From positions 1-39,446 of the forward strand of contig DAHYUM010000005.1 of assembly GCA_027398005.1 (NCBI GenBank): a stretch of DNA of 39,446 nt. The letters run 5' to 3'. The notes under the pieces were generated by a model that did not search any database, was not told the DNA's origin, and worked only from the letters and a program-made list of their open reading frames with translations. This stretch comes from a bacterium (lineage in GTDB: Bacteria; Bacteroidota; Ignavibacteria; Ignavibacteriales; Melioribacteraceae). Shown in pieces: positions 1 to 39,446 of this stretch. Every line of letters begins with the position of its first letter. Position 1 is the first letter of the stretch. The position numbers and the translations under genes were made by a program.

Positions 1-1
1 T

Positions 2-838
2 AGGGGGAATGTTTTCAAAAGTCTAGATATGAAACAGGCCGCTATTTCCGATTATGAAAAAGCCGCCGAACTCGACCCGGCATACGCATACATTTTAAAG
101 GAATATACTCAGGAAAACAAAGCCGCTGAACCTGTTTTACCTATTGAACAACCTGACGAACCGGAAATTATCCCTGATGAACTTCCTGCAATTGAAGAAG
201 TTGAAGCAAAATACGATTTCACCGGTACCGAGGAAGAGGGCTTTGTAGTTCTCGATTCCGAATCGATGGAACAGAAAAAAATTATTGAAACCGATACGGT
301 TCTTGCAATTGCCATTTATACCGATATGATTATGCGCGATGCGGGCAATGCCAAAGCTTATCATTACCGGGGGCTGGCTCATATGCAGCTTAAGCATTAC
401 GATAAAGCCGTTTCTGATTATACAAAGGCGATTAAAAGCAATCCCAATTTTGCCGAAGCCTACTATAACAGGGGGCTGGCCAACGAGAATTTAAGGGATT
501 ATGAAAAAGCTGTTTCCGATTTTACAAAAGCTTCCAATCTCGATTCTGCTTTCGCTATTAAAGACTGTACAAGAATTATTGAAAAAAATCCGCGTGATAT
601 TGGAGCTCATAACAGGCGCGGCAACGTTTATATGAATTTAAATAAATACGAAGAAGCAATTAAAGATTATTCATTCTCCATCGACATCAATCCGAACGAA
701 GCTTTTGCTTTTTACAACAGGGGAATTGCTTATATGGCTATGGATGAGTTTTATAAGGCAATTCAGGATTGGAAGAAAGCAAAGGAACTGGGCATTCAGC
801 AGGCTCAGGAACTTCTCGATAAATACCTCGGAAATTAA
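2..838 (+). CDS. TPR-repeat protein, 5'-truncated by the window edge
   Basis: Repeated TPR signatures (AKAYHYRGLAHMQLKHYDKAVSDYTKAIKSNPN; AEAYYNRGLANENLRDYEKAVSDF). The frame stays open upstream of the ATG at 29 to the window edge and reads RGNVFKSLDMKQAAISDYEKAAELDP, itself a TPR, so 29 is probably not the true start. Confidence 0.85.
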   Translation, partial: RGNVFKSLDMKQAAISDYEKAAELDPAYAYILKEYTQENKAAEPVLPIEQPDEPEIIPDELPAIEEVEAKYDFTGTEEEGFVVLDSESMEQKKIIETDTVLAIAIYTDMIMRDAGNAKAYHYRGLAHMQLKHYDKAVSDYTKAIKSNPNFAEAYYNRGLANENLRDYEKAVSDFTKASNLDSAFAIKDCTRIIEKNPRDIGAHNRRGNVYMNLNKYEEAIKDYSFSIDINPNEAFAFYNRGIAYMAMDEFYKAIQDWKKAKELGIQQAQELLDKYLGN

Positions 839-880
839 AATTTAAATTATAATCCGTAATTAAACTCCACCTTTTGATTC

Positions 881-902
881 AGGGGCGTACTCCGCCCCTT
901 TT
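881..902 (+). terminator. Putative intrinsic terminator after the TPR gene
   Basis: AGGGGCG-TACTC-CGCCCCT hairpin (7-bp GC-rich stem, 5-nt loop) running into a short T tract (TTTT). Confidence 0.6.
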
Positions 903-941
903 GACTATTATCAACCCCCATGCTTTTTTTGAAAAAAAATG

Positions 942-1000
942 TTGACTTTCCCCTAAAAAAATTGTTATTTTGGGACAAAGTGGGGAAAAGTGTTTAATTT
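942..1000 (+). promoter_or_regulatory. mraZ promoter/operator region with MraZ-box-like repeats
   Basis: TTGACT at 942-947 and TATTTT at 966-971 (18-nt spacer), followed by TGGGA-CAAAG-TGGGG-AAAAG-TGTTT at 971-995, i.e. TGGGN boxes at exact 10-nt spacing directly upstream of mraZ. Confidence 0.6.
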
Positions 1001-1020
1001 TCCCAAAAAAGGTAGGGAAT

Positions 1021-1461
1021 ATGTTTATAGGTAGTTTTAAATACTCGATTGATGCTAAAGGGAGGGTTAGTATACCCGCAAAACTGAGAAAATACGTTGC
1101 CAACGAGGCAAACGATACTTTTGTTATGACACGCGGTACTGCCCAGTGCATCGATATTTATCCGCTTGACCAGTGGAAAGACCTTGCGGCTGAAAAGTTA
1201 ACCAAACTGAATACTTTCAATCCGCAGGAAGCAATGTTCATAAGGATGTTTCTTCAGGAAGCTGCCGAAGATTCTCTCGACTCCCAGTCGAGGCTTCTAT
1301 TGCCCAAAAACCTTATTGATTACGCCGGTATCAAGAAAGAAGTTTTCATTCTTGGTGCCGTAAAGAAAATTGAATTGTGGAACCCCGAAATTTATGAAGC
1401 TTATATAAAGGAAAATCTTACTCAGTACGCCGAAATTGCAAAAGAGGTTATGAAAATTTGA
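1021..1461 (+). CDS. mraZ: Transcriptional regulator MraZ
   Basis: MFIGSFKYSIDAKGRVSIPAKLRKY N-terminus. Start placed at ATG 1021; the ORF-track start at 970 is a TTG inside the operator. First gene of the dcw cluster. Confidence 0.93.
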   Translation: MFIGSFKYSIDAKGRVSIPAKLRKYVANEANDTFVMTRGTAQCIDIYPLDQWKDLAAEKLTKLNTFNPQEAMFIRMFLQEAAEDSLDSQSRLLLPKNLIDYAGIKKEVFILGAVKKIELWNPEIYEAYIKENLTQYAEIAKEVMKI

Positions 1462-2387
1462 TGGATAATGAAATACATGTTCCGGTTTTATTGAAGGAAA
1501 GTATGGAATACCTCGTAAATAAAAAAGAAGGCAGCTACTTCGACGGGACACTCGGGTTCGGCGGACATTTTTCACACATATTGAATTTAACAGGAAGCAA
1601 AAGCAGGGTTGTTGGTACCGATAAGGATATTAAAGCATTCAACTACTGCATAAAAAAGTTTGAGAACGATAATCGTGCTAGAATTTACAACGCTCCCTTT
1701 ACTGAAATAGATATTATTTCCAAAATCGAGTTCATTGATAAGTTTGACGGCATCTTTGCTGATTTGGGCGTCTCATCTTTTCAGCTGGATGATAAGGATT
1801 CGGGTTTTACCTACAGGGAAGACACAGTGCTGGACCTCAGAATGGACAAGAGTTCGGGCATTCCTGCTTACGAAGTTCTTAATTCTCTCCCCGAAGGGGA
1901 AATTGCTTCAATTCTTTTCAATTACGGCGAGGAAAAAAAATCGAGGCTTATTGCAAGAAGGATAGTTGAATTCAGGTCAACCGAAAAAATTATGCGCACC
2001 GGACAGCTTAGGGGAATAATTGCCAAACTGGTGCCTCCCAAGTTCGAAGCCGATATGCTTTCGCGCGTCTTTCAGGCTCTTCGCATTTATGTGAATAACG
2101 AACTTGAAGAATTGAAAAGCTTTCTTGCATCTTCGGTTAAAAGGCTGGGCAAAGGGGGCAGGATAGTAGTTATTTCGTACCATTCGCTGGAAGACCGTAT
2201 TGTTAAAGAGTTTTTTAAGTACGAAAACCTTGAATGCGTTTGTCCCCCCGGAACACCGATTTGTATTTGCGGAAAGGAAAGGACGCTGAATATAATTACG
2301 AGAAAACCCGTTACTCCGTCGGATGAAGAAATTAAAATCAATAGAAGGGCTCGAAGCGCTAAATTGAGGGCGGCGGAAAAAATATGA
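1461..2387 (+). CDS. rsmH: 16S rRNA (cytosine(1402)-N(4))-methyltransferase RsmH (MraW)
   Basis: HVPVLLKESMEYL, DGTLGFGGHFSHIL, FDGIFADLGVSSFQLD, RGFTYR-like and SYHSLEDRIVKEFFK motifs; position after mraZ. Confidence 0.95.
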   Translation: MDNEIHVPVLLKESMEYLVNKKEGSYFDGTLGFGGHFSHILNLTGSKSRVVGTDKDIKAFNYCIKKFENDNRARIYNAPFTEIDIISKIEFIDKFDGIFADLGVSSFQLDDKDSGFTYREDTVLDLRMDKSSGIPAYEVLNSLPEGEIASILFNYGEEKKSRLIARRIVEFRSTEKIMRTGQLRGIIAKLVPPKFEADMLSRVFQALRIYVNNELEELKSFLASSVKRLGKGGRIVVISYHSLEDRIVKEFFKYENLECVCPPGTPICICGKERTLNIITRKPVTPSDEEIKINRRARSAKLRAAEKI

Positions 2388-2713
2388 TTAACAAAAATAA
2401 GTTTTTAAGAAACTTTATTGTTTTTTTTTCATTTGCCGTTGTTGTACTGTTCGTTTATGTATATCTGCTTACCGAGATTAAAGGTATGGTAAAGAATAAA
2501 GTTAACAGGCTTGATGAACTGAACGAAAAGAAGAATAAAATTGAAATGAAACAGATTGAAGTGCAAAAATTAACCGCGGCCGAAAGAATTATTCCTATTG
2601 CTCAGGATTCTTTGGGGCTTATTAAACCGGGGCTGGATATTGACAGCCTTACCGTTGATAAGAAACAGCTTGATTACCTGATAAATAAATTAAACGGAAA
2701 ATATGGCAAATAA
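2384..2713 (+). CDS. ftsL: Cell division protein FtsL-like (single TM plus coiled coil)
   Basis: Small 109-aa protein with one N-terminal TM helix and a heptad-like region, between rsmH and ftsI. Call rests mainly on synteny. Confidence 0.75.
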   Translation: MINKNKFLRNFIVFFSFAVVVLFVYVYLLTEIKGMVKNKVNRLDELNEKKNKIEMKQIEVQKLTAAERIIPIAQDSLGLIKPGLDIDSLTVDKKQLDYLINKLNGKYGK

Positions 2714-4715
2714 CCGGTTACTTTTTGTAGTACTTTTTTTATTCATCGGATTGAGCATTATTATTGTGCGCCTGGCGAAAATTCAGATTTTCGAACACGA
2801 TAATCTCTCTTTTCTTGCAGAGCGCCAGCAGAATAAATCGGAAAATCTTAAAGCCGAAAGGGGCATTATTAAGGATAGGAACGGAGTTGTGCTGAGTTAT
2901 ACCAAAGACGACATCTCTTTCATTGTTGATTCAAGAATGGTCAACGATAGGAATCTGAAGAAAATATCGGACAAGTTCTCTTCCGTTTTCGGCAAAAACA
3001 GCTCCGCTTATGTATCGCTTATTAAGAACAGCGATAAAAATGTGGTTATTGAAAAGAAAGCTTCTCACGAAAAAGCGCTTCTGCTAAAGGATTTTGTGGC
3101 AGATGGTTTAAAAGAGGTTGAGGATTATACGAGGGTTTATCCTTACGGTTCCCTGGCTTCGCACATTCTGGGCTATGTTGATGAAAAATGCCACGGCGTT
3201 TACGGCGTTGAAAAATCTTTCGATAAGGAATTGACCGGGCACGACGGCATGCTGTCTATACGTAAAGACGTGCTTGGCAGAATGGTTACAGTAAACGAGG
3301 ATGAATCGGTACAGTCTTCTTCGGGAGATAATATCGTTCTTACTATTGACCGCACATACCAGCAGATACTTGAGAATGAACTTGCCAACGGTTTGGAAAA
3401 ATTCGGCGGCACTTCGGCTGTGGGTATTATAATGAATCCGAATACCGGCGAAATTCTCGCAATGGCAAACAATCCCACATTCGACCCGAACGATTTCAGC
3501 AAATTTACCGATGAAGACAGACGAAACAGAATAATTACTGACCCGTACGAACCCGGCTCTACATTCAAAGCTTTTACTATGTCCATGTACATAGATAACA
3601 ATCTTGTAAACGAGAACGAAGTAATAAATACCGAAAACGGAAACTGGAAAATTCCGGGTGCGGTAATAACCGATGCGCACAAGACCCCCAAGCTTACTGT
3701 TAAGGAAGTGCTTGAATATTCAAGCAACATAGGAATGGCAAAGCTTAGCGAAAGAATTGACAAGAACAGTTTCTATAAATACCTGCGCGATTTCGGATTC
3801 GGAAGCGCCACTTCGGTAGATCTTCCTGGGGAATCGAAAGGCATGCTCAAACTGCCCGAAGCTTTTTCGAAATATTCAAAAATGTATATGTCTTTCGGCT
3901 ACGAGATTATGGTTACCCCTCTTCAGCTTATTACCGCGTTCAGCTCCCTTGTAAACGGGGGCAATATGATGCAGCCGATTCTTGTAAGCAAAATTACAGA
4001 CCCGCAGGGGAAAGTAATCAAAGAAAATAAACCGATGGTTTTGCGTCAGGTTATAAAGAAATCGACCTCGGATAAAATAAAAGAATTTATGGTGGGTGTT
4101 GTTGAAAACGGAACCGGAAAAAATGCCCGCCTGCAGGATGTACTTGTTGGCGGCAAGACCGGTTCGGCAAGAAAACTTATAGGCAAGGGTTATTCCAAGG
4201 ATCATCACAGTTCTTCTTTCATCGGATTTTTCCCCGCCGATAACCCTAAGATTGTATGCCTAATTCTTGTCAACTCCCCCGTAATCGGTAAAGACGGCGG
4301 GCTTGTTGCCGCCCCCATTTTCCACGAAGTGGCAAAACAGATTATTGATTACGATGCCTCTATTGCTCCGGAGAAAAGCGAAATACAGAGAAAGAATGAG
4401 AAAATTCAGACCTGGCTCGCTTCTGTATCCAACGACGGAGGCGGCATTGAATATATGGACGTTCCGGAAAAAAGAGATTCCGGCACTACCGCAGGAAAAA
4501 TTTCACTTTCGGGCAATTCAATGCCCGACCTAAGCGGCAAATCCCTTAGGGAAGCCATTGCGTTCTTTAACCGCGCGGGGCTTAAATACAAAGTTAAAGG
4601 CGCCGGCAGTGTTGTTTGGCAGAGCCTTGAACCGGGCACACAGCTCAATAAAGGGGATGCGTGTGTTATTAAATGCGAAACTGCTAAAAAATTAAATAAA
4701 ATAAATATCCGCTGA
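2703..4715 (+). CDS. ftsI: Peptidoglycan transpeptidase FtsI/PBP3 with C-terminal PASTA domain
   Basis: Transpeptidase motifs STFK (EPGSTFKAF), SSN (EYSSNIGM) and KTG (VGGKTGSA); C-terminal MPDLSGKSLREAIAFFNRAGLKYKVKGAGSVVWQSLEPGTQLNKG is PASTA-like. Confidence 0.94.
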   Translation: MANNRLLFVVLFLFIGLSIIIVRLAKIQIFEHDNLSFLAERQQNKSENLKAERGIIKDRNGVVLSYTKDDISFIVDSRMVNDRNLKKISDKFSSVFGKNSSAYVSLIKNSDKNVVIEKKASHEKALLLKDFVADGLKEVEDYTRVYPYGSLASHILGYVDEKCHGVYGVEKSFDKELTGHDGMLSIRKDVLGRMVTVNEDESVQSSSGDNIVLTIDRTYQQILENELANGLEKFGGTSAVGIIMNPNTGEILAMANNPTFDPNDFSKFTDEDRRNRIITDPYEPGSTFKAFTMSMYIDNNLVNENEVINTENGNWKIPGAVITDAHKTPKLTVKEVLEYSSNIGMAKLSERIDKNSFYKYLRDFGFGSATSVDLPGESKGMLKLPEAFSKYSKMYMSFGYEIMVTPLQLITAFSSLVNGGNMMQPILVSKITDPQGKVIKENKPMVLRQVIKKSTSDKIKEFMVGVVENGTGKNARLQDVLVGGKTGSARKLIGKGYSKDHHSSSFIGFFPADNPKIVCLILVNSPVIGKDGGLVAAPIFHEVAKQIIDYDASIAPEKSEIQRKNEKIQTWLASVSNDGGGIEYMDVPEKRDSGTTAGKISLSGNSMPDLSGKSLREAIAFFNRAGLKYKVKGAGSVVWQSLEPGTQLNKGDACVIKCETAKKLNKINIR

Positions 4716-6193
4716 TGAAACTGAATGAACTGTTAAATAGCCTGAAAGCAATTCAGGTGACGGGGAACCCGGAAACGAAGGAAATCGATTCGATTACCAT
4801 CGATTCCCGCGAAGTTAAAGCCGGTTCCCTTTTTGTCGCAATCAAAGGCGCTAATACAGACGGGCACAATTTCATTCTGGAATGTATCAATAAAGGGGCC
4901 TCGGCTATTATACTAGATAATGACAAGAATATTCCGGAAGAATTTTTTACACATTCGGGCTGCGTTAAAATTCTTGTTGAAGAGAGCCGCAAAGCGCTTC
5001 CCCTTGCCGCTTCGGTTTTTTACGGCAATCCTTCCGATAAACTCCTCCTTACAGGTATTACCGGCACAAAGGGAAAAACCACGACTGCTTTTTATGTTAA
5101 GAATATTTTTGAGTCCGCAGGCATGAAAAGCGGTCTTATTGGCACTATTGCCAATTACATCGGTGAAAGGGAGGTTAAGACTATGCTTACAACTCCGCAA
5201 TCGCACACGATTAATGAACTGCTTAACAAAATGGTTAGCGAGCAGTGCAGGGCATGCGCAATGGAAGTCTCTTCGCACGCGCTTGCCCTTAACAGGGTCG
5301 ATTATCTTACCTTTGCCTCGGCTATTTTTACCAATATTACTTCGGACCATATGGATTACCATAAAACATTCGAACATTATTTCGATTCGAAGAAAATTCT
5401 TTTTACAAAATTATGCCCCGGCTCAAAAGCTATTTATAATCTGGATGACCCCAATTCGGTTAAATTGGTTGCCGGCACCAAAGCTGATAAATTTTCGTAC
5501 GGAACCGGTGCTAAGGCCGATTTTAGAATTTCGAACATAGAATATAACCTCGACGGCACTACATTCGAAGTATATTACAACAGCCGTAATTTTTATATAT
5601 CTACAAGCCTGATAGGCAAATTCAACGCATATAACGCCACTGCGGCTTTTGCAAATGCGGTTCTGCTTGGTGTTGATGCCGATAAAGCCGTTGAGGGGAT
5701 TAAAAACACGCCTCAGGTTCCGGGCCGTTTCGAAGTTGTATCGTACAAAAACAGAAAAGTTATTATAGATTATTCCCACACAGCAGACAGCCTTAACCAG
5801 GCGCTTGCCGCTGTTAAGCATATTGTAAAGGGAGAGCGCCCGATTGTAACCGTTTTCGGATGCGGCGGCGACAGGGATAAGACAAAACGCCCTGTTATGG
5901 GCAATATTGCAGCTTCAATGAGCAATTTCGCTTATGTTACATCCGATAACCCGAGAACAGAAAATCCGGAAACAATTATTGACGATATAGTAGCAGGAAT
6001 TAAAACTGATAATTATAAAAGAATAGCCGGCAGGGAAGAAGCAATTAAGAAGGCAATATTCGAATCGGACCCCGATGCTATTATTCTAATTGCCGGCAAG
6101 GGGCACGAAACCTATCAGGAAGTTAACGGCGTAAGAAGCCATTTTTCCGATAAAGAAGTTGCGGAGAAGTATTTAAAAGAATGTCAAAACTGA
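4715..6193 (+). CDS. murE: UDP-N-acetylmuramoyl-L-alanyl-D-glutamate--2,6-diaminopimelate ligase MurE
   Basis: GTKGKTTT ATP-binding motif; DNPR motif (TSDNPRTENP) typical of meso-DAP-adding MurE; synteny. Confidence 0.95.
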   Translation: MKLNELLNSLKAIQVTGNPETKEIDSITIDSREVKAGSLFVAIKGANTDGHNFILECINKGASAIILDNDKNIPEEFFTHSGCVKILVEESRKALPLAASVFYGNPSDKLLLTGITGTKGKTTTAFYVKNIFESAGMKSGLIGTIANYIGEREVKTMLTTPQSHTINELLNKMVSEQCRACAMEVSSHALALNRVDYLTFASAIFTNITSDHMDYHKTFEHYFDSKKILFTKLCPGSKAIYNLDDPNSVKLVAGTKADKFSYGTGAKADFRISNIEYNLDGTTFEVYYNSRNFYISTSLIGKFNAYNATAAFANAVLLGVDADKAVEGIKNTPQVPGRFEVVSYKNRKVIIDYSHTADSLNQALAAVKHIVKGERPIVTVFGCGGDRDKTKRPVMGNIAASMSNFAYVTSDNPRTENPETIIDDIVAGIKTDNYKRIAGREEAIKKAIFESDPDAIILIAGKGHETYQEVNGVRSHFSDKEVAEKYLKECQN

Positions 6194-7566
6194 AAATTAC
6201 ATTAGAAGACTTATTCAATCTCCCCACAGCGGAGATTCTTAATCCGGATGCATTTAACGGCGCCGAGGGTATTTCCATCGATTCCCGCAATATGAAAAAG
6301 GGTCTTTTGTTTATAGCCATTAAAGGGGAAAAGTTCGACGGGCACGACTTTATTTCAGAGGCGGTTAAAAAAGGTGCCTCTGCAGTTATGATTAATGCAG
6401 ACTCGCTTGGCAGATACGATAAAATTAATAAAACTATTATTACTGTTAAAGATACTACAGCCGCCCTTGGCGCTATAGCCGCCGTGTGGAGAAATAAATT
6501 AAAAGCTAAGGTTATTTCCGTTACCGGAAGCAACGGCAAAACTTCAACCAAGGATATGCTTGCGGTTGTCCTTTCGCAAAAATTAAACACCGTTAAAACG
6601 GAAGCCAACAACAACAACCACATCGGCGTTCCACTTACAATTTTACAGGCTGACGAAAAATGCAAAGCCCTTGTTCTTGAACAGGGGACAAACCATTTCG
6701 GCGAAATTGAATATTCCGCAAATATTTCGCGTCCCGATTTTGCCCTTATTACCAACATAGGCGATTCGCATCTCGAGTTTCTGGTTAACAGGGAGGGGGT
6801 ATATAAGGAAAAATCGGCCCTCTTTACGGTTACATCCAAACACAAAGGCGTATGTTTTGTTAATACAGACGATCCGGTAATTAAAAAACATGCATCGCGT
6901 ATTAAGAATAAAGTCACTTTCGGTTTTCACGGCAAAACCGATGTTAAAGGGGAAATTCTTGGTTATACCGGCGACGGGAAATCGATTCTTTCTGTAAGCT
7001 ACAGGAATAAAGAACTTACGGTTGAACTGCCTGTGTATGGATTATCGAACGCAAAGAATTTTCTTGCCGTATGCGCCGTTGCATTTAAGATGGGCTTAAC
7101 TGCCGAAGAAATTGCCGCCGGAGCCCTTAAAATGAAAGACGCAAAGGGCAGGCTTCAGGCTGCAAAATTTTCAGACTTTATCCTTTTCGACGATACATAT
7201 AATTCAAACCCCGCTTCGGTTGAAGCCGCTGTTGAAGTTCTCGAAAATATTTCGGCGTATTCAAAAAAAGTTTTAATACTGGGGGACATGCTTGAACTTG
7301 GTGTTAAGGCAGATAAACTGCATAAAGATTTGTACAAGATTATACCAAATAAAAAAGAATATACTGTTCTTACAATCGGCGCATTAATGAAAAACCTTAG
7401 CGGCAAATTGAGGAAGAACGTTAACAGGAAACACTTCGCTTCAAGGGAAAGCCTTTCCGCTTATCTTAAAAAATTTGATTTCAGCGATTCGGCCGTTCTG
7501 GTTAAAGGTTCACGCGGAATGAAAATGGAAGATTTTGCTAATACAATAGCCGAAAGAGGTAAGTAA
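6181..7566 (+). CDS. murF: UDP-N-acetylmuramoyl-tripeptide--D-alanyl-D-alanine ligase MurF
   Basis: GSNGKTSTKDM, TEANNNNHIGVPLT, DDTYNSNPASVEAA and LGDMLELG motifs. Confidence 0.95.
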   Translation: MSKLKITLEDLFNLPTAEILNPDAFNGAEGISIDSRNMKKGLLFIAIKGEKFDGHDFISEAVKKGASAVMINADSLGRYDKINKTIITVKDTTAALGAIAAVWRNKLKAKVISVTGSNGKTSTKDMLAVVLSQKLNTVKTEANNNNHIGVPLTILQADEKCKALVLEQGTNHFGEIEYSANISRPDFALITNIGDSHLEFLVNREGVYKEKSALFTVTSKHKGVCFVNTDDPVIKKHASRIKNKVTFGFHGKTDVKGEILGYTGDGKSILSVSYRNKELTVELPVYGLSNAKNFLAVCAVAFKMGLTAEEIAAGALKMKDAKGRLQAAKFSDFILFDDTYNSNPASVEAAVEVLENISAYSKKVLILGDMLELGVKADKLHKDLYKIIPNKKEYTVLTIGALMKNLSGKLRKNVNRKHFASRESLSAYLKKFDFSDSAVLVKGSRGMKMEDFANTIAERGK

Positions 7567-8675
7567 TGTTTTATTATCTGTTTGAGTACATAAATAAAGC
7601 CTTTAATCCTCCCGGATTTGACGTGTTCAAATACCTTACCGTCCGTTCGGCCTTGGCGGCAATTACAAGCCTTCTTCTTTCGCTTCTGGTCGGGCCTAAG
7701 GTAATTGCCCTGCTTAAGAAAAAACAGGTCGATCAGCCGATACGAGACGAAGGTCCTAAAACCCATAAGAAAAAAGCAGGCACTCCTACTATGGGGGGCG
7801 TTATACTTATCCTTTCCATTGTTATTCCGGTGCTTTTATGGGCAGATATAAAGAGCATTTACATCCTTCTTATTCTCTTCGGAACTATTGTATTAAGCCT
7901 TGTCGGTTTTGTGGATGACTATCTAAAAGTAGTTAAAAAAGTGCCTCAGGGGCTTATAGCCCGTTACAAAATTATGGGGCAGGTTTTTGTTGGCCTTGTT
8001 GTGGGGTGCGCAATATATTTCCTCCCGGCTTTTCATACCTACGCTACCGAAACGACATTGCCCTTTTTCAAGGATTTGAATTTCGATTTCTCATATTTTT
8101 ATATACCGGTTGTCATATTCATTATAACCGCCACTTCTAACGCTGTAAATTTAACCGACGGGCTCGACGGTCTGGCTACCGGAACGATGGTGTTTGTTAT
8201 GCTTGCCCTCGCGGTTATAGCTTATGTATCGGGCAATTTTATATATGCCGATTATCTTAATATAATATACCTTCCCGGCTCGGGCGAGCTGACCGTATTC
8301 ATTGCGGCGGCAATAGGCGCCTGTCTCGGATTCCTCTGGTTTAATTTTTATCCCGCACAGGTATTTATGGGGGATACCGGTTCGCTCGCGCTCGGCGGCG
8401 CATTCGGTATTATTGCCATTTTAATTAAGAAGGAATTGCTTATTCCCATTCTTGGCGGAATATATCTTATAGAAACCGTCTCGGTAATGATACAGAGACT
8501 TTATTTCAAATACACAAAGAAGAAATACGGCGAAGGGAAGAGAGTTTTTAAAATGGCTCCCCTTCATCATCATTTTGAACTTACCGGATGGGAAGAACCT
8601 AAAATTGTGGTTAGGTTCTACATCATAACAATAATTTTAGTCATTATCAGTTTAACATCATTCAAGATACGTTAA
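7566..8675 (+). CDS. mraY: Phospho-N-acetylmuramoyl-pentapeptide-transferase MraY
   Basis: KKAGTPTMGG, FVDDYLKV, NAVNLTDGLDGLATG, FMGDTGSLALGG and PLHHHFE motifs. Confidence 0.97.
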   Translation: MFYYLFEYINKAFNPPGFDVFKYLTVRSALAAITSLLLSLLVGPKVIALLKKKQVDQPIRDEGPKTHKKKAGTPTMGGVILILSIVIPVLLWADIKSIYILLILFGTIVLSLVGFVDDYLKVVKKVPQGLIARYKIMGQVFVGLVVGCAIYFLPAFHTYATETTLPFFKDLNFDFSYFYIPVVIFIITATSNAVNLTDGLDGLATGTMVFVMLALAVIAYVSGNFIYADYLNIIYLPGSGELTVFIAAAIGACLGFLWFNFYPAQVFMGDTGSLALGGAFGIIAILIKKELLIPILGGIYLIETVSVMIQRLYFKYTKKKYGEGKRVFKMAPLHHHFELTGWEEPKIVVRFYIITIILVIISLTSFKIR

Positions 8676-10021
8676 TGGAAATAGCAGGCAGAAAAATAAC
8701 GGTCTTAGGCGCCGTAAGAAGCGGAATTGGAGCCGCAAAGCTTATTAAGAGGCTTGGCGGTATTCCTTTTATAAGCGATTTTGCCCCAAAGGAAAAACTT
8801 ACAGAGCAGATTGAAGCGATTGAAGCCGCGGGTATTGAATATGAATGCGGTGCCCATTCCGAAAGGGCTTTCGACTGCGCTTTTATAGTCACCAGCCCCG
8901 GAGTGCCTTCCAATTCGTATCCTCTTGTTGAAGCGGCAAAAAGGGGCATTAAGGTTATCAGCGAAGTTGAACTGGCATCCCGTTTCTGTAAAGGTAAAAT
9001 TATTGCCATTACAGGCACAAACGGAAAGACTACCACCACATCGCTGTGCGAATTCCTTTTGAATAACTGCGGCGTTAAAGCCTACTCGGCCGGCAATATC
9101 GGTTTCGCTTTTTCCGAAATCGCACTCGACGTGAAAGAAAATGAATTTGTTGTGCTGGAGACTTCAAGCTTCCAGCTCGATTATATAGATAGTTTCAAAC
9201 CGGCTTTCTCAATGATTCTTAATATTACTCCCGACCATCTGGACCGCTACAACCATAGTTTCGAAGAATATACTGCTTCTAAACTTGTTATAGCTAAAAA
9301 CCAGAATGAGGGGGATTACCTTATTACCAATGCCGACGATAAAAACACTCCGGTTGAAAAAATTACAAGTCCGGTAAGAAAACTCCGTTTTTCAATTGCA
9401 AACGAAGTAGCCGAAGGCGCTTTCCATAAGGATGGCAAATTATATTATGCTCATAACGGCAGAGCGGAATATGTATGCGAAGCCTCCGATTTATTCATTA
9501 AAGGGGAGCACAATATTGCCAACGCGCTTGCAGTGCTTGCCGTTGCAAAGACCATAGGGCTTGAGAACGATAAAATTACCGGGGCATTCAAAACATTCCC
9601 CGGCGTTGAACATAGAATTGAATTTGTAAGGGAATTTAACGGAGTTAAATTTTATAACGATTCCAAGGCTACCAATGCCGATTCTGTTTGGTACGCACTC
9701 CGTTCATTCCATCAGCCCGTATTTCTTATTCTGGGGGGCAAGGACAAAGGAAACGATTACAATCAGATAAAAGAGCCGGTGCAGAATGTGGTTAAGAAAA
9801 TTTATGCTATCGGCTCCTCGGCTAAAAAAGTGTACGACTTTTTCAGCCCATTTATGGACGTAGAAATTTTAAGCACCCTTGAAGAATGTGTTGTTAAAGG
9901 AAGTAAAGAGGCAAAGGCAGGGGAAGTAGTTTTACTTTCCCCCGCCTGCGCCAGTTTCGATATGTTCGATAACTACGAACACAGGGGTAAAGTATTTAAA
10001 CAGGCGGTAATGAGTTTATAA
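8675..10021 (+). CDS. murD: UDP-N-acetylmuramoylalanine--D-glutamate ligase MurD
   Basis: GTNGKTTTTSL, LETSSFQLD, NITPDHLDRY, FYNDSKATN and LLSPACASFDMF motifs. Confidence 0.96.
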   Translation: MEIAGRKITVLGAVRSGIGAAKLIKRLGGIPFISDFAPKEKLTEQIEAIEAAGIEYECGAHSERAFDCAFIVTSPGVPSNSYPLVEAAKRGIKVISEVELASRFCKGKIIAITGTNGKTTTTSLCEFLLNNCGVKAYSAGNIGFAFSEIALDVKENEFVVLETSSFQLDYIDSFKPAFSMILNITPDHLDRYNHSFEEYTASKLVIAKNQNEGDYLITNADDKNTPVEKITSPVRKLRFSIANEVAEGAFHKDGKLYYAHNGRAEYVCEASDLFIKGEHNIANALAVLAVAKTIGLENDKITGAFKTFPGVEHRIEFVREFNGVKFYNDSKATNADSVWYALRSFHQPVFLILGGKDKGNDYNQIKEPVQNVVKKIYAIGSSAKKVYDFFSPFMDVEILSTLEECVVKGSKEAKAGEVVLLSPACASFDMFDNYEHRGKVFKQAVMSL

Positions 10022-11172
10022 TGAAGATACTTCAGCGAATATTGATAGTGCTTATTGGTGCAATGATGCTTTTGGGGGCACTGCTTGTTTTCAGCGCCAG
10101 CGGAAATTACAGCCAGATGAGGCTCGATAATTTCTATGCCCTTTTCAAATCCCATATTTGGAAAGTGCTTCTCTCAGGCGGGCTTATGATTTTCTTCTCA
10201 ATGGTTCCCTACGAACTCTATAAAAAATACAGCAAGCATATAATTATTTTCGCTATAATTCTTTTGGTCTATACCTATTTTGCCGGCGTCAGGGCTAAAG
10301 GCGCTTCACGATGGATTAATCTGGGATTCATGACTTTCCAGACCTCCGAGTTTGCCAAACTGGCCCTTATAATTCACCTTGCAAAGCTGATTGAAAAGAA
10401 GGGGGAATTGCTGGATAGTTTTAACGACGGCTACAGATACATAGTAGTATGGATTTTTGCCGTTGCCGGACTTATACTAATACAGCCTAATGTTAGCACG
10501 AGCCTAATTATAGTAATGCTCGGTTTCACAATTTTATTTGTAGCCGGCGCCAGGATGCGTCACATATTCTCAACTCTGGGGGTTGCGGGGGCTTTATCGG
10601 GTTCGGTTATGATGCTTTTCGCCCATTCGCGCGAAAGGATACTTACATTCTTCAGTAGTGTTAATGGCGGGGGCGAAATTAATATTCAGGTAAGGCAGGC
10701 AAAAATTGCTCTCGGAAGCGGCGGCGTTTGGGGGCTGGGCATAGGGCAGAGCAGGCTGAGTGCCGGCTTCCTTCCCGAATCGTACGGCGATTTTATATTC
10801 TCTATTTTAGGCGAGGAATTCGGCTTTATAGGAGCCGTTCTGGTGCTTCTCATTTTCTTTTTTATTTTCTTAATTGGATTGGTTATTGCAAAAAAAGCAA
10901 ACGACAGGTTTGCCCAGCTTCTGGCTTTGGGCATTTCTTTCAATATAATTATAAGCGCTTTAATAAATGCCGGCGTGGTAAGCGGAGTGCTTCCTACAAC
11001 GGGTATTACTTTCCCTTTCATCAGTTTCGGCGGTACCTCAATAATACTTTTCGGTATTTCGGTCGGTATTCTGCTCAATATTTCGCGCAGTATTGTAAGG
11101 GAAAGAAACCATAAGAATAAAGCCAATACAAACAAAGCTAAAAACCCTGATATGGCATCGGCGTCTGTATGA
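10021..11172 (+). CDS. ftsW: SEDS-family lipid II polymerase FtsW
   Basis: Multi-TM SEDS protein with ASRWINLG, QTSEFAKLAL, PNVSTSLII, GQSRLSAGFLPESYGDFIFSILGEEFG and PTTGITFPFISFGGTS. Confidence 0.95.
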   Translation: MKILQRILIVLIGAMMLLGALLVFSASGNYSQMRLDNFYALFKSHIWKVLLSGGLMIFFSMVPYELYKKYSKHIIIFAIILLVYTYFAGVRAKGASRWINLGFMTFQTSEFAKLALIIHLAKLIEKKGELLDSFNDGYRYIVVWIFAVAGLILIQPNVSTSLIIVMLGFTILFVAGARMRHIFSTLGVAGALSGSVMMLFAHSRERILTFFSSVNGGGEINIQVRQAKIALGSGGVWGLGIGQSRLSAGFLPESYGDFIFSILGEEFGFIGAVLVLLIFFFIFLIGLVIAKKANDRFAQLLALGISFNIIISALINAGVVSGVLPTTGITFPFISFGGTSIILFGISVGILLNISRSIVRERNHKNKANTNKAKNPDMASASV

Positions 11173-12269
11173 AAAAATTAACTCCATATCGTTTTCTTTT
11201 TGCCGGAGGCGGAACCGGGGGGCATCTCTACCCCGCAATTGCTGTTGCGCAGAAGATAAGGGAAATTAAACCTGAAGCCGAAATAATATTCCTTGGCACC
11301 AAAAATAAGATTGAAGCGCGCGTGGTTCCTGCAAATGATTTTAACTTCAAGCCGATTTGGATTAGCGGTTTTTCGCGTAAATTAAATTTTAGAAACCTGA
11401 TGTTCCCTGTTAAGGTTATTGTATCGGCAATTCAGTCGCTTGCAATAAGTTTTTCATTCAAGCCGAGGGTAGCTATCGGAACCGGTGCTTATGTATCGGG
11501 GCCTGCGGTTTGGGGAGCTTCAATATTGGGCGCTAAAGTAATTCTGCTTGAGCAGAACAGCTACCCGGGGGTTACAAACCGTCTGTTGGAAAAAAGAGCC
11601 GAAGAAATTCACATTACGTTCGAAGATTCTAAAAAATATTTCAGAAACGGAAATAAACTTAAAGTTACCGGCAACCCCGTGCGCATTAACCTTAAGCTTA
11701 AGAATAAAGAAGAAGCACTTAATGGTTTCGGACTTATACCCGGCAAGCCTGTTCTTCTGGTTCTTGGAGGCAGTTTAGGCGCCGGTACACTTAACAGCGT
11801 TGTTGCCGAATTCGCCGGTAAATTAAATGGTAAAGGAATACAGATTATATGGCAGACGGGTCCCGCTTATTATGAAAGATATAAGGACAAATCGGGCGCA
11901 ATGACCAGAGTATTCCCCTTTATAGAAGATATGTCGGCCGCCTTTTCGGCGTGCGATTTAATGCTTGCCCGCAGCGGGGCAACAACAATTGCCGAAGCGG
12001 CCAACCTTGGCATTGCATCGGTATTCGTGCCATCCCCAAATGTTGCGGCAAACCATCAATATATGAACGCGAAATCCCTTTTTGATGAAAACGCCGCTGA
12101 ACTGATTGATGATAAAAACCTTAGGAACGAAATGGAGGAAAGAATTTCATCGCTTATGAATAATGAAGCGAGGCTTAAGGAATTGAGGGAAAAAATTCAA
12201 AAATTTGCTAATAAAGAAGCGGCTGAAGTAATTGCCTTAAGGGCAATTAGTCTGGCGGAATTGGTGTAG
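11169..12269 (+). CDS. murG: UDP-N-acetylglucosamine--N-acetylmuramyl-(pentapeptide) pyrophosphoryl-undecaprenol N-acetylglucosamine transferase MurG
   Basis: FAGGGTGGHLYPAIAVA, EQNSYPGVTNR, VLGGSLGAGTLN, ARSGATTIAE motifs. Confidence 0.96.
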   Translation: MKKLTPYRFLFAGGGTGGHLYPAIAVAQKIREIKPEAEIIFLGTKNKIEARVVPANDFNFKPIWISGFSRKLNFRNLMFPVKVIVSAIQSLAISFSFKPRVAIGTGAYVSGPAVWGASILGAKVILLEQNSYPGVTNRLLEKRAEEIHITFEDSKKYFRNGNKLKVTGNPVRINLKLKNKEEALNGFGLIPGKPVLLVLGGSLGAGTLNSVVAEFAGKLNGKGIQIIWQTGPAYYERYKDKSGAMTRVFPFIEDMSAAFSACDLMLARSGATTIAEAANLGIASVFVPSPNVAANHQYMNAKSLFDENAAELIDDKNLRNEMEERISSLMNNEARLKELREKIQKFANKEAAEVIALRAISLAELV

Positions 12270-12280
12270 GAGAATATGTT

Positions 12281-13660
12281 ATGATGATGAATACGATTAA
12301 AAACGTTCACTTTGTGGGTATCGGCGGTATTGGAATGAGTGGCATAGCCGAAATTCTGCTTAGCCAGGGGTTCTCAATTTCAGGCTCGGACCTAGCAAAG
12401 ACTGATATTACAGACCGCTTAAGCTCAATTGGAATGAAAATTTACATAGGGCATTCTGCCGAAAACCTTAAGGAAGCTGATGTAGTTGTATATTCTTCGG
12501 CGGTTAATATTGAAAACCCCGAAGTTGCAGCCGCAATTCAGAGGAAAATTCCGGTTATTAAGAGAAGCGAGATGCTTGCCGAATGCATGAGAATGAAATA
12601 CGGCATAGGCATTGCAGGAACACACGGCAAAACCACTACCACTTCTATGGTGGGACTTGTGCTTACCGAAGCAGGAATAGACCCGACTATTATAGTAGGG
12701 GGCAAGCTTTCGGGGCTTGGGGGCACTAACGCAAGGCTTGGCAAAAGCGAGTTTATTGTTGTTGAAGCGGACGAATTCGACAGGACTTTTCTTCAGCTAA
12801 CCCCCAGCATTGCGGCTATTACAACATTGGAAAAGGAACATCTGGATACATATAAAGATCTTGACGATATTAAAACGGCATTTGTACAGTTTGCTAACAA
12901 AGTGCCTTTCTTCGGGTTTGTTGTGCTCTGCCTAGATGAGCCTGCTCTTCAGGATGTAATTCCTTTGATAAACAAGAAAATCTTCACCTACGGAATATCC
13001 CCTCAGGCAGATATTCAGGCTGTGGATATAAGCCATAAGGAAAACCAGAGCACTTTCACGGTGGTTTATCAGGGTGCAGAGCTTGGAAAGATAACATTGC
13101 GTATTCCGGGGCTACACAATATAAAAAACTCACTTGTGGCCGTATGCGTTGCAAAGGAACTCGGAGTCGATTTCGAAACGATTAAGAGGGCCCTCGAAAA
13201 ATTTGCCGGGGTTTACAGGCGTTTCGAAAAGAAATATGACAATGATATAATGGTAATTGACGATTACGCCCATCATCCCACCGAAATAAATGCCACATTA
13301 TCGGGTGTTAGAGGGGGATGGAAGAGAAGGTTAATTGCGGTATTTCAGCCTCATTTATATTCAAGAACGCGCGATTTTTATGCCGAGTTCGGAAGATCGT
13401 TTTTGAACTCTGATGTTTTCATTTGCACCGATGTTTACCCGGCGCGCGAAAAACCGATTGAGGGAATTAACGGTTCGCTCATCGCCGACACTGCAAAAAA
13501 GTTCGGTCACAAACATGTTTACTATGAACCGGATAAAACTAAAGTGCCGGAACTGCTTCAAAAAATTTACAAGAAGGGTGATATCGTAATTACAATGGGC
13601 GCCGGCGATATATGGAAGTACGGAGAGAAATTCATTGAAATTATTAAGGGAAAGCATTGA
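12281..13660 (+). CDS. murC: UDP-N-acetylmuramate--L-alanine ligase MurC
   Basis: HFVGIGGIGMSGIAEIL, GTHGKTTTTSM, EADEFDRTFL, DDYAHHPTEI, FQPHLYSRT motifs. Confidence 0.96.
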   Translation: MMMNTIKNVHFVGIGGIGMSGIAEILLSQGFSISGSDLAKTDITDRLSSIGMKIYIGHSAENLKEADVVVYSSAVNIENPEVAAAIQRKIPVIKRSEMLAECMRMKYGIGIAGTHGKTTTTSMVGLVLTEAGIDPTIIVGGKLSGLGGTNARLGKSEFIVVEADEFDRTFLQLTPSIAAITTLEKEHLDTYKDLDDIKTAFVQFANKVPFFGFVVLCLDEPALQDVIPLINKKIFTYGISPQADIQAVDISHKENQSTFTVVYQGAELGKITLRIPGLHNIKNSLVAVCVAKELGVDFETIKRALEKFAGVYRRFEKKYDNDIMVIDDYAHHPTEINATLSGVRGGWKRRLIAVFQPHLYSRTRDFYAEFGRSFLNSDVFICTDVYPAREKPIEGINGSLIADTAKKFGHKHVYYEPDKTKVPELLQKIYKKGDIVITMGAGDIWKYGEKFIEIIKGKH

Positions 13661-14433
13661 AGATTAACTTAAAAATAACCGGACTTCTTTTCCTCCTTCT
13701 CCTCTCAGTCTTCATACTCTACCTTTCCTTCGAAGTAAAGGACAGGCAGACTTTAAAGATAAAGGGGATAGAAATTACGGGAGGAAAATATTTTTCAAAT
13801 GACGGTTATGCTTCATTTGCAATGCTTAAGGATACGAGTTATTTTTCGTACCTGAATCCTGCAATTATTAAAGACAGGATTGAAAGACACCCTTATGTAG
13901 ATAAAGCTGAAGTAAGGTTCGACGGGACCGACAAAATTTTAGTGCGTATTCAGGAGAAAAAGTTCGCCGCTATGCTGGTAGACAGTACAAAGCAGGTATT
14001 AGTAACGGATAATATGCAGGTAATTCCATGCCTTCCGAACTCGGCTGAGCTCAATTTCCCGGTCATAAGCAATATCAAGGATGTTGAAACGTTTAAGAAT
14101 TTTTCTTTTGTAAACGGCAACAGCGAAATTAAAACGGCATTCAAAATTCTTGAGGTATTCAAGCTTACCAACAGCGAACTGGCAGATAATTTATCGCAGA
14201 TAGATTTACGCAACGGGAAAGATATTCTCGTTTATTTTTCGAATTTAAATTTTCCGGTAGTATTCGGAAGGAATGATGAAATAAAGAAGGCGGTATACTT
14301 TAACAGTCTTTGGAAATTTATGAAAGGAAACGAGATTAACAATTATCTCGATTATGTTGATTTAAGGTTCGACAAACACGTATTTCTCGGTGTAACCGAG
14401 AATAATACCGGGAATGAAGGAAAACAGATATGA
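13657..14433 (+). CDS. ftsQ: Cell division protein FtsQ/DivIB-like
   Basis: N-terminal TM, POTRA-like LKIKGIEITGGKYFS...IERHPYVDKAEVR, position between murC and ftsA. TTG start overlapping the murC stop. Confidence 0.8.
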   Translation: MKINLKITGLLFLLLLSVFILYLSFEVKDRQTLKIKGIEITGGKYFSNDGYASFAMLKDTSYFSYLNPAIIKDRIERHPYVDKAEVRFDGTDKILVRIQEKKFAAMLVDSTKQVLVTDNMQVIPCLPNSAELNFPVISNIKDVETFKNFSFVNGNSEIKTAFKILEVFKLTNSELADNLSQIDLRNGKDILVYFSNLNFPVVFGRNDEIKKAVYFNSLWKFMKGNEINNYLDYVDLRFDKHVFLGVTENNTGNEGKQI

Positions 14434-15674
14434 AAAAGAAAATAGTCGCAGGGCTCGATTTAGGAACTACTAAGGTATGCGCGGTAATTGCCGAACATCT
14501 TGAAGGAAGCGTTAACATTCTCGGTTTCGGCGTTGCTCCTTCGGAAGGGTTGAACAGAGGCCTTGTTGCAAATATCTCAAAAACTGCAGAAGCAATTAAA
14601 GAAGCGGTTGATATAGCCTCGAACAGGGCAGGTATAATTACCAAGGACCTTATTGTAGGGGTAGCAGGGGAACACATTACAAGTTTACGCCATAGAAATT
14701 ATGTTACCATTAATAATCCCGAAAAAGAAATTTCGCCGGACGATCTTGAAAGGCTTAAAGCCGACGTGAAAACCATCCGGATTCCGTCTGACAGGCAGAT
14801 TCTTCACATAATTCCGGAAGAGTTCTTTGTAGATTATCAGGGAGGAATAGAGAATCCGATCGGAATGTCGGGCTCGAGGCTCGAAGCCGTTAACCATGTA
14901 GTACTCGCATCCATACCGGCAATACAGAATATTAAAAAATCGGTAGAAAGGGCGGGGCTTAACGTGCAGGATTATGTGCTCCAGCCGATTGCATCGAGCG
15001 TTTCGGTGCTGGATGATAATGAAAAGGATTTAGGAGTGGTGCTAATAGATATTGGCGGCGGAACCACTGACGTGGCAATATTCCACGATAAAAGCATTAA
15101 ACACACCAAAGTAATAGGCGTCGCGGGCAATCAGGTTACAAACGATATAAGGGAGGCCCTTGGAATCGTTTCGGCAGATGCCGAGAAACTGAAAAAGGAA
15201 TACGGCTATGCATCTGAAGACGCCATTATTAAAGATGAAGATATTTATATAAAAGGGGTAGGCGCAAGGGGCAATATTAAAGTGCCTGTTTCCCTTTTAA
15301 CGCAGATTATCCATGTGAGAATGAAAGAATTATTCTCGCTTATTGACAATGATTTGAGGCAGACAAATTACAAGGGCAAAATTAAGGCGGGTATAGTATT
15401 AACCGGCGGGGGTTCGCTTTTAAAAGGATGCCCCGAACTGGCAGAGGAAGTATTCGGTCTTCCTACCCGTATAGGGGTTCCTCTCGATCTCGGCTCCGGT
15501 TTATCGAGCGAAATCGAAAGTCCCGAATTTGCTACAGCGGCAGGATTAATAAGGGGCATACCGGGCAGCCTGTCGCACGAGAATTTTGTCATAGTAAAAG
15601 AGAAGAAAGAGAAGAAAAAAATACCATTAAAAGGGGTATTTAAGAAAATACAAGAGTTTTTTGATGAATTATAA
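14430..15674 (+). CDS. ftsA: Cell division protein FtsA
   Basis: AGLDLGTTKVCAVIAE, DIGGGTTDVAIF, VLTGGGSLLKG actin-fold motifs; C-terminal basic/amphipathic KKIPLKGVFKKIQEFFDEL. Confidence 0.95.
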   Translation: MKKKIVAGLDLGTTKVCAVIAEHLEGSVNILGFGVAPSEGLNRGLVANISKTAEAIKEAVDIASNRAGIITKDLIVGVAGEHITSLRHRNYVTINNPEKEISPDDLERLKADVKTIRIPSDRQILHIIPEEFFVDYQGGIENPIGMSGSRLEAVNHVVLASIPAIQNIKKSVERAGLNVQDYVLQPIASSVSVLDDNEKDLGVVLIDIGGGTTDVAIFHDKSIKHTKVIGVAGNQVTNDIREALGIVSADAEKLKKEYGYASEDAIIKDEDIYIKGVGARGNIKVPVSLLTQIIHVRMKELFSLIDNDLRQTNYKGKIKAGIVLTGGGSLLKGCPELAEEVFGLPTRIGVPLDLGSGLSSEIESPEFATAAGLIRGIPGSLSHENFVIVKEKKEKKKIPLKGVFKKIQEFFDEL

Positions 15675-15697
15675 AAACACCACAACAAGGAGGCAAT

Positions 15698-16969
15698 ATG
15701 TCCAAATTCGCAACTCTTGACAAGGAGAACACTATGTCGGCAGTATTAAAGGTAGTCGGTGTCGGCGGTGGCGGTTGTAACGCAATCGAAAGCATGATTA
15801 AAAGGGGGCTTTCGGGGGTTGAATATGTGGCAATCAACACCGATGCACAAGTATTAGAAAAGAGTTCCGCACACCAGAAAATACAGATTGGAACCAATAT
15901 AACAAGGGGGCTCGGGGCAGGGGCCGACCCGAATGTAGGAAGAAAAGCAGTAGAAGAAGACAGCGAAAAAATTTCGCGCATATTAGATAAAAGCGACATG
16001 GTATTCATTACCGCGGGCATGGGGGGAGGCACCGGAACGGGCGCATCTCCAACCGTAGCGCAGATTGCAAAGAGAATGGGCGCTCTTGTAATAGGTATTG
16101 TTACCAAACCTTTCCGTTGGGAAGGAAAGAAAAGAATGCTAAACGCCGAAGAAGGGATTCAGGAACTTAGGCAGTATGTAGACAGCTTGATAGTAATTCC
16201 CAATGAAAGGATACTGAATCATATAGACATGACCACTTCGGCACAGAAAGCATTCGATAAGCCTAACGAAGTTCTATACGAAGCAACAAGGGGTATAGCA
16301 GATATTATTACCATACCCGGATTTATAAATGTGGATTTTGCCGACGTGCGTTCTGTAATGAACCAGAGCGGCGAGGCATTAATGGGATGCGGAATTGCAA
16401 GCGGCGAAAACCGCACAATTGAAGCCGCACAGAAGGCTATTTCGTCGCCGCTTCTCGAAGGGGTAAGCATTAAGGGGGCAAAGAATATACTTCTTAATGT
16501 TACCGGCTCGGCAAATCTTTCAATTCAGGAAATGGATGAAGGAAACAAAATAATTCAGGAAGCAGCAGGAGAAGAAGCAAACGTAATATTCGGCTTTGTA
16601 AACAAGGATGAAATGGGTGAATACGTTTCTTATACCGTAATAGCAACGGGATTCGATTCCAACGGCGCCTTAAGCGGATTAACCTCCTTTAAGCCTCAGA
16701 AGGAAGAGAAGGAAAGAAAATCTACTCCCATTACCGGATTCGACCCTAAAAGGTTCGATATCGAAAACACGGAAGACCTTGATGTACCAACTATCTTTAG
16801 AGTTAAAGGAACCTCGGGATTAAATGTTGAAAAAGAACAGCCTTTAACTTCAGGAGGGTTTAGAATAGAGAAGTATGATACTTTTGAATCGAATGTAAAA
16901 CCGAAGAAAGCGGAACCGAAGAAAGATGAAGAAGACAGTTCCTCCTTCTTACGGATGATGATGGATTAA
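15698..16969 (+). CDS. ftsZ: Cell division protein FtsZ
   Basis: VVGVGGGGCNAIESM, NTDAQVL, GMGGGTGTGASP tubulin signature, NVDFADVRSVM. AAGGAGG at 15687-15693 precedes ATG 15698; a second SD-ATG lies at 15722-15736. Confidence 0.97.
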   Translation: MSKFATLDKENTMSAVLKVVGVGGGGCNAIESMIKRGLSGVEYVAINTDAQVLEKSSAHQKIQIGTNITRGLGAGADPNVGRKAVEEDSEKISRILDKSDMVFITAGMGGGTGTGASPTVAQIAKRMGALVIGIVTKPFRWEGKKRMLNAEEGIQELRQYVDSLIVIPNERILNHIDMTTSAQKAFDKPNEVLYEATRGIADIITIPGFINVDFADVRSVMNQSGEALMGCGIASGENRTIEAAQKAISSPLLEGVSIKGAKNILLNVTGSANLSIQEMDEGNKIIQEAAGEEANVIFGFVNKDEMGEYVSYTVIATGFDSNGALSGLTSFKPQKEEKERKSTPITGFDPKRFDIENTEDLDVPTIFRVKGTSGLNVEKEQPLTSGGFRIEKYDTFESNVKPKKAEPKKDEEDSSSFLRMMMD

Positions 16970-16989
16970 TTTTTTTACTTTATTGCCCG

Positions 16990-17050
16990 AAGGCTGTACC
17001 AGGTTTCCCCTTGTTGTGGTGGACATATAGGAAACCGTACAGCCTTTTTT
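16990..17050 (+). terminator. Intrinsic terminator after ftsZ
   Basis: AAGGCTGTAC-(CA bulge)-GGTTTCC, 21-nt loop, GGAAACC-GTACAGCCTT followed by T tract; 17 paired positions. Confidence 0.85.
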
Positions 17051-17059
17051 ATATTTAAA

Positions 17060-17107
17060 CCCCCCGGCCCAAATAATTGCCCGGCAAAAGGGGGTAATTT
17101 TTGGTTT
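17060..17107 (+). terminator. Possible second, weaker C/G hairpin with T-rich downstream sequence
   Basis: CCCCC...GGGGG with inner CCGG/CCGG, followed by TAATTTTTGGTTTTT. Weak structural support. Confidence 0.3.
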
Positions 17108-17159
17108 TTATCTTTATTATAGAATTACTAACTTTACCCAATAAAAATTAAGTGTGAAA

Positions 17160-17900
17160 ATGAAAAAAACAGCAATTATAGCTTTGACACTGCTCTTATT
17201 TACGGGCAGAGCCGCAATGGCACAGGATGAAGAAGTAGGGCTTCTTTCAAAATTCGGTTTCGGAGGGGGCTTTAACGCTATTTGGCTTATGCCCGATCTG
17301 GGTGATTTAAATAAAATGATGCCTGACGCAGGGATTGATAATTTTTCAAATTCCGGATTTATGGGATATGGCGGCTCGGGCTATGTTTATCTGATGGTTA
17401 TAGATAACCTCAGGATAGGGGGAATCGGTTATTCGGGAACGACTGCCCGTACCGGATTTAAGGATGGATTTAATAAAGAAGCGGATTACTCCCTGGGGCT
17501 TGGTGGCGTTACTCTTGAATATACACTCCCCTTTGTCGAATCGATAGGAGTTTCTGTGGGGGGAATTATCGGTGTTGGAAGCTCATCAATAACCATTTAT
17601 CAGAATAAGGGGGCATTTAATTGGGGGGATATCTGGAACGAAGCGAGCGACCCTGCGAAGAACACACAGAATATCTCAAGAAAGCTTACTAATACATTTT
17701 TTACAGTAGCCCCTACCTTAAATGTTGATATACCCATAAGCCGTCTCGCATCATTCAGGGTAGGCGGCGGATACATTTTCTCTTTCGGGGAGAACTGGAA
17801 AGGGGATAATTCAATTCAGGTGAACGGAGTTCCCTCTTCGTTAAAGGGGAATTCTTTTTTCATCCAGACGGGAATATTCATAGGATTTATTTCATACTGA
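17160..17900 (+). CDS. Secreted outer-membrane beta-barrel-like protein of unknown function
   Basis: Signal peptide MKKTAIIALTLLLFTGRAAMAQ; Gly-rich alternating segments and a C-terminal SFFIQTGIFIGFISY strand-like end. Start may be GTG 17154 or ATG 17160. Confidence 0.6.
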   Translation: MKKTAIIALTLLLFTGRAAMAQDEEVGLLSKFGFGGGFNAIWLMPDLGDLNKMMPDAGIDNFSNSGFMGYGGSGYVYLMVIDNLRIGGIGYSGTTARTGFKDGFNKEADYSLGLGGVTLEYTLPFVESIGVSVGGIIGVGSSSITIYQNKGAFNWGDIWNEASDPAKNTQNISRKLTNTFFTVAPTLNVDIPISRLASFRVGGGYIFSFGENWKGDNSIQVNGVPSSLKGNSFFIQTGIFIGFISY

Positions 17901-17901
17901 C

Positions 17902-18924
17902 ATGAGAAGAATATTAGTAACCGGCGGCGCGGGTTTTATAGGAAGCAATTTTATCAATTACATTCTTGATTCGAGGGACGATGTTGTTATTGTAAACCTT
18001 GATAAACTTACCTATGCAGGCAATCCGGAAAACCTTGCCGGGGCAGAGAAGAACAGGAATTACCAGTTTGTTAAAGGGGATATATGCAATAACGAGCTTG
18101 TGGAATATCTATTTAATAAGCACTCGTTTACTAATGTAATAAATTTCGCGGCTGAAACCCATGTAGACAGAAGTATCCTGGGGGCCGAACCGTTTTATAA
18201 CACAAACGTTATAGGCACCAATGTCCTTTTGGAAGCCGTACGCAGGCATAAAATAGAAAAATTCATTCAGATATCTACCGACGAGGTTTACGGTAGTCTC
18301 GGTCCGGAAGGATTATTCCAGGAAACCACCCCCCTTTCCCCCAACAGTCCCTATTCCTCAAGCAAAGCGGCAGCCGATTTAATGGTTCTTGCCTACCATC
18401 ATACATACGGAGTACCGGGGGTAATAACAAGATGTTCAAATAACTATGGCCCCAACCAATTCCCCGAAAAATTGATACCATTAATGATTATAAATGCCCT
18501 TAATGGGCAAAAGCTGCCGGTTTACGGAGACGGAATGAATGTAAGGGACTGGATATATGTAGAAGACCATAACCGGGCAGTTGAAAAAGTGATGGAAAGA
18601 GGGAAAACGGGTCAAATTTACAATATTGGCGCCGGTTGCGAAATGAAAAATCTTGAAATTATTAAATTAATTTTGAGTATTTTAGGCAGGCAAGAAAATT
18701 TAATTGAATTTGTAGCAGACAGACCGGGTCACGACAGGCGTTATGCTATCGATTCTTCCAAAATAAGGAATGAATTGGGTTGGAGGCCCGTTTTTGAATT
18801 TAACGATGCAATCCGAAAAACAGTGGAGTGGTATTTGAAAAACCGTAATTGGTGGGAAAATATAATCAGCGGCGAATACCGGAGGTATTACAAACTTCAA
18901 TACGGGGACACTCTATCGAATTAA
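17902..18924 (+). CDS. rfbB: dTDP-glucose 4,6-dehydratase
   Basis: ILVTGGAGFIGSNF, FAAETHVDRSI, STDEVYGSLG, PYSSSKAAADLMVLAYHHTYG, SNNYGPNQFPEKLIPLMI, YGDGMNVRDWIYVEDH, DRPGHDRRYAID. Confidence 0.95.
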   Translation: MRRILVTGGAGFIGSNFINYILDSRDDVVIVNLDKLTYAGNPENLAGAEKNRNYQFVKGDICNNELVEYLFNKHSFTNVINFAAETHVDRSILGAEPFYNTNVIGTNVLLEAVRRHKIEKFIQISTDEVYGSLGPEGLFQETTPLSPNSPYSSSKAAADLMVLAYHHTYGVPGVITRCSNNYGPNQFPEKLIPLMIINALNGQKLPVYGDGMNVRDWIYVEDHNRAVEKVMERGKTGQIYNIGAGCEMKNLEIIKLILSILGRQENLIEFVADRPGHDRRYAIDSSKIRNELGWRPVFEFNDAIRKTVEWYLKNRNWWENIISGEYRRYYKLQYGDTLSN

Positions 18925-18958
18925 TTCTACCGAATTTATCAACAAATAAGTCCAACAT

Positions 18959-20398
18959 ATGCTTAAGAAAATATTTTTATTAGTAATTCTTCTTGCGGTA
19001 ATAACAAACGCGCAGGAGGAGAATTCCAATATTAAAAAAGCATCCGATTACAGCGCAATAGGCACAATAAGCGTTACAATTGGAGGTTCTTTTATAGTAA
19101 ACGGAACATTTTATTCAACTATATCCGAAAGGGTAGACCAGTTTGTTTCGAGGCTTTTTAACGAAGCCCGCAACGCGGCCCTTAACACGGCAAGGGAAGA
19201 TGCAACGCTCGAAAAGTTGAACAAGAAAATTGAGAGCTATCCGCGCCGTAATATTATATTAAAGAGAGCCACGGGGGAGGTTGTAAATATTGACCTTGAG
19301 AAGTTCAGGCTTACGGGCGATTTCAAATTCAATCCGTATTTGAAAAACGACGACGTACTGATTTTCCCCGAAGCCAACCCGGAAACGAATTTTGTCTCTA
19401 TTGACGGGGCGGTTAACTTTCCAACAAAGTTCCAGTTTGTAGAAGGGGATAAGCTTAGCGACGCACTCCTTTTTGCCCGCGGAATTAACCCCGCATACGA
19501 TAATGTAAGCGAGGTGGAGATTTACAGGCTGGATAAAACCGGTAATAACGAAGAAATAATTAAAGCCGGCATAAAGGATATTGTTGAACTGAAAATAGTG
19601 GACAGGATTAAAGTACTTTCGGATGAGAACTATAAAAAAGATGTCAAAGTGCTTGTTCTGGGCGAGGTTAAAACCCCCGGTTATGTATTCGTTAAAAAGA
19701 ATAACACTACCATAAGGGAATTAATAGAAAGGGCCGGCGGATTTACCGAAAACGCATCGCTCGAAAACGCGGAGCTTCTGCGCGGCACCAGCAGTCAGCA
19801 ATTGTTAAGAATGAAGTTTATTAAAGAGCAGTACGAAAAGAACCCCGAATACAGAATTACCAAATTCGATTCGAAATTCAACTACCAGAACCTTGATGCC
19901 CTTATGATGGCAAGGAGCGCCAATATAACGGTGGAAGATTCACTCGTATTCAGTATGGATAATATATTAAGGTTATTCTACAGCCCCGGGGTAGTCGATT
20001 TTACAAAGATTGACGATACTTCATCCCGCGAAGGGGATTTTACTGTAAAGGATGGGGATGTTGTTCTTGTTCCCGAAAGGGAAAACCTGGTTTACTTATT
20101 CGGACAGGTAAAGAGCCCCGGTTACGTACAATATGAAGAAGGGAAAGATTATAAGTATTATATAGAGAAAGCCGGTGGCGAGACAGAATCGGCAGACGGT
20201 GATGTTAAAATAATCAAGTTAAAAAGCCGTGCATGGTCCGACGCAGACGAAAACAGTAAAGTTGAAGCCGGGGACGCGATATACCTTACAAAATCGTTAA
20301 AGCACAGGTGGTATTATTACATACCCGCAATCGGTTCGGTGGCTTCGGTAATTGCCGGGCTTGCTTCCTTGTATTACTTGTTATTCATAGCAAAATAA
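18959..20398 (+). CDS. SLBB-domain polysaccharide export protein with C-terminal TM helix
   Basis: Signal peptide (no lipobox Cys); repeated SLBB-like units (VLVLGEVKTPGYVFVKKNNTTIRELIERAGGFTENA; LVYLFGQVKSPGYVQYEEGKDYKYYIEKAGG); C-terminal hydrophobic YYIPAIGSVASVIAGLASLYYLLFI. Confidence 0.8.
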   Translation: MLKKIFLLVILLAVITNAQEENSNIKKASDYSAIGTISVTIGGSFIVNGTFYSTISERVDQFVSRLFNEARNAALNTAREDATLEKLNKKIESYPRRNIILKRATGEVVNIDLEKFRLTGDFKFNPYLKNDDVLIFPEANPETNFVSIDGAVNFPTKFQFVEGDKLSDALLFARGINPAYDNVSEVEIYRLDKTGNNEEIIKAGIKDIVELKIVDRIKVLSDENYKKDVKVLVLGEVKTPGYVFVKKNNTTIRELIERAGGFTENASLENAELLRGTSSQQLLRMKFIKEQYEKNPEYRITKFDSKFNYQNLDALMMARSANITVEDSLVFSMDNILRLFYSPGVVDFTKIDDTSSREGDFTVKDGDVVLVPERENLVYLFGQVKSPGYVQYEEGKDYKYYIEKAGGETESADGDVKIIKLKSRAWSDADENSKVEAGDAIYLTKSLKHRWYYYIPAIGSVASVIAGLASLYYLLFIAK

Positions 20399-20407
20399 AT
20401 TTAACGG

Positions 20408-21646
20408 ATGGCTGAAATGGAAGATTTAAAAAAACAGGCAAATAAGAAAGAAGACGTTGTAGGGAGCACATTCGTTGAATTCCTGACAGTAATAGTAAAG
20501 TACCGGGTGTTCTTATTCTTATTCATATTTATAATAACGGCAGGCGCAACTGGCTACGCACTGCTGGCTCCCAAGTGGTATCAGGCAACGGCATCGGTAC
20601 TGCCGGCCGAAAATACCGATTTATTAAGCGCACTGGGGGGATTATCGAATCTGGCAAAGGGATTTTCCGCCTCGAAGGGGCTTGCAGCTCTTACAAAATC
20701 GAGCAGTGAATCGGACAGGTTTATTGCCATTCTCAAAAGCGCCTCAATTACCGATTCGGTAATTAAGAAATTCGACTTAAAGAAAGAATATGACCTTGAA
20801 GGGGAATATTACGAAAATGTAGTTAAGGAATGGAAAAGCAATTTAAGCATAGACCTTCAGGATGAAGGGAACCTGTTTATAAGTGTACTGGATAAAAATC
20901 CGGGCAAAGCCGCCAATATGGCTAATTATCTTGTTGATAAGCTTAATGAGATAAATACTAACCTTGGCGTGCAGAATGCTAAGGCTAACAGGGAATTTAT
21001 TGAAAAACGATATAAGAGAAATCTGAGGGATATTGACAGTCTTGAAAACGCGATGAAGATATATCAGGAAAAGACCGGTGTAATGGCGGTTCCCGAACAG
21101 ATTGAATCGACAATAAAGACAATGTCTACAATTTACGGTGAATACCTGATGAAGGATATTGAGTATAATGCCCTTAAAAGACAGTTAGGCGATAACAATC
21201 CCAAGATAGAATCGGCCAAATATCAGGTAGAGGAATTAAATAAAAAGATAGCGCAGTTAAACGCGGGTATAGAAAGCTCGCAGAAGGATTCGAAATTCCT
21301 TCTTCCTTTCAAGCAGGCACCCGAACTGGCAAGCGGATATCTTAAAATTTACAAGGACCTTCAGATACAATATAAAATACTTGAAATAATTACCCCACTT
21401 TACGAGCAGGCAAAAGTTGAAGAAGTAAAGAATATGCCCTCGGTAATTGTATTGGATAAGGCAACACCTCCGACAAAAAAAGCGAGCCCCAAAGGGACCA
21501 TATACCTGATGGTATCGCTTGTAGTATCATCTCTTTTGGGAATGTTCATTGTCTTTGTTCTTGAATTATTATCAAAAGTAAAAGCTCAGGACCCTGAAAA
21601 GTATGATTTGCTTACAGGATGGCTCAGGTTTGGAAAGAAAGGATAA
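20408..21646 (+). CDS. Wzz/chain-length-determinant family polysaccharide co-polymerase
   Basis: Two flanking TMs, periplasmic coiled coil, VIVLDKATPPTKKASPKGTIYLMVSLVVSSLLGMF Pro/Gly-rich Wzz motif. No kinase domain. Confidence 0.85.
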   Translation: MAEMEDLKKQANKKEDVVGSTFVEFLTVIVKYRVFLFLFIFIITAGATGYALLAPKWYQATASVLPAENTDLLSALGGLSNLAKGFSASKGLAALTKSSSESDRFIAILKSASITDSVIKKFDLKKEYDLEGEYYENVVKEWKSNLSIDLQDEGNLFISVLDKNPGKAANMANYLVDKLNEINTNLGVQNAKANREFIEKRYKRNLRDIDSLENAMKIYQEKTGVMAVPEQIESTIKTMSTIYGEYLMKDIEYNALKRQLGDNNPKIESAKYQVEELNKKIAQLNAGIESSQKDSKFLLPFKQAPELASGYLKIYKDLQIQYKILEIITPLYEQAKVEEVKNMPSVIVLDKATPPTKKASPKGTIYLMVSLVVSSLLGMFIVFVLELLSKVKAQDPEKYDLLTGWLRFGKKG

Positions 21647-21744
21647 TCTTCTTTTTAAAAGAGACGGACTAAGCACAAATAGCGGCAGCAGGCCGGAAGA
21701 GAGTATGCCTTATAATATGATTGAAATAAATACACGGTAAATGG

Positions 21745-23190
21745 ATGTCGGAATTATCAAGCGTAAAAAATAATTCGTTTTTTTCATTCCTCTCCATTTC
21801 ATTCAGATACATACCCAATATAGCTGTATTCTGGATACTTGCGCGTTTCTGGGGCCCCGATATATTCGGAAAGTTTTCATATGCCCATACTCTGGCAAAT
21901 ACATTCCTTCTTATAGCCGATTTCGGATTTGACCTTCTGCTTACTACCGAGATAGCCAGGGACAGGAAAAACGCCGTAACCATATTCAGGGAATATTTTT
22001 GGATAAAAATGACGCTGGCGGCGGCGGCGCTTATAGGTATGTTCCTTTTCGTTTACTTGAAAAGCGGCAACATAGAATCGCTTCTGCTCGGGTTCATTTT
22101 CGGTTTCTACATGGTGTTCAACACGATATCCAATTTTTATGTCGCAATGTTCAAGGGATTCGAAAAATTAAGCTACGATGCAAGAGTATCTATTGCGACG
22201 AATCTATTCCTGTTAATTTCCGCGGGAACGGTATTTGTCCTTCTCCACGGAAATATATATTTAATAGCACTATCCTATGTATTTTCGAGAATAGTTGGAT
22301 TCCTTTTCAGTCTAAGGTTAACGCGCAATGTAATGCCCGATATATCGTACCGGATTTTATTTACCGATTTCAGGGGTGCGATGCGAAAAGCGCTTCTATA
22401 CGGGCTCCTTATATTATCCATAAGCCTTTTATACCAGCTTGATACGATTCTGCTCGGGTTATTCAAGAGCGACCGTGAAGTAGGGGTTTACAACGCAGTA
22501 AAGAACCTTCTTCTGGTGCCCTATATAATACCGGGGGTTGCATACAGCGCCCTTCTGCCTACGCTTGCAAGGCTTTTTAAGGAAAGCCGCGAAAGCTGGA
22601 TTGCAATGAATAAAATCTTTTTTAAGATAATATACTGGATTACGCTCCCTATTGCGGTGATATTCTTTGCCTACCCAAAGCAGATAATTTATTTTGTTTA
22701 TTCGTCAAAGAATTATTCCTCAGCAATTCCCCTGCTGGGAATATTTTCGGTAGTGCTTTTTATAAGATGCATATCGGATTATATGGGGGTAATGCTTATA
22801 ACATCGAACAAGCAGAAAATTCAGGTTTATACCGCTTTTTCGGGGATATTCCTAAGCATAATACTTAATATATTCATAGTGCCAAAATACGGCATATACG
22901 GAGCCGCTTTTGTGCTGCTTATTATAAATATTTTTGTTCTTTTTGTTTACATGTATAATAATTTCGAAGTGTTCTACGGGCATATAATAAATAACCGTTA
23001 CCTTCTGCTTCTTTTGGCGGGGGTTATTATTGCGCTGCTGGTGCATATAAATATGCAAAACATATTCTTTTTAGGAATTTTAGTGGTATTTGTTCTTCTT
23101 GTAGGAGTTTCATTTATGCTTTTCTTCTCATCCGAAGAGAGGAGCAGAATACTTGAATGGAAAGTTAACTTTAATTTTATAAGAAAATAA
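21745..23190 (+). CDS. Wzx-type polysaccharide flippase (MATE/MVF superfamily)
   Basis: Multi-TM protein of 481 aa, FWGPDIFGKFSYAHTLANTFLLIADFGFDLLLTTEIAR is typical of the PST/Wzx family. Confidence 0.85.
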   Translation: MSELSSVKNNSFFSFLSISFRYIPNIAVFWILARFWGPDIFGKFSYAHTLANTFLLIADFGFDLLLTTEIARDRKNAVTIFREYFWIKMTLAAAALIGMFLFVYLKSGNIESLLLGFIFGFYMVFNTISNFYVAMFKGFEKLSYDARVSIATNLFLLISAGTVFVLLHGNIYLIALSYVFSRIVGFLFSLRLTRNVMPDISYRILFTDFRGAMRKALLYGLLILSISLLYQLDTILLGLFKSDREVGVYNAVKNLLLVPYIIPGVAYSALLPTLARLFKESRESWIAMNKIFFKIIYWITLPIAVIFFAYPKQIIYFVYSSKNYSSAIPLLGIFSVVLFIRCISDYMGVMLITSNKQKIQVYTAFSGIFLSIILNIFIVPKYGIYGAAFVLLIINIFVLFVYMYNNFEVFYGHIINNRYLLLLLAGVIIALLVHINMQNIFFLGILVVFVLLVGVSFMLFFSSEERSRILEWKVNFNFIRK

Positions 23191-23194
23191 TTAT

Positions 23195-24469
23195 ATGACG
23201 CCGGTAAGCATAGTCTGTTTCTCTATTTTAGCCCTTCTGTTCGTTTCGATGTTCAGAAAAGGCACCGATGTGCTTTCGCCGGCGCGTTTGTTCTTAATTA
23301 TCTGGCTTATAGCCATAGGGCTGGCGGATTTAAAACTGAGCCGTTTCCAGTTCGAATGGAGCGCATATTCATGGCTTACCCTTCTTGTGCCAATTCTTTC
23401 TATGCTTTTGGGAATGTTTTTTGTCTATGTTATAAATTACAATAAAAAAATACCTAAAATCAGTTCGGTTAGGGCTGAATTCCGCAGCAGCGATATAGAC
23501 GGGGACAAATTCTTTTTTCTTATAATGGCGCTGTTTGTCTTATACTGTGTTTCGTTCATAACAACCTATATGATAAGGGGATTTCTGCCGATGTTCACCA
23601 AGATGCCCGAAGTAGCAAGAACCAAATGGGGCGTCTTCGGGTACGGAGTATTTGTTCTTTCAATTCCCTCAATACTATATTTCTCGCTGGCATATATATT
23701 CCTTGTCCCAAAAAATTTCAGTAAGAAGATAATAGTCTCGTTAATAATTATTGTGGGGGCGGTATCCTATTCAACTCTTCTGCAGAGGTTTTATCTCCTT
23801 CTGCCTATAATATTCCTGCTTATACTTTTTTACTATATGACCAAAAAGATGAAACCGAGGAACGTGCTTATCTTTTTTGTTGTATTCTTCGCCCTCTTTT
23901 ACGGCATATCCACAATACGAATGAGCCGCTACGCATTTGATATTTTATACTATTTAAGCGACATGAAATACGGCAGTCAATACGCCGTATTTACCGAACC
24001 TTATATGTACGTAACGATGAATCTGGAGAATTACGCGAAAGCGGTACAGAACCTTAACCAGTACACATACGGCTTTTTTACGGCCGATTTCCTTTTGTTT
24101 GCCGTAAGGCTAAAACCGGTTATTCAGGAATATGTTAATATACCCGAATTCCCGAGTATGATTTCGAACGCATATAATACCTATTCGATGTTTTTCATTT
24201 ATTACCGCGATTTCGGCTTTATAGGGGTTTTTGCAATACCTATGATTCTCGGTTTCGGCATAAATACCCTTTATTACTGGATGAGAAAAAGGCCCGATAT
24301 GAATTCGATATCGATATATGCCCTATGCATTATTGTTATAATATTCTCATTCTTTATACCTATTCTGCACTGGATCCATTTTACGTTTAATATTATCATA
24401 ATTTATTCGGTAACAAAAATGATTCAGAAAAAGAAAGAAGGCATTACCAATACAGGTTCCGAAGGTTAG
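23195..24469 (+). CDS. Wzy-type O-antigen/oligosaccharide repeat unit polymerase
   Basis: About 12 hydrophobic segments, large loop (EPYMYVTMNLENYAKAVQN...), and position after a Wzx flippase. Confidence 0.7.
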   Translation: MTPVSIVCFSILALLFVSMFRKGTDVLSPARLFLIIWLIAIGLADLKLSRFQFEWSAYSWLTLLVPILSMLLGMFFVYVINYNKKIPKISSVRAEFRSSDIDGDKFFFLIMALFVLYCVSFITTYMIRGFLPMFTKMPEVARTKWGVFGYGVFVLSIPSILYFSLAYIFLVPKNFSKKIIVSLIIIVGAVSYSTLLQRFYLLLPIIFLLILFYYMTKKMKPRNVLIFFVVFFALFYGISTIRMSRYAFDILYYLSDMKYGSQYAVFTEPYMYVTMNLENYAKAVQNLNQYTYGFFTADFLLFAVRLKPVIQEYVNIPEFPSMISNAYNTYSMFFIYYRDFGFIGVFAIPMILGFGINTLYYWMRKRPDMNSISIYALCIIVIIFSFFIPILHWIHFTFNIIIIYSVTKMIQKKKEGITNTGSEG

Positions 24470-24515
24470 TGAAAATGGGAATAACGGTCTTATATAGTAC
24501 CTGCAGGAGGGGCAA

Positions 24516-25745
24516 ATGAGAGTCCTCCACATTCACGGATACGACCACGGCGGAGGGGCAGAGACTGTTTTTAATATTACCCGCAGGAACCCCCTGGTTG
24601 AGGAAAATTATTCCGGTTATATAAAGGAAGATATGACCGACCCCGGATATTCCGATGTGAAATTCAGGATATATTCCGAATTCCCTTTCCCGATGGATAT
24701 TCTGAGCTATTTCTTCTCAATGAACAATTATAACGCTCTTAACCGGTTTCTGACGGGCAAAAAAATTGATGTTGTCCGTCTCCATTCATTCATTGGGGCA
24801 TTGTCCCCCTCTATACTTCTTCCTCTTAAAGAATACAAGAAGAAAAATAATATTAAAATAGTGCAGACGGTGCACGAATTTAACCTTGTCTGCCCCAATT
24901 CGGTGCTTTTCAATTACAAGCAGAATGCGATATGCGAAAAGTGCCTTAGCAGAAAGATAAAAACGCCGATAATTACATCGGGATGCGACAGGAGGGGGAA
25001 TACGTATTCTTTTCTTAAAGGGATACGGAGTATTATCTCTAACAATATCATCGGGCACAAAGACCTGCTGGATGCAATAATAGCCCCTAGCGAATTGATG
25101 AAACAGAAGCTTATTGAAGGGGGAATTGATGGGAATAAAATTACCATCGTTCGCAACCCGATTGATGAAATAAAAGAAGAAGAATTAAGAAGCAAAGAAA
25201 ATATAATCTGTTATTTCGGCCGTTTCTCAAAGGAAAAAAATGCGGGCTTTATACTCGAATCCTTCATAAAATGGAAAAGCGAGGTTAAGAACGATTTTGT
25301 GCTTCTTCTAATTGGCGGAGGGGACGAAGAGGCAATGCTAAAGGAAAAAGCCTCGCAAAGCCCTTTTGCAAAGGATATCGTTTTCAAACCGTTTATGCCG
25401 CAGGCTCAGCTTAAAACCTATCTTGGCAACGTTAAATATTTTACGATGGCATCTAAATGCTACGAAACGGCTCCTATGGGAATCCTGGAAGCGGCAACAT
25501 TCAACATCCTTTCAGTTGTTCCAAATTTAGGGGGAATGAAAGAAACGGTTGAAAAAATAATTAAAGCGGGAATCATTTATAACAGTGACGATTCCACCTC
25601 TTGGTGCGAGGCTATTAACAGGCTTGAGGCATCATATAATGATGAGCTGAATAAACTATTAATGCAGAAAAACCGGTTTAAAAGTGAATTCGGAATAGAT
25701 AGCTATTACCGGAATATATATTCGGTTTACGGCGGGGGCTTATGA
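24516..25745 (+). CDS. Glycosyltransferase family 4 (GT-B)
   Basis: N-terminal VLHIHGYDHGGGAETV, QTVHEFNLVCPNSVLF...CEKC, C-terminal CYFGRFSKEKNAGFILESF and APMGILEAATFNILSVVPNLGGMKETV. AGGAGG precedes ATG. Confidence 0.88.
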   Translation: MRVLHIHGYDHGGGAETVFNITRRNPLVEENYSGYIKEDMTDPGYSDVKFRIYSEFPFPMDILSYFFSMNNYNALNRFLTGKKIDVVRLHSFIGALSPSILLPLKEYKKKNNIKIVQTVHEFNLVCPNSVLFNYKQNAICEKCLSRKIKTPIITSGCDRRGNTYSFLKGIRSIISNNIIGHKDLLDAIIAPSELMKQKLIEGGIDGNKITIVRNPIDEIKEEELRSKENIICYFGRFSKEKNAGFILESFIKWKSEVKNDFVLLLIGGGDEEAMLKEKASQSPFAKDIVFKPFMPQAQLKTYLGNVKYFTMASKCYETAPMGILEAATFNILSVVPNLGGMKETVEKIIKAGIIYNSDDSTSWCEAINRLEASYNDELNKLLMQKNRFKSEFGIDSYYRNIYSVYGGGL

Positions 25746-26671
25746 ACTGGAAAATTAAAGCATTAATCCAGAATTTAATAGCCGTTCTGCCCGGGGAATT
25801 ATCGCAGAAAGTATATTATTTTGTCCAGAGGAATTACGGCGATTTGCGCTCAACTAATCCTATTGAGCATTTTAATGCCGCGGCCAAGCTTATAAAAATT
25901 ATTAAGGACCGGAACGGTTCGGCCGAAGGGAAAGTATTCCTAGAAATTGGAACGGGAAGGCGTTTAAATATTCCCCTTTTTCTATGGCTTGCCGGGGCCG
26001 GAAAGATTATTACCGTAGATTTGAACAATTATCTGAAAAAGGAATTGATAGACGAGGATATAAAATATCTTCTAAAAAACAAGAATTTGGCGGCCGATTA
26101 TGAGGCTGAATTCCCCTTTTATAAAGAAAGGGTTGAAGTGCTTGCCGGTTACATTAATGAAGGCAAAAATCTAAACGATTTATTGACTATGTGTTCCATA
26201 GAATATAGGCCAAATACGGATGCCGCAAAGTTAAGCGGGCTTGAAGGAAAGGTGGATTATTTCGTCTCGAATACGGTTTTAGAGCACATACCGGAGCAAA
26301 ACCTTAAAGAAATACTTAAGGCTTCATCGGGTTACCTTAATAAAGAGGGGCTCTCAATCCACTTTGCCGATTATATTGACCATTTCTGGTACAGCGATAA
26401 AAGCATTGAAAAAATAAATTTTCTAAAATACGGCGATACTGCCTGGAATTTTATTGCCGGCAATAAATATATGTACATGAACAGGCTTAGGCACAGCGGC
26501 TATTTGCGGATTATAAATGAAACGGGCTTAACCTTAATTGATGCCTCTGCTGAATTGGACGAAGACCTGAAAGAAAAAATTATCAATAAAAGAATTACCC
26601 TGAATTCAAAATTTAGTAATTTACATCACGATGATTTGGCAACCTTAAATTCATGGCTCGTGTTCAAATAA
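25742..26671 (+). CDS. Class I SAM-dependent methyltransferase
   Basis: FLEIGTGRRLNIPLFLWLAGAGKIITVDLN motif I/II and VDYFVSNTVLEHIPEQNLKEILKASSGYLNKEGLSIHFADYIDHF. Confidence 0.75.
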   Translation: MNWKIKALIQNLIAVLPGELSQKVYYFVQRNYGDLRSTNPIEHFNAAAKLIKIIKDRNGSAEGKVFLEIGTGRRLNIPLFLWLAGAGKIITVDLNNYLKKELIDEDIKYLLKNKNLAADYEAEFPFYKERVEVLAGYINEGKNLNDLLTMCSIEYRPNTDAAKLSGLEGKVDYFVSNTVLEHIPEQNLKEILKASSGYLNKEGLSIHFADYIDHFWYSDKSIEKINFLKYGDTAWNFIAGNKYMYMNRLRHSGYLRIINETGLTLIDASAELDEDLKEKIINKRITLNSKFSNLHHDDLATLNSWLVFK

Positions 26672-26711
26672 AATTGTATGATTGAATAATATTATAATTA
26701 TTGAGAGTTAA

Positions 26712-27494
26712 ATGGATATTTCTATTGTATTAATAACCTGGCGTATGAAAAACCTGCTTGAAGTGCTCCTTTCTTCGCTGATAAAGTATTCCGAAGGATT
26801 TACCTACGAAATTATTCTTATCGATAACAATTCGCAGGATGGTACGGTAGAAATGATTAAAGAGAAGTATCCGCAGATAATTCTAATTGAAAATGAGGAA
26901 AACAAGGGAGTTGCAAAGGCTCGCAACCAGGGGCTTGCCCTGGCAAAGGGAAGATACCGGCTAATACTCGACGCGGATATGGAGCTGACGGAAAATACTA
27001 TTAAACATCTGTTCGATTATATGGAAAAAGATAATACCTGCGGCTTGATAGGCGCCAGATTGACCGAACCCGACGGAACCATGCAGTTTTCATGCAAAAG
27101 GTTTCCTACTCTTCTCTCATTTGTTGCCCGCAGGCTCGAATCAATTTCAGCTGTAAGGAATTCCAATCTGCTAAGGCATCATCAAATGGAGGATTGGGAC
27201 CATAATTCGATACGCGAAGTGGATTACTTAATTGGCGCATGCCAGTTTTTCAGACGCGAAGTAATGGAAAAAATTGGTGTTTACGATGACCAGATTTTCT
27301 ACGGCCCCGAAGATATTGATTACTGCCTGCGCGTATGGCGCGCCGGCTGGAAAGTGGTTTACTATCCTTTTACAAGCATAATACATCACGAGCAGAGAAT
27401 GACCAAAAAGTCGTTCTTCTCAAAAATTACGGTTAAACACTTTATAGGGATATTCCATATTTTCAAAAAATATAATTGGAAATTAACCCGGTGA
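26712..27494 (+). CDS. Glycosyltransferase family 2
   Basis: ISIVLITWRMKNLLEVLLSSL, LIDNNSQDGTVEMI, NKGVAKARNQGLALAKGRYRLILDADME, FYGPEDIDYCLRVWRAGWKVVYYP. Confidence 0.92.
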   Translation: MDISIVLITWRMKNLLEVLLSSLIKYSEGFTYEIILIDNNSQDGTVEMIKEKYPQIILIENEENKGVAKARNQGLALAKGRYRLILDADMELTENTIKHLFDYMEKDNTCGLIGARLTEPDGTMQFSCKRFPTLLSFVARRLESISAVRNSNLLRHHQMEDWDHNSIREVDYLIGACQFFRREVMEKIGVYDDQIFYGPEDIDYCLRVWRAGWKVVYYPFTSIIHHEQRMTKKSFFSKITVKHFIGIFHIFKKYNWKLTR

Positions 27495-27497
27495 TTT

Positions 27498-28694
27498 ATG
27501 TTTGATATAACAATTATTGGGGCCGGAATTGTAGGGCTTGCAACGGCGCTTAAAATCCTGGAAAAGAAGCCTTCGGCAAAAATACTCATTCTCGAAAAGG
27601 AGAATGACATCTGCCGGCATCAGACCGGGAATAACAGCGGCGTAATACATTCCGGAATTTACTACAAACCGGGAAGCCTTAAAGCAGTAAACTGCCGCAG
27701 GGGATATAAAATGCTCCTCGAATTCTGCGACAAGAATGAAATTAAATATGAAATATGCGGTAAGGTTATTGCCGCCATAGACGAAAGCCAGCTTGCCGAT
27801 ATGGAGAACCTTTATAAAAGGGGAATTGAAAACGGGCTTGAAGGCATACGAAAAATTACAAAAAGTGAATTGAATGAAATTGAGCCCAATGTAAATGCCG
27901 CCGCGGGGCTTTTTGTGCCGCAGACAGGTATTATAAATTATCTTGATGTATCTAAAAAATACCTTGAACATATTTTAGATAAAGATGCACAGTTGAATTT
28001 GAACGAGGAAGTGGTTTCAATTGAAAAGGATAACGGCGGGCACGTTGTTGTTACAAACAAGGGCTCGTATAAAACCAGAATTGTAGTATCGTGCGCGGGG
28101 CTCCAGTCGGACCGCATTGCCCGGCTTACCAACCCCGAAGTTGAGCTGAAAATAATTCCCTTCAGGGGGGAATATTATAAATTACGCCCCGAAAAGGAAC
28201 ACCTGGTTAAATCGCTTATATACCCGGTGCCAAACCCTGCCTTCCCGTTTCTCGGAGTTCACTTTACAAGAATGATTAAGGGGGGAGTTGAAGCAGGACC
28301 CAATGCGGTTCTTTCCTTCAAAAGGGAAGGGTACAGCAAAACCTCGTTCAACTTAAAAGATGCAGTTGAAACATTCGCATGGCCCGGATTCAGGAAGGTG
28401 ATGTATAAATACTGGAAAACCGGAATGGGGGAATTTTACCGCTCTTACAGCAAGAGCGCTTTTACCGATGCTCTGCGCAAACTTATCCCCGGAATAAACA
28501 AAAATGATCTTATTCAGGGGGGAGCGGGAATAAGGGCTCAGGCATGCGATAATAAAGGGGGGCTGGTAGACGACTTTTATTTTGTTGAATCAAAGAATAT
28601 ATTACACGTTTGTAATGCGCCTTCTCCGGCGGCTACGGCTTCGTTGGCAATAGGGGATATTATTTCGGATAAAGTATTAGCTCAGTTCAATTAA
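27498..28694 (+). CDS. lhgO: FAD-dependent oxidase, L-2-hydroxyglutarate oxidase (LhgO) family
   Basis: ITIIGAGIVGLATALKIL dinucleotide-binding motif, NNSGVIHSGIYYKPGSLKA, GIINYLDVSKKY, PFRGEYYKL, GAGIRAQACDNKGGLVDDF. Confidence 0.85.
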   Translation: MFDITIIGAGIVGLATALKILEKKPSAKILILEKENDICRHQTGNNSGVIHSGIYYKPGSLKAVNCRRGYKMLLEFCDKNEIKYEICGKVIAAIDESQLADMENLYKRGIENGLEGIRKITKSELNEIEPNVNAAAGLFVPQTGIINYLDVSKKYLEHILDKDAQLNLNEEVVSIEKDNGGHVVVTNKGSYKTRIVVSCAGLQSDRIARLTNPEVELKIIPFRGEYYKLRPEKEHLVKSLIYPVPNPAFPFLGVHFTRMIKGGVEAGPNAVLSFKREGYSKTSFNLKDAVETFAWPGFRKVMYKYWKTGMGEFYRSYSKSAFTDALRKLIPGINKNDLIQGGAGIRAQACDNKGGLVDDFYFVESKNILHVCNAPSPAATASLAIGDIISDKVLAQFN

Positions 28695-28707
28695 TTGCGG
28701 GCCTATT

Positions 28708-30111
28708 TTGAGTAAAAAATTAGAAAAAATATTAATTCTTCTCATCGATTTCTTTACAATGAACATAGCCCTGATGTTCTTCTTTTATTTCAGGGTAAAT
28801 ACAGGCTGGTTCGATCTTATTACCGAACCGGTTCTGCTTTCGACCATGATTGCGGTTTATGTTTACTGGGTTGTATTCTTCACTTTTGCCGGCATGTACA
28901 AAACCTGGTTTGCATCCTCTCGGTTCGATGAGCTTTCCACCCTATTCAAGACCTCGTTCATCGGGGTTTTTCTCCTATTCTTTTTTATTATATACGACGA
29001 TTATATGCACGGAATGCCTCCGCAGCCTCCTACATTTATTCTTATTTACTGGGGACTCTTTTTCTTTCTGGTAGGCACCGGCAGGGTTGCAATACGCAGC
29101 ATTCAGAGAAGTCTTCTTATAAAAGGCATAGGTAGAAGGAACGCAATTATAGTAGGGTCCGGTTCTTCTGCAAGGAATATCTACCAGATGGTGCATAAAC
29201 ACAGGGGTCTGGGGCTGGATGTTCTTGGCTACGTTGCCGAAAAAAATGATGCCGGTGAATCTGCCCCTCTTAACGGTTCCGTTATAGGCGCCATTGAAGA
29301 TATTAAAGATATAATTTTGAATAATAACATAAAGACTGTAATTATTGCCCTTGAAAGGCACGAAGAGGAAATTATTTCGGGCGTAATTGAAAAATGTGAA
29401 GGTACAAATGTATCGCTTAAAATTGTGCCCGATCTTTACGAGATTATGAGCGGCCAGGCGCGCACAAGCCAGATATACGGTTTTCCGCTTATTGACATTA
29501 TGCCCGAGCTGATGCCCGAATGGGAAAAAAGCATGAAACGCATTATAGATATTTTAATGTCATTCATACTTTTAATTGTTTCGTTTCCTGTTACCTTAAT
29601 TGCGGCAATAGCCATAAAGCTCGAAAGCAGGGGGCCTGTTTTTTATAAGCAGGAAAGAATGGGGCTTAACGGAAAAGTATTTAAAATAATAAAATTCAGG
29701 TCGATGGTTCAGGATGCCGAAAAGGCGAGCGGGCCCGTCTGGTCCACAAAAGGGGATTCGAGAATAACTAAAGTAGGCAAATTTATCAGGCGTGTAAGAA
29801 TAGACGAAATACCGCAGATAATAAATATCTTCAAGGGGGAAATGAGTTTTGTAGGGCCCCGCCCCGAAAGGCCTTTCTTTGTTGAAAAACTTTCGCAGGA
29901 AATTCCGCTGTATAAAAGAAGATTGAAAGTCCGTCCCGGTGTAACCGGCTGGGCTCAGGTTAAGCACAAATATGACGAATCGATTGACGATGTTAAGGTT
30001 AAGCTAAGGTACGATTTGTTTTACATTGAAAACATATCCTTAAGAATGGATTTCAAGATAATATTCCGTACGGTTTTTGTGGTTCTATTCGGCAAAGGGC
30101 ATTTTGAATAA
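28708..30111 (+). CDS. Polyprenyl-phosphate hexose-1-phosphate transferase (WbaP-like polytopic phosphoglycosyltransferase), intact
   Basis: N-terminal TMs, Rossmann-like middle (NAIIVGSGSSARNI), complete catalytic domain KRIIDILMS...GPVFYKQERMGLNGKVFKIIKFRSM...RIDEIPQIINIFKGEMSFVGPRPE...RPGVTGWAQV. TTG start. Confidence 0.92.
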   Translation: MSKKLEKILILLIDFFTMNIALMFFFYFRVNTGWFDLITEPVLLSTMIAVYVYWVVFFTFAGMYKTWFASSRFDELSTLFKTSFIGVFLLFFFIIYDDYMHGMPPQPPTFILIYWGLFFFLVGTGRVAIRSIQRSLLIKGIGRRNAIIVGSGSSARNIYQMVHKHRGLGLDVLGYVAEKNDAGESAPLNGSVIGAIEDIKDIILNNNIKTVIIALERHEEEIISGVIEKCEGTNVSLKIVPDLYEIMSGQARTSQIYGFPLIDIMPELMPEWEKSMKRIIDILMSFILLIVSFPVTLIAAIAIKLESRGPVFYKQERMGLNGKVFKIIKFRSMVQDAEKASGPVWSTKGDSRITKVGKFIRRVRIDEIPQIINIFKGEMSFVGPRPERPFFVEKLSQEIPLYKRRLKVRPGVTGWAQVKHKYDESIDDVKVKLRYDLFYIENISLRMDFKIIFRTVFVVLFGKGHFE

Positions 30112-30130
30112 ACAAATTAAAGGGTTTGGT

Positions 30131-30847
30131 TTGAAAACACTCGTTATAATACCTACTTATAATGAACTTGATAATGTCAGGAAGCTGATTCCCGATATAC
30201 TTGAGAGGCATCCCGATTTTAATGTTCTTATAGTTGATGACGGAAGCCCCGACGGCACCGGCTCTTATGTTAAAGATTTAAGCCTTAAGGATGAAAGGGT
30301 TAAACTGCTTGAAAGGGAAAAGAAGCTTGGGCTTGGAACTGCATACGTTGCAGGGTTCAGGTATATGCTTTCCAACGGATACGACCTTGCATTGCAGATG
30401 GATGCTGATTATTCGCACGACCCGGGAGAACTGAAAAATTTTATTAACGCAGCCCAAAATTACGACCTTATAATAGGCAGCCGTTATATAACAGGGGTTA
30501 ATGTTGTAAATTGGCCTTTAAGACGTCTTTTGCTCAGTTATTTCGCAAATATATATTCCAGAATTATAACGGGCATTCCGGTAAAGGACTGTACCGGCGG
30601 ATTTAAATGTTTCCGCCGCGCCGTATTGGAATCGATAAACTTGGATAAAATTAAATCGAACGGATATTCTTTCCAGATAGAGATGAATTACAAAGCATGG
30701 AAAAACGGATTCCGCATTGGCGAAATTCCTATAATATTTGTCGATAGAATTATGGGGCATTCAAAAATGTCTAAAAGCATTGTTTACGAAGCGGTTTTTA
30801 TGGTCTGGAAATTAAGAATCAGAAGCATTTTCGGTAAATTAAATTAA
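30131..30847 (+). CDS. Polyprenol monophosphomannose synthase-like glycosyltransferase (Dpm1-type GT2)
   Basis: TLVIIPTYNELDNVRKLI, VDDGSPDGTG, LGLGTAYVAGFRYML, QMDADYSHDPGEL, IGSRYITG, DCTGGFKCFRR. Start at TTG 30131 rather than 30077, which overlaps the upstream gene. Confidence 0.85.
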   Translation: MKTLVIIPTYNELDNVRKLIPDILERHPDFNVLIVDDGSPDGTGSYVKDLSLKDERVKLLEREKKLGLGTAYVAGFRYMLSNGYDLALQMDADYSHDPGELKNFINAAQNYDLIIGSRYITGVNVVNWPLRRLLLSYFANIYSRIITGIPVKDCTGGFKCFRRAVLESINLDKIKSNGYSFQIEMNYKAWKNGFRIGEIPIIFVDRIMGHSKMSKSIVYEAVFMVWKLRIRSIFGKLN

Positions 30848-30854
30848 TCTAGTA

Positions 30855-32843
30855 ATGAAAGATCTCTCAATTATAATAGTAAACTATAATGTTAAGGAGT
30901 TTCTGCAGAATCTTCTCTATTCAATAGAAAAGGCATCGCAGAATCTGTCGGTTGAAACATTCGTAGTGGATAATGCCTCTGACGACGGAAGCGTTGATAT
31001 TATAAAAGAGAAATTCCCCTCTGTAAATTTAATTGCCAATAAAACGAATATAGGTTTTGGGGCGGCCAACAATATGGCCATGGCTAAGTCTGCCGGTAAA
31101 TATGTTCTTCTCATTAATCCCGATACTATTGTTAAGGAAGACACACTTGTAAAGATGGTTTCTTTCTTCGAAAGCCGTAAAGATGCCGGCATAGCAGGGT
31201 GCCGAGTGCTTAACCCCGACGGGTCTCTTCAGCTTGCGTGCAGAAGAAGTTTCCCCGGTCCGTGGACCTCTTTTACGAAAGTTACCGGATTAAGTTCTTT
31301 ATTCCCGAAGAGCAGGCTTTTTGCAAAATATAATTTGACTTATCTTGACGAGAACAAGACCTACGAAGTAGATGCAGTATCCGGCTCTTTTATGATGATG
31401 AGCCGCGAGGCATATAATAAGGTGGGCGGGTTCGATGAACAGTTCTTTATGTACGGCGAAGATATTGACCTTTGCTACAGAACCCAAAAAGCCGGTTTTA
31501 AAGTTTACTTTTTTCATGAGACTGAAATTATCCACTACAAAGGGGAAAGCACTAAACGAAGCAGTATAGACGAGACAACGGTGTTTTACCAGGCAATGCA
31601 TTTATTTGTCCGTAAACATCTTTCCTCTTCATTTATAGTAGAATTAATCCTTCAGTTCGCAATTTTCATCAGAAAGATATTCGCTTTCCTAAATATATAC
31701 CGTTTGATTGCCGCCGGCATTGTAATCGATTTTGTAATATTTTCATTCTCATTACTGGCGGCCGAAAAAATATACGGAATGTTTAAAGCGCACAGTTTCC
31801 CCGAGTATTCAAAACCGTGGGTTTTTATTGTACCTGCTTTTATTCAGGTAATGGTTTCAGCATTCTCAATGGCATATAAGAAAAATTCCATTTCCATTCT
31901 GCGAAGCCTTATATCGCTATTTTACGGAATACTGCTTCTTTCGACTATTACATATTTCTTTAAAGGTGTGGCATTCAGCAGAGCCCTTCTGCTTATCAAT
32001 TACATTATAGTATTAATTGCATTCCCCCTCTGGAGAATTATCTTTAAGGCTAAATTCAAAATAGGCATAGTTGCAGAATCGAGAAAAATAGGCACTCTTG
32101 TTGTAGGAACCGGCGAAAACGCCCTAAAGCTTGCCGCAAAACTAAATGCAAGTTTTACCAGTATTTACAGGGTAGCCGGGCTGATAGGGCAGACACGAAA
32201 GCAGATAGGGGAGAAAATTGAAAAATACCCGGTGCTGGGGAGTATTGAAAATATTAAAAAAGTAATTAACGAAAATAAAATTGATAAGGTAATATTTTCG
32301 TCTGAAGAGCTATCGTATAACCAGATGTTTGCAATTGTAGCCGATTGCCAGGGGGAAAACGTTGAATTTGTAGTAGCGGGAAACGATTTGAATTACCTCG
32401 TAGGCAAATCATCAATTTCAATGCTCGATGATATTCCGCTCCTTAAACTTCAGTACAATATTTCCGATTTTATCCACAGGACCGCTAAAAGGAGTCTGGA
32501 TATTGCCCTTTCGTTATTTTTACTTGTATTAATATATCCTTTTGTTTTAATTGCAGGCCTCTTTAATGGCAAAAAAGGTCCGTTCAGGCGCTTTGTTCTT
32601 AATTCCTTCAAAGTTCTTAAAGGTGGAATCAGCTTTGTAGGTCCAAAGGATAAAGTTGAATATGAAGGCCTTTACGTAGGCAAGCCCGGGCTTACGGGGC
32701 TCTGGTTTACCGAAAATATAGACAGGAATGATTTTCAGGAAAACAAAAAACTTGATATCTTCTATGCGAAAAATCAAAATATATGGCTTGACCTCGAAAT
32801 TTTGGGCAAGTCTTTTTCTAAAATGTTTTACGGAGACAAATAG
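30855..32843 (+). CDS. Fusion: GT2 glycosyltransferase plus WbaP-like membrane/Rossmann region plus truncated, apparently non-catalytic phosphoglycosyltransferase module
   Basis: N-terminal [18 protein letters not shown]...[25 protein letters not shown] (GT2); middle TMs and [18 protein letters not shown]-terminal [19 protein letters not shown]...[15 protein letters not shown]...[10 protein letters not shown] without QERxG/KFRSM/DExPQ. Confidence 0.85.
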
Positions 32844-33793
32844 TGGCAAAGTATATATTGGATTTTGAAAAACCGATTCTCGAGCTCGAAAATAAAGTTG
32901 CCGAAATGAAGAAACTTGAGGATAACCTCGATATTAGGGACGAAATAAGCAATCTCGAAGAAAAGGTTATTCAGCTTAAAAAATCTATTTACGATAATCT
33001 TACACGCTGGCAGAGGGTTCAGCTTGCCCGCCACCCCGAACGCCCTTATACACTCGATTATATTTTTATGATGACTGATGATTTTGTTGAACTGCACGGC
33101 GACAGGCAGTTCGGCGACGATAAAGCTGTTATTGGAGGATTTTGCACTATTGACGAGCATAAAATTATGTTAATAGGACAGCAGAAGGGAAGGGATACAA
33201 AGCAGAATGTGTATAGAAATTTTGGTATGATGAATCCAGAAGGCTACCGAAAGGCGTTAAGATTAATGAAGCTTGCCGAAAAATATAATAAACCTATTGT
33301 AACATTTATAGATACTCCCGGCGCATATCCCGGCCTGGAAGCAGAACAGAGAGGGCAGGCAGAAGCTATTGCCCGCAACCTGATGGAAATGAGCCGTCTT
33401 AAAGTGCCTATTATTGTAGTAATTATTGGCGAAGGTGACAGCGGCGGCGCTTTGGGTATGGGCGTAGGAGATAGGATTTTAATGCTTCAGAATACCTGGT
33501 ATTCGGTTATAAGCCCCGAATCGTGTTCTAGCATTTTATGGCGCAGCTGGGAATATAAGGAACAGGCCGCAGAAGCTTTAAAACTATCGGCACCCGATTT
33601 ACTGGAACAGGGGATTATTGATAGGATTGTTCCGGAACCACTCGGCGGAGCTCATAAGGACCATAAACTGATGGCCGCTATTCTTAAAACTGTTCTAAAA
33701 GAAGAGCTTGCTTTATTTGTCAAAGCCGACCCGAAAAAATTCCTTGAAAAGAGAATTAAGAAATTCGGCAAAATGGGTATGTTTATTGAATAA
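32843..33793 (+). CDS. accA: Acetyl-CoA carboxylase carboxyltransferase subunit alpha
   Basis: [103 protein letters not shown] start overlapping the upstream stop. Confidence 0.97.
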
Positions 33794-33824
33794 TATATTT
33801 TCTTGTTAACTATTCCGGTAACGT

Positions 33825-34244
33825 ATGATAATCAGTAAGACAAATCTTCGTGTCCGCTATGCCGATACGGATAAAATGCAGTTTGTATATAACGGCAAAT
33901 ATCTTGAGTATTTTGAAGTGGGCAGAACTGAACTGTTGAGAAATAACGGTCTCCCTTATTCCGAAATTGAAAAGAAAGGGTATCAGCTCCCATTGATTGA
34001 AGCGGGAGTTAAATATTTTAAGCCTGCAGTGTACGACGACCTTCTTGAAATTGAAGCCGTCGTAAAGGATATATTTTCGGCAAGACTCACTATTGAATAT
34101 ACTATCCGCAGAAGCGGTACCGGAGAAATAATTACGCAGGGTTTTACTACCCATATGTTTATTACAACCGATTCAAAAAAGGCTGTACGCCCTCCCAAGT
34201 TCTACGTAGATGCATTAAAGCATCATTTCGAAAATAAAGATTAA
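33825..34244 (+). CDS. YbgC/4HBT-family acyl-CoA thioesterase
   Basis: VRYADTDKMQFVYNGKYLEYFEVGRTELLR hotdog-fold signature. Confidence 0.88.
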   Translation: MIISKTNLRVRYADTDKMQFVYNGKYLEYFEVGRTELLRNNGLPYSEIEKKGYQLPLIEAGVKYFKPAVYDDLLEIEAVVKDIFSARLTIEYTIRRSGTGEIITQGFTTHMFITTDSKKAVRPPKFYVDALKHHFENKD

Positions 34245-34255
34245 TTGAGCACACG

Positions 34256-35722
34256 ATGAGCATTGGCGATAAGCTGAAAGAACTTACTAAAGATACCGTG
34301 GTTTACGGCATCAGTACGGTATTGGGACGTTTTTTAACATTTCTGCTGGTGCCTTTTTATACTCATGTGCTTAACCCTGCCGATTATGGCATCTGCTCTA
34401 ATATTTATTCTTATCTTGCTTTTATTTCGCTTGTTTATATATACGGAATGGATGTCGCGTTCCAGAAATATGCCGCTAATGCCGGCCATGTTGAAAAGAA
34501 AAATCTTTTTTCTACACCTTTTATATTTGTTTTCGGCACTTCAATAATCTTTTCTATTCTTATCTTTTCTGTTAAGGGAATGTTTAATTCCCTTATGGAA
34601 GTGCCTCCCCGGTATGACAGTCTGATTCTTTATATGATATTGATAATGTTTTTCGATTCCGTGGCATTAGTTCCTTTTGCCAACCTTAGGCTCGAAAGAA
34701 AGGCGAAGAAATTCGCGTCGATTAAATTCGTAAATATAATTATCCAAATCATTCTTAATTTCGTACTTATTTTTAAAATGAAGATGGGCATAGAGGCGAT
34801 TTTTATAAGCAATCTTGCCGCTTCGGTTGTTACATTCTTTCTTCTCGCAGGCGAAATTAAACGGTTTTTTGTATTTAAAATTGAAAAAAACACCCTCAAA
34901 AAAATGCTCTGGTTTGGTCTGCCCTATCTTCCGGCAAGCGTAGGGGCCACAATAGTGCAGGTGGTGGACCGCCCCCTTGTAATGAAAATGGCCGGAGCCG
35001 ATATGTGCGGTATTTACCAGGCTAACTACAAACTTGGCATTTTTATGATGCTTATTGTTTCTATGTTCCAGTATGCATGGCAGCCTTTTCTTCTAACGCA
35101 CGCAAAGGAAGAGAATGCTAAAGAGATATTTTCTAAAGTGCTTACCCTTTTCCTTATCGTTGCTTCGGCAATATGGATTATTATAAGCCTCTTCATAGAT
35201 AATCTGGTAAAATTCTCCCTATTCGGAAAAACCTTCTTCGGGGCCAAATACCAAACCGGCTGGGAAATTGTTCCTATTATTTTAATGGCTTACATTTTTC
35301 ACGGAATGTACGTCAATTTTACTGCCGGAATATATATAGAAGAAAAAAACAAATACCTTCCATTTATAACAGGCGCAGGGGCTCTTATAAATGTGGTTGT
35401 TAATTTATGGATTATTCCTGTGCTAGGTATTATGGGCGCCGCCCTTGCTACTCTTGCCAGCTATGTCCTCATGTCGAGCATGATTTTTGTGTTCGCCCAG
35501 AAGTACTACAGAATAAATTATGAATACAGGAAAGTAATAACAATTCTTTCAATGATTATAATAAGCGCCGGAATTTATTATTACCTTTATTATTCCGGCA
35601 ATTTGTACTTCTCATTTAAACTACTCATTCTGGCTCTTTTTATTACTCTTCTTTTTGCCCTCAAAGTGGTTAAAAAACAGGAAATTATTCCTGTCTTCAA
35701 TTCCCTCTTAAGAAGGAAATGA
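34256..35722 (+). CDS. Oligosaccharide flippase family protein (second in window)
   Basis: KDTVVYGISTVLGRFLTFLLVPFYTHVLNPADYGICSNIYSYLAF, typical of Wzx/PST family; multi-TM. Confidence 0.87.
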   Translation: MSIGDKLKELTKDTVVYGISTVLGRFLTFLLVPFYTHVLNPADYGICSNIYSYLAFISLVYIYGMDVAFQKYAANAGHVEKKNLFSTPFIFVFGTSIIFSILIFSVKGMFNSLMEVPPRYDSLILYMILIMFFDSVALVPFANLRLERKAKKFASIKFVNIIIQIILNFVLIFKMKMGIEAIFISNLAASVVTFFLLAGEIKRFFVFKIEKNTLKKMLWFGLPYLPASVGATIVQVVDRPLVMKMAGADMCGIYQANYKLGIFMMLIVSMFQYAWQPFLLTHAKEENAKEIFSKVLTLFLIVASAIWIIISLFIDNLVKFSLFGKTFFGAKYQTGWEIVPIILMAYIFHGMYVNFTAGIYIEEKNKYLPFITGAGALINVVVNLWIIPVLGIMGAALATLASYVLMSSMIFVFAQKYYRINYEYRKVITILSMIIISAGIYYYLYYSGNLYFSFKLLILALFITLLFALKVVKKQEIIPVFNSLLRRK

Positions 35723-35778
35723 CCCAAACTAAAATATTTCGGGAATTGTCCTTTTTAACTTATCACCTATACTTGCCA

Positions 35779-35810
35779 TTTTTAAACTTGCCGTCAGCTT
35801 AAGCTGACGG
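35779..35810 (+). repeat. Palindromic repeat unit, copy 1
   Basis: TTTTTAAACTTG followed by the perfect 20-bp palindrome CCGTCAGCTTAAGCTGACGG (35791-35810). Confidence 0.95.
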
Positions 35811-35888
35811 AATTAAAGCGATAAAAGTAGAAAAAGCTATTTATGGCTTTAACAAATCAGGTTAAACTTGAGATTTAATGAATTAGTG

Positions 35889-35920
35889 TTTTTAAACTTG
35901 CCGTCAGCTTAAGCTGACGG
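35889..35920 (+). repeat. Palindromic repeat unit, copy 2
   Basis: Identical 32-nt unit (palindrome 35901-35920), 110 bp downstream in direct orientation. Confidence 0.95.
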
Positions 35921-36002
35921 GAATTAAAAAAATATTTTTTACTTCAAAGTAGGAATTTAAATTTCATCCGATTAATTTGTACTCATAATTCAAAGGTGGT
36001 GG

Positions 36003-36458
36003 ATGGAACCGGTTAATGTAAAAATTAAGAGAATAAAAGGATTATTTAATGATATACCGCTTCCTGCATATGCTACGGAAGGGAGCAGCGGAATGGATTT
36101 AAGGGCTGCTGTTGAAGAGGATTTTATACTTAAATCGGGTAAATTCGCCCTTATTCCAACCAATTTAAGTGTCGAAATCCCCTACGGCTACGAAATTCAG
36201 GTAAGGCCCCGCAGCGGTCTTGCCGCCAAAAACGGAATAAGCGTTCTCAATACTCCCGGAACAATCGATTCGGATTACAGAGGCGAAGTTAAAGTTATTC
36301 TTTTTAATTTCGGCCAAGATGATTTTGTTATTAAAAGAGGCGAAAGAATCGCTCAGATGGTTCTGGCTAAGGTTTATTTAGCCCGCTTAGTTGAATCGGA
36401 TGAATTGAATAACAGTTCCCGTGGCGAAGGCGGATTTGGCCATACGGGTAAACATTAG
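36003..36458 (+). CDS. dut: Deoxyuridine 5'-triphosphate nucleotidohydrolase (dUTPase)
   Basis: [70 protein letters not shown]; all five dUTPase motifs. Confidence 0.97.
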
Positions 36459-36484
36459 TTTAGAAAGCGAGGTAGTTTTTATAG

Positions 36485-39446
36485 ATGGGTGACTTTATAC
36501 ACCTGCACAATCATTCTCATTACAGCCTTCAGGATGCCGCATGCACTGTTGAAGGATTAATTAATACCGCCAAGGAAATGGATATGCAGGCTCTTGCACT
36601 TACTGACCATGGCGTTATGTTTGGCATTTCAGAATTTTATACTAAAGCTAAAAAAGCAGGTATAAAACCGATTCTTGGAATGGAAGCCTATGTAGTTGTT
36701 GACGGATCCCGCTTCGATAGGGGCAACCCTGCCGATTCAGGAAGGAAAAAATCGAAGCATTATAATCATCTGGTACTTCTTGCTAAAAATGAAACCGGCT
36801 ACAGGAATTTGGTTAAACTCTCTTCGCTTGCTCATACGGAAGGATTTTATTATAAACCTAGAATTGACCTCGATATCCTTAGGGAAAGAAAAGAAGGGCT
36901 TATTTGCACTACTGCATGCCCGGCAGGACCCGTTTCGGTTCATCTTATTAATAACGAATTTGATAAAGCTTACGAAACTGCAAAAACATTAAAAGATATC
37001 TTCGGCGACGATTTTTATCTCGAAATTCAGGACCACGGACTGGATATTGAAAAACCGATTCTCGAGGGAATGCCTAAACTGGCTAAAATGCTAAATACTA
37101 AGCTGGTTGCCACAAACGATATACATTATATTAAACACGAACATTCAATTGCACACAATATTCTGCTTCTCCTTTCCGATAAAACCGGCAATGCAGATTA
37201 TAAAACATTACGCTACAATACCGACCAGGTTTATTTCAAAACAGCCGATGAAATGAAAAACTTGTTTAAAAAATATCCTGGTGCAATCGAATCTACCCTC
37301 GAAATTGAATCCAAAATTAATATCAATCTCGATTCCAAAGAAAATCATTTCCCTATTTTCCCTATTCCGGATGGAGTTGGATCGCTTGATGACTACTTCG
37401 AAATTCTGGCTAAGGAAGGGCTCCATAAAAGATTTAAAAAATTAAACAGGGAAATTGAAGACCGGTTTAATTTTGAGGTAGGTGTTATTAAAGAGATGGG
37501 CTATTCCGGCTATTTTCTTGTTGTGCAGGATTTTATAAACGCCAGCAAAAGCAGGGGTATTCCTGTAGGCCCCGGCAGAGGCAGCGCCGCAGGAAGCCTT
37601 GTGGCTTATGCCCTCGGCATTACAAATGTTAATCCATTGGATTACGCCCTGTTGTTCGAAAGATTTCTTAATCCCGCCCGTAAATCGATGCCCGATATAG
37701 ACGTTGACTTTGCCGATGACCAGCGCGGCGAGGTTATTAATTATGTTAAAGAAAAATATGGCGAAAAATCCGTTTGCCAGATTATTACTTTTAACCGCCT
37801 CTCTTCCAAGGCTGTTTTAAGGGATGTGGCCCGCGTTCTTAAAATTCCTATTGCTACAGTTAACAGCATTACAAAGTGGATTCCATCAAAATTCGGCAAA
37901 GTGTTTACTATCGAACAGGCTCTTGACGAAGTGCCCGAATTGAAATGGGTTAAAGATTCTAAAGACCCGAGTATTCAGGAACTTATTAAGTATTCACGCA
38001 TCCTCGAAGGTATGAACCGCAATGCATCTACGCATGCCGCGGGCGTTGTTATTGCCCCCGGCGAGGTTAGCGATTATGTCCCCCTTGCTATTTACGGCGA
38101 TAGCGACGACATTGTTACTCAGTACAATATGAAAGAGCTCGAAAGCGCCGGTATCCTTAAAATGGATTTTCTGGGACTTAGAACCCTTACCATTATACGC
38201 GATACTATTGACCTTGTAAAGAAAACCAGGGGTATCGATATTAACATGGACGATATTCCCCTTGACGATAAAAAAACTTATGAGCTTTTTGCTAAAGGGC
38301 AGACTACCGCTGTATTCCAGTTCGAATCGGCCCCGATGCGCGAGTACCTAAAAAAGCTTATTCCAAATTCCATTCTCGATCTTACCGCCATGAACGCGCT
38401 CTACCGACCGGGACCAATGGAGTTTATAGACGACTTTATTTCGCGCAAGCACGGACGCACTAAAATTGTTTATCAGCACCCTGTGCTCGAAAGCATATTA
38501 AAAGAAACAAACGGCATTATCGTTTATCAGGAACAGGTAATTCAGATTGCCAATAAGGTTGCAGGCATGAGCCTTGCCGAAGCAGATTTGCTCCGCCGCG
38601 CTATGGGTAAAAAAGATCTTAAAGCAATGGCCGAACAGAAAGTGAAATTTGTCAATGGCGCCGTTGCCAATAATATCCCTGAAAAAACGGCTTCCGAAAT
38701 TTTTGACGCTATTGATAAATTTGCCAATTACGGCTTTAACAAAAGCCATGCGGTTGCATACAGCGTTGTTGCCTATCATACGGCTTACCTTAAAGCTCAT
38801 TACCTCGAAGAATTTTTGGCGGCCAACCTTTCAAACGAATTCGGCAACCCCGAAAAGGTTACCATTCTGCTTGAAGACTGCCGTAAGCTTAAAGTGAAGG
38901 TTTTATCCCCCGATATTAATAATCCGTCTATTAAATTTACCGTAGATAAAGGGCGTATTGTATTCGGTATGGCCGCCATTAAAAACGTTGGCGTTAATGC
39001 CGTTGCCGAAATTGAGAATGCCCATAGCCGAATTGAAAGAAATTTTAAGAGCATTTACGATTTCTGCTCATGCGTAGATACCCGTGTTGTTAATAAAAGA
39101 GTTCTCGAAGGGCTTGTGCTTGCGGGCGCATTCGATTCCTTTGGCGCCAGCAGGGCGCAAAATTTCGCCGCCATTGAAGAAGCCCTTAACTTTGGCAGCA
39201 AAGTGCAAAGCGCTAAAGATTCTCAATCGGGCGGGCTTTTTGGCAACGATAGCGAGGCCATAAAAATTCACGAACCCCAGCCGCCTAATGTTACACCGTG
39301 GGATTCGAAGGAAAAACTATCAAAAGAGCGGCAGGTGCTCGGCTTTTATCTTTCCGATCATCCATTAAGAAAATATGAATCGGAATATTATTCATTCGCT
39401 AACGTTTATCTTGGCGAGCCGGAGACTTTTAAGCTTAACGAGGTTG
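36485..39446 (+). CDS. dnaE: DNA polymerase III subunit alpha, 3'-truncated by window edge
   Basis: Read directly from sequence: MGDFIHLHNHSHYSLQDAACTVEGLI (PHP), VGPGRGSAAGSLVAYALGIT, KSMPDIDVDFADDQRGEVI, HAAGVVIAP, TAMNALYRPGPM, YQEQVIQIA, DLLRRAMGKKD, NYGFNKSHAVAYSVVAYHTAYLKAHY. Absent from the ORF track because no stop lies inside the window. Confidence 0.97.
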   Translation, partial: MGDFIHLHNHSHYSLQDAACTVEGLINTAKEMDMQALALTDHGVMFGISEFYTKAKKAGIKPILGMEAYVVVDGSRFDRGNPADSGRKKSKHYNHLVLLAKNETGYRNLVKLSSLAHTEGFYYKPRIDLDILRERKEGLICTTACPAGPVSVHLINNEFDKAYETAKTLKDIFGDDFYLEIQDHGLDIEKPILEGMPKLAKMLNTKLVATNDIHYIKHEHSIAHNILLLLSDKTGNADYKTLRYNTDQVYFKTADEMKNLFKKYPGAIESTLEIESKININLDSKENHFPIFPIPDGVGSLDDYFEILAKEGLHKRFKKLNREIEDRFNFEVGVIKEMGYSGYFLVVQDFINASKSRGIPVGPGRGSAAGSLVAYALGITNVNPLDYALLFERFLNPARKSMPDIDVDFADDQRGEVINYVKEKYGEKSVCQIITFNRLSSKAVLRDVARVLKIPIATVNSITKWIPSKFGKVFTIEQALDEVPELKWVKDSKDPSIQELIKYSRILEGMNRNASTHAAGVVIAPGEVSDYVPLAIYGDSDDIVTQYNMKELESAGILKMDFLGLRTLTIIRDTIDLVKKTRGIDINMDDIPLDDKKTYELFAKGQTTAVFQFESAPMREYLKKLIPNSILDLTAMNALYRPGPMEFIDDFISRKHGRTKIVYQHPVLESILKETNGIIVYQEQVIQIANKVAGMSLAEADLLRRAMGKKDLKAMAEQKVKFVNGAVANNIPEKTASEIFDAIDKFANYGFNKSHAVAYSVVAYHTAYLKAHYLEEFLAANLSNEFGNPEKVTILLEDCRKLKVKVLSPDINNPSIKFTVDKGRIVFGMAAIKNVGVNAVAEIENAHSRIERNFKSIYDFCSCVDTRVVNKRVLEGLVLAGAFDSFGASRAQNFAAIEEALNFGSKVQSAKDSQSGGLFGNDSEAIKIHEPQPPNVTPWDSKEKLSKERQVLGFYLSDHPLRKYESEYYSFANVYLGEPETFKLNEV

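Follow-up and report, generated by a model that had tools for sequence, protein, structure and literature searches.

A GT2 glycosyltransferase fused to a WbaP-type module without its catalytic core: a candidate pseudoenzyme recurring in several bacterial phyla

Introduction

A 39,446-nucleotide stretch of DNA from a member of the Melioribacteraceae (contig DAHYUM010000005.1; referred to as the window) contains a gene in which a GT2-type glycosyltransferase is fused to a WbaP-like phosphoglycosyltransferase (PGT) module that appears to have lost its catalytic core. The locus raises the question of what such a PGT half contributes to the protein, and whether it is a lasting part of it or the trace of a local accident. 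Neither this fusion nor any pseudo-PGT is described in the literature searched, which excluded the 2021 PNAS monotopic-PGT network study.

Results

Architecture of the fusion

The frame encodes 662 amino acids; its coordinates and the peptides quoted for it in a first-pass annotation agree with the sequence. The gene, its parts and its neighbours are as follows.

28708-30111, plus strand: intact WbaP/EPS_sugtrans-type PGT of the same operon; TIGR03025 at 452.9 bits against a cut-off of 295.55
30077-30847, plus strand: DPM1-like GT2 gene, immediate neighbour; PF00535, named from its sequence resemblance to polyprenyl-phosphate mannose synthase
30855-32843, plus strand: GT2-pseudoPGT fusion gene
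30855-31619, plus strand: GT2 catalytic domain, apparently intact (aa 1-255; Pfam PF00535/PF13641)
31620-32069, plus strand: WbaP-type transmembrane bundle (aa 256-405; NCBIfam TIGR03025 positions 1-281 correspond to aa 290-568)
32070-32384, plus strand: Rossmann-like DUF/CoA_binding_3 (aa 406-510; Pfam, with alternating strands and helices in the model)
32385-32468, plus strand: segment at the site of the dimer-swapping beta-hairpin of WbaP, VGKSS..LDD.P (aa 511-538)
32469-32564, plus strand: retained re-entrant membrane helix of the PGT module (aa 539-570)
32565-32654, plus strand: deletion scar, from which KFRSM and the DE-P-Q core are gone, followed by the SFVGP turn (aa 571-600)
32655-32840, plus strand: leftover KPGLTG and C-terminal helices with Y..NQ.....D (aa 601-662)
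32843-33793, plus strand: accA-like gene for a carboxyltransferase alpha subunit, conserved as the downstream neighbour, named from sequence alone

Pfam recovered three domains: GT2 (residues 4-234), CoA_binding_3 (343-505) and a partial Bac_transf match confined to the last part of the profile (positions 95-178 of 179, residues 585-658). The 28708-30111 product matches the full Bac_transf profile (1-178) at 237 bits. An AlphaFold model of the fusion, based on a 57-sequence alignment (mean pLDDT 85.3, pTM 0.67), predicts transmembrane helices at residues 260-281, 283-310, 317-337, 348-368 and 376-401, and a helix at residues 539-570, the site of the re-entrant helix. Within the hairpin segment, residues 526-532 have low confidence in this single-chain prediction. 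The top Foldseek match in the PDB is WbaP from S. enterica (8t53, E 1.4e-12), and a sequence comparison of the tail alone gives WbaP and PglC chains at E about 1e-7; the relationship of the C-terminal half to WbaP is thus more than chance. WrtF, RmlT and TarS are structural matches of the GT2 type of the fusion (PF00535/PF13641). Residues D39, N88-P89-D90 (D-x-D-like) and E202-D203 are invariant among 57 homologues. Judged by the predicted GT-A fold and by acidic residues suited to metal/nucleotide binding and to the role of base, the N-terminal half is a GT2 enzyme, and it is probably active.

Loss of the catalytic core and selection on the remnant

Counted from the shared KR, the module had been reported to comprise 118 residues in the fusion and 191 in the 28708-30111 product, with the Asp-Glu dyad and KFRSM missing from the former, and re-measurement gave the same result. 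The lesion was then scored in 129 fusion proteins of 600-800 residues (long members, 128-129 scored), a set that includes some proteins with strong degeneration or with an end close to the DUF. From the proline of the re-entrant helix to the V of SxVG, these 129 proteins have 0-59 residues (median 32), compared with 86-87 in 25 intact WbaPs. All 25 of 25 WbaPs have DE at the dyad columns, and an acidic pair occurs there in 0/128 long members. A KFRSM-type motif was searched for in all 128-129 long members and found in none, and in the query VGPRPE has become VGPKDK, with loss of the PRP arginine. Matches of long members to an acidic-acidic-x-P expression fall in the hairpin segment, apart from three exceptions that likewise lie outside the core. 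A few Calditrichota fusions keep a fragment, IDEF or VDEF, with no PQ after it. At the level of sequence, the catalytic residues are absent, and the PGT half presumably no longer initiates glycans. Priming of lipid-linked glycans through another residue would be compatible with sequence data as such, but must be considered very improbable, as neither the dyad columns nor the column of the KFRSM lysine hold a conserved substitute and as, in every genome checked with the PGT family model, one or more PGT matches lie elsewhere than in the fusion.

The flanking parts of the module are retained. In 28 diverse members from four clades, Bacteroidia excluded, residues K545, D549, G590, G596, G612, T614, Y637 and D646 are invariant, P562 and R546 are kept in 26/28, and S593 and V595 are nearly invariant; all of these are common to WbaP. 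The hairpin residues G517 and K518, directly before the re-entrant helix, are also invariant in 28/28, the position of K518 being Q in the WbaP of the window and S in Bacteroidia members. A VG...Y.....D type pattern is still visible in 108/128 long members. Fibrobacterota members lack the hairpin segment, and in Bacteroidia fusions the PGT remnant is strongly degenerate. For residues 539-662, dN/dS values (Nei-Gojobori) of 0.06-0.29 were obtained in ten Ignavibacteria pairs; they are rough, given high synonymous differences in several pairs, but every pair points to purifying selection on the remnant. The proposal of a maintained frame with a dead module is therefore borne out: the full-length frame is kept, and the remnant is under selection. 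With catalytic residues absent clade-wide and a frame kept by selection, the PGT module can be regarded as a candidate pseudoenzyme. Selection of this kind could serve folding stability alone.

Recurrence and origin

In whole genomes, 28 of 29 near relatives carry the fusion, each in one copy. The homologues that a genome scan detected in Ignavibacteria, Calditrichota, KSB1, Balneolales, Rhodothermia and Bacteroidetes are full-length and colinear, those in Fibrobacter shorter; the range of the fusion covers Calditrichota/KSB1, the L046 phylum, Rhodothermota, Balneolota and Bacteroidia. At the set thresholds and with GT2-only matches counted, 143/198 sampled genomes of the query's own phylum have matches. 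The corresponding numbers are 33/40 for Calditrichota/KSB1 (counted as one phylum, the same 40 genomes), 55/61 for the L046 phylum and 56/61 for Fibrobacterota, where most frames are about 540 aa long; a minority of these matches is GT2-only.

Whether the same core deletion recurs in homologues had been posed as a test, and it does: the core is absent from every full-length homologue aligned, and none of the 128-129 long members retains it. A homologue with an intact core was sought phylum-wide and among unusually long frames, and none was found; the extra length of these frames is N-terminal or reflects a less shortened remnant. A recent local deletion, frameshift or misassembly has almost no probability left, with the same lesion across several phyla and one open frame in 28 relatives. 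It was rejected, and an assembly error in particular, because the architecture recurs in many independent public assemblies of several phyla.

In a tree of the TM-DUF-PGT region, a 100/100 branch separates 38 fusion rows from 35 WbaP and WecA-WbaP rows and leaves the root position unfixed. The simplest reading would be a single fusion and a single loss of the core, followed by mostly vertical descent. As part of the best explanation, a WbaP-type large PGT would have joined a GT2 and lost its catalytic core in the common ancestor of the family.

Natural truncations

Some members have lost more than the core. Fibrobacterota proteins end after the DUF (GT2-TM-DUF), with no PGT part in the fetched members. 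Forms of about 400 aa occur in many Bacteroidia and in three genomes of one Balneolota-like genus. In the latter the TM bundle and the PGT remnant are lost, the same locus in sister genomes encodes a 693-696-aa form, and WbaP is still there. A profile comparison aligns the C-termini of the short forms to the long-form DUF (E 1.2e-10, residues 408-531), and many of them terminate in the start of the hairpin, VGKS or VGS. A model of a short form (16 sequences; pLDDT 86.1, pTM 0.88) has a well-modelled strand-helix domain at this mini-DUF, which lacks much of the DUF domain. On the GT2 tree the label changes 4 times for the mini-DUF form and 5 times for the form with TM and DUF only; several branches are weak, and the starred branches require a minimum of 2 and 4 changes, respectively. 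Bacteroidia GT2 proteins of about 400 aa (L064, L068, L074, L082 and other short forms) were observed beside thiL/IMPase-like genes, and the mini-DUF of L074 goes unreported by Pfam.

The truncation series shows that the PGT remnant and the TM bundle are expendable, whereas a small DUF persists. The DUF outlasts the other parts, so that the function of the dead half more likely resides there. Repeated loss of remnant and TM bundle, and the degenerate state of the Bacteroidia remnant, could also mean that the remnant is inert, a slowly decaying tail retained only as part of one polypeptide. We regard this as unlikely in view of the low dN/dS in Ignavibacteria and of K545, D549, G596, Y637 and D646, which do not vary in four clades.

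A second WbaP module without its dyad next to the fusion

In Calditrichota/KSB1 the gene directly upstream of the GT2 fusion encodes another fusion, of about 830 aa, in which a WecA-like polytopic PGT (PF00953) is joined to a full-length WbaP module. Such genes were located as follows.

L036:3524-6016, L038:5490-7973 and L049:3862-6381: WecA-WbaP of Calditrichota/KSB1, WbaP dyad replaced (YK)
L032:3009-5495 and L126:10623-13106: WecA-WbaP of two Ignavibacteria, dyad intact

Among nine Calditrichota/KSB1 tree rows, the dyad reads YK in eight and NR in one, so that DE is lost in all of them. Their WbaP modules form a clade (100/99) beside the intact WecA-WbaP of the two Ignavibacteria, and this dyad loss is a second, separate event. 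Within 8 kb of one KSB1 contig (L049:1044-8345) lie a short intact PGT, the GT2 fusion and a WecA-pseudoWbaP fusion.

Gene neighbourhood and the relation to active PGTs

The gene order in Ignavibacteria is WbaP, DPM1-like GT2, fusion, accA, thioesterase, often followed by nadC and a flippase, and at Ignavibacteria loci with enough flank an intact WbaP lies on the same strand 0.6-1.3 kb upstream of the fusion. In Balneolota an opposite-strand tgt comes after the fusion, and WbaP, the DPM1-like gene and accA follow it; in Balneolota/Rhodothermota the intact WbaP is found 1.2-3.7 kb downstream of the fusion. The DPM1-like gene adjoins the fusion in Ignavibacteria, in most sampled loci of the L046 phylum and in several Fibrobacterota, and in Balneolota it is part of the same cluster; the L046 phylum and several Fibrobacterota have the fusion flanked by the DPM1-like gene and/or accA. 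The order DPM1-like GT2, fusion, accA (30077-33793 in the window; loci L086-L176) was seen to be conserved between phyla, a fatty-acid synthesis gene (accA-like) thus persisting beside glycan genes. Bacteroidia members adjoin recR, thiL or other housekeeping genes, and a search for a PGT gene near the fusion at Bacteroidia loci found none linked. In the L046 phylum, 12/12 sampled genomes have a full-length large PGT, which is not adjacent. As a separate observation, locus L179 on contig C146 of the genome that contains the window encodes a Bac_transf-like protein that keeps KIRTM and LDELPQ. Similar partial Bac_transf matches occur in 600-700-aa frames of G219, G227, G230, G250, G347, G359 and G370; like that of L179, they begin at about profile position 31-38, so that all these proteins apparently lack the re-entrant helix.

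This setting is compatible with docking of the pseudo-PGT half on an active PGT, WbaP or WecA-WbaP, by exchange of DUF hairpins, which would couple priming to addition of the second sugar. Besides the nearby same-strand WbaP and the large PGTs of the L046 phylum, the WecA partner in Calditrichota/KSB1, fused to a dyad-less WbaP module of its own, and the conserved hairpin segment fit such docking, and WbaP homodimerises via a DUF hairpin swapped between chains (PMC10942596). On the other hand, no correlation between large PGT and pseudo-PGT half was found across genomes, a large PGT being present in 20/20 genomes with long forms and in 20/21 with truncated forms. Together with the truncated forms that persist beside WbaP in one locus, this disfavours strict dependence on an active PGT, and the Bacteroidia members are unlinked to a PGT gene. 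Docking is therefore a possibility to which we give less than even weight.

Discussion

The fusion is best explained, with reasonable though not high confidence, as an active membrane GT2 whose PGT-derived half is an anchor plus a unit for DUF dimerisation and/or sensing of uridine nucleotides. The GT2 would perform the chemistry, extending a lipid-linked sugar that a PGT, for instance that of the same operon, has made. From the model and the conserved residues, the TM bundle and re-entrant helix would keep the GT2 on the inner side of the membrane. By homology to WbaP, the DUF with its hairpin may dimerise and/or sense nucleotides; the isolated WbaP DUF responds to UMP, UDP and UTP (PMC10942596). 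More generally, anchoring, pairing or regulation of the GT2 half is the probable task of the dead half.

Three roles had been proposed for the dead module: membrane anchor, binder of an undecaprenyl-diphosphate sugar (Und-PP-sugar) and partner of the active paralogue. Of these, the anchor fits best. Binding of Und-P or Und-PP-sugar by the module, for presentation to the GT2, would agree with the retained re-entrant helix and with the acceptors of such GT2 enzymes, which are usually lipid-linked. In PglC, Arg88 is reported to contact Und-P (PMC10519829). The pocket segment around the dyad, where the equivalent of Arg88 is expected (located from its position ahead of the dyad and not from a structure), is gone from the fusion, which makes binding by the remnant less likely, and Fibrobacterota and short forms lack the module entirely. 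We consider such binding improbable and favour the membrane anchor with a DUF unit.

A wider and more doubtful idea is that a non-catalytic PGT-derived DUF is a group-wide coupling device that pairs the GT2 with the initiating PGT, either WbaP or a WecA with a dead WbaP module of its own, and has repeatedly been cut to a mini-DUF. If so, a device so nearly universal would belong to a core pathway for envelope or protein glycans. Independently of this idea, the family is mostly single-copy and widespread and has a conserved neighbourhood, which makes it a candidate member of a core glycan pathway. According to a recent review (PMC12871550), the enzymes behind the O-glycan core common to Bacteroidota have not been identified; a tie of the fusion family to this core is a guess. 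In practice, automatic annotation may label these fusions glycan-priming sugar transferases, a function that is very unlikely. The truncation series also amounts to a natural dissection of the non-catalytic contribution of the WbaP DUF, a question left open after the WbaP structure.

Compared with known systems, the fusion resembles WbaP-type large PGTs (TIGR03025 EPS_sugtrans; 8t53) in its TM bundle, CoA_binding_3 DUF and hairpin position, and in a re-entrant helix with KR..D and Pro, SxVG, [KR]xGxTG and Y..N.....D. It differs from them in the added N-terminal GT2, in the absence of about 28-87 residues of the catalytic core, of the Asp-Glu dyad and of the KFRSM lysine, and, in the query, in the change of VGPRPE to VGPKDK. 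With membrane-associated GT2 glycosyltransferases (PF00535/PF13641) it shares the GT-A fold, the invariant Asp, NPD and E-D, but unlike in those enzymes its C-terminal half is PGT-derived and not a simple tail. PglF-like dehydratases have the same N-terminal architecture as large PGTs (PMC10942596) and, as described there, are set apart by having neither a PGT nor a GT2 part. The neighbouring WecA-WbaP of Calditrichota/KSB1 and some Ignavibacteria is similar in being a glycan-pathway enzyme fused to a WbaP module, dyad-less in 9/9 Calditrichota/KSB1 rows. However, its partner is a polytopic PGT (PF00953) and its origin is separate; its lesion is a substitution of DE by YK or NR with slight shortening, whereas that of the GT2 fusion is a large deletion.
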